Shown here: piece after piece, positions 1 through 64,000 of the stretch
Numbering within the stretch: the stretch's first letter is position 1
Layout of the letters: each line of letters begins with the position of its first letter
NCBI RefSeq assembly: GCF_040581405.1
Contig: NZ_CP137157.1
Coordinates: 748,001 to 812,000 of the forward strand
Length of the DNA stretch: 64,000 nt
Direction of reading: 5' to 3'
DNA from: Komagataeibacter sucrofermentans DSM 15973
Lineage (GTDB): Bacteria; Pseudomonadota; Alphaproteobacteria; Acetobacterales; Acetobacteraceae
The notes under the pieces: generated by a model
What the model saw: the letters and a program-made list of their open reading frames with translations, nothing else
What the model was told of the DNA's origin: nothing
The model's database searches: none
Position numbers and translations under genes: made by a program

Positions 1-164
1 GCACCGGGGCGACCTTCAGCGCCTTCCCGCCCGAGAACGCCACCGGCAACTACGTGAAGATCGTGCAGCGCGTGCCGGTCAAGATCCTGATCGACGAGGG
101 GCTGCGTGCTGACCTGCCGCTCTCCCTCGGGCTGTCGGTTGAGCCTACGGTCCATACGGAATGA
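1..164 (+). CDS. HlyD/EmrA-family periplasmic adaptor, C-terminal end (partial)
   Basis: Only the last 53 codons are inside the window; the frame starts at base 3 and ends with TGA at 162-164. The residues PVKILIDEG followed by LPLSLGLSVEP are typical of the closing beta-barrel of EmrA-type membrane fusion proteins, which bridge an inner-membrane exporter to an outer-membrane channel. The stop overlaps the ATG of the following EmrB-like exporter (ATGA at 161-164), so the two are translationally coupled, as in emrAB operons. Family assignment rests on this short tail plus the partner gene. Confidence 0.8.
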   Translation, partial: TGATFSAFPPENATGNYVKIVQRVPVKILIDEGLRADLPLSLGLSVEPTVHTE

Positions 165-1735
165 GCGCGCAGGCAGCGCCTGCGGCCCCGGCGGATGGCG
201 CGGGCTGGAAACCGAAGCACAACCCATGGCTGATCGCCGTGGTCGTGACGGTGGCCGCCTTCATGGAAATTCTCGATACCACCATCGTCAACGTGGCGCT
301 GCCGCATATCGCAGGCAGCCTGTCCTCCACCTATGATGATGCGACATGGACGCTCACCTCCTATCTGGTGGCCAACGGCATCGTGCTCACCATATCGGGC
401 TGGCTGGGCAAGCTGTTCGGGCGCAAGCGCTATTTCCTGATCTGCATTGCCATGTTCTCGCTCTCGTCGTTCCTGTGCGGCATTGCGACGAGCCTGCCCG
501 AGCTAATCCTGTTCCGCCTGATGCAGGGCTTCTTTGGCGGCGGGCTGCAGCCCAACCAGCAATCCATCATCCTGGACACCTTTCCGCCCGACAAGCGGGC
601 CGCGGCCTTTGGCCTGACGGCGATCGCCACCGTGGTGGCCCCCGTGCTCGGCCCGTCGCTGGGCGGGTGGATTACGGATAACTATTCGTGGCGTTGGGTG
701 TTCTTCATCAACGTGCCGGTGGGCATCCTTGCCACCATCGCGGTCTCGATCATGGTTGATGATCCGCCATGGGCGCGCAAGCAGCACGCGCCGCTCGACT
801 TCGTGGGCATCGGGCTGATCACCATCGGCTTCGGTTGCCTTGAAGTGGCGGTTGACCGTGGCGAGGACGAGGACTGGTTCGGCTCGCGCATTATCGTCAC
901 CATGGCCATCCTTGCTGTTCTCGGCATAGGGGGCGCCATCATCTGGCTGCTGCGGGCCAAGAACCCGGCGGTGGACCTGCGGGTGTTCAAGGACCGCAAC
1001 TTTGCCGTGGGCACCGGGCTGATGGGGGCGGTGGGCGCGCTGCTCTATTCCTCGGCCATTATCGTGCCGCAGTTCTCGCAGCAGATCATGGGCTATACCG
1101 CAACACTGTCGGGGCTGATCCTCTCGCCCGGCGGCATTGTGGTGATCGTGCTGATCCCGTTGGTGGGCATTGCGATGAAATACGTGCAGTTGCGCTATAT
1201 CATCGCGCTGGGCTTCTTCCTGATGGGTGTATCCATGATCTGGTCGGCGCAACTGGTGCCTGACCTTGATTTTAGGCACCTGGTGCTGTTCCGCATGAGC
1301 CAGACGGGCACGATGGCCTTCCTGTTCGTGCCGATCTCGACCATTACCTACGCCACCTTACCACGCAGCCTGAACGCTGATGGCTCGGCGCTGTTCAGCA
1401 TGGCGCGTAACGTGCTGGGCTCGCTCAGCATTTCGGGCGCGACGGCCATGGTGACGGAACTGCGTCAGGCGCACCAGAACCAGATGGTGCACTGGATGAC
1501 ACCCTACCATCAGCCCTTTAACGAATACCTCGCCCAGAGCCGGGGTGTTGCGGTCATGCGTGGCTATGCGCAGGGCGCGCTCAATAACGTGGCGATGGGG
1601 CGGCTGTATAAGGAGTTTCAGCGCCAGGTGGCCATCCTTGCCTATAACGAGGTCTTCATGATCCTCGGCATCGGGTGCATGCTGGTCGTGCCGTTCTGCT
1701 TTCTCATGTCGCCGCTCAAGGGCGGGGACAAGTAG
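161..1735 (+). CDS. emrB: DHA2-family MFS multidrug exporter (EmrB-like)
   Basis: A 524-residue integral membrane protein of the 14-helix drug:H+ antiporter-2 group. The first helix carries the DHA2 signature ILDTTIVNVALPHI (residues ~37-50). A loop GKLFGRKRYF (~83-92) matches MFS motif A, and GPSLGGWI followed by WRWVFFINVPVG (~165-190) matches the antiporter motif C region. Length is normal for EmrB. It is coupled by a 4-base overlap to the adaptor upstream, so the pair probably forms a tripartite efflux system for hydrophobic toxic compounds. Substrate cannot be read from sequence. The gene ends just before a repeat element at 1741 that probably terminates the transcript. Confidence 0.93.
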   Translation: MSAQAAPAAPADGAGWKPKHNPWLIAVVVTVAAFMEILDTTIVNVALPHIAGSLSSTYDDATWTLTSYLVANGIVLTISGWLGKLFGRKRYFLICIAMFSLSSFLCGIATSLPELILFRLMQGFFGGGLQPNQQSIILDTFPPDKRAAAFGLTAIATVVAPVLGPSLGGWITDNYSWRWVFFINVPVGILATIAVSIMVDDPPWARKQHAPLDFVGIGLITIGFGCLEVAVDRGEDEDWFGSRIIVTMAILAVLGIGGAIIWLLRAKNPAVDLRVFKDRNFAVGTGLMGAVGALLYSSAIIVPQFSQQIMGYTATLSGLILSPGGIVVIVLIPLVGIAMKYVQLRYIIALGFFLMGVSMIWSAQLVPDLDFRHLVLFRMSQTGTMAFLFVPISTITYATLPRSLNADGSALFSMARNVLGSLSISGATAMVTELRQAHQNQMVHWMTPYHQPFNEYLAQSRGVAVMRGYAQGALNNVAMGRLYKEFQRQVAILAYNEVFMILGIGCMLVVPFCFLMSPLKGGDK

Positions 1736-1740
1736 CGTAT

Positions 1741-1821
1741 AAAAGTTTTTGGTGAAGCTTTTTGCAAAAAGCTTCAAAGAACGCCGCCTTTTTGAAAGAA
1801 GGCGGCACCCAGAAACTTGTA
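1741..1821 (+). repeat. Intergenic palindromic repeat, copy A (outer stem with two hairpins)
   Basis: The outer arms AAGTTTTTGG and, on the far side, the complement of AAGTTTCTGG pair with one mismatch. Inside are two hairpins: GAAGCTTTTT/AAAAAGCTTC (1754-1763 with 1766-1775, 2-base loop) and GCCGCCTT/AAGGCGGC (1783-1790 with 1799-1806). Related copies lie at 7951, 26283 (reversed) and 47333 (one arm lost). It follows the exporter stop and precedes the Nudix gene, and could act as a terminator. An open frame running through it into the Nudix gene is not a real N-terminus. Confidence 0.85.
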
Positions 1822-1845
1822 TTCGTTTCAGGCAGGAGAAAGGCC

Positions 1846-2265
1846 ATGACAAAAGTAATCCGGGTCGTCTGCGCCGCGATTATTGAACAAGAGCGGTTGC
1901 TGGTCGTGCGCAAGCGCGGCACCACGGCCTTCATGCTGCCCGGCGGCAAGCCCGAGGCTGGTGAAAGCCCGCAGCAGGCATTGCGGCGTGAAATTGACGA
2001 GGAACTGGGTTGCGCCCTGACAGTGGGGGCGGAACTGGCGGGCGATTTCTCAGCGGCTGCCGCCAATGAGCCGGGTTATACCGTGCAGGCCCGGATATGG
2101 ACCGGGCGGCTTGAAGGCACGCCCACGGTCGCGGCTGAAATTGCCGAACTGCGCTGGATTACGGCTGCCGATGCCGCAGGGCTATGCCTCGCCCCGCTGC
2201 TCAGTGGCAAAACGTGGAAGGCGCTGGCCCGCGCGGGCCTCATGCCTCAGCTCGTGGTGGCGTAA
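1846..2265 (+). CDS. Nudix hydrolase, small (dNTP/ADP-sugar type unknown)
   Basis: A 139-residue single-domain protein. The Nudix box GGKPEAGESPQQALRREIDE (~residues 33-52), followed by ELG, has the G-x5-E-x7-RE-x2-EE-x-G pattern that binds Mg2+ and hydrolyses nucleoside diphosphates linked to a moiety X. The start at 1846 is chosen because AGGAGA sits about 9 bases upstream; an upstream in-frame ATG lies inside the palindromic repeat and gives a non-protein-like leader. The beginning VIRVVCAAIIEQERLLVVRK is a typical first Nudix strand pair. It converges with rppH and the two coding ends overlap by 19 bases. Substrate unknown. Confidence 0.85.
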   Translation: MTKVIRVVCAAIIEQERLLVVRKRGTTAFMLPGGKPEAGESPQQALRREIDEELGCALTVGAELAGDFSAAAANEPGYTVQARIWTGRLEGTPTVAAEIAELRWITAADAAGLCLAPLLSGKTWKALARAGLMPQLVVA

Positions 2266-2750
2266 GGCGCGAAATAGGCGGCAAGCCGGGCATAAATATC
2301 TTTTTTTATGCCCACATTGAGGTGGGGCAACTGATCGAGCGCCACCCATTTCCATAAATCGAATTCGGCGGGCTGGTGGGTATCCAGCCGTATGTCCCCG
2401 TCCTGCCCGGTAAAGCGCAGGGCGAACCACTGCTGCGTCTGCCCCCGGTAGCGACCGCCGAGCGCCTTGCCAATCAGGTGGGCAGGCAGGTCGTAGCTCA
2501 GCCATTCGGGGTAGGCGGCCAGGATCTCGGCCCTGTCGGTGCCGATTTCCTCATGCAGTTCGCGCAGAACGGCAACCTGCGGGGTTTCGCCTGCATCAAT
2601 GCCGCCCTGCGGGCACTGCCACACGCCTTCATCCGGTGGGCCGCCCGCGCCCGGCATGTCGGTGCGGCGGGCGACAAGCACCTGCCCGCGCAGGTTGAAC
2701 ACGAGCGCACCCACATTGGGGCGGTAGGGCAGGGTGGTCTGGCTGGTCAT
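2247..2750 (-). CDS. rppH: RNA pyrophosphohydrolase
   Basis: A 167-residue Nudix protein with the RppH form of the box: CPQGGIDAGETPQVAVLREL then HEEIG (~residues 46-70). The N-terminus LPYRPNVGALVFN and the closing segment KWVALDQLPHLNVGIKKDIY match the RppH family. That family removes pyrophosphate from the 5' end of primary transcripts and so opens them to RNase E decay. The start at 2750 follows the ctpA stop by 22 bases. Reading further upstream in the same frame produces only proline/arginine-rich shadow sequence of ctpA. It is the last gene of the gpmI-envC-ctpA-rppH reverse-strand run. Confidence 0.92.
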   Translation of the reverse strand: MTSQTTLPYRPNVGALVFNLRGQVLVARRTDMPGAGGPPDEGVWQCPQGGIDAGETPQVAVLRELHEEIGTDRAEILAAYPEWLSYDLPAHLIGKALGGRYRGQTQQWFALRFTGQDGDIRLDTHQPAEFDLWKWVALDQLPHLNVGIKKDIYARLAAYFAPYATTS

Positions 2751-2772
2751 GAAGGCAGGCCTTCCGGCACGG

Positions 2773-4380
2773 TCAGGGGTGAGCGGGTGCTGCGGGAACC
2801 GCAGGCGTGGCCGGGGCCGCCGCAGGGGCCTGCTTTTCTGCCGGTGCGGGCGGCGGGGCAGGGGTTGCGGGCGGTGGTGCATCCGGCGTGGCCGCAGGGG
2901 CTGTGGGTGATGTGGCGGCAGGCGGCGCGGCCTTGGGGGCTGGTGTTGCCGCGGCGGTGGCAGGCGCCTTGCCGGGCTGGGTTGCGGGCGGCTCGGGCGG
3001 CACCGGCAGCCCGGCCATGGAGCGCACGACCCGCAGCCCTTCCTGTAGCTGGAAGTCGGTCGTGGGCTTGGTCGGATCAAATTCCGGCCAGTTTGCGGGC
3101 GGCTGGGTCGGGATGGTCTTGGCTATGGCGGGCAGATCGGTGCGCGTGGGCGGCTGGGCCGTATTGCCGCCCCGGTTCTTGATGATGTGCGCAAGATCGG
3201 CTTCGTGAATGCTGTAGCCGCTATCATCATGCGCCTCGCGCACGGGGATGTCGGGGATGATGCCCAGCCCCTGAATGGAACGGCCCGATGGCGTGTAGTA
3301 ACGCGCTGTGGTCAGGCGGATGGCGCCTTCACCGGGAATGGGCAGGATGGTCTGCACCGAGCCCTTGCCAAAGGTCTTCTCGCCGAGCAGCACGGCGCGC
3401 TGGTGGTCCTGCAGCGCACCGGCCACGATTTCACTGGCCGAGGCCGAGCCGCCATTGATCAGCACCACGATGGGCAGGCCGCCGGTAATGTCGGAATTAT
3501 GCGCATCCCAGCGCTGGCTGTCCTGCGCATGGCGGGCGTGGGTGGAAACGATCTCGCCACTGCGGACGAAGTCGGAACCCACGTCGATCGCCTGTGTCAG
3601 CAGGCCGCCGGGGTCGGAGCGCAGGTCGATGATCAGGCCCGCCATCTTGTTATGGGTCTGGGCCTGCAGCTTTTTATAGGCTGCCATCAGGCCGGACTGC
3701 GTTTCCTCGTTGAACTGCGCGATTCGGATGTAACCGATATTGTCATACAGCGCGGACTTGATGACCTGCAGCGGAATGATGGCGCGCGTAAGCGTGACGA
3801 TGACGGGCTTGGGCGTCTTTTCACGGATCAGGGTCAGGGTGATGCGCGTATCGGGCTTGCCGCGCATGCGGGTCACGACCTGATCGAGCGGCTGGCCATC
3901 AATGTTCTTGCCATCGATCGCCACGATGAAGTCACCGGGCTTGATGCCCGCGCGGGCGGCGGGCGTGTCATCAATGGGGGAGACCACGCGCACGTGCCCG
4001 TCCTCGCCCTGAACTTCCAGCCCGAGGCCACCAAAGGAGCCCTTGGTCTGGACCTGCAGGTCCGAGAACTGCTTCTCGGTCATGTAGGAGGAGTGCGGGT
4101 CCAGCCCGCTCAGCATGCCGTTGAGCGCGTTGGTGATGAGGTCGCGCGTCGAGACCGGCTCGACGTAATTGGCCTTCACCTTCTCCAGCACGTAACCGAA
4201 CAGGAACATGAGCTGTTCGATTTCCTGAGGGGAATTGTCATCCTTGGGAACAGCATCTGCCGCATGGGCCATGGGGGCGAAGCCGCCCCACCTGCTGGCT
4301 GAATAGTGGGCAATCTGCGGGGCCGCCACGATCCCTGCAAGAAAGGCGCAACCGATCAGCAGGCCATTACGGAATTTCAT
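2773..4380 (-). CDS. ctpA: Carboxy-terminal processing protease, S41 family
   Basis: A 535-residue exported serine protease. It begins MKFRNGLLIGCAFLAGIVAA, a signal sequence, with AGGAGA 11 bases upstream. A PDZ domain lies around residues 110-190 (GSFGGLGLEV, GIKPGDFIVAIDG) and the S41 catalytic domain around 205-360. The Ser of GGSASAS (310-316) and Lys339 in TFGKGSVQ form the Ser-Lys dyad. Such proteases trim C-termini of periplasmic proteins and regulate peptidoglycan hydrolases, which fits the envC-like gene directly upstream. An unusual feature is a C-terminal tail of roughly 75 residues made almost entirely of Pro and Ala after VPPEPPATQPG. Confidence 0.93.
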   Translation of the reverse strand: MKFRNGLLIGCAFLAGIVAAPQIAHYSASRWGGFAPMAHAADAVPKDDNSPQEIEQLMFLFGYVLEKVKANYVEPVSTRDLITNALNGMLSGLDPHSSYMTEKQFSDLQVQTKGSFGGLGLEVQGEDGHVRVVSPIDDTPAARAGIKPGDFIVAIDGKNIDGQPLDQVVTRMRGKPDTRITLTLIREKTPKPVIVTLTRAIIPLQVIKSALYDNIGYIRIAQFNEETQSGLMAAYKKLQAQTHNKMAGLIIDLRSDPGGLLTQAIDVGSDFVRSGEIVSTHARHAQDSQRWDAHNSDITGGLPIVVLINGGSASASEIVAGALQDHQRAVLLGEKTFGKGSVQTILPIPGEGAIRLTTARYYTPSGRSIQGLGIIPDIPVREAHDDSGYSIHEADLAHIIKNRGGNTAQPPTRTDLPAIAKTIPTQPPANWPEFDPTKPTTDFQLQEGLRVVRSMAGLPVPPEPPATQPGKAPATAAATPAPKAAPPAATSPTAPAATPDAPPPATPAPPPAPAEKQAPAAAPATPAVPAAPAHP

Positions 4381-4527
4381 GCGTCGTTGTCTCCTGGATG
4401 CCCGCCGCCATGCTCCGGCAGGCCTGCACGTAATCTTCGCGTTGCGTTGTAACGTGGTCTTGCCCATCCGTCACGGGTCGGTAGCATATACCGAACCCGT
4501 GCTGGGATAAAACCGCCTTGCGCGCCA

Positions 4528-5802
4528 TTACAGGTATGGCGCCGGGTTGACCGTGCTCCCCCCGTGGCGCAACTGCACGAACAGGGTCGGCCTTGAGCCG
4601 CCGCCGCTCCATTGCGGCATCTGGCCGACCGCCGCCCCGCGGCTGACCTGCTGGCCCGCCGCCACCGCGATTTCGCCCAGTCCCGCCAGTACGAAGCGGT
4701 AGTGCTTGCCACAGTCAAGGATCATCATCTGGCCATAGGTACGGAACGGCCCGGCAAAATCAATGCGTCCCGTGCATGGTGCGCGCACGCTTGCGCGTGA
4801 AGGCGGCGCGTAGGTGATGCCGGTGGCAGGTCCGCTTTCGGTCGGGTGGCCCCAGCCGGTCAGCACCGTGCCCGCCACGGGCGCGCCCGCGCTGGCGTTG
4901 GTGGTGCTGATGCCGGGGCCCGCGCCATCGGCCATTTCATGCGCCTGGCGGCGGGCGGCGGTGGCGGCCTGCATGTTATGCGCGCGCTCGGCGGCGCGGG
5001 CGGCCTGTTCGAGGTTTTTTTCGGCCTGTTCCTCGGTTTCCTCGATGCGGGTGATGGCGTCCTGCACGCTTGAGGCGCGACGGGCGGCGTCTTCTACCGC
5101 CTGGGTTGCGCTCTGGGCCGCGGCATTCGAGCGCTGCTGGGCCTCAAGGGCGGCGTGGGCCGCGCGGTTGACCGCATCGCGCTGGGTTTCACGCTGGGTT
5201 ACGACCTGGCGCATCTGCTGCTGCTGGCGGCCGAGTTCATCATCAAGCGCGAGCAGGCGGGCGCGGCGGTCATGTATGGCGCGGGCCTGCCGGGCGATGT
5301 CGGCCATCATGCCATGCACCACAAGCAGGCCGGTCACGGCGCGGTCAGCGGGCAGGGGCACGGCCAGCAATGTGTCGGCGGGGTAAAGCGACAGGCGCTC
5401 GGCCAGCGGCAGCAGGGGGGCGAGGCGGGCAATCTGGGCGGCAAGCTGCTGGCGCAGGGCCGCCTGCTCGGCATGGAGGTCGCCAATCCGGTCATCGAGA
5501 TCGGCAGCCTGCTGCTCGGTGTGTTGGAGCCGGGCGGTGGCGTCCACCGTGGCGGCGGACAGGCTGGCGGCTTTTTCAGCATCCGCGCGGGCCTGTTCGC
5601 GGGCCTGCTGCTCTTCCCTGCGGCGGGCCTCGAGGTCATGGGCTTGCTGCTGCTCGCGCGCCAGCAGGTTTTCATGCGCGGTGCGGGCAGCCTCGAGCTG
5701 CTGGCGGATGCGCTGCTCGCTGGCCGTGGGGGCATGGGCCGTGGTGTGCGTGGCATGGCCCGCATGGGCATGGGGCGTGCTGACCCCCGCATGGGCAGGC
5801 AC
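4528..5802 (-). CDS. envC: EnvC-like murein hydrolase activator (coiled coil + LytM/M23 domain)
   Basis: At least 424 residues from a GTG at 5802. The first two-thirds is a long Ala/Gln/Arg/Glu-rich coiled coil. The C-terminal ~110 residues form a LytM/M23 fold (GTVLTGWGHPTESGPATGIT, VRAPCTGRIDFAGPFRTYGQ) that appears to lack the zinc ligands of active endopeptidases, as in EnvC activators of amidases at the septum. The frame stays open upstream of 5802 and reads through a convincing signal peptide (RWPVRLASGFLLSCAAHAPA) with no ATG, GTG or TTG. The real start may therefore be a CTG at 5883 or 5895, overlapping the end of gpmI. It sits between gpmI and ctpA, a common alphaproteobacterial order. 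Confidence 0.85.
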   Translation of the reverse strand: MPAHAGVSTPHAHAGHATHTTAHAPTASEQRIRQQLEAARTAHENLLAREQQQAHDLEARRREEQQAREQARADAEKAASLSAATVDATARLQHTEQQAADLDDRIGDLHAEQAALRQQLAAQIARLAPLLPLAERLSLYPADTLLAVPLPADRAVTGLLVVHGMMADIARQARAIHDRRARLLALDDELGRQQQQMRQVVTQRETQRDAVNRAAHAALEAQQRSNAAAQSATQAVEDAARRASSVQDAITRIEETEEQAEKNLEQAARAAERAHNMQAATAARRQAHEMADGAGPGISTTNASAGAPVAGTVLTGWGHPTESGPATGITYAPPSRASVRAPCTGRIDFAGPFRTYGQMMILDCGKHYRFVLAGLGEIAVAAGQQVSRGAAVGQMPQWSGGGSRPTLFVQLRHGGSTVNPAPYL

Positions 5803-5891
5803 TGCCCCGGCCGGTGCATGTGCTGCGCATGAAAGCAGGAACCCGCTGGCCAGGCGGACCGGCCAGCGGGCTTGGGAATGCAGGCGTGATG

Positions 5892-7448
5892 TCAGGATGG
5901 CGCAGGCCCATCCAGCAGCGACTTCCCGGTCATGGCGGCGGGCTGGGGCAGGTGCATGAGTTGCAGCAGCGTGGGCGCCAGATCGGCCAGGCGGCCATCA
6001 TGCAGTTCCATGCCCTGCGGGCCACCTGCAAGCACCACGGGCACCACGTTGAGCGTGTGGGCGGTATGGGGGCCGTTGGTTTCGGAGTCGAACATGGTTT
6101 CCGCATTACCGTGATCGGCGGTGACCAGCAATGCGCCACCTGCGTGTTCGATGGCTTTGGCAATGCGGCCCAGCCCCGTATCCACCGCCTCGACCGCTTT
6201 GATGGCGGCGGCGAGCACGCCGGTATGGCCCACCATGTCGGCATTGGCGAAGTTGAGCACGATCAGGTCGTATTTGCCGCTGCCGATCGCCTCCACCGCG
6301 CGGTCAGTCAGTTCGGAGGCCGACATTTCGGGCTGGAGGTCATAGGTCGCGACCTTGGGGGAGGGGACCATGATCCGGTCCTCGCCCGCAAGCTGTGCCT
6401 CGCGCCCGCCATTGAGGAAGTAGGTGACGTGCGGGTATTTTTCCGTCTCGGCCATGCGCAGCTGTTTCAGTCCCGCGGCACTCACCACATCGCCAAGCAG
6501 GTCATGCAGGGATTGCGGCGGAAAGAGCACGGTAATCAGTTCGGCCAGCCGGTCGCTGTAGCGGGTCATGCCGGTGACGGCAGCGAAATTGACCACTTTC
6601 GCGCGCGTAAAGCCCTCGAAACCCGGCTCGAGCAGCGCATCGAGCAACTGGCGGATGCGGTCGGCGCGGAAGTTGAAGCTCAGCACCCCATCGCCATCAC
6701 GCATGCCGCCATATTCGCCAATGACGGTGGGGATGATGAACTCATCGGTCGTGCCCGCCTCATAAGCCTTGTCGAGCACATCGAGCGCATCGCCCGCATG
6801 CGGGCCTTCACCGGCCACGATGGCGTTGTAAGTCTTCTCCACCCGCTCCCATCGCCGGTCGCGGTCCATAGCGTAATAGCGGCCTGACACGGTGCCGATG
6901 CGGGTGCCCTCGGGCAGGGCCGAGAGCAGTTTGCACACATAGCCGTGCCCCGATTGCGGGGCGGTGTCGCGGCCATCAGTAAAGATGTGCATGGTCACCG
7001 GCACGCCCGCCGCGCGCACAATGCGGGCAAGGGCCACCGCATGGTCCTGATGCGCATGCACGCCACCGGGCGAGACGAGGCCCATGAGGTGGCAGGTGCC
7101 GCCGGTTTTCTTGAGCGCTGCGATGAAGTCCTGCATCACGGCGCTGTTCGCCACCGTGCCATCGGCGAGGCCCGTGCTGATGCGCGGCAGTTCCTGCATG
7201 ACCACGCGGCCTGCGCCGATATTGAGGTGGCCAACCTCGGAATTGCCCATCTGGCCATCCGGCAGGCCCACGTCCTCGCCGCAGGTCTTGAGGAAGGCGT
7301 GGGGACCGGTCGCCCATAATTTATCAAAAGCGGGGGTACGGGCGGCCCTGATCGCGTTATCAGCGTCATCCTCGCGCCAGCCGAATCCATCAAGCACTGC
7401 CAGCATGACGGGGCGGAGCGGCCGGTTCACTGTTTCATGGTCGTTCAT
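5892..7448 (-). CDS. gpmI: 2,3-bisphosphoglycerate-independent phosphoglycerate mutase
   Basis: A 518-residue protein that interconverts 3- and 2-phosphoglycerate using two Mn2+ ions. An alkaline-phosphatase-like metal site is visible: Asp20 in LAVLDGFGW and the phosphoserine nucleophile Ser70 in GQMGNSEVGHLNIGAGR. The C-terminal ligands appear in FANADMVGHTG and LLVTADHGNAE. Start 7448 is preferred over an ATG 12 codons earlier because GGGAG lies 9 bases upstream. It is the first gene of the reverse-strand operon with envC, ctpA and rppH, and is divergent from msrB with about 90 bases between them. Confidence 0.96.
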   Translation of the reverse strand: MNDHETVNRPLRPVMLAVLDGFGWREDDADNAIRAARTPAFDKLWATGPHAFLKTCGEDVGLPDGQMGNSEVGHLNIGAGRVVMQELPRISTGLADGTVANSAVMQDFIAALKKTGGTCHLMGLVSPGGVHAHQDHAVALARIVRAAGVPVTMHIFTDGRDTAPQSGHGYVCKLLSALPEGTRIGTVSGRYYAMDRDRRWERVEKTYNAIVAGEGPHAGDALDVLDKAYEAGTTDEFIIPTVIGEYGGMRDGDGVLSFNFRADRIRQLLDALLEPGFEGFTRAKVVNFAAVTGMTRYSDRLAELITVLFPPQSLHDLLGDVVSAAGLKQLRMAETEKYPHVTYFLNGGREAQLAGEDRIMVPSPKVATYDLQPEMSASELTDRAVEAIGSGKYDLIVLNFANADMVGHTGVLAAAIKAVEAVDTGLGRIAKAIEHAGGALLVTADHGNAETMFDSETNGPHTAHTLNVVPVVLAGGPQGMELHDGRLADLAPTLLQLMHLPQPAAMTGKSLLDGPAPS

Positions 7449-7540
7449 GGGGTTATTTTCTCCCTGTTTTATTTTGTGTGGCATGATGCCCTAAAAGCGT
7501 TCAGCGTCAAATGCCTCTATGGCCAAGGAAGGAAGCAGCC

Positions 7541-7942
7541 ATGTCTGATCCCGCAAACAAGGGAGGCGCATCATGCGGCTGCCTGAGCCCCGAGCAGTTG
7601 CGCATACTGCGCGAACACGGCACCGAGCGCCCCGGTTCCAGCCCGCTGAACAATGAAAAGCGTGCTGGGGAATATCGTTGCGCGGGCTGTGGCACGCCGC
7701 TGTTCTATTCTGGCACGAAATATGAAAGCGGCAGCGGCTGGCCCTCATTTTTCGAGGCCATACCCGGCGCGGTGGGCACCGCCACCGATACCACCCACGG
7801 CATGACCCGCACGGAGGTGCACTGTGCGCACTGCCAGGGGCATCTGGGCCATGTGTTTCCCGATGGGCCGCCGCCCACGGGCCTGCGCTATTGCATGAAC
7901 GGGCTGGCCCTGACATTCGTGCCGCGTGACGGTGCTGCGTAA
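7541..7942 (+). CDS. msrB: Peptide-methionine (R)-S-oxide reductase
   Basis: A 133-residue SelR-domain protein that repairs methionine-R-sulfoxide in proteins. It has two zinc CxxC pairs (CAGC ~46-49, CAHC ~95-98), the substrate pocket GSGWPSFFEAI, and the catalytic cysteine in RYCMNGLAL. An N-terminal Cys pair (CGC at ~11-13) precedes the fold. The start at 7541 has AAGGAAGGA just upstream; an in-frame ATG at 7511 adds ten non-conserved residues. The gene stands alone, followed by a palindromic repeat that probably ends transcription. Confidence 0.94.
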   Translation: MSDPANKGGASCGCLSPEQLRILREHGTERPGSSPLNNEKRAGEYRCAGCGTPLFYSGTKYESGSGWPSFFEAIPGAVGTATDTTHGMTRTEVHCAHCQGHLGHVFPDGPPPTGLRYCMNGLALTFVPRDGAA

Positions 7943-7950
7943 AGCAGGCC

Positions 7951-8034
7951 AAAAAAGTTTCTGGAGAAGCTTTTTTCCAAAAGCTTCGAACGACGCTGCC
8001 TTTGTGAAAAAAGGCGGTGCCCATTGAACTTTTA
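7951..8034 (+). repeat. Intergenic palindromic repeat, copy B
   Basis: Same architecture as copy A: an outer arm AAAAAAGTTTCTGG, a first hairpin GAAGCTTTT/AAAAGCTTC (7966-7987), a second hairpin GCTGCCTTT/AAAGGCGGTGC with a mismatch, and a closing arm GAACTTTTAT. It lies between the msrB stop and upp and is in the same orientation as copy A. Confidence 0.85.
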
Positions 8035-8055
8035 TGAATTCTAGAAGGAAGCAAG

Positions 8056-8709
8056 ATGACCGAGCCTGCCACCTCGCATGATGCGGGTGTTGTTGTTGTC
8101 GATCACCCGCTGGTGCAGCACAAGCTGACGCTGATGCGCGAACGCCAGACCTCGACCGGGGAATTCCGCCGACTTGCACGTGAACTCAGCCTGCTGCTCG
8201 GCTATGAGGCGATGCGCGACCTGCCGCTTGAGCCGGTGGAAATAAACACTCCCATGGAGCGCATGGAGGCCCGGCGGCTGGCGGGCAAGAAGTTGTGCCT
8301 TGTTTCCATCCTGCGCGCGGGCAATGGCATTCTCGACGGGCTGCTCGACCTTGTGCCCTCGGCGCGTATTGGCCATGTCGGGCTGTATCGCGACCCCGAA
8401 ACGCTGGAGCCGGTCGAATATTACCTCAAACTGCCCGATGATGTTGGCAACCGCATCTGCCTTGTGGTCGACCCCATGCTGGCCACGGGCCACAGCGCCG
8501 TGGCCGCCATTGATCGGCTGAAGCAGGCTGGCTGCGGCAAGATGGTGTTCGTGTGCCTGCTCGCCTCGCCCGAAGGGGTGGCATGCCTGCGCAAGGTGCA
8601 CCCCGATGTGCGGATCGTAACCTGCGCCATTGATCGCGGACTGGATGAGCATGGCTATATCCGCCCTGGCCTGGGCGATGCGGGCGACCGCCTGTTCGGT
8701 ACGAAATAA
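8056..8709 (+). CDS. upp: Uracil phosphoribosyltransferase
   Basis: A 217-residue enzyme converting uracil and PRPP to UMP in pyrimidine salvage. The PRPP loop [18 protein letters not shown] (~residues 136-153) and the N-terminal region [17 protein letters not shown] are characteristic. The uracil-binding region near the C-terminus ([17 protein letters not shown]) is complete. AAGGAAGCAAG precedes the ATG. The upstream repeat separates it from msrB, so it probably has its own promoter. No intergenic terminator as clear as the repeats is seen downstream. Confidence 0.96.
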
Positions 8710-9261
8710 GTGCTCGAACAGCGCCATGTTCAGGCACTGATCTGCGCTCCTTGTTTTTGAGGGCGTCTGCGCGGTGTTGATGCGTTCGCGATAACGATGC
8801 AATAAGGCCTCCGCAAACAGGCAGTTGTCTGCAGCGGTGCCGCCAACATGCCCGTCCTGACCGGAAAAAGGTTTTTGTATCGGTTCTTAGCGGGCATCCC
8901 GCAAATCATATCGCTGCATCAGTCCGTTCTCCCCAAAGCTGGTGAAACACGCTGCACACGCATCAAAAAAGCGTAACCTTCAAATACGCCACCGCTAACC
9001 GGGGACACGCCGCAGCGTGCGCTGGCGGAGTAGGCAGGGTTCCGTTATTGCCCTGCACCTTGTCTCATCCACACCCGAGATGAGCATATCGCGCTGGTCA
9101 ATAGCGGGAATAGTAAGGTCTACATATATAAATTTGGATTACATAATTTTACAAATTAAAAATAATTTCTCCTGCTTGTGGGATCTAATTTCCTTATGAT
9201 AAATAAAAGTACGTTTATAAAAAAATTATATTCATGAAAACAAAGGGGGGTGTGTATAATA
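8710..9261 (+). other. Long intergenic region, GC-rich then abruptly AT-rich
   Basis: No gene with protein-like sequence is visible on either strand. The first ~400 bases keep the ordinary GC content of the chromosome but contain only short frames. From about 9110 composition shifts sharply to A/T (for example ATATATAAATTTGG), leading into the transferase gene at 9262. The segment looks like the left junction of an acquired island. I found no recognisable integrase, insertion-sequence end or duplicated target. Confidence 0.6.
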
Positions 9262-10860
9262 ATGAATCTTGTTATTTTAACTAAACATATAAAAAACTTA
9301 ATAAGTGATAAAAGTAATATTTACATATTTTCTTTTTCCATCTTATTCTATTTCATTAACAAGCATGTGTCCCATCATGATGGATCGTATAAACCTATTC
9401 ATTTTGAAGATAAATATATTTTATTAATTTGTTTTCTTGCGGCAATGGGGAAAGTTGTTTCGTCAATAACGGTCCCATTAATTGTTATTTTTAGCTTACT
9501 TTATTACTATACCTCTTTGAGATATGGTCTTGTTACAAAATCCATGATGCAGGCTATCGCTGGCACGAATATTCATCAGGCATTATCGATGATGACCTCG
9601 GTTAATATATTAATGCCATTTGTTATCGTGGTTTTTGTTGCATTGCTGGTTTTTATAACATGGAAATGTAACCGCTTTCGTCCGTTGCTTCTGCTCGTTT
9701 CCATGTTAAGTATGGTTCATCCCTTATATTATGCATGGGAAAACGGTACAAGCATAAATAAAGAACGGAATAGGCACAATATTGTCGAGAGAGCCTATTA
9801 CCTCAAGCGGTTTATACCTGGCATCCTTGGGGAACTGATCTATTCGGTAGGCATGTGGTGTAGTCAGGAAAACCGTCCAGCCGTACCCCATACTAAAATA
9901 GATCCGGCAGTAATCGGTAAAAATGAGGGACGACGCAAAAACATTATTATGGTCATAGGGGAAAGCGCTTTTGCCAGTCGTCATACATATTATGGCTACA
10001 AAGCCGAGAATACGACCCCGAACATGCAGAAACTGATAAATGACAACAGGATATGTGTCCTGCCACACACTCATTCTGCCGCCAACATGACGCGCGAGGC
10101 CGTACCCATGCTCGTGTCATTTTTTGAGCCAGAGCATCAAGAGAAACTCTATTCAGAAAAGAATATCATCGAACTTGCCAAAGATAATGGTTACAAAACA
10201 TTCTGGATTGCCTCTCAGCCAGGGCGGGGTGAATATTCGCGAACCTTTGGATATATTTCTGAATTCAGTGATTATGTAACGCGGCAAGACTATAATAACG
10301 CTGTCAGTCATGTGACGTGGCGAGATGAATCCCTGTTGCCTGTAGTAAAGGAAAAATTTGGCGAGCAGGTTGATAAAAAGTTTTTTGTCATACATCTCAT
10401 GGGTAGTCATGAGAGCTACGCCGATGACCGCACGCAGGAAGATATAGACAGCCTGCCTCATGCCGATCCGTATGATCAGAGCATTCACCGGACAGACCGG
10501 ATCCTGCAGCAGATCATTGATATGGCGGATAAAAAACTGGGTGAATACACACTCATCTATATATCCGACCATGGTGAAATTGTTAATCAGGGGCATGGCA
10601 TACAGTTTGGTGGCTATGACCAATATATGATTCCGGCATTCATAATAGATAAAAATAATGAATATTGTAAAACAGCCAACGACATGCGTAATTATGAAAA
10701 TTACTATACGTCTCTTTTCACAAAATATCTGGTTCTCGACATGCTGGGCTATAATGTAGATTCAAAATACATTGAACATATCAAAAGTAATGATGTTGTT
10801 TTGCATTCTGATGGGGAAGTATATAACTACAAGGATATACCTCAGCCACCGGCTCATTAA
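9262..10860 (+). CDS. Phosphoethanolamine transferase-like membrane protein (sulfatase fold)
   Basis: A 532-residue protein with about five N-terminal membrane segments (residues ~20-155) and a C-terminal alkaline-phosphatase/sulfatase-fold domain. The nucleophile motif is IMVIGESAFASRH, with Ser (about residue 235) where EptA/MCR enzymes have Thr. A downstream GYKAENTTPN and the metal ligands in YISDHGEIV agree with the family, which transfers phosphoethanolamine from phosphatidylethanolamine to lipid A, core sugars or glucans. GGGGGG lies 11 bases upstream of the ATG. Codon use is AT-rich and Asn/Lys/Ile-rich, unlike every neighbour, so the gene is probably horizontally acquired. A related sulfatase or OpgE/EptC-type role is possible; the acceptor cannot be told. 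Confidence 0.85.
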   Translation: MNLVILTKHIKNLISDKSNIYIFSFSILFYFINKHVSHHDGSYKPIHFEDKYILLICFLAAMGKVVSSITVPLIVIFSLLYYYTSLRYGLVTKSMMQAIAGTNIHQALSMMTSVNILMPFVIVVFVALLVFITWKCNRFRPLLLLVSMLSMVHPLYYAWENGTSINKERNRHNIVERAYYLKRFIPGILGELIYSVGMWCSQENRPAVPHTKIDPAVIGKNEGRRKNIIMVIGESAFASRHTYYGYKAENTTPNMQKLINDNRICVLPHTHSAANMTREAVPMLVSFFEPEHQEKLYSEKNIIELAKDNGYKTFWIASQPGRGEYSRTFGYISEFSDYVTRQDYNNAVSHVTWRDESLLPVVKEKFGEQVDKKFFVIHLMGSHESYADDRTQEDIDSLPHADPYDQSIHRTDRILQQIIDMADKKLGEYTLIYISDHGEIVNQGHGIQFGGYDQYMIPAFIIDKNNEYCKTANDMRNYENYYTSLFTKYLVLDMLGYNVDSKYIEHIKSNDVVLHSDGEVYNYKDIPQPPAH

Positions 10861-10900
10861 TTATTCGATCATCGAAAATAATAGGCTATATTTTTTTTCT

Positions 10901-10929
10901 CACTGTAGGCGCTTGGTGCGCCTACAGTG
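10901..10929 (+). terminator. Perfect 12-bp hairpin after the transferase gene
   Basis: CACTGTAGGCGC and GCGCCTACAGTG form a perfect 12-bp stem with the loop TTGGT, 40 bases after the transferase stop. It is preceded, not followed, by a run of eight T, so it is not a textbook Rho-independent terminator in either direction. A transcript-end or boundary structure is the likeliest role. Confidence 0.5.
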
Positions 10930-11039
10930 GAAGCTATTCGTTATTTAGGTATGTAAGATTGTATATTATAGAGTGATTTTACAATCGTCATAATCCGCGA
11001 TGACGGATTGAAGTGAATTGCACAGCATGTTTCCGGCCC

Positions 11040-11063
11040 GTGCGGCGCTCAGGCGCGCCGCAC
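11040..11063 (-). terminator. Hairpin spanning the ilvA stop codon
   Basis: GTGCGGCGC (11040-11048) pairs perfectly with GCGCCGCAC (11055-11063) around the 6-base loop that contains the ilvA stop. There is no T-run on the reverse strand, so terminator function is tentative. Confidence 0.35.
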
Positions 11064-12245
11064 GATATAGGTCTTGGCCAGTTCAGCTTCGAGTGCCCGG
11101 GCATGCTCGGGGTCACGCGCCTCGATCATCACTTCAAGCTCGGCGGCCTGCACGCTGGGCGTGGTGAACAGGCGTTGATGCGAGACCTCGATGATGTTGC
11201 CGCCCTCATCGCCTATCTTGCGCGAGATGTCGGCCAGCACGCCGGGGCGGTCGGGAATCTCCATCTTCAGGCACAAAAGCCGTCCGTCGCGCAGCAGCGA
11301 GCGCAGCAGGGTGTTGGCCAGGATGCGGCTGTCGATGTTACCGCCCGTAATGGGCAGCGCCACGCGCTTGCCCCGGAACAGTTCAGGGTAGGTCAGCACG
11401 GCGGCAAGGGCTGTAGCCCCCGCGCCCTCGCTCACCTGCTTGGCCCCTTCAGCCAGCATGGTGATAGCGGTCTCGATCGCGCTTTCCGGCACGACCAGCA
11501 CGCTGGAGACGAGTTCCCGAATGATCTCGAGCGGCTGGCGGCCGATCTGCAGCACCGCAATGCCCTCGGCGATGGTGGCACCGCCCGGCGGCATCACCTC
11601 ATCACCGGGAAAGCCGGAGAGCGAGGAGAAGTTTTCCACCTGCACGCCAATGATGTCCATGCCCGGCTGGAGCGCGCGCCCGGCCACGGCACAGCCCGAA
11701 AGCAGGCCACCGCCGCCAATGGGGCAGACGAATGTGTCAAGCGGACCCGCATCCTCGAACAGTTCGAGCGCAAACGTGCCCTGTCCGGCCATGACCTCGG
11801 GGTCGTCATAGGGGTGCACGAACACGCGCCCCTCGCGCTGGCACAGCATGTTGGCATGTGCCGTGGCTTCGGCGAAGTTGTCGCCTTCAAGCACCACGGT
11901 GGCGCCCCAGGCGGCGGTGCGCGTAACCTTGGCGGCAGGCGTGAAGCGCGGCATGACAATCACCGCGTCAATGCCGAGCAGCGAGGCATGGCGGGCCACG
12001 CCCTGCGCGTGGTTGCCTGCTGATACGGTAATCACGCCGCGTTCACGCTCACGCGGGGTGAGCAGGGCGAGCTTGTTGGCCGCCCCGCGCTCCTTGAACG
12101 AGCCGACCGCCTGCAGGTTATCGAGCTTGAGCACGATATCCGCGCCGGTCGCGCGCGAGAGGGTCTGGCACGGTATGGTGGGCGTGTGCAGCACGCGCCC
12201 CTTTATCCGCTTTGCGGCGGCGGTGATATCTTCAAGCGTGATCAC
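11049..12245 (-). CDS. ilvA: Threonine ammonia-lyase with C-terminal ACT domain
   Basis: A 398-residue PLP enzyme deaminating threonine to 2-oxobutyrate, the entry to isoleucine synthesis. The Schiff-base lysine is Lys51 in VGSFKERGA, and the PLP phosphate loop is PIGGGGLLSG (~residue 180). After the catalytic domain, residues ~325-398 (EIPDRPGVLADISRKIGDEG) form a single ACT domain. This makes it the shorter form rather than the E. coli IlvA with two ACT-like domains; a catabolic TdcB-like role is also possible. It starts 11 bases after the greA stop, implying co-transcription with greA. Start ATG at 12245. Confidence 0.92.
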   Translation of the reverse strand: MITLEDITAAAKRIKGRVLHTPTIPCQTLSRATGADIVLKLDNLQAVGSFKERGAANKLALLTPRERERGVITVSAGNHAQGVARHASLLGIDAVIVMPRFTPAAKVTRTAAWGATVVLEGDNFAEATAHANMLCQREGRVFVHPYDDPEVMAGQGTFALELFEDAGPLDTFVCPIGGGGLLSGCAVAGRALQPGMDIIGVQVENFSSLSGFPGDEVMPPGGATIAEGIAVLQIGRQPLEIIRELVSSVLVVPESAIETAITMLAEGAKQVSEGAGATALAAVLTYPELFRGKRVALPITGGNIDSRILANTLLRSLLRDGRLLCLKMEIPDRPGVLADISRKIGDEGGNIIEVSHQRLFTTPSVQAAELEVMIEARDPEHARALEAELAKTYIVRRA

Positions 12246-12256
12246 GGGTTTATGGC

Positions 12257-12730
12257 CTAGCCGTAGGTAACTTCCAGGATTTCGTAGGTCCGGTCGCCGC
12301 CGGGGGCGGGCACGGACACGCTGTCGCCCACGCTCTTGCCAATCAGCGACTTGGCCAGCGGCGAGGAGATGGACAGAAGCCCCTGCTTGATGTCGGCCTC
12401 GTACACGCCCACGATCTGGTAGGTGGCTTCCTTGTCGGTTTCCTCATCCACCAGCTTCACGCGCGCGCCGAATTTGACCTGATCGCCCGAGAGCGAGGCC
12501 GGGTCGATCACCTCCACGGAGGAGACGATTTCCTCAAGTTCCTGAATGCGGCCTTCGGTAAAGGGCTGGCGCTCACGCGCGGCATGGTATTCCGCGTTTT
12601 CCGAAAGGTCGCCATGGCTCCGCGCTTCGGCAATGGCGCGTATGATCGCGGGGCGTTCTTCACTCTTGAGCTTGCGCAGTTCGTCTTCAAGCCGTTCGAG
12701 CCCGGGGGCTGTCATCGGAAATTTCTGCAA
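12257..12730 (-). CDS. greA: Transcription elongation factor GreA
   Basis: A 157-residue factor that rescues backtracked RNA polymerase by stimulating transcript cleavage. The N-terminal coiled coil (residues ~10-75, with AIAEARSHGDLSENAEYHAA carrying the acidic tip) and the C-terminal FKBP-like domain (GKSVGDSVSVPAPGG) are both present. The start is a TTG at 12730: the resulting MQKFPMT aligns with the E. coli GreA start MQAIPMT, and GGGGAC lies just upstream. The ATG five codons later would remove conserved residues. It follows carB across a long hairpin and is followed closely by ilvA. Confidence 0.95.
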   Translation of the reverse strand: MQKFPMTAPGLERLEDELRKLKSEERPAIIRAIAEARSHGDLSENAEYHAARERQPFTEGRIQELEEIVSSVEVIDPASLSGDQVKFGARVKLVDEETDKEATYQIVGVYEADIKQGLLSISSPLAKSLIGKSVGDSVSVPAPGGDRTYEILEVTYG

Positions 12731-12805
12731 GGTTTGTCCCCGAGGTGAAGGTCAGTTTCCGCAACTGACGGTTGGTTGCTGTGTCCGGGCATATCGCCAG
12801 TAATA

Positions 12806-12853
12806 CAACGCGGGTAGCCTGCCAGCCCAGGGACCGGCAGACCACCCGCGTTG
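12806..12853 (-). terminator. Long hairpin between carB and greA
   Basis: CAACGCGGGT (12806-12815) pairs perfectly with ACCCGCGTTG (12844-12853). Inside, CTGCC pairs with GGCAG across a small internal loop. On the reverse strand it begins 11 bases after the carB stop and precedes greA by about 75 bases. It lacks a clear T-run, so partial termination or RNA processing of a carAB-greA transcript is possible. Confidence 0.5.
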
Positions 12854-12864
12854 TGGCGATGCGC

Positions 12865-16119
<3,255 letters not shown>

Positions 16120-16132
16120 GTCGGGTCGGCTT

Positions 16133-17530
16133 TCACGCGGTCTTGGTTGTGGTGTCGATCAGATCGACAAAACGGCGGAACAGGTAGTGGCTGTCTGACG
16201 GGCCGGGGCTGGCCTCGGGGTGGTACTGCACCGAGAAGGCCGGGTAGCGGCTGGTGGCGATGCCCTCGTTCGAGCCGTCAAACAGGCTGGTATGGGTGGC
16301 GCGCACATCGGCGGGCAGCGATTTGTCATCCACCGCGAAACCGTGGTTCTGGCTGGTGATTTCCACCTTGCCGGTTTCAAGGTCCTTGACCGGCTGGTTC
16401 GCCCCACGGTGGCCACGTGCCAGCTTGTAGGTTTTCGCGCCAAGCGCCAGGGCCAGAAGCTGGTGGCCAAGGCAGATGCCGAATACCGGCTTGCCGGCCT
16501 CCAGCACGCCCTTGATGGCGGGCACGGCATAGGCGGCGGTTGCCGCCGGGTCGCCCGGCCCGTTGGACAGGAACACGCCCGCAGGGTCGAGTGCCAGGAT
16601 TTCCTCGGCGGTCGCGGTGGCGGGCACCACGGTCACGTCGCAGCCAGCCGAGGCGAGGCAGCGCAGGATGTTGCGCTTGGCTCCGTAATCAACGGCCACC
16701 ACCTTGCGGCGCTTGGCGGGCAGGGGGGCTGTGCCATGCGGCCACTGCCACACGCCTTCGCTCCAGCCATAGGGCTTGGCACAGGTCACTTCACGCGCAA
16801 GATCCATGCTCTCCAGCCCCGGCCAGGCGCGGGCCTGGGCCTGCAGGGCGGGGATGTCGAATTTGCCATCTGCCGGGTAGGCCACGATGGCCGTCTGCGG
16901 ACCACCTTCGCGGATGCGGCGCGTAATGGCGCGGGTGTCGATGCCGCAGATGCCCGGCACGTTCTGCGCCCTGAGCCACGCGTCGAGCGATTCGGTCGCG
17001 CGCCAGTTGGCGGGCGCGGTCAGGTCTTCCTTCACCACCAGCGCGCGGGCGTTGATGGCGGTGGCTTCATCATCCTCCGGCGTGGTGCCGGTATTGCCGA
17101 TATGGGGAAAGGTGAACGTGATGATCTGGCCTGCAAAGGACGGGTCGGTCAGCGTTTCCTGGTAGCCGGTCATGCCGGTGGAAAAGCAGATCTCGCCCAG
17201 CGCGCGCTCCGTGCTGTACGCGCCGAATCCGCGCCCCCACAGGATGGTGCCATCGGCCAGGATCAGGGCGGCTGTCGCAGCTTTGGGCCTTTCGGCCGGT
17301 GCGATCGGGTTTGACGTGCTCATCGGGGGCTCCGGTCGGTCGGATTCTGTATCGGGTTGCAGGTCGGACAGTGACAGGCCGGTGGCGCGCAGCACGGTGG
17401 TCCAGTGCTTGGGCGGAATGGCGCGGGCCTGCCGCCATTTGCGAATGGCCTCGGTGCTGACGCCAGCCAGCTTCGCGGCCTGTTCGGCCCCGCCAAGGCG
17501 TTCGATAATACTTTCTATCGTCATCGGCAT
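16133..17530 (-). CDS. carA: Carbamoyl-phosphate synthase small subunit with N-terminal Cro-like HTH extension
   Basis: Read from the ATG at 17530 (AAGGGA ~9 bases upstream) the protein has 465 residues. Residues 70-465 are a complete CarA: the amidotransferase nucleophile is in [15 protein letters not shown] and its His-Glu partners in [11 protein letters not shown]; it supplies ammonia to CarB. Residues 1-57 form a Cro/YdaS-like helix-turn-helix (helix 2 AEQAAKLAG at 15-23, recognition helix [11 protein letters not shown] at 26-36), joined by an acidic, proline-rich linker. No stop separates the two parts. An internal ATG at 17323 has its own GGAG, so a 396-residue CarA alone could also be made. 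Paired dyads upstream suggest autoregulation. Confidence 0.9.
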
Positions 17531-17579
17531 TGGATGATGTCCCTTCCGGGAGTATTGCCTAACAGCGTCTCTGGTAATT

Positions 17580-17594
17580 GGGAAGAAAATTCCC
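17580..17594. promoter_or_regulatory. Dyad operator candidate 1 (GGGAA-N5-TTCCC)
   Basis: GGGAAGAAAATTCCC lies in the divergent carA/yqeY promoter region, 50 bases upstream of the carA ATG. It shares arm sequence, spacing and the flanking ATT with a second copy 38 bases away. The adjacent gene encodes an HTH domain, the natural candidate to bind it. Confidence 0.65.
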
Positions 17595-17617
17595 ACATAT
17601 CCTTACACCGAGACATT

Positions 17618-17632
17618 GGGAAAATTATTCCC
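17618..17632. promoter_or_regulatory. Dyad operator candidate 2 (GGGAA-N5-TTCCC)
   Basis: GGGAAAATTATTCCC repeats the arms and 5-base spacer of the dyad at 17580 with a different spacer sequence. Centres are 38 bases apart. It ends 51 bases before the yqeY start, so a protein bound here could affect both divergent genes. Confidence 0.65.
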
Positions 17633-17682
17633 GGCATGCAAGGGGGCATCGTGCCCTCCCGCCGGGCAGAGGAGTTGACAGC

Positions 17683-18141
17683 ATGTCCCTGCGCGCACGT
17701 TTCATGGATGACCTGAAAACCGCCATGAAGGCTGGCCAGAGCGAAAAGGTCGGCACCATCCGCATGATTACGGCAAAGCTGAAGGATGTCGATATCGCAG
17801 GTCGCGCCAAGGGCGAGGACCAGGTGAGCGATGAGGCCGTGATTTCCATGCTGCGCGGCATGATCAAGTCCCGCACGGAATCGGCGGCGATGTACATCAA
17901 GGGCGGCCGCCCCGAACTGGCCGACAAGGAAGAGGCCGAGATCGCCATCATCCGCGACTACCTGCCCCCCGATCTCGATGACGCCACCATCGAGGCCGCC
18001 GTGCGCGAAGCCATCGAGCGCACCGATGCCACCTCCATGAAGGACATGGGCAAGGTCATGGCGGCGCTGAAGGAGCAGTTTGGCGCGGCGCTGAACCCGG
18101 CCAGCGCCTCCGCCGTGGTGCGCGCGCGGCTCTCGGCCTGA
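17683..18141 (+). CDS. yqeY: GatB/YqeY domain protein
   Basis: A 152-residue protein consisting only of the helical YqeY domain that also forms the tail of the amidotransferase subunit GatB. Sequence such as AMKAGQSEKVGTIRMITAKL and AEIAIIRDYLPPDLDDATIE is diagnostic. Stand-alone YqeY is thought to bind tRNA, but its function is not established. The start at 17683 has GAGGAG 7 bases upstream. It is the first gene of the yqeY-dnaG-rpoD block and is 21 bases from dnaG. Its promoter region holds the twin dyads shared with carA. Confidence 0.9.
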   Translation: MSLRARFMDDLKTAMKAGQSEKVGTIRMITAKLKDVDIAGRAKGEDQVSDEAVISMLRGMIKSRTESAAMYIKGGRPELADKEEAEIAIIRDYLPPDLDDATIEAAVREAIERTDATSMKDMGKVMAALKEQFGAALNPASASAVVRARLSA

Positions 18142-18162
18142 TCGCGCCGGAGCCCGGTTACG

Positions 18163-19956
18163 ATGGCGCTTGACCCCGCATTCCTTGACGAACTGCGTGC
18201 CCGCACGCCCATCGCCCCCGTGATCGGGCGGCGCACCAAGCTGGTGCGCTCGGGGAAATACTGGAAGGCATGCTGCCCCTTCCACGGGGAAAAGACGCCA
18301 TCGTTCTACATTTATGATGACCACTACCACTGCTTTGGCTGCCAGGCGCATGGCGATGTCATCAGCTTTGTCATGCAGAGCGAGGGCCGCTCCTTCCCCG
18401 AGGCGGTGGAGGAACTGGCCACGGCAGCGGGCATGGAAATGCCCAGGCCCGACCCGGTGCAGCGCGAACGCGCCGAGCAGGCCCGCACGCTGGGCGATGT
18501 GCTCGAGGCCGTGCAGCAGTCATGGCAGCGCAGGCTGTATGAGCCGGAGGGGCGCGAGGGGCTGGCCTACCTCCACGGCCGTGGCCTGACCGATGAGACC
18601 ATCGCTGGCTTCGGCCTGGGCTGGTCGGGGGCCGGACGGGGCGAACTGGTGGCCGAAATGGCCAAGCTCGACATCACGCCCGCCATGTTGCGTGATGCAG
18701 GGGTCATGCGCGCTGATGAAAGTGGCGCCCCCCAGCGTGAACTGTTCTTCAACCGCGTGACCTTTCCCATCCGCGACCGGCGTGGGCGGCTGGTCTCGTT
18801 TGGCGGGCGCATTCTGGGCAATGGCCAGCCCAAATACCTCAACGGGCCGGAGACCGCGGTCTTCTCCAAGCGCCGGGTGCTGTTCGGCCTCGACCGCGCG
18901 CGCGAGGGCGTGCGTGGCAGCGGGGCAGGGGCGGAACTGCTGGTGGTTGAAGGCTACATGGATGTGATTGCGCTGCATCAGGCAGGTTTTCATGGCGCGG
19001 TCGCCCCGCTGGGCACGGCGCTCACCACCGAGCAGCTCGAGGCGCTGTGGCAGGTCGCACCCGCGCCGGTGCTGTGCTTCGATGGCGATGGCGCGGGCCA
19101 GCGCGCGGCGGTGAAGGCGGCGGAAACCGCCCTGCCGCTGCTCAATGTCGAGCGCACGCTGCGCTTTTGTACCCTGCCCGAAGGCGAAGACCCCGACAGC
19201 CTCGTGCGCCGCCATGGCAGTGCCGCCATGGCCGCCATGATCGAGGGCGCGCGCCCGATGGGGCAGGTGCTGTTCGGGCTGATGAGCGAGGGCGTGCGCG
19301 ACCCCGGCCCCGAGCAGCGCGCGGCCCTGCGGCGCAAGCTCGTGGCGGTGGCGGCCCTCATACCCGACAAGACGCTGGCCGCCGAATACCGCTCGACCCT
19401 GCTTGACAGCTTTTTCCAGACCTTCCGCCGCGATGGGCGCGGCGGCACGAAAAGGGTGCCCGTGGCCACCGCGCCGGTCGCCCCCATGGCCGCCGACCTG
19501 CAGCGCCAGTGCATTCTCAGCGCCATCCTGCTCGAACAGCCCCGCGTGCTCGATGCGGTGCAGGATGCCTATTGCCGCCTTGAACTCCCCCCCGATCTCG
19601 CGGCCCTGCGCGAGGAACTGCTTGAGCTATATGACCGCAATGGCGAACTGCCCGATGCGGATGAACTCGCAGCCCGGCTGGCGGCCGCAGGCCTGGCCGA
19701 TGTGCGCCAGCGCGTGGACGCCACCCGCGGGCGGCGCGGTGTTGCGGCGGATGCCGACCTGTTCGACACCGACCCCGTGCAGGAGTGGTGGCATTTCTAC
19801 GCCCTGCTTGACGTGGAGCGGTTCGCCGCCGAACTGCGCGCCGATACCGAGCGCCTGTGCGCGGGCACGCCCGATGAGGCGGAATGGAACAGCCTGCGCA
19901 CCCGCCTCATCGCCCTCGACGCCCTGCGTCGCGGTGGTGACGAGGAGGAGGAATGA
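18163..19956 (+). CDS. dnaG: DNA primase
   Basis: A 597-residue primase making RNA primers for replication. The N-terminal CHC2 zinc motif (CCPFHGEKTPSF ... HCFGCQAHGD, residues ~38-66) is followed by the TOPRIM catalytic core, with the acidic site VVEGYMDVIALHQAG (~residue 265) and CFDGDGAGQRAA (~306). The C-terminal ~150 residues form the DnaB-interaction region. The ATG at 18163 is 21 bases after yqeY. It is part of the macromolecular-synthesis block with rpoD 219 bases downstream. Confidence 0.96.
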   Translation: MALDPAFLDELRARTPIAPVIGRRTKLVRSGKYWKACCPFHGEKTPSFYIYDDHYHCFGCQAHGDVISFVMQSEGRSFPEAVEELATAAGMEMPRPDPVQRERAEQARTLGDVLEAVQQSWQRRLYEPEGREGLAYLHGRGLTDETIAGFGLGWSGAGRGELVAEMAKLDITPAMLRDAGVMRADESGAPQRELFFNRVTFPIRDRRGRLVSFGGRILGNGQPKYLNGPETAVFSKRRVLFGLDRAREGVRGSGAGAELLVVEGYMDVIALHQAGFHGAVAPLGTALTTEQLEALWQVAPAPVLCFDGDGAGQRAAVKAAETALPLLNVERTLRFCTLPEGEDPDSLVRRHGSAAMAAMIEGARPMGQVLFGLMSEGVRDPGPEQRAALRRKLVAVAALIPDKTLAAEYRSTLLDSFFQTFRRDGRGGTKRVPVATAPVAPMAADLQRQCILSAILLEQPRVLDAVQDAYCRLELPPDLAALREELLELYDRNGELPDADELAARLAAAGLADVRQRVDATRGRRGVAADADLFDTDPVQEWWHFYALLDVERFAAELRADTERLCAGTPDEAEWNSLRTRLIALDALRRGGDEEEE

Positions 19957-20175
19957 GGCGGAAAATGGGCCGATTGAATGAAATGGAGGGCGCGTGCCCT
20001 TGACTTCGACCATGTTATCGACCACCTGCACCAGACAAATGCAGATGAAAACGGTATGATTGGCCGTATCCTGTCCCGCTGCGCGAAGGGGACGGGGAAA
20101 GGGCGCGGCCCCTGTGCGCGGGCTGGTTTGGGCGCACGCGTGTAAACGGATTTGCTGGGTAGGGATTGATCGGGC

Positions 20176-22332
<2,157 letters not shown>

Positions 22333-22841
22333 TGCGGTGGGGCAGGATTACTGCTGGTGGCTGCGCCGCGTCATGCCCGATGCCGAGCTTGCCCGCCTGC
22401 TCTCGGGCCCCGGCATTGCCGTGCATGTGCTTTATGATGGCGATGAGCCTGCCGGTTTCTGCGAACTCGACAGCCGTTACGGGCCTGATGTCAATATCGC
22501 CTATTTCGGCCTGCTGCCTGCCTGGATCGGGCGCGGGGTGGGGCAGGCCTTCCTGCACAACATGGTGGTGCGGGCCTGGGGGCTGCGGCCTGCCGTGCTC
22601 AGGGTCAATACCTGCTCGGCCGATCATCCGCGCGCCCTGCCCAATTACCTGCGGGCGGGCTTTCGCAAGGTGCGCACCCTGCATGAGATCTGGACCATTC
22701 CGCATGCGCTCGGCCTTGTGCCGCCCGCGCGGCTGCGGCTGGCCTGAATGCAGGTATGCGCATCAAAACAGCATCTCAGATATTGTTATAACACGAAACC
22801 GTTACCATCTCCTTCTTGTTGCCATAATTGGAGAGAGGGAA

Positions 22842-23396
22842 ATGGAGTTCGACGTATCCTACTATAAATTCCACGGTGTGGATCGGGCAGCCCTGCTCGA
22901 TGCGCTCGGCCTGCGTGACACCGACACGCCCGATCCGGGTGGTGAGGCGCCTTATGCCATAGCCGACCTGCCCAACGGGTGGTTTGTCATCCGTGTTGAT
23001 AACGACAGCGGGCTCCTGGCCGATTATGACCGCAGGACCCTGGTGCGCGAGGGCAGGCTGGTAACGTGCGATGTGGGGAGCGTCGACCCTGTCAGCCAGG
23101 CTCAGGGCTATGAGGCGGGTGAGGAATGCTGGAGCGTGGTGCATGACGGGCGCGGAGGGGAGATGCTCGCGCTCGACATACGCGGCGAGGCCCCGCCCGC
23201 CGTGCCTGCGCTGCACAAGGAAGCCTTTGCCGCCACCCGCGCCATGATGGCCCAGGGCGAGACCCGTGCCCCCGGCCCGATGCTTGACGTGCCGCTTGCG
23301 GTGGTCAAGTCGGTTACCGGGTTCCGCCATGATGAGCCGCAACTGGTCTCGCCCGAGCCGGTCTTCATGTGGCTGGCGCCGAAAGATCCGAAGTAA
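22842..23396 (+). CDS. Conserved hypothetical protein
   Basis: A 184-residue soluble protein I do not recognise. The ATG at 22842 has GGAGAGAGGGAA directly upstream; the frame is open further upstream but only as a shadow of the GNAT gene. It has no signal peptide or membrane segment and is acidic. The sequence alternates short strands (YAIADLPNGWFVIRVDND, ECWSVVHDGRGGEMLALDIR). It stands between the GNAT gene and rpsF and probably has its own promoter in the short AT-richer gap at 22748-22841. Function unknown. Confidence 0.75.
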   Translation: MEFDVSYYKFHGVDRAALLDALGLRDTDTPDPGGEAPYAIADLPNGWFVIRVDNDSGLLADYDRRTLVREGRLVTCDVGSVDPVSQAQGYEAGEECWSVVHDGRGGEMLALDIRGEAPPAVPALHKEAFAATRAMMAQGETRAPGPMLDVPLAVVKSVTGFRHDEPQLVSPEPVFMWLAPKDPK

Positions 23397-23500
23397 ACCG
23401 TACTTTTTCCTTGTGCAGGGGCTGGGTTTGTGTTTCAACCCGCTCCTTCCCTGCCGGGTGCGTGGCATCGCCTCCGGCTATACCCGTGCCCTATGGGCAA

Positions 23501-23524
23501 CATGGCGGACCGTGTCCGTCCATG
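23501..23524 (+). promoter_or_regulatory. Hairpin in the rpsF leader (possible S6:S18 autoregulatory element)
   Basis: CATGG/CCATG and GGAC/GTCC form a 9-bp interrupted stem with loop CGT and a C opposite GT internal loop, 32 bases before the rpsF ATG. Leaders of rpsF operons in many bacteria bind the S6:S18 complex. This hairpin is positioned for that role, but I could not match it to the published consensus. Confidence 0.3.
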
Positions 23525-23555
23525 CCGGGGTTGAAGTGATCCGAAGGGAGTTCCA

Positions 23556-24041
23556 ATGCCGTTGTATGAAACCGTGCTGATTGCACGTAATGACGTGTCG
23601 CAGCAGCAGGTTGAAGCCATTGCTGATGGCATCGCCACCTATCTGGAAGCCGAATCCGGCTCCATCAAGAAGCGCGAATACTGGGGCCTGCGCACGCTGG
23701 CTTACCGTATCAAGAAGAACCGCAAGGGCCACTACATGCTCCTCGGCCTTGATGCGCCTGCTGCTGCGGTCAAGGAAATCGAGCGCCAGCTCGGCCTGAA
23801 CGAAGATATCCTGCGCGTTCTGACCCTGCGTATCGACGAGATCGACGAGGCTCCCTCGGTCATCCTGTCGCGCAAGGGTGACGAGCGTGAGCGTGGCTTC
23901 CGTGGGCCCAAGCCCACCGGCCGTTTCGAGAGCGGCCGTGGCACGCGCCGCAATTTCGATGACCGCGAGGAGTTCCGCGCCCGTAACGAGCGTGAAGAAC
24001 AGCAGCGCGCCAACGCCACTGCCAGCGCCGAAGCGGAGTAA
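23556..24041 (+). CDS. rpsF: 30S ribosomal protein bS6
   Basis: A 161-residue ribosomal protein. The ferredoxin-like S6 domain covers residues ~1-95 (YETVLIARNDVSQQQVEAI, YWGLRTLAYRIKKNRKGHY). An Arg/Glu-rich tail of ~60 residues follows, longer than in E. coli but usual in alphaproteobacteria. It binds bS18 on the 30S platform. GAAGGGAG lies 8 bases upstream. First gene of rpsF-rpsR-rplI, with 6 bases to rpsR. Confidence 0.97.
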   Translation: MPLYETVLIARNDVSQQQVEAIADGIATYLEAESGSIKKREYWGLRTLAYRIKKNRKGHYMLLGLDAPAAAVKEIERQLGLNEDILRVLTLRIDEIDEAPSVILSRKGDERERGFRGPKPTGRFESGRGTRRNFDDREEFRARNEREEQQRANATASAEAE

Positions 24042-24047
24042 GAGCTG

Positions 24048-24323
24048 ATGTCTGAAACCACCGAGATCAACCCCGCCGCCCGCCGCGTTGCGGTTGGCGC
24101 GCGCCGTCCGTTCTACCGTCGCCGCAAGTCCTGCCCGTTCTCCGGCCCCAACGCGCCGAAGATCGACTACAAGGACGTGCGTCTGCTGAGCCGCTTCCTG
24201 TCCGAGCGTGGCAAGATCGTTCCCAGCCGCATCACGGCAGTCTCCGCCAAGAAGCAGCGTGAACTGGCCCAGGCCATCAAGCGTGCGCGTTTCCTGGCTT
24301 TGCTGCCCTACATTGTAAGCTGA
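24048..24323 (+). CDS. rpsR: 30S ribosomal protein bS18
   Basis: A 91-residue ribosomal protein. The core [20 protein letters not shown] and [20 protein letters not shown] segments are diagnostic. It has an extended N-terminus relative to E. coli. It sits 6 bases after rpsF and 13 before rplI in the conserved operon, and pairs with bS6 in the small subunit. Confidence 0.97.
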
Positions 24324-24336
24324 GGGAGGCAGAATC

Positions 24337-24927
24337 ATGTCCGCAGTAGAACTCATCCTGCTCCAGCGCGTCGAGAAGCTGGGCCAGATGGGCGAGATCG
24401 TCACGGTGAAGCCGGGCTACGCCCGTAACTTCCTGCTGCCCCAGGGCAAGGCGATCCGCGCCAACGCGCATAACCGCGAGCGCTTCGAGCGTGAGCGCGT
24501 GCAGCTTGAGGCCCAGAACCTCAAGAACCGCGAGGAGGCCGAGCGCCTGTCCGAGCGCATGCACGGCCTGTCGGTCATCCTGATCCGTCAGGCGGGCGAC
24601 AGCGGCAGCCTGTATGGTTCGGTCACGACCCGCGACATCGCTGAAGCGGCGACCAAGGCTGGCCTGACCATCACCCGTAACCAGGTGATCCTGCCCGAGC
24701 CGATCAAGCAGCTTGGCCTGTATGACGTAAGCGTTGCCCTGCACCCGGAAGTGTCCATGCAGGTGACCGTGAACGTTGCCCGCTCTGAGGAAGAAGCAGA
24801 GCGTCAGGCCCGTGGCGAAGAAATCGGCGCTGATATCGACGACGAACCCACACTGGCTGATGAAGGCGTGGTAACCGAGGGCGAAGTTTCGGAAGAGACC
24901 GCCATCGAGGAAACCCCGGCTGTCTGA
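24337..24927 (+). CDS. rplI: 50S ribosomal protein bL9
   Basis: A 196-residue ribosomal protein. The N-terminal rRNA-binding domain ([20 protein letters not shown] followed by [13 protein letters not shown]) is joined by a long helix (~residues 41-75) to the C-terminal domain ([20 protein letters not shown]). An acidic tail of ~35 residues extends the usual length, as in other alphaproteobacteria. AGGGAGG precedes the ATG. Last gene of the operon, followed by a strong terminator. Confidence 0.97.
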
Positions 24928-24973
24928 CTGACCTGACCCATCACCCGCTTCGCGGGTGGCTGGAACGGTTGTG

Positions 24974-25006
24974 AAAGCCCGGAAGAGGAAACTCTTCCGG
25001 GCTTTT
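24974..25006 (+). terminator. Rho-independent terminator after rplI
   Basis: AAAGCCCGGAAGAG and CTCTTCCGGGCTTT form a perfect 14-bp stem closed by a GAAA tetraloop and ending in TTTT, 46 bases after the rplI stop. It is the clearest intrinsic terminator in the window. Confidence 0.92.
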
Positions 25007-25047
25007 GCCGTTCGGGTTGCAGCGTAAGGCATGCGGGGAGAAGACCG

Positions 25048-26271
25048 ATGGCGCCTGTACTGCTGGACCGGGCTTTCGCCCATTTCATCACATCAGGCCG
25101 GCTTGAGGTCTATTACCCTGATGGCGACCGGCGTAGCTACGTGGGCAGGCCCGGCCCACAGGCCGCCATGCGCCTTGCTGATGCTGCTACCGCGCGCGCC
25201 CTGCTGCTCGACCCCGCGCTGAAGGTGGGTGAGGCCTACATGGCGGGCACGCTGCACCCCGTGGGCTGCACGCTGTATGAACTGATGCATGTGCTCATGC
25301 GCAACGTGATGGAGCGCAGCCCGGCGGGTGAGCGCGTGTTTTCCACCCTGCGCTACATGGCGCGGTCCTGGCTGCAGGATAACACCCGAGGGCGCGCGCG
25401 GCGCAATGTCGCCCATCATTATGACCTCGACAGCACGCTGTACCGGCATTTCCTTGATGAGGACATGCAGTATTCCTGCGGCTATTTCCCCACCGGGCAC
25501 GAAACGCTGGCCGAGGCGCAGGCCGCCAAAAAGCATCATCTCGCCGCCAAGCTGCACCTGCACCGTCCCGGCATGAGCGTGCTGGATGTGGGCTGTGGCT
25601 GGGGTGGCCTTGGGCTGACGCTGGCGCGGGAGTACGGCGCGTATGTCACCGGCATCACGCTGTCGCGCGAGCAGTTGCACATCGCGCAGGGCCGGGCGCG
25701 TGCTGCGGGGCTGGAGGGCAGGGTGCGCTTCGAACTGCTCGATTACCGTGCTGTGGCCCGGCAGTATGACCGGATCATTTCAGTGGGCATGTTCGAGCAT
25801 GTGGGGGTGGCGCATTACCCTGCCTTTTTTGCCGCCATGCGCCGCGCGCTCCGGCCCGATGGCGTGATGGTGCTGCACGCCATAGGCCGCAGGGAAGGGC
25901 CGGGCGTGACCAATCCGTGGATCGACCGCTACATCTTTCCCGGTGGCTATTCCCCTGCCGTGAGCGAGGTGATGGGAGCAGTGGAGCGGGCCGGGCTGTG
26001 GCTGGCCGATTGCGAGATCTGGCGCCTGCATTACGCCCGTACCATCGCTCACTGGCGCAGCCGCTTCAATGCGCGGCGCGCCCAGATCGCCCGGCTGTAT
26101 GATGAGCGTTTCTGCCGCATGTTCGAGTTCTATCTGGTGGTGTCCGAACTGGCGTTTCGCGTGCAGGGGCACATGAACTTCCAGCTTACGCTCTCACGTG
26201 AAATCGATGCCCTGCCACTGGCGCGCGATTACATGCTGGCGCGTGGGCAGCGGGTGGAAAGTGCTGCGTAA
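25048..26271 (+). CDS. cfa: Cyclopropane-fatty-acyl-phospholipid synthase
   Basis: A 407-residue S-adenosylmethionine-dependent enzyme that adds a methylene bridge to unsaturated acyl chains of membrane lipids. This is an acid and ethanol tolerance trait that fits an acetic acid bacterium. The SAM motif is VLDVGCGWGGLGLTLAREYG (~residues 176-195), preceded by the lipid-binding N-terminal domain. DMQYSCGYF (~139-147) and ISVGMFEHVG (~245) are family hallmarks. GGGGAGAAG precedes the ATG. It is convergent with rsmA across a palindromic repeat. Confidence 0.94.
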   Translation: MAPVLLDRAFAHFITSGRLEVYYPDGDRRSYVGRPGPQAAMRLADAATARALLLDPALKVGEAYMAGTLHPVGCTLYELMHVLMRNVMERSPAGERVFSTLRYMARSWLQDNTRGRARRNVAHHYDLDSTLYRHFLDEDMQYSCGYFPTGHETLAEAQAAKKHHLAAKLHLHRPGMSVLDVGCGWGGLGLTLAREYGAYVTGITLSREQLHIAQGRARAAGLEGRVRFELLDYRAVARQYDRIISVGMFEHVGVAHYPAFFAAMRRALRPDGVMVLHAIGRREGPGVTNPWIDRYIFPGGYSPAVSEVMGAVERAGLWLADCEIWRLHYARTIAHWRSRFNARRAQIARLYDERFCRMFEFYLVVSELAFRVQGHMNFQLTLSREIDALPLARDYMLARGQRVESAA

Positions 26272-26282
26272 GCCGCAACAGG

Positions 26283-26367
26283 ATAAAAGTTTTTGGGCGC
26301 TGCCTTTTTTCAAAAAGGCGGCATTCTCCTGAAGCTTTTTGAAAAAAGCTTCACCAAAAACTTTTAT
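26283..26367 (-). repeat. Intergenic palindromic repeat, copy C (reversed, perfect outer arms)
   Basis: ATAAAAGTTTTTGG and CCAAAAACTTTTAT form perfect 14-bp outer arms. Inside are the GCCTTTTT/AAAAAGGC arm and the GAAGCTTTTT/GAAAAAAGCTTC arm, in the order opposite to copies A and B, so the element is inverted. It occupies nearly the whole gap between convergent cfa and rsmA and probably terminates both. Confidence 0.9.
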
Positions 26368-26371
26368 CTCT

Positions 26372-27223
26372 TCAGGTTACGGCGGCGCTGCGGCGGGCAT
26401 GCAGGCGGGCAAGGCGGTCGAAATCCGCGATCTCGAGCGTTTCCGCCCGGCGGCTGCCCTCAATCCCTGCTTCGGCCAGAAGCGCTTCGCCACCGATGGA
26501 TTTCAGCGACCCGCGCAGCATCTTGCGCCGCTGCCCGAAGGCGGCCGCCGTAACCTGCTCCATGGCGCGGAACAGGGCGGCATCCGGCTGTTCGGCATGC
26601 GGGATCAGCCCCACCACGGCGGAATGGACCTTGGGTGGCGGCGAGAACGCGCCGGGGGGAATATGCATCATCACCCCGCACCGGCATGTCCACTGCGCCA
26701 GCACGCCCAGGCGGCCATAATGGTCGGAGCCGGGGGCGGCGCAGATGCGCTCGGCCACTTCCTGCTGGAACATGAGCGTCAGCCGCGACCAGGCACTCGC
26801 CTGGCGCAGCCAGCCTACAAGCAGCGGCGTGCCTACGTTGTAGGGCAGGTTGGCAATGATCTGGCGCGGGGCGGGGCACAGCGTGGCCAGATCGCGGCGC
26901 ATGGCATCTGCCTCGATGATCTGCAGGCGCCCCGGTGCGTGCGTGGCAAGCTCGGTAATGACCGCCACCGCGCGTGGATCAACCTCCACGGCGATGATGC
27001 TGGCGGCTTTTGTGTCAAGCAGCGCGCGGGTCAGGCCACCGGGGCCGGGGCCAACCTCGACCACATACTGCCCCGCAAGGTCGCCTGCAAGGGCTGCAAT
27101 CCGTGCCGTAATGCCCGGATCAAGCAGGAAGTGCTGCCCAAGCGCCTTGCGCGCATCCAGTCCATGCCGCGCAATGGTGTCGCGCAGCGGCTCAAGCCCG
27201 TGGGGGCGCTGTGGCATGGTCAT
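26372..27223 (-). CDS. rsmA: 16S rRNA dimethyladenosine transferase
   Basis: A 283-residue methyltransferase that dimethylates two adjacent adenosines near the 3' end of 16S rRNA. The SAM motif is VVEVGPGPGGLTRALLDTKA (~residues 54-73) and the catalytic motif IV is NLPYNVGTPLL (~124). ALGQHFLLDP near the N-terminus is diagnostic. It starts 8 bases after surA ends and closes the lptFGD-surA-rsmA operon; pdxA, which often lies between surA and rsmA, is absent. The ATG at 27223 is followed by a second Met two codons on. Confidence 0.95.
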   Translation of the reverse strand: MTMPQRPHGLEPLRDTIARHGLDARKALGQHFLLDPGITARIAALAGDLAGQYVVEVGPGPGGLTRALLDTKAASIIAVEVDPRAVAVITELATHAPGRLQIIEADAMRRDLATLCPAPRQIIANLPYNVGTPLLVGWLRQASAWSRLTLMFQQEVAERICAAPGSDHYGRLGVLAQWTCRCGVMMHIPPGAFSPPPKVHSAVVGLIPHAEQPDAALFRAMEQVTAAAFGQRRKMLRGSLKSIGGEALLAEAGIEGSRRAETLEIADFDRLARLHARRSAAVT

Positions 27224-27231
27224 GACAGCAC

Positions 27232-28641
27232 TCAGGTCTTGGAGCGCATGTCGATGATCGCGCGGCGCTGCAGGTCGCGGTTGAGCTGGCGCGAGGTCTG
27301 CTCCACGCGCTCGCTCATCAGGTGATCGGCAATCTGGCTGGGGGTCTGGATGGCAATGTTACGCTCTTCACGCGAGCAGACCATCAGCACCAGAATTCCA
27401 TCCATCGAAACCAGCGGGTGGCTGGCCTTGCCGGGCGGGAGCGGCTCGAGCACTTCGCGCATCTGCGGGTTGAGGTGGTTGAGCATCAGCTCGCCGGGGT
27501 CGGAGGGGTGTTTTTCGCCGTTTTTCTTGTTCGCCGCTTCCACCTGGTCGCAATTCTTGGCGCTGGCGGAAAAGGTATTGGCGGCATCGAGCGTCTGCTT
27601 CTGCTGGTCCGTCGGGTTTTCGGGGTCAAGCGGCGCATCGAAGGGGAAGAAGGCCTGCCGGATGGACAGTATGGTCACCATCTGGTGGCCTACCGTGCGG
27701 CGCTCGGCAATGGTGGCGATCACGTAGCCACCCGCCACCCGGATGGGGTTGGAGATGGCGCCATCGGGCATCTGGCGCGCGACGGCCACCACCTGCGGGT
27801 CCAGCCCGTCTTCCTGCGTCCAGCCCATCATGCCGCCGTCAAGCGCGCTCTGCCCCTGCGAGAACTGGGCCGCGACAATGGGGAAGGGCGCGCCCTCGCG
27901 CAGTTCCTGAATGATGGTTTCGGTGAATTTCAGCTCGCCTTCGGGGTGGCGCTGATCCTCGACGGGAATGAAGATCTCGCTGATCATGTATTCCGGCTTG
28001 CCATCCTCGCGCTTGAGCGCCGCCATGCGCTGCTCGATCTCGGCTGCGGTGATGCGCCCGTGTTCCGCCGTTTCCTGCCGCAGCACCTGCGACCAGCCAA
28101 GCTGCACGCGGATCTGGTCGATCAGCGTGGTGAGCGACACGCCATCTTCCGCCAGCTTGTTGCGCAGCGCGTTCTCGGGCATGCCATTGCGCTGCTCGAT
28201 GCCGGAAATGGCCCCCGCGATCTGCTGGACAGGCACGTTGATGTGCCGATCGAGCATTTCCTGCATGCGCAGCTTCTCATCGATCAGCTGGCGCACGATC
28301 TGCGGGCGCAGGCGCTGCATCACGTCATCGCTCACATCCAGCCCCGACGAGAGCGCAAACAGCCGTCCGCGCGTGTCGACATCGCGCTTGGTCAGCACCG
28401 CGCCGTTGACGGTGGCGATAATGGCATCCTGATCTTCCGCCGCCTGGGCCTGCTGGGCAATGGCATGGGCGCTGCGGGCGCTGGCCACGGGCTGGTGCCC
28501 CGCCAGCGCCAGGCAGGCCAGCAGGGCCGTAGCCAGCATGCGGCGCGGGCCACGGCTGCACGGTGCGGGGGGGAAGGCTGTGCCACGGGTGGCGGGGAAG
28601 AGGGACATCCGGCTCGGTCTTTCGCGCATCAGGTCAGCCAT
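27232..28641 (-). CDS. surA: SurA-like periplasmic peptidyl-prolyl isomerase/chaperone
   Basis: 469 residues as read from the ATG overlapping the lptD stop. A signal sequence is evident but late (RRMLATALLACLALAGHQP, ~33-51), so an internal Met may be the true start; no start has a good ribosome site. The SurA N-terminal chaperone domain (AIIATVNGAVLTKRDVDTRG) is followed by one parvulin domain (EYMISEIFIPVEDQ ... MMGWTQEDGLDPQVV). E. coli SurA has two. It assists folding of outer-membrane barrels, which suits its place directly after lptD. Confidence 0.9.
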   Translation of the reverse strand: MADLMRERPSRMSLFPATRGTAFPPAPCSRGPRRMLATALLACLALAGHQPVASARSAHAIAQQAQAAEDQDAIIATVNGAVLTKRDVDTRGRLFALSSGLDVSDDVMQRLRPQIVRQLIDEKLRMQEMLDRHINVPVQQIAGAISGIEQRNGMPENALRNKLAEDGVSLTTLIDQIRVQLGWSQVLRQETAEHGRITAAEIEQRMAALKREDGKPEYMISEIFIPVEDQRHPEGELKFTETIIQELREGAPFPIVAAQFSQGQSALDGGMMGWTQEDGLDPQVVAVARQMPDGAISNPIRVAGGYVIATIAERRTVGHQMVTILSIRQAFFPFDAPLDPENPTDQQKQTLDAANTFSASAKNCDQVEAANKKNGEKHPSDPGELMLNHLNPQMREVLEPLPPGKASHPLVSMDGILVLMVCSREERNIAIQTPSQIADHLMSERVEQTSRQLNRDLQRRAIIDMRSKT

Positions 28642-31012
28642 TTATACCAAACGTGCCGATGGTTTTGAACGTAAGGGAGAACATTACGGTCGAATTGCTC
28701 TGTTGGCCACCAATCGTGGTGTACTGCTTGAGATACATGACATCCAGCCCGAAGCAGTCATTCTGGTAGCCCGCATCGCCACCCACCGCCACGCTTTCCT
28801 TGCGCGACAGGCTGCGGCGCAGATAGGCGGCAATGTGCCAGTTATCCCAGTTGGAGGCAGCCCCCAGCGTGAGTTCGCTGACCGGCTTGTAGTAAATTTC
28901 CGGCGGCGCCGTGGCATAGGAGCGCTGGGCGTAATAGTAATACGGCGTTACCGGCTCGAACAGGTAGCCACCCGTTACGCGGAAATGGCGGAACCCCGCG
29001 CTGCCCAGCGCATCGGCGAAGTCCACCTTGCCAGCATAGGGGTCGAGCCGCATCTTGCCGTCAAAATCGAAATACTGGTTGGGCACCATGTGCGTGCCCA
29101 TCACCACATCCGACAGGTGATGGTTCAGCCCCGAATAGGGGATGCGGTTATGGTCGATATGCTCCTGGAAGCTCTCGCCGATCAGCACGTCGATCTGGTG
29201 GCCGTTCCATGTCCAGTTATTATGCAGCCCCACATTGGCGCGCAGGCCGCCGTCAAGCCGGTCGGTGCCCGCGTAGCGGTTGATGGCGAACAGCGTGGAA
29301 TCGGTGAACTCGTAGGTCAGGCTGTCCTCGTTGGGGATATTGCGCGAGGCGCTGTTGCCGGTGTTGGGCGCGGCGATGAACTGCACGATCGGCTCGAGGA
29401 TCTGGGTGCCGGTGTTATGGTTGAAGCTGCGCAGGAAGGGCCAGTTCATTTTCAGCGCGACGGTCGGCTGCACCTGGCCCTGCACCTGTGCGCGCGCCGT
29501 GCGGCCAAAATTGGGCTGCCCATTGAGGTCGGTCGCGCGATGAACGGCGGATTCGACATGCAGCGTCAGGTTCCAGATCTGCCCCAGCGAGTTATGGAAG
29601 GGGCGGTCCCAGTTGAGCGAAAGCTGGCCGCGCTGGTCGGATGTGCCGTTCTGGCGATAGACATAGAAATCCGTCGTATCAAGCGCGAAGCGGCCGCCGA
29701 GCGCATCGGGCTGGCCAAAATAGCTGTAGGTGTAGCGCGGCAGGACCCAGGGCAGGTCCTTGTTGTTGATGATGCCCTGGTTCATGCCCTGATAGCCCTC
29801 GGCATCGATGCGCGAGTACGAGCCTGTGGCAAAGCCTTCAAGGTAGAGGTTTGAATTGAGCGTGTCCTGCCCGTAGCCGCTGACACGGTAGTCGCGCATG
29901 TAGTTGGGCGAACTGGCCCAGCGGATGTTGCCGCCCGCGCGCCAGGTCTTGTTGATGTTCACCTGCCCGCTGGCCGAGATGTAGCCCTGCACGCCGTGGT
30001 TGTTCGAGCTGTCCACCGTATCGCCAAACGTATTGACGTATGTGCTGTCATGGTGGGTGTCATAGGCGATGTTGCCGTCAACCTTGAGGCGCGCGTTGTT
30101 GAAATACCGGCGGAAATTCAACATGATTTCCGGCCCGGTGCGGGTCGCGAACAGCCCGGTGGCCGTAAGATCCGAGAAGCGGTCGATCACCCAGTAATAC
30201 GGAATGGTGACATAGGTGCCCAGATAGCGGTCATGCGGGGTGAAGCCGGGGGTGAGGAACCCGCTCTGGCGGCGCACGGACGGGTCGGTCATGGAGAAGG
30301 CGGGCAGGTAGAAAACCGGCACGCCAAAGAAATCGAAGAACACATCGCGGAATTCCAGCCGCTTGTGCTGCAGGTCATGCGTGGCGTCAAACGAGCGGAA
30401 CTGCCAGAACGGCGCGCGCTCGGGGTGGCGGGCGCAGATCTCGCACGCGGTATAGACCACGCGCGTGAGGTCATTGACCTTGCTGTTGGTGCGGCGCAGG
30501 CCGTTGGCGGCAAGGCGGGCGTTGTCATACATCTGGGCGTACATGCGCGTCATGATGCCATCGCGCATGCCGTTGCTCAGCTCGGCATATTCAGTAAACA
30601 GCACCGTGCCGTCAGGCTCGACAAGGGCCACGTTGCCCCGCGCCGCGGCAACGCCGGTATTGCGGTCATATACCACCCTGTCCGCGCGCATGATCTGGTC
30701 ATTCTGCCACAGCTGCACGTTGCCGGTCCACGTGGCGATGCCGTTCTTGCTGTCATAGGCCACATGGTCGGCCTGGAAGGTCATCGGGTCGGTATTGGAG
30801 ACCGTGCCGGTAAACGAGGCCGGTGCTTCGGGCTGGCTCTTGGGCGCGTGGATGGGCATGGCGCGCACCGGCCCGTCCGCCCGCGCCTGCGCCCCGAACA
30901 TGATCCCGCCCAGCGCGGTGGCCGCAAGCAGCAGCCCGCGCGAAAACCACCGCATGGCGGCAGGTGGCCTGACCATTGACGGCGCGCGCGGGGAAGGGAC
31001 GGGACGGGACAT
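28634..31012 (-). CDS. lptD: LPS-assembly outer membrane protein LptD
   Basis: A 792-residue outer-membrane protein that inserts lipopolysaccharide into the outer leaflet. The start at 31012 (TAATG overlap with lptG, AGAGGAC upstream) gives a signal peptide around FSRGLLLAATALGGIMFGAQ. Then comes an OstA/LptA-like periplasmic domain (FQADHVAYDSKNGIATWTGN, DRVVYDRNTGVAAARG) and a C-terminal beta-barrel (from ~residue 230) rich in aromatic strands. Only one obvious cysteine pair region is visible (CEICARHPERAPFW). It is in the operon with the LptF/LptG permease subunits and surA. Confidence 0.95.
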   Translation of the reverse strand: MSRPVPSPRAPSMVRPPAAMRWFSRGLLLAATALGGIMFGAQARADGPVRAMPIHAPKSQPEAPASFTGTVSNTDPMTFQADHVAYDSKNGIATWTGNVQLWQNDQIMRADRVVYDRNTGVAAARGNVALVEPDGTVLFTEYAELSNGMRDGIMTRMYAQMYDNARLAANGLRRTNSKVNDLTRVVYTACEICARHPERAPFWQFRSFDATHDLQHKRLEFRDVFFDFFGVPVFYLPAFSMTDPSVRRQSGFLTPGFTPHDRYLGTYVTIPYYWVIDRFSDLTATGLFATRTGPEIMLNFRRYFNNARLKVDGNIAYDTHHDSTYVNTFGDTVDSSNNHGVQGYISASGQVNINKTWRAGGNIRWASSPNYMRDYRVSGYGQDTLNSNLYLEGFATGSYSRIDAEGYQGMNQGIINNKDLPWVLPRYTYSYFGQPDALGGRFALDTTDFYVYRQNGTSDQRGQLSLNWDRPFHNSLGQIWNLTLHVESAVHRATDLNGQPNFGRTARAQVQGQVQPTVALKMNWPFLRSFNHNTGTQILEPIVQFIAAPNTGNSASRNIPNEDSLTYEFTDSTLFAINRYAGTDRLDGGLRANVGLHNNWTWNGHQIDVLIGESFQEHIDHNRIPYSGLNHHLSDVVMGTHMVPNQYFDFDGKMRLDPYAGKVDFADALGSAGFRHFRVTGGYLFEPVTPYYYYAQRSYATAPPEIYYKPVSELTLGAASNWDNWHIAAYLRRSLSRKESVAVGGDAGYQNDCFGLDVMYLKQYTTIGGQQSNSTVMFSLTFKTIGTFGING

Positions 31013-32127
31013 TAACCGTCCTCTAGATGAAGAAGTAGCGTGACTGCAAGACAAAGCCCGGCCACGGTGGGCGCCCATGCGGCCAGAAGCGGTGGCAGGG
31101 TTCCCGTTTCACCAAACTGCGCCGCGATCTTTGAGATGGCGAACAGCGCAAAACCGGCAGCCACGCCAAAGCTGATCATGCGCACCACGCCGCCGCGCCG
31201 CGCGGGCCGCATGGAAAAACCCGCCGCCACCAGCGCCATGGTGCCCGACAGCACCGGCAGCGTGAGCAGGGTCTGGAAATGCAGCCGGTGGCGGATGGTG
31301 GAAAAGCCCGAGCGCTTGAGCTGGCGGATAAAGCCCGGCAGCGCCCAGACGGACAGCGTATCGGGCGAGGCAAAGCTTTCCTCCACCCCGGCCAGGGTCA
31401 GGTCGGCGGGGAGCGTGACCTCGCCCATCGCCTCGGGCATCTCGTCGGGGCGCAGCAGGCGGGCCGTGGTCAGGATCCATCGCCCCTTGCCCAGATAGCC
31501 GCGCTCGGCCTCGATGCGGGTGATCAGGTCATCATCAGGCCCCATGCGGAAGACGGTAATCTCCCCCACATGCAGCACCCCGCCACTGAGCCTGACCTTG
31601 CGGGCATGGATGATGGCCATGCCATGGCTGACCAGCCCGTTATCGCTCTGGCGCAGCCACAGCGTGCCGCCGGTCATGTTGAGCGTCTTGCCGTTATTGT
31701 CACGCAGGTATTGCTGGTCGAGTACCTCCGCGCGGCGGTACATGACAGAGGAAAGCGGCGAGATGGCGGTTGTCGCCACCGTGCCGATCAGCATGGCGCA
31801 GATGACCGGGCCTGCCAGGAACTGCCATGCCGATATGCCTGCCGCCCGCGCCACCACCAGCTCCGACGTGCGGGCAAGCCGCCAGAAGCAGATGATGCCG
31901 CCAAGCAGTACGCCAAAGGGCAGGATCTCGAGGCAGGCGAAGGGAATGTGCAGGAACGCGATCTCGCTGACCAGCGAGGTCGGCACGTTGGGGCGCGTCG
32001 AGACCCGGCGCAGCAGGTCGATGAAATCGAACATCGTGATCAGCCCGGTCAGGAAGGCGATCACGGCCAGCGTGGCATAGGTGAACTGCCGCGCGATGTA
32101 GAGCGAGAGCGTAAAGGCCATGTTCAT
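31012..32127 (-). CDS. lptG: LPS export ABC transporter permease LptG
   Basis: A 371-residue inner-membrane permease of the LptB2FG transporter that extracts LPS toward LptC/LptA. It has N-terminal helices (YIARQFTYATLAVIAFLTGL), the conserved LEILPFGVLLGGI segment, a periplasmic jellyroll domain (~residues 120-270), and C-terminal helices. The ATG at 32127 overlaps the lptF stop (ATGA) and its own stop overlaps lptD, so all three are coupled. The open frame further upstream is a shadow of lptF. Confidence 0.95.
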   Translation of the reverse strand: MNMAFTLSLYIARQFTYATLAVIAFLTGLITMFDFIDLLRRVSTRPNVPTSLVSEIAFLHIPFACLEILPFGVLLGGIICFWRLARTSELVVARAAGISAWQFLAGPVICAMLIGTVATTAISPLSSVMYRRAEVLDQQYLRDNNGKTLNMTGGTLWLRQSDNGLVSHGMAIIHARKVRLSGGVLHVGEITVFRMGPDDDLITRIEAERGYLGKGRWILTTARLLRPDEMPEAMGEVTLPADLTLAGVEESFASPDTLSVWALPGFIRQLKRSGFSTIRHRLHFQTLLTLPVLSGTMALVAAGFSMRPARRGGVVRMISFGVAAGFALFAISKIAAQFGETGTLPPLLAAWAPTVAGLCLAVTLLLHLEDG

Positions 32128-33290
32128 GGGCGTGGGTTGCCCGCCGGGGCAGGTTTTTCGCGGTCGGCGCGGAATTCGGGCCAGAACAGGAGTGCTGCGC
32201 AGATCAGGCCGGGGGTGAGCGTGCAGATCCACATCAGCGGCATGAGCTGCAGGTTGCGCGAGGCCAGGTTCTGCACCGCCAGCGTGAGGGCCTGCACGGC
32301 CACCACGCCAAGGATGGCCAGCACCGGGCGGATGATGCTGGCCTGGCGGGAATAATTGCCCCCCATCGCGCCAAGCAGCCCGATCATGGCGAACGAGAAG
32401 GCGCAGAACGGCGTGCTCAGCCTGCGCCACGCCTCGATGACCATCTTGCTTTCATCGCGGCGGGAATAGAGGTGCATGTCCGGGTGCAGCAGCTGGGCTA
32501 TCGGCAGTTCATTGGCATCGGGCTGGCGGGTGTGGTTGCCGTGCGGGCTGGACAGGTCGATGGTGTTGCGCGCGAAGGTGAGCACGTTGAGCCGGCCCGT
32601 ATGGGCGTCGATTTCCTGCCGCGAGCCGTTGAACAGTACCACGCGCGGCTGGTCGCCCACGATGACGAGGTTGCCTTCCTCGGCCAGGATGGTGGCCTCG
32701 GCGCCGGGGGTGCGGTCATCTTCCACCATGATGCCATGCAGCGTGCCGTCCTTGTCGCGCGCGCGGATATAGACCGTCATGCTGTCCGATACCTGCGTGA
32801 ACACGCCATCCTGAATCAGGAAGGCGGCCATGCGGTTGCGGATCTGGAATTCGTATTGCCGGAAGGCGTGGTACGAGACCGGCACCACCCATACGTTGAG
32901 CAGCAGGCACGCCCCGGTGGCGATGGCGGCGCATATCAGTCCCGGTCGCGCCATCATGAAGGGCGAGAGGCCGGCAGCCTGCATCACGGTCAGTTCGCGG
33001 TCGGTGCCGAAACGCTGGTAGATGAACTGCACCACGACAAAGGTGGTGATGGGCAGGATCACCGCCACGAAGGAGGGGATGAGCAGGCTGGTCAGTTCCA
33101 GGAACACGCGCAGCGAAAGCCCGCGCCCCACCACCAGCGAGACGAAATGCAGCGACTGGGTCAGCCAGATCAGGGTTGCCAGCGCGCCCGTGCTCGCTGC
33201 CAGCGCCAGCAGGAGCTGGCGCAGCATGTAACGATCCAGAATCGACAGGCGTGGTGCAAGACGGTCGGGACCAGGGCGGAGGGCAGTCAT
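32124..33290 (-). CDS. lptF: LPS export ABC transporter permease LptF
   Basis: A 388-residue partner of LptG with the same layout: N-terminal helices (LDRYMLRQLLLALAASTGAL, LIPSFVAVILPITTFVVVQF), a periplasmic domain (SMTVYIRARDKDGTLHGIMV) and C-terminal helices (FCAFSFAMIGLLGAMGGNYS). It heads the lptF-lptG-lptD-surA-rsmA transcript. The ~100 bases upstream (33291-33390) hold no gene and presumably its promoter. Confidence 0.95.
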   Translation of the reverse strand: MTALRPGPDRLAPRLSILDRYMLRQLLLALAASTGALATLIWLTQSLHFVSLVVGRGLSLRVFLELTSLLIPSFVAVILPITTFVVVQFIYQRFGTDRELTVMQAAGLSPFMMARPGLICAAIATGACLLLNVWVVPVSYHAFRQYEFQIRNRMAAFLIQDGVFTQVSDSMTVYIRARDKDGTLHGIMVEDDRTPGAEATILAEEGNLVIVGDQPRVVLFNGSRQEIDAHTGRLNVLTFARNTIDLSSPHGNHTRQPDANELPIAQLLHPDMHLYSRRDESKMVIEAWRRLSTPFCAFSFAMIGLLGAMGGNYSRQASIIRPVLAILGVVAVQALTLAVQNLASRNLQLMPLMWICTLTPGLICAALLFWPEFRADREKPAPAGNPRP

Positions 33291-33390
33291 GCCCCTGTCT
33301 ACCCCTGTTCCCGCCGGGGCAAAAGGGGTGAACCCCGCCCGGATGGGGGGGTGGAACAGTCTGTTACGCGCGGCACGGCGGGGTGTGGGG

Positions 33391-34848
33391 TCATGCGCCC
33401 GGCTGGGCGGGGGGCAGGACCTTGCCGGGGTTCATGAGGTTTTTGGGGTCGAGGGCGGCCTTGATGTGGCGCATGGCCGCAAGCTCCGCGCCACCACGCC
33501 AGGCGGGCATCATGTAGGGCTTGAGCTGGCCCACCCCGTGCTCGGCCGAGAACGAGCCATCAAGCGCCTTCACGATATCGGCCACCGTATCCATGATGTC
33601 ATGGCTGCGGGCCAGGAAGGCCGCGGGGTCCATGCCCTCGGGCTGGACAAGGTTGAAGTGGATGTTGCCATCGCCCATGTGGCCAAAGGGGGCGGGGCGG
33701 ATGCCGGGTATCAGCGCCTCGCACGCTGCCGTTGCGCGGCGGATCAGTTCAGGCACGTGCGTGACCGGCACCGATACATCGTTTTTCACGCTCGCACCCG
33801 CGCGGCGCTGGGCCTCGGCATGTTCCTCGCGCAGCTTCCAAAGCCCCGCGCGCTGGCCTTCGCTCTCGGCAATCACGGCATCGGTGATGATGCCTTCCTC
33901 AAGGGCCTCGCCCAGCACTTCCTCGGTGTATTCACGCAGGTCGGCATCGGGGCGGGGGGTGGCGAGTTCAACCAGCACATAGGCGGGCGCGCGTTCGCCA
34001 AGCGGCAGGGCGGTGCCGGCGATCAGGCTGGTCACGAGGTCCATGCCCGTGCCGGACATGAACTCGAACGCCTGCACCAGCGCCGGGTCGCGCCCGCGCA
34101 GCAGGCCGAGCAGCTTCAGCGCCGCATCGGCATCGTCCACCGCGCACAGTGCGGCCTCGATGGCGCGGGGCTGGGGGTGGAGCTGGATGATGGCGGTGGT
34201 GATGATGCCCAGCGTGCCTTCCGAGCCGATGAGCAGTTGGCGCAGCGCGTAGCCGGTATTGTCCTTGCGCAGGCGGCGCAGGCCATGAAACACGCTGCCA
34301 TCGGGCATGACCGCCTCGACGCCCAGCGTGAGTTCACGCGCATTGCCATAGCGCAGCGTGTTGTTGCCGCCCGCATTGGTGGCCAGCACGCCGCCCATCT
34401 GCGCCGAGCCTTCCGATGAGATGGAAAGCGGCAGCATGAACCCCGCCTCGCGCGCCGCGTCCTGCGCAGCCTTGAGTGTTACGCCAGCCTCGACCTCCAT
34501 GGTCAGGTCGGCGGGGTCGATGGCGCGCACGCGGTTCATGCGCGAAAGGCAGATCACCACCTCGCGCCCGCTCCCGTCAGGCGTTGCGCCGCCGACCATG
34601 CTGGTGTTGCCGCCCTGGGGCACCATGGGCACGTCATGCTCGTTGCACAGGCGCACGATGGCGGCGAGTTCCGCCGTGTTGGCGGGCCGGAGCACGGCCA
34701 GTGCGCGGCCATGGTACAAATCGCGCCAGTCGGTGCAGAAACTGGCGGTGTCCGTCGCATCCACCAGCACGCCAACCGGGCCGAGCAGATCGGTAAAGCG
34801 CGCGATCAGGTCAGGGCGCGTGAGCGCGGGCGAGGGGGATACGGTCAT
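33391..34848 (-). CDS. FAD-linked 2-hydroxyacid dehydrogenase (D-2-hydroxyglutarate/D-lactate/GlcD type)
   Basis: A 485-residue flavoprotein. The PCMH-type FAD domain (VPQGGNTSMVGGATPDGSGR ~80-100; SISSEGSAQMGGVLATNAGG ~145-165) is followed by the FAD-oxidase C-terminal domain with GHMGDGNIHFN and FSAEHGVGQLKPYM. It oxidises a D-2-hydroxyacid to the 2-oxoacid, passing electrons to a quinone or electron-transfer flavoprotein. D-2-hydroxyglutarate and D-lactate are equally possible from sequence. Its ATG overlaps by 4 bases the stop of the coiled-coil membrane protein upstream, implying translational coupling. Confidence 0.88.
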   Translation of the reverse strand: MTVSPSPALTRPDLIARFTDLLGPVGVLVDATDTASFCTDWRDLYHGRALAVLRPANTAELAAIVRLCNEHDVPMVPQGGNTSMVGGATPDGSGREVVICLSRMNRVRAIDPADLTMEVEAGVTLKAAQDAAREAGFMLPLSISSEGSAQMGGVLATNAGGNNTLRYGNARELTLGVEAVMPDGSVFHGLRRLRKDNTGYALRQLLIGSEGTLGIITTAIIQLHPQPRAIEAALCAVDDADAALKLLGLLRGRDPALVQAFEFMSGTGMDLVTSLIAGTALPLGERAPAYVLVELATPRPDADLREYTEEVLGEALEEGIITDAVIAESEGQRAGLWKLREEHAEAQRRAGASVKNDVSVPVTHVPELIRRATAACEALIPGIRPAPFGHMGDGNIHFNLVQPEGMDPAAFLARSHDIMDTVADIVKALDGSFSAEHGVGQLKPYMMPAWRGGAELAAMRHIKAALDPKNLMNPGKVLPPAQPGA

Positions 34849-35498
34849 GACAGCATGTGTCCTGTAAGGGAGGGGAAGGAAGAAGGCATGAGCCATGCCT
34901 GCCCATGATGGCGCACTGGCGGATAGGTGGCGCTGGCCTGTGCCGGGCTGGGCTGGGCCAGCAGGTGAAAGACCTCGGTCAGCGCAAAGCCGGTCAGCGC
35001 GCCCACGGCGGCGGCCACGATCAGGCCCGATGAACGGCGGCCCGCCGGGCGGCTGCTGTTATGCGCGGCCGAGAGGGCGGCCTGCGTCTCGGCGCGGGCC
35101 TGCTGGGTCTGGCGCAGCTCGGCGGTCAGGGCATCGTTGCGGGCAAGGGAGGCGCGCAGTTCAACCCGCGTGTCGCGTAGTGTCGCATCGAGCGTGCGTA
35201 TGCTTTCCGCCATCTCGGCAATGCGGGCGTGCGACTCTTCGATCTCTTTCTTGGCGGCAGCACTCGCCTTGGTGGTGCGCGGCGCGCGGGGCTTGGGGGC
35301 AGCCTTGGGCGGCGGATTGGGGGCGATGGCGGTGAACAGGTTCTTGAGCGCGCCGCCCGTGACCTGGTTCTTGCCAGCGCGCGCGCGGATGGCCGCCAGC
35401 GCTGTTTCCGACTGGCCAGCGTTCTCATCCAGCACAAGGGCGAGAATATCCGAAAGGATTCTCAGTTCCCTGGGGTCGATTGTCTGTGTATCGCTCAT
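34845..35498 (-). CDS. Hypothetical coiled-coil, single-pass membrane protein
   Basis: A 217-residue protein I do not recognise. Residues ~8-60 are helical (ELRILSDILALVLDENAGQS) and may be a small DUF-type domain. A Pro/Ala/Lys linker (~63-83) leads to a long coiled coil (~85-145, AEMAESIRTLDATLRDTRVE). One membrane helix, SSGLIVAAAVGALTGFALTE, lies near residue 160. The C-terminal ~35 residues are short and polar. The stop overlaps the start of the FAD dehydrogenase (ATGA), so it may anchor or regulate that enzyme. Preceded by sua5 38 bases away. Confidence 0.7.
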   Translation of the reverse strand: MSDTQTIDPRELRILSDILALVLDENAGQSETALAAIRARAGKNQVTGGALKNLFTAIAPNPPPKAAPKPRAPRTTKASAAAKKEIEESHARIAEMAESIRTLDATLRDTRVELRASLARNDALTAELRQTQQARAETQAALSAAHNSSRPAGRRSSGLIVAAAVGALTGFALTEVFHLLAQPSPAQASATYPPVRHHGQAWLMPSSFPSLTGHMLS

Positions 35499-35536
35499 GT
35501 CAGCTGCACCAGGGTCGGATCATGCGGTTGAAATCA

Positions 35537-36514
35537 TTACGAACGCGGACAGGCCGCACGGGTCAGCCGGTCGCGGATGGCCCGCCCCAGCGCATGCCGG
35601 GGCACGGGCTGCACGGCAATCCCGACCAGCCCCCGGCGCTGCCCCTCCATATCAAGAAACCGCAGCCCCGCGAAGAGGCGGGCTGCCGCTTCGTGCAAAT
35701 CACCGCTTTCGCTCAGGTTCCACACCAGCGGGCTGCCCGGCAGGGGGGCGCCAAAAGCCAGCAGGGCTTCATTCGCGCCCACGGCGGTGGCGTCAAGCCT
35801 TACGGGCAGGCCGGGCGCGTAATGCGATGAAAGCTGGCCGGGGGCGGAGGGGCGGGCATCATTGCTCGCGGCCTGCGGCAGGGCCACGGGCATGCCGCAG
35901 GCTTCCTCCAGCGCTTCGAGCGTGATGCCGCCGGGGCGCAGCAGCACGGGCACGGGGCCGCTGAGGTCGATGATCGTGCTCTCCACCCCCACGGGGCAGG
36001 GGCCGCAATCGAGCACCGCGTCAATCCGGCCTGCAAGCCCTGCCATGACATGCTGTGCGTCTGACGGGCTGACCTTGCCCGAGGGATTGGCCGAAGGCGC
36101 CACGACGGGAAAGCCGCACGCCTGCAGCAGCGCCAGCGTGGTGCGGCCTGCGGGCACCCGCACGGCGGCGGTGGGCAGGCCTGCCGTGGCGATGGGCGAG
36201 ATGGCGCAGCCGGGCGCCTGGGGCAGCACCATGGTCAGCGGGCCGGGCCAGAACCGCGCGGCGAGCAGGTGGGCCAGCGTCGTTGCCGCGACCTGCGCGA
36301 AGGCGGCCTCGGCGCTGGCGAAGTGGCTGATGAGCGGGTTGCGCCCCGGCCTGCCCTTGGCGGCGTAGATGGCGGCCACCGCCCGGTCATTGCCTGCATC
36401 CGCGCCAAGGCCGTAAACCGTCTCGGTGCCGAAGGCCACAAGCCCGCCCGCGCGTAAAATCGCGCTTGCGGTCTCGATCCCGGCGGGGGTGTCAGGGAGC
36501 AGGCGGGTTTGCAT
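35537..36514 (-). CDS. sua5: L-threonylcarbamoyladenylate synthase (Sua5/YwlC type)
   Basis: A 325-residue protein. The YrdC-like catalytic domain (ILRAGGLVAFGTETVYGLGA; AAKGRPGRNPLISHFASAEA; VVAPSANPSGKVSPSDAQHV) is followed by the C-terminal Sua5 domain (SAPGQLSSHYAPGLPVRLDA). It makes threonylcarbamoyl-AMP for the t6A37 modification of ANN-decoding tRNAs. The start at 36514 is the first Met after the cysQ stop; a longer frame is only a shadow of cysQ. Ribosome site weak. Probably co-transcribed with cysQ, 10 bases upstream. Confidence 0.92.
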   Translation of the reverse strand: MQTRLLPDTPAGIETASAILRAGGLVAFGTETVYGLGADAGNDRAVAAIYAAKGRPGRNPLISHFASAEAAFAQVAATTLAHLLAARFWPGPLTMVLPQAPGCAISPIATAGLPTAAVRVPAGRTTLALLQACGFPVVAPSANPSGKVSPSDAQHVMAGLAGRIDAVLDCGPCPVGVESTIIDLSGPVPVLLRPGGITLEALEEACGMPVALPQAASNDARPSAPGQLSSHYAPGLPVRLDATAVGANEALLAFGAPLPGSPLVWNLSESGDLHEAAARLFAGLRFLDMEGQRRGLVGIAVQPVPRHALGRAIRDRLTRAACPRS

Positions 36515-36524
36515 GCGTTCTGGC

Positions 36525-37310
36525 CTAGCGTGCCCCACGGCACACGAAGTGCGGGTTGCGCCATTCCGGCTTGCCATAGGCCAGTGGCAAGCCATCGGGC
36601 GTGAGGATCGCGCCACCGGCGGCCTCGACCACGGCCTGCGGGGCGGCGGTGTCCCACTCCATGGTGGTGCCGAGGCGGGGATAGAGATCGGCCAGCCCTT
36701 CCGCCACGCGGATGAACTTGGCCGCCGAGCCGATATTGCCCAGATGGGCGACGGGATGGCCGCCCAGGAATTCCTTGAGCCGCGGATCATCGGCATAATG
36801 GCGCGAGGCCAGCACGGTCAGCCCCTCCGCCGGGGGGGTGCGGACATGGATGGCCTGCTCGCCCTGCGCATCAATGCGGAAGGCCCCGCGCCCCGCGCCC
36901 GCACCATAAAGCTGGTGGTAGGCGGGCAGGGCCACGGCGCCGAGCACCGGGCGATTGTGGCGGATCAGGCCGATATTGACGGTAAAATCATCGCGGCCCG
37001 CGGCAAATTCGCGCGTGCCATCAAGCGGGTCGACCAGCCAGAACTCGCTGCCGGGATCGACGCGGATGCCCGCGGCCATTTCCTCCTCCGCCACGACGGG
37101 GATAGCGGGCGCATGGGCGCGCAGGCCCTTGAGGATATGCGCTTCCGCCGCGTGGTCGGCCTCGGTTACGGGGGAGCTGTCGGTCTTGACCTTGGTGGCG
37201 AAGCCGCGCGCGCGGATGGCGCGGATCAGTTCGGCGGCTTCATCGGCAAGGCGCAGGGCCAGATCCAGAAGGAATCTGTCCTCATAAGCTGGCATGGATG
37301 GCGTATTCAT
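36525..37310 (-). CDS. cysQ: 3'(2'),5'-bisphosphate nucleotidase
   Basis: A 261-residue member of the inositol monophosphatase-like, Li+-sensitive phosphatases. Metal site motifs are VVAEEEMAAG, WLVDPLDGTREFAAG and EWDTAAPQAVVEAAG. DGTREF is typical of CysQ rather than inositol monophosphatase. It removes 3'-phosphoadenosine 5'-phosphate formed during sulfate assimilation. It is divergent from pepA across 142 bases and precedes sua5. Confidence 0.9.
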   Translation of the reverse strand: MNTPSMPAYEDRFLLDLALRLADEAAELIRAIRARGFATKVKTDSSPVTEADHAAEAHILKGLRAHAPAIPVVAEEEMAAGIRVDPGSEFWLVDPLDGTREFAAGRDDFTVNIGLIRHNRPVLGAVALPAYHQLYGAGAGRGAFRIDAQGEQAIHVRTPPAEGLTVLASRHYADDPRLKEFLGGHPVAHLGNIGSAAKFIRVAEGLADLYPRLGTTMEWDTAAPQAVVEAAGGAILTPDGLPLAYGKPEWRNPHFVCRGAR

Positions 37311-37452
37311 GCTGTTCGCATTAGCTTACTCGTGCCGCGCCGTCATGCCTTTATCGGCCCTGATGGTGCCCGGCGGCGAAAAACCGGCCCTTTTGCGCAT
37401 GTAGGGGCAGGATTTCACGCCGTTCATCCACCCTGTATCAAAGCGGAGCCCC

Positions 37453-38931
37453 GTGATCCATATGCTCGATATCGCCTTTTCCGATGCCACGACGCCCGCC
37501 GGCGGCACGATCGCCATCCTTGCGCCCTCCGGCACGGCGCCCGCAGGCATGTTTGCCCAGATCGATGCCGCGACCGGCGGGGCGCTGGCACGGGCCGCCA
37601 GGGCCGCCCACTTTGGCTTCGAGCTTGCCAAGACCTGCGTAGTGCTCGCGCCCGGCGCAGGCTACGACCGCGTGATCCTTGTCGGGCTGGGCGCGATGGA
37701 TGCGTTGTGCGCAACCGGGGCGGAGCGCGCGGGCGTTGCCGCAGCGCGCGCCCTGGCGCAGGGCGGCGCGCAGGGCGCCATCGTGGCCGACAGCCTTTCC
37801 CCCGGCCTTGCCGCCCATGCCGCGCTTGGCGTCGTGCTGGGCAGCTATCGTTTCGATTCGTATCGCACGACCCCGCGCAAGGGCGAGGCAGAAAAGCTGG
37901 CCAGGGTGAGCGTGCTTGCGGCTGACCCGGCGGCCACGCAGGCGGCATGGCAGCCGCTTGCCGCGGTGGCGCGTGGCGTGTTCCTGTGCCGCGACCTGGT
38001 ATCCGAGCCTGCCAACATGCTGCGCCCGCCGGAATTCGAGCAGCGCATCCTCGCCCTGCGCGATCTTGGCGTGGAAGTGGAGGTGCTCGACCGTGACGCC
38101 ATGCACAAGCTGGGCTTTGGCGCGCTGCTGGGCGTGGCCCAGGGCAGCGATGCGCCGCCCCGCACCGTCATCATGCGCTGGAATGGCGGCGTGGCAGGCG
38201 AAGCCCCGGTGGCCTTCGTGGGCAAGGGCGTGACCTTTGATTCCGGCGGCATCTCGATCAAGCCTGCCGCTGGCATGGACGAGATGAAGACCGACATGGG
38301 TGGTGCCGCCGCCGTGGTCGGCACCATGGCGGCACTGGCCGGGCGCAAGGCGAAGGTCAACGCGGTTGGTGTGGTCGGCCTTGTTGAGAACATGCTGTCC
38401 GGCAACGCCCAGCGCCCCGGTGATGTGGTGCGCACGGCCGCGGGCCAGACGGTGGAGGTGCTCAACACCGATGCCGAAGGCCGCCTCGTGCTGGCCGATG
38501 TGCTGTGGTACACGCAGGACCGCTTCAAGCCGCGCTTCATGGTCAACCTTGCAACGCTTACCGGCGCGATCGTGGTCAGCCTTGGCGTGGAACGCGCGGG
38601 CCTGTTCTCGAACAATGATGAACTGGCGGGCTACCTGTCCGGCACGGGCGAGGCCACGGGCGAGAAGCTGTGGCGCATGCCGCTTGATGCCGCCTACCTC
38701 GAGCTGCTGCGCTCGGACATTGCCGACCTCAAGAACATCGGCGGCCGCCCCGGCGGGTCGATTACGGCAGCCAAGTTCCTTGAATGCTTTGTCAATGACG
38801 TGCCATGGGCGCATCTCGACATCGCGGGCACGGTGTTTTCATCCCGCGCCACGTCGCATGCGCCCAAAGGGGCCACCGGCTTTGGCGTGCGCCTGCTCGA
38901 CCGCCTGGTCAGCACGCATTACGAGGGGTAA
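37453..38931 (+). CDS. pepA: Leucyl aminopeptidase (M17)
   Basis: A 492-residue zinc exopeptidase. The catalytic signature NTDAEGRLVLADVL (~residues 336-349) and the metal/lysine region GKGVTFDSGGISIKP and MKTDMGGAAAVVGTM are intact. The N-terminal macro-like domain covers ~1-160. The GTG at 37453 is preferred since AGCGGAG is 6 bases upstream; an ATG three codons later would leave 15. PepA can also bind DNA at carAB and Xer sites in E. coli; whether that applies here is unknown. Followed by holC, a common pairing. Confidence 0.95.
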   Translation: MIHMLDIAFSDATTPAGGTIAILAPSGTAPAGMFAQIDAATGGALARAARAAHFGFELAKTCVVLAPGAGYDRVILVGLGAMDALCATGAERAGVAAARALAQGGAQGAIVADSLSPGLAAHAALGVVLGSYRFDSYRTTPRKGEAEKLARVSVLAADPAATQAAWQPLAAVARGVFLCRDLVSEPANMLRPPEFEQRILALRDLGVEVEVLDRDAMHKLGFGALLGVAQGSDAPPRTVIMRWNGGVAGEAPVAFVGKGVTFDSGGISIKPAAGMDEMKTDMGGAAAVVGTMAALAGRKAKVNAVGVVGLVENMLSGNAQRPGDVVRTAAGQTVEVLNTDAEGRLVLADVLWYTQDRFKPRFMVNLATLTGAIVVSLGVERAGLFSNNDELAGYLSGTGEATGEKLWRMPLDAAYLELLRSDIADLKNIGGRPGGSITAAKFLECFVNDVPWAHLDIAGTVFSSRATSHAPKGATGFGVRLLDRLVSTHYEG

Positions 38932-38973
38932 TGCCTGCCCCGCGTGGCAGGACAGGGCAGGACAGGGAACTCC

Positions 38974-39420
38974 ATGGCGCAGATCGGCTTCTATCACCTG
39001 ACGCGTTCCAAGGCGGTGGAAGTGCTGCCCGCGCTGCTTGGCCGCACGCTTGCGGCGGGCAGGCGCGCGGTCATCCGCTGTGGCACGGCCGAGCGGGTGG
39101 CCGAACTCGATGACGGGCTGTGGCGTTCCGCCAACCCGCTATGGCTACCCCATGGCACAAAAGCCATGGGGCACGGGGAATGGCAGCCCATCTGGCTGAC
39201 GGAGGGCGAGGACGTGCCCAATGGCGCGACCTTCGCCTTTGTGCTCGATGGCGTGGAACTGCCCGACCTTTCCCCCTTCGAGCGGGTGTTCGACCTGTTC
39301 GATGGGCATGACGAGGCCGCCGTGGCGGGTGCCCGCGCGCGCTGGGTGGCATGGCGCGAGGCCGGGCATGAGCTGAGCTACTGGCAACAGCAGCCCAAGG
39401 GCTGGGCGCGTCGCAAATAG
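38974..39420 (+). CDS. holC: DNA polymerase III chi subunit
   Basis: A 148-residue protein with the HolC fold: IGFYHLTRSKAVEVLPALLG, RAVIRCGTAERVAELDDGLW and FERVFDLFDGHDEAAVAGAR. Chi links the clamp loader to single-strand binding protein. It follows pepA by 42 bases, which include a short direct repeat (GGCAGGACAG twice, 38946-38965). The pepA-holC order is widely conserved. Confidence 0.9.
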   Translation: MAQIGFYHLTRSKAVEVLPALLGRTLAAGRRAVIRCGTAERVAELDDGLWRSANPLWLPHGTKAMGHGEWQPIWLTEGEDVPNGATFAFVLDGVELPDLSPFERVFDLFDGHDEAAVAGARARWVAWREAGHELSYWQQQPKGWARRK

Positions 39421-39472
39421 GCACCATCGCGCGGGGCAATCCCGCGCGGCATGGACGAAAGGCAGGTTGCGT

Positions 39473-40324
39473 ATGAAGACGGTCACTTTCCCCAACGGCA
39501 CCACCGTCCCGGCCCTTGGCATGGGCACATGGAACATGGGGGACAGCGACAGCCGCCGCGCGGATGAAATAAAAAGCATCCATGCAGGGCTTGAGGCCGG
39601 TATCCGCGTTGTCGACACCGCCGAGATGTACGGCTCCGGCCGATCGGAAAAACTGGTGGGCGAGGCGATACGCGGGCGGCGTGATGATGTGTTCCTGGTC
39701 AGCAAGGTGCTGCCCTCAAACGCATCGCGCAAGGGCGTGCGCCGCGCGTGCGAGGCCTCGCTCAAGCGGCTGGGCACCGAATACCTCGACCTCTACCTGC
39801 TGCACTGGGAGGGCAGTGAGCCGCTGGAGGAAACCATAGCAGGCTTTGATGATCTGGTGGCAGCGGACCTGATCGGCAGTTGGGGCGTTTCCAATTTCGA
39901 TACCGACGCCATGCGTGAGGTGGAAAGCATAAAGGCCACCACGCCGTGCGCCACCAATCAGGTGCTGTACAGCCTTGACTACCGTGGCGCGGAATTCGAC
40001 CTGCTGGCGCGTGACCGTGAAGCGGGGATCGTGACCATGGCTTATTCGCCATTAGGGCAGGGCGGCGACCTGCTGCGCGCGCCGGTGCTTGGCCGGGTGG
40101 CTGCACGGCACAAGACCTCGCTCGGCCCGGCAAGCCCCGCCCAGATTGCGCTCGCCTGGGTGCTGCGGCAGGAGAACGTGCTGGCCATACCCAAGGCAGG
40201 TAGCCCGAAGCACCAGCATGAAAACTTTGCCGCAACCGAAATCACTTTGACGCGCGACGATCTTGCCGAGATCGACGCCGCCATTGCCCCGCCGCGCCGC
40301 AAGGAAGCGCTGGCCATGATCTGA
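39473..40324 (+). CDS. Aldo/keto reductase, YeaE-like
   Basis: A 283-residue NAD(P)H-dependent carbonyl reductase. The AKR tetrad regions are visible: Asp and Tyr in VVDTAEMYGSGRSEKLVGEA, Lys in LVSKVLPSN, His in YLLHWEGSEP. The closing cofactor segment is LAIPKAGSPKHQHENFAA. Similarity to E. coli YeaE (methylglyoxal reductase) is strong by eye. The ATG at 39473 has AGGCAGG 8 bases upstream; a TTG two codons earlier is less likely. A decayed copy of its last codons lies at ~41000-41106. Confidence 0.9.
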   Translation: MKTVTFPNGTTVPALGMGTWNMGDSDSRRADEIKSIHAGLEAGIRVVDTAEMYGSGRSEKLVGEAIRGRRDDVFLVSKVLPSNASRKGVRRACEASLKRLGTEYLDLYLLHWEGSEPLEETIAGFDDLVAADLIGSWGVSNFDTDAMREVESIKATTPCATNQVLYSLDYRGAEFDLLARDREAGIVTMAYSPLGQGGDLLRAPVLGRVAARHKTSLGPASPAQIALAWVLRQENVLAIPKAGSPKHQHENFAATEITLTRDDLAEIDAAIAPPRRKEALAMI

Positions 40325-40350
40325 CAGGGTAGTAGGTCTGGATAAACAAA

Positions 40351-40385
40351 AAACGCCGTCTTTACTTTAGTTAAAGGCGGCGTTT
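40351..40385. terminator. Bidirectional terminator hairpin
   Basis: AAACGCCGTCTTTA and TTAAAGGCGGCGTTT form a 14-bp stem (one G-T pair) with a 6-base loop, followed by AT-rich sequence in both directions. It sits between the convergent aldo/keto reductase and lipoprotein genes. Confidence 0.85.
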
Positions 40386-40437
40386 GAAAATTTTATTTAG
40401 TGCTATATTTTATCATAAGTGAGCGTGATGACCGGTT

Positions 40438-40710
40438 TTATTGGTCCGGCGCAATCCATTGCTTCTTGTCATCCTGCCTAAAAAACTGAACACGCTCATC
40501 AGTGGCCTGATTGGGGAACTGCATGACAACACGGCATTTGAAAGTTTTCTTGTTCTCGTCAGCGAAGGCGCAATCCCTGACTTCGGTCACGGTGGGTTTG
40601 TCATAGCTGAATTTCTGATTGATATACTCCTGCGCGACCTGCTTTAGGTCCTGTGGCTCAGGGGCTTTGTCACCACAGGCGGAAAGGGCGATAACCGGGA
40701 GCGCAAACAT
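40438..40710 (-). CDS. Small putative lipoprotein
   Basis: A 90-residue protein of unknown function. A lipobox LSAC-G follows a very short hydrophobic stretch (FALPVIALSACGDK), suggesting export and lipidation. The mature part is charged (KTFKCRVVMQFPNQATDERV) with a second and third cysteine that could pair. The signal is only 12 residues from the ATG and no ribosome site is seen. A 12-bp imperfect hairpin (40711-40741) abuts the ATG, so either the start is elsewhere or translation is structure-controlled. Convergent with the aldo/keto reductase. Confidence 0.6.
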   Translation of the reverse strand: MFALPVIALSACGDKAPEPQDLKQVAQEYINQKFSYDKPTVTEVRDCAFADENKKTFKCRVVMQFPNQATDERVQFFRQDDKKQWIAPDQ

Positions 40711-40741
40711 AAGGCTGTACAGATCGTGCCTGCACAGCCTT
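40711..40741 (-). promoter_or_regulatory. Hairpin abutting the lipoprotein start codon
   Basis: AAGGCTGTACAG (40711-40722) pairs with CTGCACAGCCTT (40730-40741) with one mismatch and a 7-base loop. On the reverse strand the stem ends at the base before the ATG, where a ribosome site would be. Confidence 0.4.
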
Positions 40742-40999
40742 ATGCTTATGCCATTGCGGGTTGTATCAGTAGTTTCTGCTTTTCATCGCGGAGACGGTGA
40801 TGATGATCGCGGTCAGGGTGCAGACATAGAAACCGAACCCCAATGATTCGGTATCGTGGCCGGGCGGGCCTATGCGGGCGTGGCATGTGCCTGCTTTAGA
40901 GACTGGTACCGATGGGGGCGATTTCCCGCCATGCGTGGGTCGCCCTGCCGTGGCGGGACGGAGCCGCATGACATGATGGCCGGTCAGCGTGCTGCCCGC

Positions 41000-41106
41000 A
41001 TGAAACCGCCAGCGCAACCGCGATCATCTTGACGCGCGATGGTCTGGCGGAGATTGATGGAGCATCGCGCCGCCGCGCCGCAAGGGGACCGCCGGCCATG
41101 ATCTGA
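41000..41106 (+). pseudogene. Degenerate 3' fragment of an aldo/keto reductase gene
   Basis: The segment reads LTRDGLAEIDGASRRRAARG then PPAMI-stop. The intact reductase ends LTRDDLAEIDAAIAPPRRKE then ALAMI-stop, 24 residues in each case. DNA similarity extends upstream (GCATGAAA, GCAACCG before it), and small indels shift the frame inside CGCCGCGCCGCAAGG. No upstream body of the gene is left. It appears to be a decayed partial duplicate lying about 780 bases after the original, directly before the hydrogenase-like operon. The 40742-40999 stretch between holds no gene I can support. Confidence 0.7.
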
Positions 41107-41146
41107 TCCACCCGGCCAGCCGGGAGCAAGCCGGAGGGCCATCATC

Positions 41147-42910
41147 ATTCCTGTCATCCTTGTCGTTGCCCTGCTTGTGGTGGGGCTGGCAACTGCTTTG
41201 TGCGTCGGTCTGCCGGGGCAGGCGCGCTGGGCAAGGCCCGTGCGGGCGGCGGGCTGGCTGGTGGTGTGCGGCATGGCCATGGCCTGTTCGCACCGGTGTG
41301 CCCTGCCCGGTGGGGTGGTGGCATGGCCGGGCGTTTTTGCTGGCGGCCCCGATGTGATGCTGCTGGTGCCGCTCGGGCTTGTCGCAGCCCTGGCCCGCAT
41401 CCCGCGTGACTGCTCGGCCAGCCTTGGCGCGGCCCTTGCGGTAATCGGGGGGGGCGTCGTGTCATCCATCGGGGCGGGGTGGGTCCTGCTGGCGCTGTGC
41501 CGCACGCCACAGGCAGGCAGGCGGCACGCGCCCGACATGATTGCCCTGCTGCTGGTGGCGGCGGGCAGTCGGTTTCCCGGTCAGGTCGGTTACCTGCTGC
41601 CCGGTCTGTGCTGGCTGGCCACGCAGGGGCTGCTGGGGCTTTCGCTCTCCCTGCGGGTGGCCCCGCGTGGCCTGCGACCGTTCCACATGGCCGATATCGC
41701 CGCGATGATCGCCGCCATGAGCCTGTGGGCGCGCCTGCCCGCGGGCACGGCGGTGGCCGACATGCGCTGGGGCGGCGTGCTGATCGTGGCGGGGTGCCTG
41801 TTTTACATGACTGCCTCGTGGCGGGCGCTGCGGGCCCCTGACGCGCGCCGGGTCATGACCGGGCTGGCGGGCGGCACGGGGGCCATCATCATCACGCTCG
41901 CGGGCCTCATGCTGCTGGCGCGGGCCGATGACCTGCCCGGCATGGCCAGTTGCGCCCAGCGCACCTATTTGCTGGTTGCGGGCCTGCTGCTTGCTGGCGT
42001 GCTGGCCGTCCGGGCGCTTGATGTGATGGAGCGCGAGGCGGGCGCGCTCTTGCTGTTCAGGCTGGGCGGGCTCGGGGTGCTCATGCCGCGCCTGTCCGCG
42101 CTGTTTGCCCTGGCGCTGCTGGCCGAAAGCGGGCTGCCGCCGCTGCTGGGGTTTTCCATTATCTGGATGCTGCTGCGCTTGCTGGCCTCCATGCCGCATG
42201 CGGGCGGGCTGGCGGGCGAGGTGCCGCTGCTGCTCGCGCTGGCCGTGCTGGGCGTGGGCTGGGCGGTGCGCATGCTCGCCCTTGTGCGCATTGTCGCGGT
42301 CATGCTGTGTGGCAGGCCGCGCACGCCACGCGGCGCGGGGGCGGCTGATCCACCCGTGCGTGAGCAATGGGCTGTGCTGGGGGCGGGGCTGCCGATCATG
42401 CTGGTTTCCATCTGGCCGGGCTGGTGGCTGGCATTGATGCAGGGCGCTGACGCGCAGGTGGCCAGCGCATGGCCGCACCTTGCCGCCGTTGCCCTGACCG
42501 CGCCCGATGGGGGCGCAGCGCTGCATCCCGCCCGCCTGTGCCTGTTTGCAGCGCTGGTGGGGGCCGTGGTGGCGGTGGTGCGTCGGCTGGCCCGCCGGCC
42601 GCCTGCGCGGCAGGTGGCAGGGTGGCAGCAGGGCGCGCCCGTGGTGCCGCCGTGGATGGTGTTTGGCGATCCGCTCACGCAGGTCGGGCCGGGCAACCCC
42701 GCGCGCATGCTGCTTGATATGGCTGTGGCCGCACCGGCGCGGCGGCGCTTCGTGCGTGATTACGCGCACGGCCTGCTGCTGGCGCGCAGGCTCATGCGAT
42801 CGGGCACAGGCCGCGTGGCAGATGCTGGCTGCTGGCGGCGGGTGCCGGGGGCGGTGGTGCTGGTGGTGGCCTGCGTTCTCGCCCTCATGTTCATAGCGTG
42901 GCAGGGGTAG
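41147..42910 (+). CDS. Hydrogenase-4-like subunit B (antiporter-like membrane protein, lysine-free)
   Basis: About 587 residues, highly hydrophobic with a dozen or more predicted helices. Assignment as HyfB/NuoL-N-like rests on gene order, size and GLPPLLGFSIIWMLLR, which resembles the conserved GLPPxxGF helix break. The expected proton-channel motif (Lys in a helix before PxHxWLP) is missing and the whole chain contains no lysine. No ATG/GTG/TTG fits the ribosome site: GGAGGG at 41133-41138 is followed 8 bases later by ATT (41147) or ATC (41141/41144), which would complete a first helix IIPVILVVALLVVGLATAL; GTG at 41177 is the first conventional start. First gene of the operon. Confidence 0.72.
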   Translation: MPVILVVALLVVGLATALCVGLPGQARWARPVRAAGWLVVCGMAMACSHRCALPGGVVAWPGVFAGGPDVMLLVPLGLVAALARIPRDCSASLGAALAVIGGGVVSSIGAGWVLLALCRTPQAGRRHAPDMIALLLVAAGSRFPGQVGYLLPGLCWLATQGLLGLSLSLRVAPRGLRPFHMADIAAMIAAMSLWARLPAGTAVADMRWGGVLIVAGCLFYMTASWRALRAPDARRVMTGLAGGTGAIIITLAGLMLLARADDLPGMASCAQRTYLLVAGLLLAGVLAVRALDVMEREAGALLLFRLGGLGVLMPRLSALFALALLAESGLPPLLGFSIIWMLLRLLASMPHAGGLAGEVPLLLALAVLGVGWAVRMLALVRIVAVMLCGRPRTPRGAGAADPPVREQWAVLGAGLPIMLVSIWPGWWLALMQGADAQVASAWPHLAAVALTAPDGGAALHPARLCLFAALVGAVVAVVRRLARRPPARQVAGWQQGAPVVPPWMVFGDPLTQVGPGNPARMLLDMAVAAPARRRFVRDYAHGLLLARRLMRSGTGRVADAGCWRRVPGAVVLVVACVLALMFIAWQG

Positions 42911-42915
42911 GGGTG

Positions 42916-43878
42916 ATGCCGTTCCTTGTCGCGCACATGCAGACGCTGTTGCTGGCGGGCTGGCATATGGCGCTGGTTGCGCTGATGGCTCCGGTCTGGA
43001 TTGCCCTGCTGCGCTGGATGGCGACCTGCATGGAAGGCGAGCGCCGCCCGCCAGACCCGCTGGCCCACTGGCGCGTGCTGCGCCATGCGTGGCGGCAGGC
43101 GGGCGTGCGCTCGGCGGCGGGCGCGCAGGTTACGGCGGTCGCCCCCTGGCTGGGTCTTGCGGCGGCGCTGGCCGCGGCAGGGCTGGTGCCATCATTTTGC
43201 ATTGGCCTGCCCGGCAGTGACCTGTCGGACCTGCTGATCGTGGGTGGCCTGCTGGAGATGGCGTTTCTGGCCCTTGTGGTCACGGCCCTTGCGGCGGGGC
43301 TGGCCCGTCCCGGCCATGCCGGGCTGAAGGCGGCGTGCATGGGCATCATGATCCAGCCCGTGCTGCTGCTGGTGTGCGTGGTGCTGGGGCTGTGCCTGCC
43401 CGATGGCACGCTGGCGGGGCTGGTGCGGCAGGCGCATGTGGCGGATATGAACGTGGTGCGCGTGCCGCTGGCGCTGGTGGCGGCGGCACTGGTGCTGGCG
43501 GGAGTGGAGGAAAGCGATGGCGCGGCATTACGCCTGTTTGCCACCATGCTGGAGGATCTGGCAGGCCCCGACCGCGCGGTGGCGCTGTATGCGCGTGACC
43601 TGCTGGCGGTGGTGTGGATGATGCTGGCGCGTGATCTGGTCTGGCCTGAAGGGGTCGTGGAGCCCGATCTCATGGCCCGCTCCTGGCGGGGCATGTCGCT
43701 GCTGGGGGCGATGGGGCTATGGGCCGCGCACATGCTGCTGGCCTGCGGGTGCGTTGCGGGGCTGCGGGTGTTCGTGGTCTCGGCGGGCAGGCGGCATGCG
43801 GGCTGGCGGGCCGGGCTTGCCCTGTTATGCGCCCTGATGGCCGGGGTGCTGCTGTTTGCGGGCCGGGGGGCGGATTGA
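42916..43878 (+). CDS. Hydrogenase-4-like subunit C (NuoH/HycD-like membrane protein)
   Basis: 320 residues with about eight helices. The segment RRPPDPLAHWRVLRHAWRQA (~residues 42-61) aligns with the HyfC/NuoH cytoplasmic loop (RRGPxxWQDYRDIxKLFKxQ). LAGVEESDGAALRLFATMLE aligns with the region carrying the acidic DxAEAExEL loop that contacts the quinone/hydrogenase module, but with fewer acids. These subunits couple redox change to ion movement in complex I relatives. AGGGGT lies just before the ATG, 5 bases after the subunit B stop. Confidence 0.75.
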   Translation: MPFLVAHMQTLLLAGWHMALVALMAPVWIALLRWMATCMEGERRPPDPLAHWRVLRHAWRQAGVRSAAGAQVTAVAPWLGLAAALAAAGLVPSFCIGLPGSDLSDLLIVGGLLEMAFLALVVTALAAGLARPGHAGLKAACMGIMIQPVLLLVCVVLGLCLPDGTLAGLVRQAHVADMNVVRVPLALVAAALVLAGVEESDGAALRLFATMLEDLAGPDRAVALYARDLLAVVWMMLARDLVWPEGVVEPDLMARSWRGMSLLGAMGLWAAHMLLACGCVAGLRVFVVSAGRRHAGWRAGLALLCALMAGVLLFAGRGAD

Positions 43879-43880
43879 GC

Positions 43881-44426
43881 ATGCTTGTGCTGTTGCTGGG
43901 CATGGTGGTGATCCTGTCGCTTTCCGGCTCCGGGGGGCGGGGCGGCGGCCTTGCCTGGCATGCGGGCTTGGCTGCGGCATGCGTGGGGCTGTGGCAATGG
44001 GCGCAGGGCAGCGTGGGGGTAACCTGCCTTTTGGCGGTGGTGCAGGCGGGGCTGGTCGGGCTGCTGGGTTTGCAGATGCTGTACGGCCAGACAGGCCCGC
44101 GTGAGCGCAGCGGCCTGCGCCTTGCGGGTGGGCTGGCCTGTGTTGCGGTGCTGGCGCAGGTGATCGTACCCGGCATGCCCGGTGGCATGACGGCGCGGCT
44201 CATGGGGCTGGCGGGATTATCCGCCATTGTGTGCGGGGTGTGGGGGGCGTGCATCGCCCGCGCGCCTGCCGCCCTGTGCGCGGGGCTGGCATGTGGGCTT
44301 GATGGCGTGATGCTGCTGGCGGGGCTGGCCGATAGCCCGCTGGTCATGACGGAAACGCTCGTGGCGGCAGCAGTCCTGAACCTCGTGCTGCTGCGCACGC
44401 GCCGCTCCGTTGGGGCAGCGCCATGA
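43881..44426 (+). CDS. Hydrogenase-4-like subunit E (HyfE/NuoK-like membrane protein)
   Basis: 181 residues, almost entirely hydrophobic with about six helices and no lysine. The closing segment LACGLDGVMLLAGLADSPLV resembles the ENGxxLxLAxLA region of HyfE. It starts 2 bases after subunit C and overlaps subunit F by 4 bases (ATGA). Identification depends mainly on its place between C- and F-like genes and on size. Confidence 0.65.
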   Translation: MLVLLLGMVVILSLSGSGGRGGGLAWHAGLAAACVGLWQWAQGSVGVTCLLAVVQAGLVGLLGLQMLYGQTGPRERSGLRLAGGLACVAVLAQVIVPGMPGGMTARLMGLAGLSAIVCGVWGACIARAPAALCAGLACGLDGVMLLAGLADSPLVMTETLVAAAVLNLVLLRTRRSVGAAP

Positions 44427-45487
44427 TGTCTCCTGCGCTTTTCATCAGTCTGGTGGCGGGCTGGATGGTGCTTGCGGTCATGGCCCTGCTGGCAACCGGC
44501 AGCCCCAGGGCGTTGCGTGGCCTGCTGGCCATGCTGCTTTTAGGGTTATGCGCCGTTGGCTGCCAGCCCGCCCATACTCTGGCGCAGGCGCTGATGCTGG
44601 CCTGTCCGGCGCTGGCTCTGTGCGTGCGTATTTTCATGCCGGGAACTGCCGTGCGGGCGGCAGGCCGCATGGCGGGGCTTGAGCCCTTCATCCTGTCGGC
44701 CAATGCAACGCTGGCCCTGGCCTGCGGGCGGTGCGACCTGCTGGTCATGTTCATCGGGCTGGGGCTTGGCCTGCATCTGGCTTGTGGCAGGCACGGCGAC
44801 TGGGGCGCGCTGCGTGTGGGGCTGGGCGGGCTGGTCATGGCGCAGGGCGGGCTGTTCGTGCTGCAGGCCGGGTGGGGCGCGCGGCAGGAGCAGGCCGGTG
44901 CCGTGCTGCTGGCGGGCGGGTTGCTGCTGGCCTGTGGCGTGCTGTCGGGCAGCGTGCGCGAGCAGGCGCTGGCGGACAGGCAGATGGCGCTGCTGGCCAC
45001 AATGCCGGTGCTGGCGCAGGCGGCGATAGTGTGGCCAGCCCTTCGGGCCGCGCTGACCTTTCTGGGCTGCGTGTGCCTGCTGTGGTCGCTACGGCCCCGG
45101 CCTCGCGCCCTTTCAGGCGGCATGGGCTGGTCGGGCTGGGTCGTGCTGGCCGCAGGGTTGCCTCCCGCCACGGCATGCCTGCCGCTTGCAGCCTGTCTGC
45201 TGGCGCTGGCCTGTGGCGGTGGAGCCGGGCGCGGGGTCGTGGCTCTGCGCCTGTTATGGCCGCCCTTTCTGCCGGGGGTGGCGCTGGCCCTCGTGCTGCT
45301 GGCCGAGATGGCGGCCATGCCGGAGGTAGCCCTGCTGGCCGGAGCCTGCCTGTGGCCTGTGTTCACCAGCGCGCCTTCTGCCGTGGCAGAGTCGGCCCCG
45401 GTTGCATGGGCGCGGGCAGGTCTGGCGCTGGTATTGGGCTGCATGGTGCTGGCTCTGGCCCTGCGTGGCGGGATGGTGCTGGCATGA
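44423..45487 (+). CDS. Hydrogenase-4-like subunit F (antiporter-like, shortened, lysine-free)
   Basis: 354 residues with about ten hydrophobic helices. It takes the position of HyfF, a NuoN-like antiporter subunit of ~500 residues, but is much shorter and has no lysine, so the usual lysine/glutamate proton path is not present. Recognisable pieces are few (GLEPFILSANATLALACGRC; WLVL-like breaks around GLPPATACLPLAACLL). It overlaps both neighbours by 4 bases (ATGA at each end). A wholly different membrane role is possible. Confidence 0.6.
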   Translation: MMSPALFISLVAGWMVLAVMALLATGSPRALRGLLAMLLLGLCAVGCQPAHTLAQALMLACPALALCVRIFMPGTAVRAAGRMAGLEPFILSANATLALACGRCDLLVMFIGLGLGLHLACGRHGDWGALRVGLGGLVMAQGGLFVLQAGWGARQEQAGAVLLAGGLLLACGVLSGSVREQALADRQMALLATMPVLAQAAIVWPALRAALTFLGCVCLLWSLRPRPRALSGGMGWSGWVVLAAGLPPATACLPLAACLLALACGGGAGRGVVALRLLWPPFLPGVALALVLLAEMAAMPEVALLAGACLWPVFTSAPSAVAESAPVAWARAGLALVLGCMVLALALRGGMVLA

Positions 45488-46884
45488 GCGCGGATGTCGC
45501 AGCCCTTATCCGCCAAGGCAGCCCCACGCCCTGCGCCGGGCGCTTTGTGCTTGAAGGTGAGGCGTGGCAGGCCATGATCGCGGGGTTGCCCGATGCGGAC
45601 TTGCCCCTGCTGGGGCTATGGGCTGATGGCGTGCAGGTGCATGCCCTGTTTCGCCATGACCAGACACCGCTGGTTGCCAGTGTTGTGGTATCACCCGGGG
45701 GCTATCCGGCCCTGTCGCCCGTGTGTGGGGGGGCGGGGGCACCAGAGCGCATCATCCATGATTTGTGGGGCATTCCGGCTATTGGCGGCAGGCGCGATCC
45801 CTGGCTGGATCAGGGTCGATGGCCCGTGGCAACCCCTCTGGCGACCCATCCCGCCCCCACGCCCGGCCTGCCGGAGGGACAGGAATTCACCGACAGCGCG
45901 ACGGTGATGCAGGCAGGCGGCACGGTGCTGGGTTATGGCCCGGCGGAAGGGGATTTCCGTGCTCCATTCCATCTACGGCTCGGCCTGCCGGGCGAGCGCA
46001 TCGTGGAGGTGCAGTCCTGCATGGGCTATGCGCATCGCGGGCTGGCCGCGCGGCTGCGGGGGCTTGCGCCAGAGCAGGCCGGGCGGCTTGTGGCCCGGAT
46101 TGATGCGACCGCAACCGTGGCGCACCAACTGGCTTTTGCCCGTGCCCTGTACAACGCGACTGGCAACCCCATGCCCGCGCGGACCGTGGCGGCAGGCGTG
46201 ATGCTGGGCGCTGTGGAACGGATTGCCACCCATCTGGATGTGCTGGCGCAGGTCAGCGCGATGCTGGGCGATGGACGCAGCGCCACCCTGGCCGCCACCA
46301 TGCTGGAGCAGGTGCGGCAGGCCTGCAAAAATATGTGCGGCCGACGCCTGCTGTTTGATGTCATTCCGCCCGCAGAAGCCCTGCCAGTACGTGTGGATGA
46401 CGCGCAGCTTGCCTCGCTGGCGGCGCAGCATGCGGCCCTGCACCGGCTGTTCTGGCGGCCGCGTGGCCTTGCGGCGCAGGCACGTGGCAAGGGCGTGGTG
46501 TCCGCCGCAACGGCTGCCTGCTGGGGCATCATGGGCTGTAACGCGCGGGGGGCGGAAAGGGGGCAGGGTGATATGACCGCCCGGCTTGATACCCGCCTGA
46601 GCGAGATCGGGGAAAGCCTGTCCCTGCTTGCAGCCCTGCCTGAAGCCCACATGATGGAGGCTGAAAGAGGAAAGGGAGAAGGTCTGGGCTGGGCCGAAGG
46701 CCCGGCAGGTCCGGTCTGGCACTGGGTGCGGCTGGAGGCAGGGCATGTTGCCGCCTGGTGGTGTGGCGACCCGTCGCTGGCGCTGGCGCAGGCATTGCCC
46801 GCGATCCTGTCTGGCGCGGCTTATGAGGATGTTGAGCTGATTCTGGTCTCGCTGGGCCTGTCAGCCGCCGGGGCGGATCTGTAA
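45484..46884 (+). CDS. Hydrogenase-4-like large subunit G (NuoC-NuoD-like) lacking NiFe cysteines
   Basis: 466 residues: a NuoC-like N-terminal domain (~1-140, IIHDLWGIPAIGGRRDPWLD) fused to a NuoD/hydrogenase large-subunit domain, as in HyfG. EVQSCMGYAHRGLAARL and VAHQLAFARALYNATGNPMP match the family. The first NiFe motif (R-x-C-G-x-C) is replaced by ARIDATATVAHQ, and the C-terminal DPCxxC is replaced by SLGLSAAGADL, so it cannot hold a NiFe site. This is the character of energy-converting-hydrogenase-related (Ehr) complexes and of NuoD. The His of AHRG near the quinone/active-site cavity is kept. Start overlaps F (ATGA); stop overlaps I (TAATG). Confidence 0.82.
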   Translation: MSADVAALIRQGSPTPCAGRFVLEGEAWQAMIAGLPDADLPLLGLWADGVQVHALFRHDQTPLVASVVVSPGGYPALSPVCGGAGAPERIIHDLWGIPAIGGRRDPWLDQGRWPVATPLATHPAPTPGLPEGQEFTDSATVMQAGGTVLGYGPAEGDFRAPFHLRLGLPGERIVEVQSCMGYAHRGLAARLRGLAPEQAGRLVARIDATATVAHQLAFARALYNATGNPMPARTVAAGVMLGAVERIATHLDVLAQVSAMLGDGRSATLAATMLEQVRQACKNMCGRRLLFDVIPPAEALPVRVDDAQLASLAAQHAALHRLFWRPRGLAAQARGKGVVSAATAACWGIMGCNARGAERGQGDMTARLDTRLSEIGESLSLLAALPEAHMMEAERGKGEGLGWAEGPAGPVWHWVRLEAGHVAAWWCGDPSLALAQALPAILSGAAYEDVELILVSLGLSAAGADL

Positions 46885-47327
46885 TGGCGCAGATGCACCT
46901 GTTCTGGCCCGAAGGCACGCCGTTGCCGCGGCTTGAGGCGCTGGACATCTTTCATATCGAAAGCGGTGGCTGCACCGGTTGCGCGCTTGAGCTGGCCAGC
47001 CTGTCGCGGGCGTTGCTGGCGGGCAATCACCCCATCCGCTTCGTGCCCACCCCACGGCAGGCGGGCATGCTGCTGCTGACCGGCAGTCTGACAGTAGGCA
47101 TGGCGCCTGTGGTTGAACTGGCGTGGCAGGCCATGCCCGGCCCGCGCGTGCTGGCCGTGATCGGGGATTGTGCGGTGGATGGGGGGCTGTTTGGCGGCAA
47201 TTATGCCGTATTTGGTGGCGTGGGCGTGCGGGCGCGCAGCAGCGTGTCGCTGCCCGGATGCCCCCCTGCGCCAGATGAAATCCTCGCCTCCCTCGTGCGC
47301 TGGCAGGCGAGTATTAAGGAAACATAA
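46884..47327 (+). CDS. Hydrogenase-4-like small subunit I (NuoB-like, [4Fe-4S])
   Basis: 147 residues of the NuoB/HyfI family, which carries the iron-sulfur cluster nearest the active site (N2 in complex I). All four cluster cysteines are visible: two in ESGGCTGCALELAS (~residues 30-36), one in AVIGDCAVDGG (~96) and one in LPGCPPAPDEIL (~128). Compact compared with ~250 residues in HyfI, closer to the NuoB core. Last gene of the six-gene run; no ferredoxin-like HyfA/HyfH or maturation gene is in the window. Confidence 0.85.
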   Translation: MAQMHLFWPEGTPLPRLEALDIFHIESGGCTGCALELASLSRALLAGNHPIRFVPTPRQAGMLLLTGSLTVGMAPVVELAWQAMPGPRVLAVIGDCAVDGGLFGGNYAVFGGVGVRARSSVSLPGCPPAPDEILASLVRWQASIKET

Positions 47328-47332
47328 AAATA

Positions 47333-47383
47333 AAAGGTTTTGGATGCCGCCGTTTTTCAAAAACGGGGCACCCTGGAACCTTT
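47333..47383 (+). repeat. Intergenic palindromic repeat, copy D (single-arm variant)
   Basis: Outer arms AAAGGTT and AACCTTT (47333-47339, 47377-47383) enclose one hairpin TGCCGCCGTTTTT-C-AAAAACGGGGCA with a bulged G. The second arm (GAAGCTTTTT type) of copies A-C is missing. It fills the gap between the last hydrogenase-like gene and the pssA stop and probably terminates both convergent transcripts. Confidence 0.75.
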
Positions 47384-48250
47384 CTAGCCCGGGCTGTGGG
47401 GCGCGGGTTCGTCACTTTCCTGCAAATCTTCCGCCGCGCGCCGCAGGCGGTGAAAGCTGCGCCTGCTGATGGGCAGGAGCAGGATATAGATCACGCCTGC
47501 CGCCGCAAGCGCGCCCCATGGCTCGGCAATCATGATGGCGGCATACGCCCCCGTGCCCAGCATGGTGGGCAGGATGAACGGCGAAGGCACCTTGAAGTTC
47601 TTGAACGACCAGACCGGCAGGGTCGACACCAGCAGGAAGGCCGTGCCGCTGAGCGTCAGCGCGGGCAGGAGCGGCTCGCGGGTGAAGTCATACAGCCAGG
47701 TCAGGTGCAGGCGCTGCGCCTCCAGCCCCAAAAAGAGCGGAAACAGCGCCAGCCCCGCACCGGCAGGTGCCGGCACGCCGGTAAAGAAATTGGCGGCGTA
47801 TTTGGGCTGGTTGGCGTCATCATCAAGGCTGGCGTTGAAGCGTGCCAGCCGCAGCGCCATGCATACCGTGAACATGATGCACGGAATGTAGCCAAACCGC
47901 CCGCCTTCATGCAGCGCCCACAGGTACAGCACAAAGGCGGGGGCCACCCCAAAGCACAGGAAGTCGGACAGGCTGTCGAACTCCGCGCCAAAGCGGCTGG
48001 TGCCGCGCAGCAGCCGCGCGATGCGACCGTCAAGCCCGTCGATGCACGCGGCAATGAGGAGGGCCGTGGCCGCGCCGCCAAAGCGTCCCTCCAGCCCGAA
48101 TCGCATGCCCGTCAGGCCCGCGCACAGGCCGAGCATGGTCATCAGGTTGGGGATCATCCGGTTGAACGACAGGCCCCGCACGCGGGGGCGCTGGCGTTTT
48201 TTCAGCCTGCGGATGCGGCGTGACCGGTCGGCGGGGGGAGGAACTGCCAT
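47384..48250 (-). CDS. pssA: CDP-diacylglycerol-serine O-phosphatidyltransferase
   Basis: A 288-residue CDP-alcohol phosphatidyltransferase making phosphatidylserine. The family motif D-G-x2-D-G-R-x-A-R-x8-G-x3-D-x3-D is complete in CIDGLDGRIARLLRGTSRFG followed by AEFDSLSD (~residues 70-98), inside a multi-helix membrane protein. A basic N-terminus (RRIRRLKKRQRPRVR) is typical of PssA type II. It starts 6 bases after psd, so phosphatidylethanolamine synthesis is encoded together. Confidence 0.95.
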   Translation of the reverse strand: MAVPPPADRSRRIRRLKKRQRPRVRGLSFNRMIPNLMTMLGLCAGLTGMRFGLEGRFGGAATALLIAACIDGLDGRIARLLRGTSRFGAEFDSLSDFLCFGVAPAFVLYLWALHEGGRFGYIPCIMFTVCMALRLARFNASLDDDANQPKYAANFFTGVPAPAGAGLALFPLFLGLEAQRLHLTWLYDFTREPLLPALTLSGTAFLLVSTLPVWSFKNFKVPSPFILPTMLGTGAYAAIMIAEPWGALAAAGVIYILLLPISRRSFHRLRRAAEDLQESDEPAPHSPG

Positions 48251-48256
48251 AACCGC

Positions 48257-48934
48257 TTAGAGCCGTGCCATCACGGTTTCGCCGCCGATCATGGTCTGCC
48301 CGACCTCGACAAGCGGGGCCACGTCAGCGGGCAGGTATAGATCGGTGCGTGAACCGAAGCGGATCAGGCCGAAGCGCTCGCCGGCCTCATACTGCATGCC
48401 TTCTTCGGCATCGCACAGGATGCGGCGCGCGATCAGGCCTGCAATCTGCACCACGGCAAGCTGCCGCCCGTCCTTGAGCGTGAGCCGCAGGGCGTTGCGC
48501 TCATTGAGTTCGGAGGCCTTGTCGAGGCTGGCGTTGAGGAACTGCCCCGCATGGTACGACACGCGCGTGACCGTGCCCGCGATGGGCATGCGGTTCACAT
48601 GCACGTCGAGCACCGACAGGAACGTGGCGATACGCCAGACCGGGGCATTGCCCATATCGAGTTCCGGCGGCGGAGCCACTTTCTCGATCGAGACGATATG
48701 CCCGTCCGCCGGGGCCACGGCCACGTTGGCTTCGGCCGGGGTGACGCGCTCGGGGTCACGGAAGAAATACAGGCAGAAGCCGAAGAACAGGCCACTGGCC
48801 GTACCAAGCAGCTTTGTCGCCCGCCACGGCAGCAGCCGCCCGATCCCGGCGCCCGCGCCAGAGGCGAGCAGGAAGGGGCGCGCAGCCGGGTGCGGCGGGG
48901 CAAGGACAAGCTTGAGGGATTGAATTAGCGACAT
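48257..48934 (-). CDS. psd: Phosphatidylserine decarboxylase (short type)
   Basis: A 225-residue pro-enzyme that self-cleaves to form its pyruvoyl group and converts phosphatidylserine to phosphatidylethanolamine. The cleavage site is the GS of [15 protein letters not shown] near the C-terminus, with the catalytic His in [15 protein letters not shown]. It is the short PSD-B form found in many alphaproteobacteria. Start 48934 gives [10 protein letters not shown]; a longer frame to 48991 lacks conservation. It follows the methyltransferase stop by 34 bases. Confidence 0.94.
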
Positions 48935-48968
48935 GGGACAATGTTCATGGAGATTCCCGCAAAATTGG

Positions 48969-49733
48969 TCAAGTATCCTGCGCGTTTCCATCCCGCTGGC
49001 GATGGGTGAGGCTGCGCGAAAACAGCCGCGCGGGCCGCAGCCGCAGCCCTGCGGGCATGATCGTGGCCGGGCGGGTGGGCACGCCGGCGTAAATGTCTTT
49101 CACCGCCTCGATCATGCATACGCCGCCGAGCCGGGGGAAAAGGGTCCGCCCTGTCCATTCCGCCATGGTGGCGGGGCCTGCGGGGCAGGGACCGGCGGGG
49201 GGAATGTACAGGGCATCTTCATGGCGCTCGGCGCGGAAGCAGGCATTGGCCAGCCAGCGGTCGATCTGGCGGCGCGAAAAGGGCGTGCCCTGCCCGAAGG
49301 GTGAATTGTCAGCGTGCGCCCACAGCCCGGCCCGGTTGGGCACAATGAGCAGCAGCACGCCATCATCCTTGAGAATTTTCCAGACCTGGCGCAGCAGGGT
49401 GTTCTTGTCCTCGCTGGTTTCAAGCGCGTGGATCATGAGGATGCGGTCGAATTTCAGGTCATCGAAGGGCAGGCTGTCGCCACGCACCACGCAGTCGCGG
49501 CCCTGCCACGGGCCGCCCTCACGCGTGACGGGCGTGTCGAGCCTTGCCGAGAAGCAGGGCTGCCCGGCCCGGTCCCATAGCGGCAGGAAGGGCAGGGCGT
49601 AGCCAAGCCCGAGCATGTGGCCACGCGCCCCCTCCGGCCAGAATCCGGCCATGCGCTGCCCGAGCAGCCGGGCGGCCATCTGGCCCCGGCGGGAAGCATA
49701 AAAGCTTGCGGCGGTGTGCATGTTGGCGCCCAT
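48969..49733 (-). CDS. SAM-dependent methyltransferase, class I
   Basis: A 254-residue methyltransferase-fold protein. The glycine-rich SAM loop is degenerate ([20 protein letters not shown]), while [20 protein letters not shown] is a clear motif II and [20 protein letters not shown] the following strand. [20 protein letters not shown] is typical of the proteobacterial family that sits divergent to gloB. The substrate is unknown. Start 49733 ([11 protein letters not shown]) is chosen, with 49721 as an alternative. It is divergent from gloB across ~130 bases and upstream of psd-pssA. Confidence 0.82.
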
Positions 49734-49865
49734 GGGTGTTACACTAACAGGCGATAAGCCCGCGCACCATGCCCATGGCGTTACGGGTGGCCGCATGGCG
49801 CGCCGATCGGGTCTGGACAGGGCGCGTTATGGTGGCATCAGCCAGTATTTCTGAAAGGGGGATTC

Positions 49866-50597
49866 ATGACACGGAAGCTTTTGATCGAGGCGGTTCCCAT
49901 CCTGTCGGACAATTACGCCTGGTTCGTGCATGATGGCCCGTCAGGCCCCGCCGCCATGATCGACCCCGCTGAGGAAGCGCCGCTTGTCAGCGCCATCGAT
50001 GAAGCGGGCGGGCGGCTGGACATGATCTTCCTCACCCACCACCATGTCGACCATATTGCCGCAGCCGAGGCCCTGCGCCAGCGTTATGGCGCGCGGATCG
50101 TGGGGGCGGCGGCGGATGCGTACCGCCTGCCACCGCTCGATATCGCGGTGCGCGATGGCGATGTGGTGCCGTTTGGCACGCAGCAGGTGCAGGTGATTGC
50201 CACGCCGGGCCATACCTCAGGCGAGGTGTCGTATTATTTCCCCACGGGGCCTGCGCTGTTCTGTGGCGATACGCTGTTCAGCATGGGCTGCGGGCGCCTG
50301 TTCGAGGGCACGCCGGCCGACATGTTCGCCTCGCTCCGCCGCATCAATGCCCTGCCCGGTGAGACGCTGCTGTGCTGCGGGCATGAATATACGCAGTCAA
50401 ACGCGCGTTTCGCCCTGCATGTTGATCCGGACAATCCCGCCGTGCAGGCGCGCGCGGCCGAGGTCGCCACCCTGCGGGCGCGTGGCCTGTCCACCCTGCC
50501 AGTCAGGCTTGATGTGGAGCGTGCGACCAATCCCTTCCTGCGCGCGCCCGACGTGGCGACGCTGGGCCGGTTGCGAAAAGAGAAGGACAGCTTCTGA
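49866..50597 (+). CDS. gloB: Hydroxyacylglutathione hydrolase (glyoxalase II)
   Basis: A 243-residue metallo-beta-lactamase-fold enzyme that releases D-lactate from S-lactoylglutathione. The metal-binding signature FLTHHHVDHIAAAEAL (~residues 57-72) and further ligands in VIATPGHTSGE and LFCGDTLFSMGCGRLFEG are all present. The C-terminal glutathione-binding domain (CCGHEYTQSNARFAL; LRKEKDSF) is complete. GAAAGGGGG lies just before the ATG. The 250 bases that follow (50598-50846) contain no gene I can support. Confidence 0.95.
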   Translation: MTRKLLIEAVPILSDNYAWFVHDGPSGPAAMIDPAEEAPLVSAIDEAGGRLDMIFLTHHHVDHIAAAEALRQRYGARIVGAAADAYRLPPLDIAVRDGDVVPFGTQQVQVIATPGHTSGEVSYYFPTGPALFCGDTLFSMGCGRLFEGTPADMFASLRRINALPGETLLCCGHEYTQSNARFALHVDPDNPAVQARAAEVATLRARGLSTLPVRLDVERATNPFLRAPDVATLGRLRKEKDSF

Positions 50598-50846
50598 CAC
50601 AATACGTCATGAATGCACCCGACAGGGCGCGTGTGGCCTTACGGGCGCAAAAAGCCTGCGCATGGTCCACCGGCGGGGCAGGATATGGCGTTCTGTCAGG
50701 GTGGAAAGTAAAGGTTTAATGATAGGGCTCATGGTCGGGGCGCGGGTTATGCCCTAAAGGAAAAAGGCACGCCTCACGCTCAGGGCGTCCGCGCGGGGCG
50801 CTGTGGCCCCTCGGCCCGGTTCCCGCGCCATGTGAAAGGAAGGCAT

Positions 50847-51383
50847 GTGTCGGTCTCTTCTGCTCCCGTCGTTATCAAGAAATATGCCAACCGGCGGCTG
50901 TACGATACCGAAGTGTCGGCATACATCACGCTCGAGAACCTGATGGACATGGTCAAGCTCGACCGTGCCTTTGTCATTCTCGATGCCCGCACCGGCGATG
51001 ACATTACCCGTGGCGTGCTCGCCCAGGTGATGCTTGAGGAGGAAACGCGCGGCCGCGCCATGCTGCCGGTCGCCTTCCTGCGCCAGCTTATCCGCTGTTA
51101 TGGCGATAGCCGGCAGGGCGAGGTATCTGACTACCTTGAGCGCATGATGGGCGAATTCATGGACCGCCAGGCCCCGGATGCGGCGGGTGACGGGCTTGAG
51201 GCGCTCGGGCACGAGCAGGCCGCCGTGGTGCGGCAGGCCATGTCGCTGTTCACCTCGCTTTACGCCGTTGAGCGCGCGGGCAACCGCACGGTGGAGAACC
51301 TGCTGCAGGAAATCATGGACCTGCGCCAGCAGGTGAAAACGCTGCAGGACCAGCTTGAAGGTCATCCCCCCACGGCGGACTGA
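50847..51383 (+). CDS. phaR: Polyhydroxyalkanoate synthesis repressor PhaR
   Basis: A 178-residue regulator. The PHB/PHA accumulation DNA-binding domain is at the N-terminus (IKKYANRRLYDTEVSAYITL, ~residues 10-29). A helical middle region and a C-terminal coiled coil (LQEIMDLRQQVKTLQDQLEG) follow. In related bacteria it senses PHB granules and represses phasin and other genes. No phaC/phaP is in the window, and some PhaR proteins control central carbon use more widely. The GTG at 50847 follows AAAGGAAGG closely; a GTG at 50832 would add the ribosome site itself as protein. Confidence 0.92.
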   Translation: MSVSSAPVVIKKYANRRLYDTEVSAYITLENLMDMVKLDRAFVILDARTGDDITRGVLAQVMLEEETRGRAMLPVAFLRQLIRCYGDSRQGEVSDYLERMMGEFMDRQAPDAAGDGLEALGHEQAAVVRQAMSLFTSLYAVERAGNRTVENLLQEIMDLRQQVKTLQDQLEGHPPTAD

Positions 51384-51566
51384 CGGGCAGCGGTTCTTTC
51401 TCTGCCGCCCCGATATGCCGCCGCGCATTCCGCCGTGCGGGCGGGGCGGAGGACCGGCACGGGCAGCTATCTGCAATCCAGTTGGCGCGCAGTTACGCGT
51501 GCGTGCACCCTCCATCGCCATAACCGCACGTGATGTCGTGGCGCGGGCAGGGATGACGCGCGTGTG

Positions 51567-52316
51567 TCATGCGCCCGCAGGTTGCCTTGCGGCGGCGGGA
51601 GCCTGCGGCACGGGCAGGCCGTTGCCCGTGCATAATTCATGCCACGCGTCGCCAATGGCGGGCAGAAGCTGCGCGCGCTTCAGCCCCGCGGGCAGGGGCC
51701 TGCCCACCACGATGTGAATGGTGCCTGGCGTCTTGACCAGCGCCTTTGGCCCCCAGTGCAGCCCCGCATCGGTCGCGACCGGAATGACCGGCAGGCCGGT
51801 ATGGGCTGAAAGGGCGGCAATGCCCGGTTGCAGCCTGATCGGCGCGCCGGGCGCGGTGCGCGTGCCTTCGGGGAAGATGATGATCTGCCGCCCTTCCTTG
51901 GCCGCCCTGTCGGCCTCGGCCAGCAGGGCGCGCAGCGCTTTGGCGCCCCCATCGCGGTCCACGCCAATCATGCCGGTCAGGCGCAGCATGGGGCCAACCA
52001 GCGGGATGCGCTCAAGCTCGCGTTTCATGACATAGGTGGGCAGGGGCACGATGTTCATCCATGCCAGCGTGTCGAACATCGACTGGTGCTGGCATGCCAG
52101 CAGGCACGGGCCGGGCGGCAGGTGCTCCAGCCCGCTTACCTGTATGTCGATGCGGCAGATGCGTTCCAGCCCGCGCAGGGTCAGCCCGGTCCACAGCTTG
52201 GCATAGGCCAGCGCGTATTTTTTGCCGAACAGCCGGATGGCGAAGGCCGCGATCCCCATCACAAGGGTCAGCACGATAAAATACAGGTTGAACACGAAGG
52301 CGCGCAGTACGGTCAT
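51567..52316 (-). CDS. plsC: 1-acyl-sn-glycerol-3-phosphate acyltransferase
   Basis: A 249-residue membrane acyltransferase forming phosphatidic acid. The catalytic HQSMFD (HX4D motif, ~residue 76) and the substrate motif FPEGTRTAPG (~151) are clear. An N-terminal membrane helix (FVFNLYFIVLTLVMGIAAFA) anchors it. Start 52316 is used; the frame upstream is a shadow. It is last in the ftsE-ftsX-ydcF-plsC run, 75 bases after ydcF. Confidence 0.94.
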   Translation of the reverse strand: MTVLRAFVFNLYFIVLTLVMGIAAFAIRLFGKKYALAYAKLWTGLTLRGLERICRIDIQVSGLEHLPPGPCLLACQHQSMFDTLAWMNIVPLPTYVMKRELERIPLVGPMLRLTGMIGVDRDGGAKALRALLAEADRAAKEGRQIIIFPEGTRTAPGAPIRLQPGIAALSAHTGLPVIPVATDAGLHWGPKALVKTPGTIHIVVGRPLPAGLKRAQLLPAIGDAWHELCTGNGLPVPQAPAAARQPAGA

Positions 52317-52391
52317 GGGGCTAACAGGTCCATCGGGGTGGTTCAGCGCTATCCTAACACCAGAAAACGCCGTGGGCGACAAGCCGCCCGC

Positions 52392-53021
52392 TCACCCCAT
52401 GGGCGCGGCAGGGCGCGTGTCGGCATGGTTGAGCAGGCCATGCAGCGGGCGGGTCAGGCGGGCGACATCAAGGCAGGCGAGCAGCCATTTGTCATATTCC
52501 ACCACCATGAGCCGGATCGTGCCGGGGTGCAGCGGCTGGCGCAGGGCAGGCGAGCGGATGGGGTAGCCATACAGGCGCACGCCGGGCACGGTGCGCGCGA
52601 TCTCGAGCATGGCGCGGCGGATATGGTAGCCAGCGGTCACCACGATCACGCTCTTCATGCCGTATTCATGCACCCAGGTGGCGGTTTCATCCGCATTGCC
52701 CAGCGTGGAGGCGGCGCGGTGGCCCAGTGTCGTATGGGTCCACAGCGTCAGGGGCACGGGCGGCGGCTGGTGGCGCAGGAAATCGCCCAGCGTTGCATGC
52801 CGGTCCACGCCCGAAATCAGCAACCGGTCGCCATAACCGTGCGCCAGTAACTGAAGCGACTGCTCGATCCGGCCCTGCCCGCCGGTCAGCGCCACGATGC
52901 CGTCGGCATGCGGGGGCACGGCAGGCGGGCGGCAGGCATCATTGATGAACCAGCCCAGCCCCGCACCCCACGTGACAAGGCCCAGCAGGCCCGGTAGCAG
53001 CAGGCGGCGCAGGCGCGTCAT
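52392..53021 (-). CDS. YdcF/SanA-type DUF218 membrane protein
   Basis: A 209-residue protein with one N-terminal helix (LRRLLLPGLLGLVTWGAGLG) and a DUF218 domain (DGIVALTGGQGRIEQSLQLL, RLLISGVDRHATLGDFL, SVIVVTAGYHIRRAMLEIAR). Members of this family affect envelope permeability; the reaction is not established. The ATG overlaps the ftsX stop by 4 bases (ATGA), indicating coupling to cell-division genes. Confidence 0.85.
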   Translation of the reverse strand: MTRLRRLLLPGLLGLVTWGAGLGWFINDACRPPAVPPHADGIVALTGGQGRIEQSLQLLAHGYGDRLLISGVDRHATLGDFLRHQPPPVPLTLWTHTTLGHRAASTLGNADETATWVHEYGMKSVIVVTAGYHIRRAMLEIARTVPGVRLYGYPIRSPALRQPLHPGTIRLMVVEYDKWLLACLDVARLTRPLHGLLNHADTRPAAPMG

Positions 53022-53962
53022 GGCAGGCGGCGCAGCCAGGCCCGCACGGTCAGCTGCGTGGTGGCCCAGCCGGTCAGCCCGGCTGCGGGCGGCACGATCA
53101 CGAGCATCCACAGCAGGGCGGGGGGCAGCATGGCTGTCCATGCATGCAGGTCGTGCCAGTCAGGCATGGCGGCCGGGGCATCGCTCATGGCGGTAAAGGG
53201 GGCGGCAAGGCGCGACAGGGCCAGCAGCATGGGCAGCGCCAGCACGCTGCCGCACACCCCGCCCCACAGCGCCAGCAGCCCCACGCGCGTGGCGAAGCGA
53301 CCCGAGATGTAGCTATCGGTCGCCCCGAGCGCATGGATCAGCCCGATGGCCTGCCGCCGCGTGAGCAGCCCCGCCCGCGTCGCGGCCATGACCACGCACA
53401 CCGCCACCGTCATCACCACCAGCACCGCCAGCCCCGCGCAGGCCTGCAGGCTGCCCGCCAGCGCCGCCAGCCGGTCGCTCCATACGCTGTCATGCTCCAT
53501 CAGCACGCCCGGCGCCTGCGCCTGCAGCCGGGGCAATACGCCTGCCGCCACGTCCTGCCCCGGGACTGTGTGCAGTTCGATCACGGCGGGCAGGGGCAGG
53601 CTGGGGTCGCCGGTCTGCTCGATCCACGGGGCGAGCAGCGCGCGCAGTTCGGCATCGCTCAGGCGATGGGTGTCGGTAATGCCGGGGGTGGCGGCGAGGG
53701 TGGCCAGCACCGCGTCGATGCGGGTTGCGGGCATCTGGCCCATGGCGGCTGTGGCCGTGGCGGGGTCGGTGGGGCTGGGCACCTGCACGGTGGTTACGGC
53801 GCCCGCCCCATGCGTCCAGCGTTGCGAGAGGCTGTGCGCCGCAATGCCGCCTGCCAGCGCGAGCGCGGCAAGAAACGCCATGCTGCCCACAAGGAACGGC
53901 AGGAACCGCCCCGGTAGCGCCTGCCGCAGGGCCAGCCCGTCATGATAGCGCTGGCGGGCCAT
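53018..53962 (-). CDS. ftsX: Cell division protein FtsX
   Basis: A 314-residue permease-like protein. A first helix (PFLVGSMAFLAALALAGGIA) precedes a periplasmic domain (~45-170) and three C-terminal helices (LAVLVVMTVAVCVVMAATRA, LLALWGGVCGSVLALPMLLA, LPPALLWMLVIVPPAAGLTG). With FtsE it regulates septal peptidoglycan hydrolases through coiled-coil activators such as EnvC, and an EnvC-like protein is encoded at 4528-5802. One-base overlap with ftsE (TGATG). Confidence 0.9.
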   Translation of the reverse strand: MARQRYHDGLALRQALPGRFLPFLVGSMAFLAALALAGGIAAHSLSQRWTHGAGAVTTVQVPSPTDPATATAAMGQMPATRIDAVLATLAATPGITDTHRLSDAELRALLAPWIEQTGDPSLPLPAVIELHTVPGQDVAAGVLPRLQAQAPGVLMEHDSVWSDRLAALAGSLQACAGLAVLVVMTVAVCVVMAATRAGLLTRRQAIGLIHALGATDSYISGRFATRVGLLALWGGVCGSVLALPMLLALSRLAAPFTAMSDAPAAMPDWHDLHAWTAMLPPALLWMLVIVPPAAGLTGWATTQLTVRAWLRRLP

Positions 53963-54633
53963 CAGCCGTGATCCCGCACGAGATGGCCGTGGAGCAGTTC
54001 GATGGTGGGGGCGGGGTATTTCGCCACGATGGCATCGTTATGGGTGGCGACCACAATGGTCGTGCCCAGTTCTGCCAGGCGGTGGAACATGCGCATCAGG
54101 CGGCCGGCCTGGCGTTCGTCAAGCGCATTGGTCGGTTCATCGGCCACCAGCAGGGCGGGGCGGTAGATCACGGCGCGCGCAATGGCCACGCGCTGCTGCT
54201 CACCGCCCGAAAGCTGCGGTGGCAGGGCCTCGAGCCGGTTTTCCAGCCCCACCCATTTCATGATGGCGTGCACCTCATGCGCAATTTCGGCCTCTGCCCG
54301 GTGCTGCAGGCGCAGCGGCAGGGCCACGTTGTCGAACACGCTCATGTCGGGCAGCAGGCCAAAATCCTGTTTCACCGCCCCGATGCGCCGCCGCAGCCGC
54401 GCCAGCCCCGCCCGCCGCGTCTGCCTGACCGGCACGCCCAGAATCTCGACCATGCCCGAACTGGCCTGCACTTCCAGCGACAGGATGGACAGCAGCGACG
54501 ACTTGCCCGCGCCTGACGGCCCCAGCAGCCAGCGGAATTCGCCCTGCGCCACGTCGAGGCTGACATGCGACAGCGCGGCCACGCCGGTCTGGCTGCCACC
54601 ATAGGCGTAGCTGACATCATGCAGGCGGAACAT
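53962..54633 (-). CDS. ftsE: Cell division ATP-binding protein FtsE
   Basis: A 223-residue ABC ATPase. Walker A is GPSGAGKSSLLSIL (~residues 39-52), the signature is LSGGEQQRVAIARAV, and Walker B is LLVADEPTNALDE. The common FtsE form of the last is ADEPTGNLD; here TNALD differs but keeps the catalytic Glu. It has the FtsE-like QDFGLLPDMSVFDNVALPLR segment. It begins the reverse-strand ftsE-ftsX-ydcF-plsC operon. Confidence 0.93.
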   Translation of the reverse strand: MFRLHDVSYAYGGSQTGVAALSHVSLDVAQGEFRWLLGPSGAGKSSLLSILSLEVQASSGMVEILGVPVRQTRRAGLARLRRRIGAVKQDFGLLPDMSVFDNVALPLRLQHRAEAEIAHEVHAIMKWVGLENRLEALPPQLSGGEQQRVAIARAVIYRPALLVADEPTNALDERQAGRLMRMFHRLAELGTTIVVATHNDAIVAKYPAPTIELLHGHLVRDHG

Positions 54634-54654
54634 AGGGCGGGTCCGTCCGTTTAT

Positions 54655-55062
54655 TTACATGGTGCGCGCGGCGATGGTGGACAGCGTGGCGCATAATGCC
54701 GCCAGCGCCATGAGCATCAGCCCGTCAAACACCAGCGAGGACGGCGTGAGAAAATGCGAGCCCACCTCAAGATGATCGGGAATGGAGTGGGCCACATGGG
54801 CAATCATGTCGCGGGCCTGCGGGTCGCTGCCCGCCGCCCCGTTGACGATGCCGATCACATGCGGCAGCGCGCTCCAGCCAATGCCCAGCACCAGCACCAG
54901 CGGCGCCACCAGCTCGGAAATCTGCTGCACGAGGTAGAACGCAAAATAGAACACTGCCCACACGCCAACTTTCGTGATGCGCGACATGTTCAGCCCGCCG
55001 GGGGGGGCTGCGTCAGGTGGCAGCGTGCGGTCCTGGGAACGGTTGGAAAAGGAACTGTCCAT
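54655..55062 (-). CDS. Hypothetical small membrane protein
   Basis: A 135-residue protein with a polar N-terminus (MDSSFSNRSQDRTLPPD) and two or three hydrophobic segments (VGVWAVFYFAFYLVQQISEL, LVAPLVLVLGIGWSALPHVI, SLVFDGLMLMALAALCATLS). I do not recognise the family. The start at 55062 has GGAG about 10 bases upstream. It lies upstream of ftsE by 21 bases, so it may be co-transcribed with the division genes, and is divergent from the chemosensory operon. Confidence 0.65.
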   Translation of the reverse strand: MDSSFSNRSQDRTLPPDAAPPGGLNMSRITKVGVWAVFYFAFYLVQQISELVAPLVLVLGIGWSALPHVIGIVNGAAGSDPQARDMIAHVAHSIPDHLEVGSHFLTPSSLVFDGLMLMALAALCATLSTIAARTM

Positions 55063-55195
55063 CAAAACAAGACTCCGGCATGGGGCGGCTTCCCCGGATT
55101 GTAGGAAATGCATTCCTGCCCGAGGTAGCGATGGCTTGTATTAAATGCAAACTTCTGCCTTGTGCATATGGCAAACAGCGAAGGTCGCCGGAGCA

Positions 55196-55789
55196 ATGGA
55201 TCACGCCAGCCCACAGCAGGCCGCAGCACGGGGGGCAGCCCGCCCCGATGCCCCGCCGGTCATGGTGTTTCGGGTGGGAGAGCGGCAGTACGGCCTGCCC
55301 GCAGGGCTGGTGGTGCGCGAGTGCATGCCCGTGCCCGCCCTGCGCACGCCCATGGTGGTGGTGGCACATGTTTCAGGCTGGTTCCACCTTGGGGCGGAGA
55401 TGGTGGCGGTGCTTGACCTTGGCGTGCTGCTTGGCGTGCGCGCCCAGGCCGTGCGCGCGCCGCTCGATCTGCTGTACCGCCCGCTGCTTTTGTGCAACCA
55501 GCCCGGTGGCGGCTGTGTCGCGCTGCTGGTTGATGCGGCCCTTGATGTCATGCGCCCGCAAAAGGGCAGCCCTGCCATGGTTGACGCAGGGACCGGGGAA
55601 GCCGAGGGTGCGGGGCAGGAACTTGAACTGGGGGATGGCAGCATTGCCTTCATGTTGCGCATGACCGACATCCTGGATGATGATGAACGCATGCGGCTCG
55701 ACAGCCTGCTCGAGCGCACCCGTGCGCGCGCGGCGCTGTGGGCGCAGACGGACCCCGATGCCACTACAGCAATGGATGGCGCGCCGTGA
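55196..55789 (+). CDS. CheW-like adaptor 1
   Basis: A 197-residue protein with a single CheW-like SH3-type domain (MVFRVGERQYGLPAGLVVRE, WFHLGAEMVAVLDLGVLLGV, GGGCVALLVDAALDVM). It should link the chemoreceptor to the CheA kinase. CGGAG precedes the ATG. First gene of the chemosensory operon; it corresponds by position to WspB. The GTG of cheR overlaps its stop (GTGA). Confidence 0.85.
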   Translation: MDHASPQQAAARGAARPDAPPVMVFRVGERQYGLPAGLVVRECMPVPALRTPMVVVAHVSGWFHLGAEMVAVLDLGVLLGVRAQAVRAPLDLLYRPLLLCNQPGGGCVALLVDAALDVMRPQKGSPAMVDAGTGEAEGAGQELELGDGSIAFMLRMTDILDDDERMRLDSLLERTRARAALWAQTDPDATTAMDGAP

Positions 55790-57168
55790 GCGGATCGGTC
55801 GCTTTTCCGCCCGTAGGCTTTCGCAGGCTGGTCAATGCCGTGACCCGGCGCACCGGCCTGCATTATTATGTCGACAAGGCCGACCTGCTTGAAGAGGTGG
55901 TGGGCGCGCGCATGCGCCTGCATGGCTGCCTTACCTGCCATGACTACCTGGCCCTGCTGGCGGATGCGGAGCGCGGCGATGCGGAATGGCGCGAGCTGGA
56001 ATCGGTCATCACCATCGGGGAGACCTTCTTCTTCCGCTATGCCGAGCAGTTCGCGGCCCTTGAGCGGACCATCCTGCCCCGGCTGATTCGCAAGGCGCAG
56101 GCAACGCGTCATCTGCGGATCTGGAGCGTGGGCTGCGCCAACGGGGCCGAGCCTTACTCCATCGCCATCGTGCTGACGCGCCTGCTTGAAGAGGCGGCCG
56201 AGAAACTGGCTGACTGGCGGATCGACATCCTGGGCACCGACATCAGCACCCGCGCCCTCGATCAGGCGCGCGAGGCCGCGTTCAGCGCGTGGAGCCTGCG
56301 TGACATTGCCCCCACGCAGCGCGCGGAATGGTTCACCCCGGTCAGCGCGCGCCTGTGGCGGCTGCATGAGGGGTACCGGCGCATGGTCACCTTCCGCTAC
56401 AGCAACATCCTTGACCTGCTGCGCCCCGATGGTGGCCCCGCAGGTCCGTTTGACCTGATCCTGTGCCGCAACGTGCTGATCTATTTCGCGCAGGCGCAGG
56501 CGGTGGGGCTGGTTCACGCCATGGCGGGGCGGCTTGTGCCCGAGGGGTGGCTGCTGCTGGGGCATTCGGAACCGGTTTCCGATTTCAGGCCGTTTCTCGA
56601 GACCGTGCGCCTGCCCGGCACGCTGGCTTTCCGCGCGCCCTTGCCGGGGGGCGTGCAGGCTGCGCCCGTCGCGGCACAACCGCAACCCGCGCGCCATGTG
56701 CCGCGTGCGGCAGTGCCAGTGGCGTTGCCCGATAGCACGCCCATCGCCGCCGCGATCCGCCGCGTGGCCGATGGGGGGCACGTGGTGCGCGCCATACAGA
56801 TGTGCCGCGACCATCTGGCCCGGCATCCGGTTGACGTGCGCATCCATTTCCTGTTCGCCGTGCTGGCATGGGGGAATGGGAACCTGCTGCAGGCCGAGGA
56901 ATCGTTCCGCCGGGTCATCTATCTGTGCCGCGACCACGTCATGGCGCGCTGCTACCTTGCCCGCCTGCTTGAAGATGCGGGCGGCCACGCGCAGGCCGCC
57001 CGCATCCGCGCGCAGATGACCGAACTCGCCAGCCGCTGCCCGCCCGATGCCCCCCTGCCTGATGGCGATGGCCTGACCGCAGGCGGCCTGCTGCGGCTGG
57101 TGCGCCAGCTTGATGAGTCGCCCCGCGCCCCCGTAGCCTTGGCCCGCGCGCAGCGGGTGCCCTCCTGA
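55786..57168 (+). CDS. cheR: CheR-type chemoreceptor methyltransferase with C-terminal extension
   Basis: A 460-residue protein. The CheR N-terminal helical domain (~1-75; ESVITIGETFFFRYAEQFAA) and SAM domain (IWSVGCANGAEPYSIAIVLT, DILGTDISTRALDQAREA, FDLILCRNVLIYF) methylate receptor glutamates. After ~residue 290 a linker and a TPR-like helical region (AIRRVADGGHVVRAIQMCRD, FAVLAWGNGNLLQAEESFRR) extend the protein, as in WspC-type CheR. GTG start overlapping the previous stop; its stop overlaps the next start (TGATG). Confidence 0.92.
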   Translation: MSGSVAFPPVGFRRLVNAVTRRTGLHYYVDKADLLEEVVGARMRLHGCLTCHDYLALLADAERGDAEWRELESVITIGETFFFRYAEQFAALERTILPRLIRKAQATRHLRIWSVGCANGAEPYSIAIVLTRLLEEAAEKLADWRIDILGTDISTRALDQAREAAFSAWSLRDIAPTQRAEWFTPVSARLWRLHEGYRRMVTFRYSNILDLLRPDGGPAGPFDLILCRNVLIYFAQAQAVGLVHAMAGRLVPEGWLLLGHSEPVSDFRPFLETVRLPGTLAFRAPLPGGVQAAPVAAQPQPARHVPRAAVPVALPDSTPIAAAIRRVADGGHVVRAIQMCRDHLARHPVDVRIHFLFAVLAWGNGNLLQAEESFRRVIYLCRDHVMARCYLARLLEDAGGHAQAARIRAQMTELASRCPPDAPLPDGDGLTAGGLLRLVRQLDESPRAPVALARAQRVPS

Positions 57169-57719
57169 TGGCGCGTTTTGCCAGCCCTCCCATCGCCGTT
57201 TCCCCCGTGGCAGGGCGCGAGGCCTTTGCGCGGCGCGTGCTGGCCGACCGGGCGCGCATCATGGCCGCCCGCGCCAATACCGAAGGCCCCGCGGTCCCCG
57301 CGCGCCCGCTGGTCATGCTGGATCTGGCAGGCCAGTGCTGCGGGGTGGACCTGCATGCCGTGCTGCGCGTGACCGACCCGGTGTGGAGCGACATGCCGCG
57401 CAGGCCCGACTGCCCGCCCGGCGTGCGCGGCGTGCATGGCTATCAGGGTGATCTTTATACCGTGTTCGACCTGTCGGTGCTGCTGGGTGGCGCTGCGCTG
57501 GCGCAGCCCGGTGTCATGCTGCTGCTGCGCTCGGTCTCGAGCATTCCGCTCGGGCGCATCGCCCTGCTGGCCAGCGGGGCGGGGGGCACGGTGGACATTA
57601 CCGCAACGCCTATCGCGCTTACGCCCTCGGGCTTTCCGCAGGCCAGGCTGGCCGATGGGCGCAGCATGACGGTCATTGATCCCGCGCGCCTGTTTTCTTC
57701 CCGTTATGTCGGAGTGTGA
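57168..57719 (+). CDS. CheW-like adaptor 2
   Basis: A 183-residue protein with a CheW-like domain (LVMLDLAGQCCGVDLHAVLR, VHGYQGDLYTVFDLSVLLGG) after ~45 variable residues. It corresponds by position to WspD. Two different CheW proteins in one operon suggest one bound in the receptor array and one to CheR or the kinase. One-base overlap with cheR. Confidence 0.82.
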   Translation: MARFASPPIAVSPVAGREAFARRVLADRARIMAARANTEGPAVPARPLVMLDLAGQCCGVDLHAVLRVTDPVWSDMPRRPDCPPGVRGVHGYQGDLYTVFDLSVLLGGAALAQPGVMLLLRSVSSIPLGRIALLASGAGGTVDITATPIALTPSGFPQARLADGRSMTVIDPARLFSSRYVGV

Positions 57720-57725
57720 AGTCCC

Positions 57726-59408
57726 GTGACTATCGCCAATCGCCTGCTGTTCGGTTTCATGGTCGGTGTCCTGCTCATGGTTTCGCTGGGCATCTATGCG
57801 CTGGGGCAGATCCGCGACGTGCGCGACGAGATGACCATCATCGTCACGCGCGACCTGTCGGTCTATCGTGAGCTGACCCATATCCGCGCCAATGAGAACG
57901 ACCTCGTCGCCCGCAGGCTCGCCATCCTGGCGCATTACTACGCCCATGATTTCGAGACTGCCCCCGCCGTGCTCGAAGACGCCATTGCCAGCTGGGATGA
58001 AAAGGCCCGCGAGGCTGACAGCCTGCTCGCAGGCGTGCTCTCCCGTGCTGAGGAGGGCGGGCGCCTTGCGCGCAGCAACGACCAGCGCGAGATGTTCAAT
58101 ACCGTTGCCAGCCAGTTGCGTGACATTTCCAGCCAGTTCCAGATGGATACGCGAGGTGCCGGGCTTCTGTTCCAGGCCATCCGCGCGGGCAATGACCCCA
58201 GCGTGCGTGAGCAGGCCTCGCGCATAGACAGCCGCGAACAGTCGATCGACCTGCTCGTGGGCCGCGCCGCCTCGCTGCTCGACCACGGGGTGCAGGTGGC
58301 CGAAACCCAGGGTGCCGCCTCCTATGACTACAGCCGCCGCTCGCTGGCCATTGGCATGGTGCTCGCCGTGGTGGTGGCGCTGATCGTGACCTTCTGGACG
58401 CGGCGCTCGATCATGGAGCCGATCTCGTCGATCATGCATGTGATGGAACGCGTGGGGCAGGGCGACCTTGCCACGCGGGCCAAGGTGGGCGGCATGGGCG
58501 AGGAGCGCGATGAAGTGGCCCGCCTTGCAGCAGGCCTGAACCGCATGATCGATGGCCTGCGCGAGATCGCCCGCCAGAGCGGCGAGGTAACGCAGAACCT
58601 CGATGCGGCGGTGGCCGAGATCCGCGCCTCCACCCAGCAGCAGGCCGCAAGTGTTGAAGAGCAGTTTGCCGCCGTGCAGGAAACGGCGGCCACGGTGGAC
58701 GAGATTACCCATTCGGGTGCCCAGATCAGCAAGCGCGCGCGTGAGGTGATTTCATCAGCGGAGGTGATCGTGCATAGTTCGGCCAGCGGGCTTGAAGCGG
58801 TGGAGGAAACCGCCCGCGCCATGGCCCACACCCATGATGGCGCCGAGGCCGTGGCCTCGAACATCGTGGCCCTGTCCGAGCGCACCGAGGCGATCAGCGA
58901 GATCATTGCCTCGGTCAATGACCTGTCGGAGCGTTCGCACCTGCTTGCCCTCAACGCCGCGATCGAGGCGGCGGCGGCAGGCGAGCATGGCCGCTCGTTT
59001 GCCGTGGTGGCCGCCGAGATGAAGATCCTCGCCGACCAGTCGCGCGACGCCACCCAGAACGTGCGCGCCATATTGGGCGACATCCAGCGTGGCATCAACA
59101 CCTCGGTCATGCTGACGGAGGAGGCGGTCAAGCGCGTCTCGGCGGGCAAGGAACGCACCGACATCGCCTACCGCACCATCGAGCGCATGACCGGCGGCAT
59201 CCAGGAGGGCGTGAATGCCTTCCAGCAGATCGTGGCGTCAACCAACCAGCAGCAGATCGGCATCGAGCAGGTCATGACCGCGCTGCAGAGCATCCGCCAG
59301 GCCAGCCAGCAGACATCGGGCGGCACGCGCAACCTCGAGGTCTCGGCCAGCAATCTTGGCAAGCTGTCCAAGCAGCTCCTCACCATTTCCGCGCGTTACC
59401 GGACCTGA
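57726..59408 (+). CDS. Methyl-accepting chemotaxis protein
   Basis: A 560-residue receptor. A first helix (LLFGFMVGVLLMVSLGIYAL), a helical periplasmic sensor (~residues 30-205, four-helix-bundle type), a second helix (LAIGMVLAVVVALIVTFWTR), HAMP (MEPISSIMHVMERVGQGDLA) and a long cytoplasmic coiled coil with the kinase-contact tip ERSHLLALNAAIEAAAAGEH. The ligand cannot be inferred. It begins with GTG and is the only receptor in the operon. Confidence 0.93.
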   Translation: MTIANRLLFGFMVGVLLMVSLGIYALGQIRDVRDEMTIIVTRDLSVYRELTHIRANENDLVARRLAILAHYYAHDFETAPAVLEDAIASWDEKAREADSLLAGVLSRAEEGGRLARSNDQREMFNTVASQLRDISSQFQMDTRGAGLLFQAIRAGNDPSVREQASRIDSREQSIDLLVGRAASLLDHGVQVAETQGAASYDYSRRSLAIGMVLAVVVALIVTFWTRRSIMEPISSIMHVMERVGQGDLATRAKVGGMGEERDEVARLAAGLNRMIDGLREIARQSGEVTQNLDAAVAEIRASTQQQAASVEEQFAAVQETAATVDEITHSGAQISKRAREVISSAEVIVHSSASGLEAVEETARAMAHTHDGAEAVASNIVALSERTEAISEIIASVNDLSERSHLLALNAAIEAAAAGEHGRSFAVVAAEMKILADQSRDATQNVRAILGDIQRGINTSVMLTEEAVKRVSAGKERTDIAYRTIERMTGGIQEGVNAFQQIVASTNQQQIGIEQVMTALQSIRQASQQTSGGTRNLEVSASNLGKLSKQLLTISARYRT

Positions 59409-59418
59409 CGGTCGGCCC

Positions 59419-61521
59419 GTGGACAACCTGAGGGATGAATTGCTGGCGGTATTCGATGCCGAATACCGTGACCACCTGCGGGCCATCCGCGCCATTGTGG
59501 CTGCGGGCTGCCCGGATGCGCAGGGCCTTGCGGAAATCTTCCGCCGTGTTCATTCCCTCAAAGGAGCGGCGCGCGCGGTTGAACTGCCGGTGGTCGAGGG
59601 CGTAGCCCACGCGCTGGAGAACCGCCTCTCCGCGCTGCTCTCGGCCCGTGCGTTGCCCGACGCCGCCGATCTTGCCGCCATTACCGATACGCTCGACGAG
59701 ATCGACCTGCTCATGACCGCCGCCCCGGCGGATACGCATCCCGCCCCTGATGAGACGGCGGTGCAGGTGGAAAACCCGGCCTATGTGCAGGTGCCCGTGG
59801 CCCGGCTCGATGCGCTTGCCGCCGCCGTGCATGACCTCATGGCCGTGGCCGACCGGCATGAGCGGCTATGGGCGCAGGTGATGGACCTGCTTGGTGATGC
59901 GCGGGCCGTCATGCACGCGCCCGAGCGCATGCGTGCCGACCCGGTGGCCGAATTCGCGCGCATGACGCGCAGGCTGATGGGGGTGGGGCGCGAGCGTGAA
60001 CTCATGGCAGGCCAGATCGACCGCGCCCTGCTGCGCCTTGGCGAGGAAGTGCACGCCGTAACCCTCGTGCCTGCCGAGAGCGTGTTCGGCTCGCTGGCCG
60101 CCATGGCCCGGCGCATCGCGCGTGAGCATGGCGGCCCGGAAGCGGGCGTTGAGGTGCACATGACCGGCATGGACGTGCAGACCGAGCGCCGCGTGATGCA
60201 GGCATTGCGCGATCCGGTCATTCACCTTGTGCGCAATGCCATCGTGCACGGGCATGAAACCCGCGCCGAGCGGCTGGCGGCGGGCAAGTCGGAATGCCTC
60301 AACATCACCATTGCCGTCACCATGACCGGGGTGCGGCTGCAGGTAGCGGTCAGCGATGACGGGCGCGGCCCTGACCTGCGGGCCATTGCCGCCCGCGCGG
60401 CGGGGCAGGGGCTGGTCCATGCCGATGCCCCGCTTGATGCGCGGCAGTTGCTGGCACGCGTGTTCGAGCCGGGTTTTTCCACCCGTGGCAAGGCCGACAG
60501 CCTGGCCGGGCGCGGTGTGGGGCTTTCGGTTGTGGCGGAAGCTGCGCGCGCACTCCATGGCAGCGTGCGCATGGAGCAGCGCCAGCCCGCGGGCACCACC
60601 GTCATCCTGACCGTGCCGGTCTCGCAGCGCCAGCGCACCGTGCTGCTGGTTGAAAACGCGGGCCAGTCCCTTGGCCTGCCCGGCCGGGTGATCCGCCACC
60701 TGCTGCGCGTGCGGCGCGACGAGATCCGCATGCTGGCGGGCATGCCGTTCGCCGTGGTGCCCCACCCGCCCGATGGCACGGGCGTGAGCAGCGAACAGCG
60801 CGACGAGGAACTGGTGCCGCTCGTGCCGCTGCGGGCCTTCGTGGGTGATGAAAACGCCCCGCTGCCGGTGCGCGATGGCGCGGTAAGCGTGGTGGTGATG
60901 GAGGTCGATGGCGTGCGTTGCGGCTTTGCCGTCGAGCGCATGGTCGATGTGCGCACGCTGCTGGTGTCAGACGCCACCGCCGTGGGGCTGGATAGTGAAC
61001 TCGTGCCCGGCATAGCCTGGCCGCGCGAGGACCAGCCGGTGTTCGTGCTCAGTCCCGACCGGCTGTTTGCGCGCTGGCGCGAGCGCGGCAATGGCGGGGG
61101 CGCGCATTTCAGCGATGCGGACAGCGCCGCCCCCGTGGCGCCCGTGCGCCACGCGCCGCTGGTGATGGTGGTCGATGATTCGATCACGACCCGGACATTG
61201 CAGAAAACGATCCTCCAGTCCCACGGTTATGACGTGTGCCTTGCCGTGGATGGGGAGGAGGCGCTGGCCATGCTCCAGCAATCCTCGCGGCATGTGGATG
61301 TGGTGGTGACAGATGTGGAAATGCCGCGCATGGATGGCCTGGCCCTGCTTGCCGCCATGCAGGGGGATGCGCATCTGGCCCATATTCCCGTCGTGCTCAT
61401 GACCTCGCGCGATGATGGCGATGATATCCGTCGCGGCATGGAAGGCGGCGCGCGCGCCTACCTGACCAAGCAGCGCTTCGATCAGGGCGAACTGATTGAT
61501 ACCATAAGGGGGCTTTTGTGA
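59419..61521 (+). CDS. cheA: CheA-type hybrid histidine kinase with C-terminal receiver
   Basis: 700 residues: an HPt domain with the phosphorylatable His in FRRVHSLKGAARAVELPVVE (~residues 43-50); a dimerisation region; a kinase ATP-binding domain (HLVRNAIVHGHE; VSDDGRGPDLRA; GRGVGLSVVAEAARAL); a CheW-like domain; and a receiver (VMVVDDSITTRTLQKTILQS; VVVTDVEMPRMDG). No separate CheY-binding P2 domain is evident. In the N-box the usual AxDHG reads AIVHG, losing an otherwise conserved Asp. The CheA-receiver layout is that of WspE and CheA3. GTG start. Confidence 0.93.
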   Translation: MDNLRDELLAVFDAEYRDHLRAIRAIVAAGCPDAQGLAEIFRRVHSLKGAARAVELPVVEGVAHALENRLSALLSARALPDAADLAAITDTLDEIDLLMTAAPADTHPAPDETAVQVENPAYVQVPVARLDALAAAVHDLMAVADRHERLWAQVMDLLGDARAVMHAPERMRADPVAEFARMTRRLMGVGRERELMAGQIDRALLRLGEEVHAVTLVPAESVFGSLAAMARRIAREHGGPEAGVEVHMTGMDVQTERRVMQALRDPVIHLVRNAIVHGHETRAERLAAGKSECLNITIAVTMTGVRLQVAVSDDGRGPDLRAIAARAAGQGLVHADAPLDARQLLARVFEPGFSTRGKADSLAGRGVGLSVVAEAARALHGSVRMEQRQPAGTTVILTVPVSQRQRTVLLVENAGQSLGLPGRVIRHLLRVRRDEIRMLAGMPFAVVPHPPDGTGVSSEQRDEELVPLVPLRAFVGDENAPLPVRDGAVSVVVMEVDGVRCGFAVERMVDVRTLLVSDATAVGLDSELVPGIAWPREDQPVFVLSPDRLFARWRERGNGGGAHFSDADSAAPVAPVRHAPLVMVVDDSITTRTLQKTILQSHGYDVCLAVDGEEALAMLQQSSRHVDVVVTDVEMPRMDGLALLAAMQGDAHLAHIPVVLMTSRDDGDDIRRGMEGGARAYLTKQRFDQGELIDTIRGLL

Positions 61522-62618
61522 ACGTGATCGCGCCCCAGCCCGCCCAGCCACCAAGGCGCGTGCTGATCGTGGAGGATTCGGCGGTATTGCGCCACCTGCT
61601 CATGCGCGTGGTGGCCGATGACCCGCGCCTTGAACTGGCCGAAGCGGTGGAAACGGCGGAGGAGGCCCTGCGCCTCGTGCCGCGCCTGCGCCCGGACGTG
61701 ATCTCGATGGATATCTGCCTGCCGGGCATGGACGGGCTTGAGGCCACGCGGCAGATCATGGCGCATTTTCCCACCCCCATCGTGATCGTGAGCGACACGC
61801 TGGGCGGGCAGGCGACGCATGTCTCGATGAACGCGCTGCGCTCGGGCGCGCTGACGGTCATCGAGAAGCCGCAGGGCCTCACGGGCAGCGCGGGCGCTGT
61901 CGTGGCGCAGGGCATTGCCACCCAGCTTTACATCATGAGCCAGGTGCCGGTCATCCGGCGCAGGCTGATGCAGGCGGAGCCCTCTCGCCACAAGGGCATG
62001 TGGTCGCGCCCGCTTGCCATTCACCCCCGCATCCTGGCCATGGCCGCCTCCACCGGGGGGCCGACCGCGTTCGCCCGCGTGCTGGGCGACCTGCCGCCCG
62101 ACTTCGCGCTGCCGGTGGTGCTGGTGCAGCATATGGGCCAGAGCTTCATGGAGGGTTTTGCCCGGTGGCTCGACCAGCAGGTGGCGCTGCCGGTCCGGAT
62201 TGCCCAGCACGGTATGCCGCTCGAGCGCGGGCAGGTGCTGGTGGCGCCGGGCAACCGGCACATGACGGTGGGCACGCGTGGCGAGGTGCTGCTGCATGAC
62301 TCGGCCCCGGTGCAGGGGCAGCGGCCCTCGGCTGACGTGCTGTTTTCCTCAGTGGCAAAGGTTTTTGGCGCCGATGGGCTTGGCGTGCTGCTGACCGGCA
62401 TGGGCGAGGACGGCGTGGAGGGGCTGGGCCGCATCCGTGCGCGCGGCGGCTACACGGTGGTGGAGGACCGCAGCACCGCCGTCATTCACGGCATGCCCGG
62501 TGCTGCCGAACGCGTGGGGGCGGCGTGCATCAGCCTGCCGGTGCACGAAATCGCCCCCCATATCCTCCGGGCCATGGCGGGCGGCCCGGTTCCCTCCCAA
62601 GACCCCCTGGCTGGATAA
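61518..62618 (+). CDS. cheB: CheB protein-glutamate methylesterase
   Basis: 366 residues: an N-terminal receiver (VLIVEDSAVLRHLLMRVVAD; ISMDICLPGMDGLEATRQI) and a methylesterase domain whose Ser-His-Asp triad is visible in MAASTGGPTAFARVLGDL, VVLVQHMGQSFMEGF and LLTGMGEDGVEGL. It removes receptor methyl groups after phosphorylation by CheA. GTG start overlapping the cheA stop (GTGA). Confidence 0.95.
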   Translation: MNVIAPQPAQPPRRVLIVEDSAVLRHLLMRVVADDPRLELAEAVETAEEALRLVPRLRPDVISMDICLPGMDGLEATRQIMAHFPTPIVIVSDTLGGQATHVSMNALRSGALTVIEKPQGLTGSAGAVVAQGIATQLYIMSQVPVIRRRLMQAEPSRHKGMWSRPLAIHPRILAMAASTGGPTAFARVLGDLPPDFALPVVLVQHMGQSFMEGFARWLDQQVALPVRIAQHGMPLERGQVLVAPGNRHMTVGTRGEVLLHDSAPVQGQRPSADVLFSSVAKVFGADGLGVLLTGMGEDGVEGLGRIRARGGYTVVEDRSTAVIHGMPGAAERVGAACISLPVHEIAPHILRAMAGGPVPSQDPLAG

Positions 62619-62627
62619 GACGACCCC

Positions 62628-64000
62628 ATGGTGCTGACCGACCGCGAAGACATTGCCGACACCCTGCTGCTGGTGGAGGATTCGGACACGCAGGCCCTGC
62701 GCATCCGCCGCATGCTCGAGAGCCACGGCTTTCATGTCCATCGCGTGGCCAGCGGGGAGGAGGCGCTCGATACGCTTGATGTGCGCCTGCCGGGGCTGGT
62801 GATTGCCGACTATCACCTGCCGGGCATGAATGGCGGCCAGCTTGCCCGCCAACTGCGCATGAACGCGGTCACGCGCACCATACCGGTGCTGATCCTGACC
62901 GAGGGGATCGAGCCGGGGCTGGAGCGCGAGGGGCTGGAAAGCGGGGCGGATGCCTATATCCCCAAATCCTCGGACCCGGCGCTGATCGTATTCCGCATCC
63001 GCGCGCTGTTGCGCGAGCACGCGGCGCATGCGCCATCCCTCCTGCCGCAGCGCGTGTTCCGCCGCGCGCGCATCATGGTCATCGCCCCCGAGCCCGAACA
63101 CAGGCGCGCCGTGCCCGAACTGCTCGACCAGCTACGGCGTGACGGGCATATCGTGACCCTGTGGCATGATCCCTCCCGCCTAGTGCCCGCACTCCTGCAT
63201 GACCCCGAGCACATGCCCGACTGCGTGGTGATCGACCTTGCGTGCCGGGAGTTCGACGGGCTGGAAGTCTGCCGCAGGCTTGATGAATGGCGACAGGAGG
63301 ATCTGCTCTCGGGCAACGTGCCGCCGCGCATACTCGGCGTGGATGGCGCGCCCCGGCCCGATGCGAAGGAGTTCTCGGCCCGCGTGTTCGAGGCGGGGAT
63401 TGATGATCTCGTCTCACGCGATGTGGGGCCTGCGGCACTGGCGCTGCGCATTCGCGTGCTGGTGCGGCGCAAGCTGTTGCAAGATGACGTGCGCCGCATC
63501 GAGGTGGAGCGGCAGGCGCGTGAGATCGCGGTCAAAAGCGCGCGCGCGGAGGCGGCGGCCATTGCATCGAAAGCCTCGCTGGCCGAAGCGCTGGAGCAGG
63601 CCAACCGCGAACTGGCCGATGCCAACCGCAAGCTGATCGAAACCCAGGGCAAGCTGGTGCAGACCGCCAAGATGGCTTCCTTGGGTGAACTGGTGGCGGG
63701 CATCGCACACGAGATCAACAACCCGCTGGCCTTCATCCTGGCGCATAAGGACACGGTGGCGCGTGGGCTGGACCGGCTCGCGGCCATGGAAACCGCGACC
63801 ACCGACCCCGACCACGAACAGCGCGAGGCGATCCTGACCAAGTGCCGCGACCGGGTGGGGTCGATGAACATGGGGTTGCGGCGCATCCAGAACCTTGTGC
63901 TGAACCTGCGCAAATTCTCGCGCCTTGATGAAGGGCTGTTCCAGATCATCGACGTGCCCGAGGCGCTGGAAACGGTCATGGCGCTGTTGACCCAGAAGCT
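62628..64000 (+). CDS. Double-receiver hybrid histidine kinase (CheS3-like), 3' end outside window
   Basis: 457 codons are inside the window and the frame is still open. Receiver 1 (~residues 14-130) is complete: [14 protein letters not shown], phospho-acceptor in [13 protein letters not shown], Thr in ILTEG, Lys in AYIPKSS. Receiver 2 (~145-285) keeps an Asp in [15 protein letters not shown] but has APEPEHRR where the acidic pair should be. A coiled coil (~290-345) leads to the dimerisation/phospho-acceptor helix [20 protein letters not shown]. The catalytic ATPase domain lies beyond the end. It replaces the diguanylate cyclase WspR found in Wsp operons. Start ATG at 62628, 9 bases after cheB. 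Confidence 0.9.

Follow-up and report, generated by a model that had tools for sequence, protein, structure and literature searches.

Six genes in Komagataeibacter sucrofermentans DSM 15973 encode an Ehr-type complex, a member of the complex I superfamily related to energy-converting hydrogenases. To judge from the sequences, the distinctive feature of this operon is erosion of the membrane arm, in which the antiporter-like Glu/Lys residues and part of the E-channel appear to have been lost and the F subunit is shortened. The explanation regarded as most likely, at about even chances, is that the complex no longer pumps ions and acts as an uncoupled membrane redox module with one cluster.

The operon (B-C-E-F-G-I; Table 1) consists of open, closely packed genes on the + strand at 41147-47327 of the window, that is, the whole stretch of 64,000 nucleotides analysed. 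An earlier sequence-only reading described six tightly spaced genes in hyf order, which holds, and placed the start at 41141, which does not, as this is an ATC codon and the ATT at 41147 has the best support as the start of B. GGGAGGG or GGAGGG likewise precedes B in most relatives in the genus. Gene starts in the loci of relatives were assigned by rule, and B, E and F are partly misassigned in loci L049 and L016.

Table 1. Features of the operon and its upstream region (positions in the window)
Feature	Position	Strand	Remarks
Aldo/keto reductase (AKR)	39467..40324	+	Directly upstream of the operon, as in many relatives
GGAGGG, ribosome-binding-like stretch	41133..41138	+	8 nt upstream of the ATT codon of B
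B, HyfB-like antiporter-type membrane subunit	41147..42910	+	587 aa from ATT start, no Lys; profile and PF00361
C, HyfC/HycD/NuoH-like subunit	42916..43878	+	320 aa; profiles and alignment
E, HyfE-like small membrane subunit	43881..44426	+	181 aa; iterated profile
F, HyfF position	44423..45487	+	354 aa, no Lys; position and weak fold match
G, NuoC-NuoD/HyfG-type large subunit without NiFe ligands	45484..46884	+	466 aa; profiles, AF2, motifs
I, small subunit carrying the four cluster Cys (CxxC, C, C)	46884..47327	+	147 aa; PF01058, alignment

G matches HycE (1.8e-26) and MbhL (2.8e-26) in profile searches and has the predicted fold of HyfG/HycE (AF2 pLDDT 87.7; top PDB match FHL HycE, TMq 0.84). 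Alignment with E. coli HyfG places RIDATATVAHQ at the position of RVCGICGFAH and SLGLSAAGADL at that of SLDPCYSCTD. All four cysteines are missing, as expected from the earlier claim that both NiFe motifs had been lost, and no NiFe-type cysteine pair was placed elsewhere in G when the alignment was searched for one. Cysteine occurs at the four NiFe positions in 0/91 related rows; the loss of NiFe ligands is ancestral and, being common to all of them, is not distinctive. The distinctive erosion of the membrane arm had escaped the earlier reading.

The operon has no HyfH/HyfA-type ferredoxin gene, as had been noted, and the maturation gene reported as missing nearby is missing more widely: neither HypD (PF01924) nor the NiFe large subunit (PF00374) is matched anywhere in the genome at E ≤ 0.001. 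Identity as a NiFe hydrogenase was ruled out by the missing RxCGxC and DPCxxC motifs together with the lack of HypD and PF00374. A second copy of complex I was likewise ruled out. The complex shares the NuoC-NuoD fusion fold of the Q-module (NuoC/D, NuoB, NuoH), and an RxD motif occurs in part of the eroded clade described below; in contrast to complex I, it has no NADH module, G has neither the quinone Tyr (RID-A versus RxD-Y) nor the His of GPxHPSxHG, and I has CxxC rather than the tandem CC of NuoB. A separate and apparently complete NuoD/NuoB is encoded elsewhere in the genome.

B and C each reach 99.4% in hhalign against the family HyfB and HyfC profiles (genus profile for B); B also matches PF00361 at 22.3 bits (cut-off 21.5) and C matches HycD (7z0s_D) at E 0.008. 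With G and I, four of the six proteins are clearly related by profile to Hyf/Nuo, which disposes of the idea that the set might be unrelated. For E, the link to E. coli HyfE (94 bits) emerged only when profiles were iterated over candidate ORFs chosen by position; direct hhalign to HyfE gave no result and the PDB profile search no useful match. No profile match of F to HyfF was found by profile searches, including iterated ones, or by hhalign, and in its AF2 model (pLDDT 56.8) the first Foldseek matches are antiporter-like subunits, none of them significant.

F is about 130 aa shorter than in pump-type relatives (~480 aa). Lysine is absent from B and F, versus nine in NuoL and ten in NuoN of the same genome. 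It is scarce in all six proteins, even in soluble G (3/466), and GC1 and GC2 of the operon are raised, which points to relaxed constraint together with GC pressure and makes the Lys count a weaker specific sign. GC bias as the sole cause of Lys loss was set aside given NuoL and NuoN and a GC3 not above that of neighbouring genes; compositional drift contributes through GC1 and GC2. Erosion extends beyond Lys, as the whole TM7/TM8/TM12 signature of B has gone, together with most of that of F; many Arg remain in B. The E-channel of C is partly lost, with some Glu/Asp kept (AKAQEDAD versus DREEEDAE).

Relatives fall into pump-type and eroded groups. All four Glu/Lys proton-path residues of B are kept in 22/24 pump-type rows and any of them in 0/42 eroded rows. 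The ORF first labelled 'B' in L087, L094, L100, L102, L116, L129, L130 and L136 is often actually the F gene, and these counts leave out rows where B and F are the same ORF. The three F residues are all kept in 28/30 pump-type rows and any in 0/35 eroded rows, a partly circular comparison since the labels were assigned from F (and B) residues. In C, R/E/E/E are all kept in 22/24 pump-type and 0/47 eroded rows. Many 'absent' residues of eroded rows are alignment gaps. The active-site loop at the former NiFe site of eroded G is altered too: the GPxH His is present in 29/30 pump-type rows and lies outside the six commonest letters in the eroded group (these cover 37/50 rows), and the loop Glu is present in 29/30 versus 11/50. 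The eroded group takes in Komagataeibacter, Novacetimonas, Acetobacter, Rhodopila and others, and a single pump/eroded change on the G+I tree accounts for the split. The nearest outgroup is formed by pump-type Ehr in other Acetobacteraceae/Roseomonadaceae, namely Belnapia, Paracraurococcus and Dankookia, with identical operon order and NiFe-free G; unlike the window operon, they retain EKHKHK/EKHDHK/DREEEDAE and the loop His and Glu.

The part that has been kept is I, which matches PF01058 at 4.6e-19. Alignment shows all four cluster cysteines in the window protein and in 44/47 eroded rows; in two rows (L080 and L127) the fourth is Ser. By sequence, the G-I pair retains the hydrogenase/quinone module fold and the four cysteines of one [4Fe-4S] cluster.

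Ehr complexes without NiFe sites, mentioned earlier as known, are indeed described in passages of papers on Geobacter, Riflemargulisbacteria and comammox Nitrospira (PMC6349859, PMC10284858, PMC7894505). The window operon shares with them large and small subunits of group 4 hydrogenase or NuoD-NuoB type, lack of NiFe ligands, and membrane subunits (NuoH-like C and antiporter-like B). Those passages infer ion translocation from Mrp-like subunits. In contrast, the window operon has a shortened F, an altered active-site loop and no translocation residues (the loss in C being only partial); such residues are treated here as something the literature presumes of Ehr, not as strictly defining it. E. 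coli hydrogenase 4 (Hyf) and FHL-1 (7z0s) share the gene order, the G fold and the CxxC pattern of the small subunit; unlike them, the operon has no NiFe site, HyfA/D/H, maturation genes or proton-path residues. Literature searches covering Komagataeibacter and acetic acid bacteria turned up no paper about the operon; one paper that came up concerns Nuo genes carried by plasmids.

The complex thus lacks NiFe ligands, the quinone Tyr and His of complex I, the loop Glu and the antiporter-like Glu/Lys proton path. As an uncoupled module, it would receive electrons from a soluble donor of single electrons, ferredoxin or flavodoxin, docking at I, and the single cluster might pass them to a lipid-soluble or small acceptor in the altered G/I/C pocket. 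Ubiquinone is a first guess at this acceptor, and only a guess since the quinone ligands are missing. The membrane subunits may serve as anchor and pocket wall, and the complex would move no protons.

A redox sensor or scaffold is a less probable but serious alternative: without turnover, the redox state of the cluster or a pocket ligand would alter the contact made with C and with a partner such as the upstream AKR or neighbouring lipid enzymes. No catalytic ligand set is left, lipid genes lie downstream in both eroded groups, and the AKR, a possible partner, is co-oriented upstream in 21/42 eroded versus 2/22 pump loci, counts dominated by close relatives. However, no AKR stands beside any of the seven Acetobacter loci and neighbours may reflect inherited gene order. 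Around pump-type loci gene families are mixed, and no redox partner stands out among the 25 listed out of 77. The Ser of L080 and L127 would suit a sensor, but apart from those two rows the cluster cysteines are strictly kept.

Slow decay would make the operon a relic on which selection is weak and residual, with no distinct function and eventual loss ahead; this is unlikely. B, F and G evolve fast (dN/dS within the xylinus group, measured against the window genes, 0.25-0.32, 0.31-0.45 and 0.26-0.37, respectively), F is unrecognisable by profile, composition has drifted, and a passage of a Geobacter paper (PMC13194489) attributes mutations in Ehr to relaxed selection, the complex being read there as nonfunctional. 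Against this, dN/dS is 0.09-0.13 for C and 0.07-0.14 for I (E 0.16-0.33), values inflated when whole stop-to-stop ORFs are used (window C 0.27-0.28; 1.14 for B of L136/L139 is an artefact). G was found in 19/19 genus genomes, and the window and 14/14 complete genus loci have every one of the six ORFs open. A G match at E < 1e-50 occurs in 221/249 family genomes and a strong match is missing from 28, by eye from a table at a threshold of our choosing, and may include true hydrogenases; small genomes such as Bombella/Parasaccharibacter (L137-L138) retain G. A recent or plain pseudogene was ruled out by the open ORFs and dN/dS.

The operon genes are under purifying selection, with relaxed constraint visible as well. 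As evolution still preserves it, the operon probably performs a job without earlier description.

In antiporter modules, proton conduction is blocked by Lys-to-nonpolar changes, according to a passage of PMC11496545. H2 production by E. coli FHL was undiminished after several changes in HycC, K239A and K336A among them (a passage of PMC9474812), so a complex without these Lys may still function, and Arg or other residues could carry protons in the eroded complex. A rewired pump, still energy-converting through Arg, His, Asp or water chains, would draw on this tolerance, on the many Arg of B and on C, the most conserved membrane subunit with some acidic residues left, but is very unlikely given how much more than Lys has gone from B and F and how short F is.

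It is possible, though on balance doubtful, that an entire bacterial clade has remade an ion pump of the complex I superfamily as a membrane complex that is uncoupled, has a single cluster and a rebuilt pocket (RIDAxAxxAH), and has taken on a new function in redox chemistry or sensing, with surviving relatives displaying intermediate stages in the dismantling of such a pump. The usual view of complex I and related enzymes is of machines that join redox chemistry with ion pumping. For these genes, the labels 'hydrogenase 4' and 'energy-converting' are misleading. One family offers a natural series from pump-type to stripped complexes in which the cluster-bearing subunit is the part retained, and this opens to testing both the chemistry of Ehr and the question of which superfamily components can function uncoupled.

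The six genes B, C, E, F, G and I lie in hyf order on the + strand, as the sequence-only reading had described them. Where contigs extend far enough, the operon is flanked in the genus by LAP, holC and an aldo/keto reductase gene (AKR) upstream and by pssA, psd and gloB downstream. B apparently starts at ATT, a codon that the window and all 14 genus loci share without variation; in the window, GGAGGG ends 8 nt before it. An in-frame upstream ATG, GTG or TTG is absent in the window and 11 of the 14 (L033, L034 and L035 have one); Novacetimonas and Acetobacter loci (L084, L079, L085) likewise have no canonical start near B.

Features of the window and of the 3.44-Mb genome
Feature	Position	Strand	Remark
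Window	G000:C1:748001-812000		
Operon B-C-E-F-G-I	window 41147-47327	+	six genes
Apparent start of B	window 41147-41149	+	ATT
AKR	window 39467-40324	+	co-oriented with operon
AKR-operon gap	window 40325-41106		~0.8 kb in this lineage
Small lipoprotein-like gene	window 40438-40710	-	in the gap
Second copy of AKR 3' end	window ~41008-41106		in the gap
Low-GC segment	window 9001-11000		GC 0.37-0.41, ~0.65 around; possibly foreign DNA
nuoM (L157)	G000:C1:463648-465087		far from nuo operon
nuoL	904284		nuo operon
nuoN	906472		directly after nuoL

The proposed relationship to Hyf and Nuo proteins was borne out by profiles for G, I, B and C, by predicted fold also for G, and by iterated profiles for E. 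B matches PF00361 (22.3 bits, cut-off 21.5) and I matches PF01058 (4.6e-19); matches of G to PF00346 and PF00374 are both sub-threshold, and C, E and F have no Pfam match. The best NCBIfam matches, all sub-threshold, are hydrogenase 4 subunit B for B, NuoD for G and NuoB for I. Searching with a profile built from ten G proteins of the genus found E. coli HycE (7z0s_E, 1.8e-26), Pyrococcus MbhL (6cfw_L, 2.8e-26) and Thermus Nqo4 (2fug_4, 1.5e-22). For G, an AF2 model based on 55 sequences (pLDDT 87.7, pTM 0.89) gave 222 structural matches at E ≤ 0.001, headed by 7z0s_E (E 1e-23, TMq 0.84). Profile A2 for I, which already includes E. coli HyfI and one NuoB, reached 7z0s_G at 2.1e-57. Comparison of genus with pump-type family profiles (hhalign) gave 99.4% for both B and C, while E and F reached 0.3% and 0.1%. 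E was linked to E. coli HyfE, a 216-aa ORF that scored 94 bits in the final round, by iterated profiles searching positional candidate ORFs. The profile link of F stops at Novacetimonas, with nothing farther connected. AF2 models F poorly (pLDDT 56.8, pTM 0.58); the top Foldseek hits of that model are antiporter-like subunits, none of them significant. Scores of the pump-type F profile fall from 239 bits (L105) through 132 (L056/L135), 81 (L098) and 52 (L100) to 17-18 (L088-L090), and are about zero or below for Komagataeibacter, a series that fits gradual divergence of F from HyfF.

The large subunit does lack both NiFe motifs: E. coli HyfG has RVCGICGFAH and SLDPCYSCTD, whereas G aligns with RIDATATVAHQ and SLGLSAAGADL. 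None of 91 related rows has Cys at the four NiFe positions, the last two being unaligned in some rows. A NuoD-type protein in the same alignment (L062) reads DRVDYLGG and GPNHPSVHG; G has Ala for its Tyr and neither loop His, the residues that serve as quinone ligands. G also has Ala at the position of MbhL Glu21, which shuttles protons according to the accessible part of PMC11228991. The GPxH His occurs in 29 of 30 pump-type tree rows, but in eroded rows it is not one of the six most frequent letters (37 of 50 rows); the loop Glu is found in 29/30 versus 11/50. All 50 eroded rows retain H-R/K-G, the RxCGxC Arg and the ExxR Arg, and 43 the ExxRxxxH His. Of 47 eroded rows, 44 keep the four cysteines of I; the exceptions are L070, truncated by its contig, and L080 and L127, where Ser replaces the last Cys. 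The CxxC spacing in I is of hydrogenase type, unlike the tandem Cys of complex I (available text of PMC9474812).

In the membrane arm, the proton path of E. coli HyfB comprises Glu (TM5), Lys (TM7), Lys (TM8) and Lys (TM12). With alignment gaps scored as absent, all four are present in B of 22/24 pump-type rows and any of them in 0/42 eroded rows; the counts are 28/30 versus 0/35 for F (Glu, Lys, Lys) and 22/24 versus 0/47 for all four of C (R, E, E, E). Since the labels were set from F and B, the comparison is more independent for C and G. Window C shows AKAQEDAD in place of DREEEDAE: it retains two of these residues, has two conservative changes and has lost three ionisable residues.

G is present in the genome itself and in 18/18 same-genus genomes. 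A family search matched 221/249 genomes below 1e-50, a by-eye count that may include true hydrogenases. The nearest named relatives are Komagataeibacter xylinus and K. nataicola. In the G+I tree (86 rows: 50 eroded, 31 pump-type including E. coli, 3 unknown, 2 others; SH-aLRT only) a single pump/eroded change suffices. Support is 99 for the eroded clade taken together with one unknown row. This clade includes Komagataeibacter, Novacetimonas, Acetobacter, Gluconobacter, Bombella, Endobacter, Rhodopila and Acidisphaera; among the pump-type rows are Belnapia, Paracraurococcus, Dankookia and Limobrevibacterium. Inner order is unsure because of long rows (L058, L060, L106). In two genera a small-subunit gene is on a separate contig, in Endobacter (G019, L152) and in G026 (L154) the small-subunit gene is unlinked from the rest, and in one genome G-I is separate from a C gene.

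AKR lies co-oriented directly upstream in 21/42 eroded versus 2/22 pump-type loci with enough upstream sequence, many being close relatives. Squalene/phytoene synthase genes are convergent downstream of I in non-acetous eroded loci (16/75 flank proteins; L082, L088-L090, L095, L096, L103, L110, L111, L125), a position held by pssA-psd in acetic acid bacteria. Elsewhere, nuoM is split from the nuo operon in 9/9 genus genomes searched, five of which also carry a second full set.

Lysine is absent from window B and F and numbers 5 in 2055 residues over all six proteins (zero in L039 and L040); own-genome NuoL and NuoN have 9 and 10, and the key Lys are retained in pump-type loci of genomes with 72% GC. 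Operon GC1 is 0.70-0.78 and GC2 0.51-0.56 (own NuoD/L/M/N 0.42-0.45, flanks 0.46-0.52), GC3 (0.73-0.84) is not above the comparison (0.76-0.84), and the proteins are low in K, N, Y and F. This is as expected of relaxed amino-acid constraint under GC pressure, so scarce lysine is not by itself a specific sign. Against the xylinus group, dN/dS is 0.09-0.13 for C (4 comparisons), 0.07-0.14 for I (6), 0.16-0.33 for E (5), 0.25-0.32 for B (4), 0.26-0.37 for G (6) and 0.31-0.45 for F (6), with flank genes at 0.02-0.17. Against three more distant species it is 0.23-0.28 (C), 0.21-0.29 (I), 0.32-0.43 (B) and 0.41-0.45 (F). Pump-type pairs, by a cruder method and with one B value dropped as artefact, give roughly 0.14-0.31 (B) and 0.16-0.35 (G). 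The operon is thus under constraint, looser than in neighbour genes.

Hydrogenase-like Ehr complexes without NiFe ligands are already known, their function given as unknown or as suspected charge translocation in the portions available of PMC6349859 and PMC10284858; Ehr subunits increased on formate in another study (PMC7894505, in part). We found no paper on the operon in acetic acid bacteria; residue loss in some Ehr may have been noted in Marreiros 2013 or Coppi 2005. Cluster subunit I, the I-G contact and C have been retained, and the proton path, the active-site loop, the NiFe site and the quinone ligands have been lost. Two reports count against reading the product as an uncoupled module: several HycC Lys and His changes are tolerated in E. 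coli formate hydrogenlyase (PMC9474812, accessible part), and a Geobacter study, as far as its text was available, took Ehr as nonfunctional and drifting (PMC13194489). A sensor or scaffold instead of electron transfer comes close behind. We nevertheless infer that the operon encodes an uncoupled one-cluster electron-transfer module, for which ubiquinone would be a first guess as electron acceptor.
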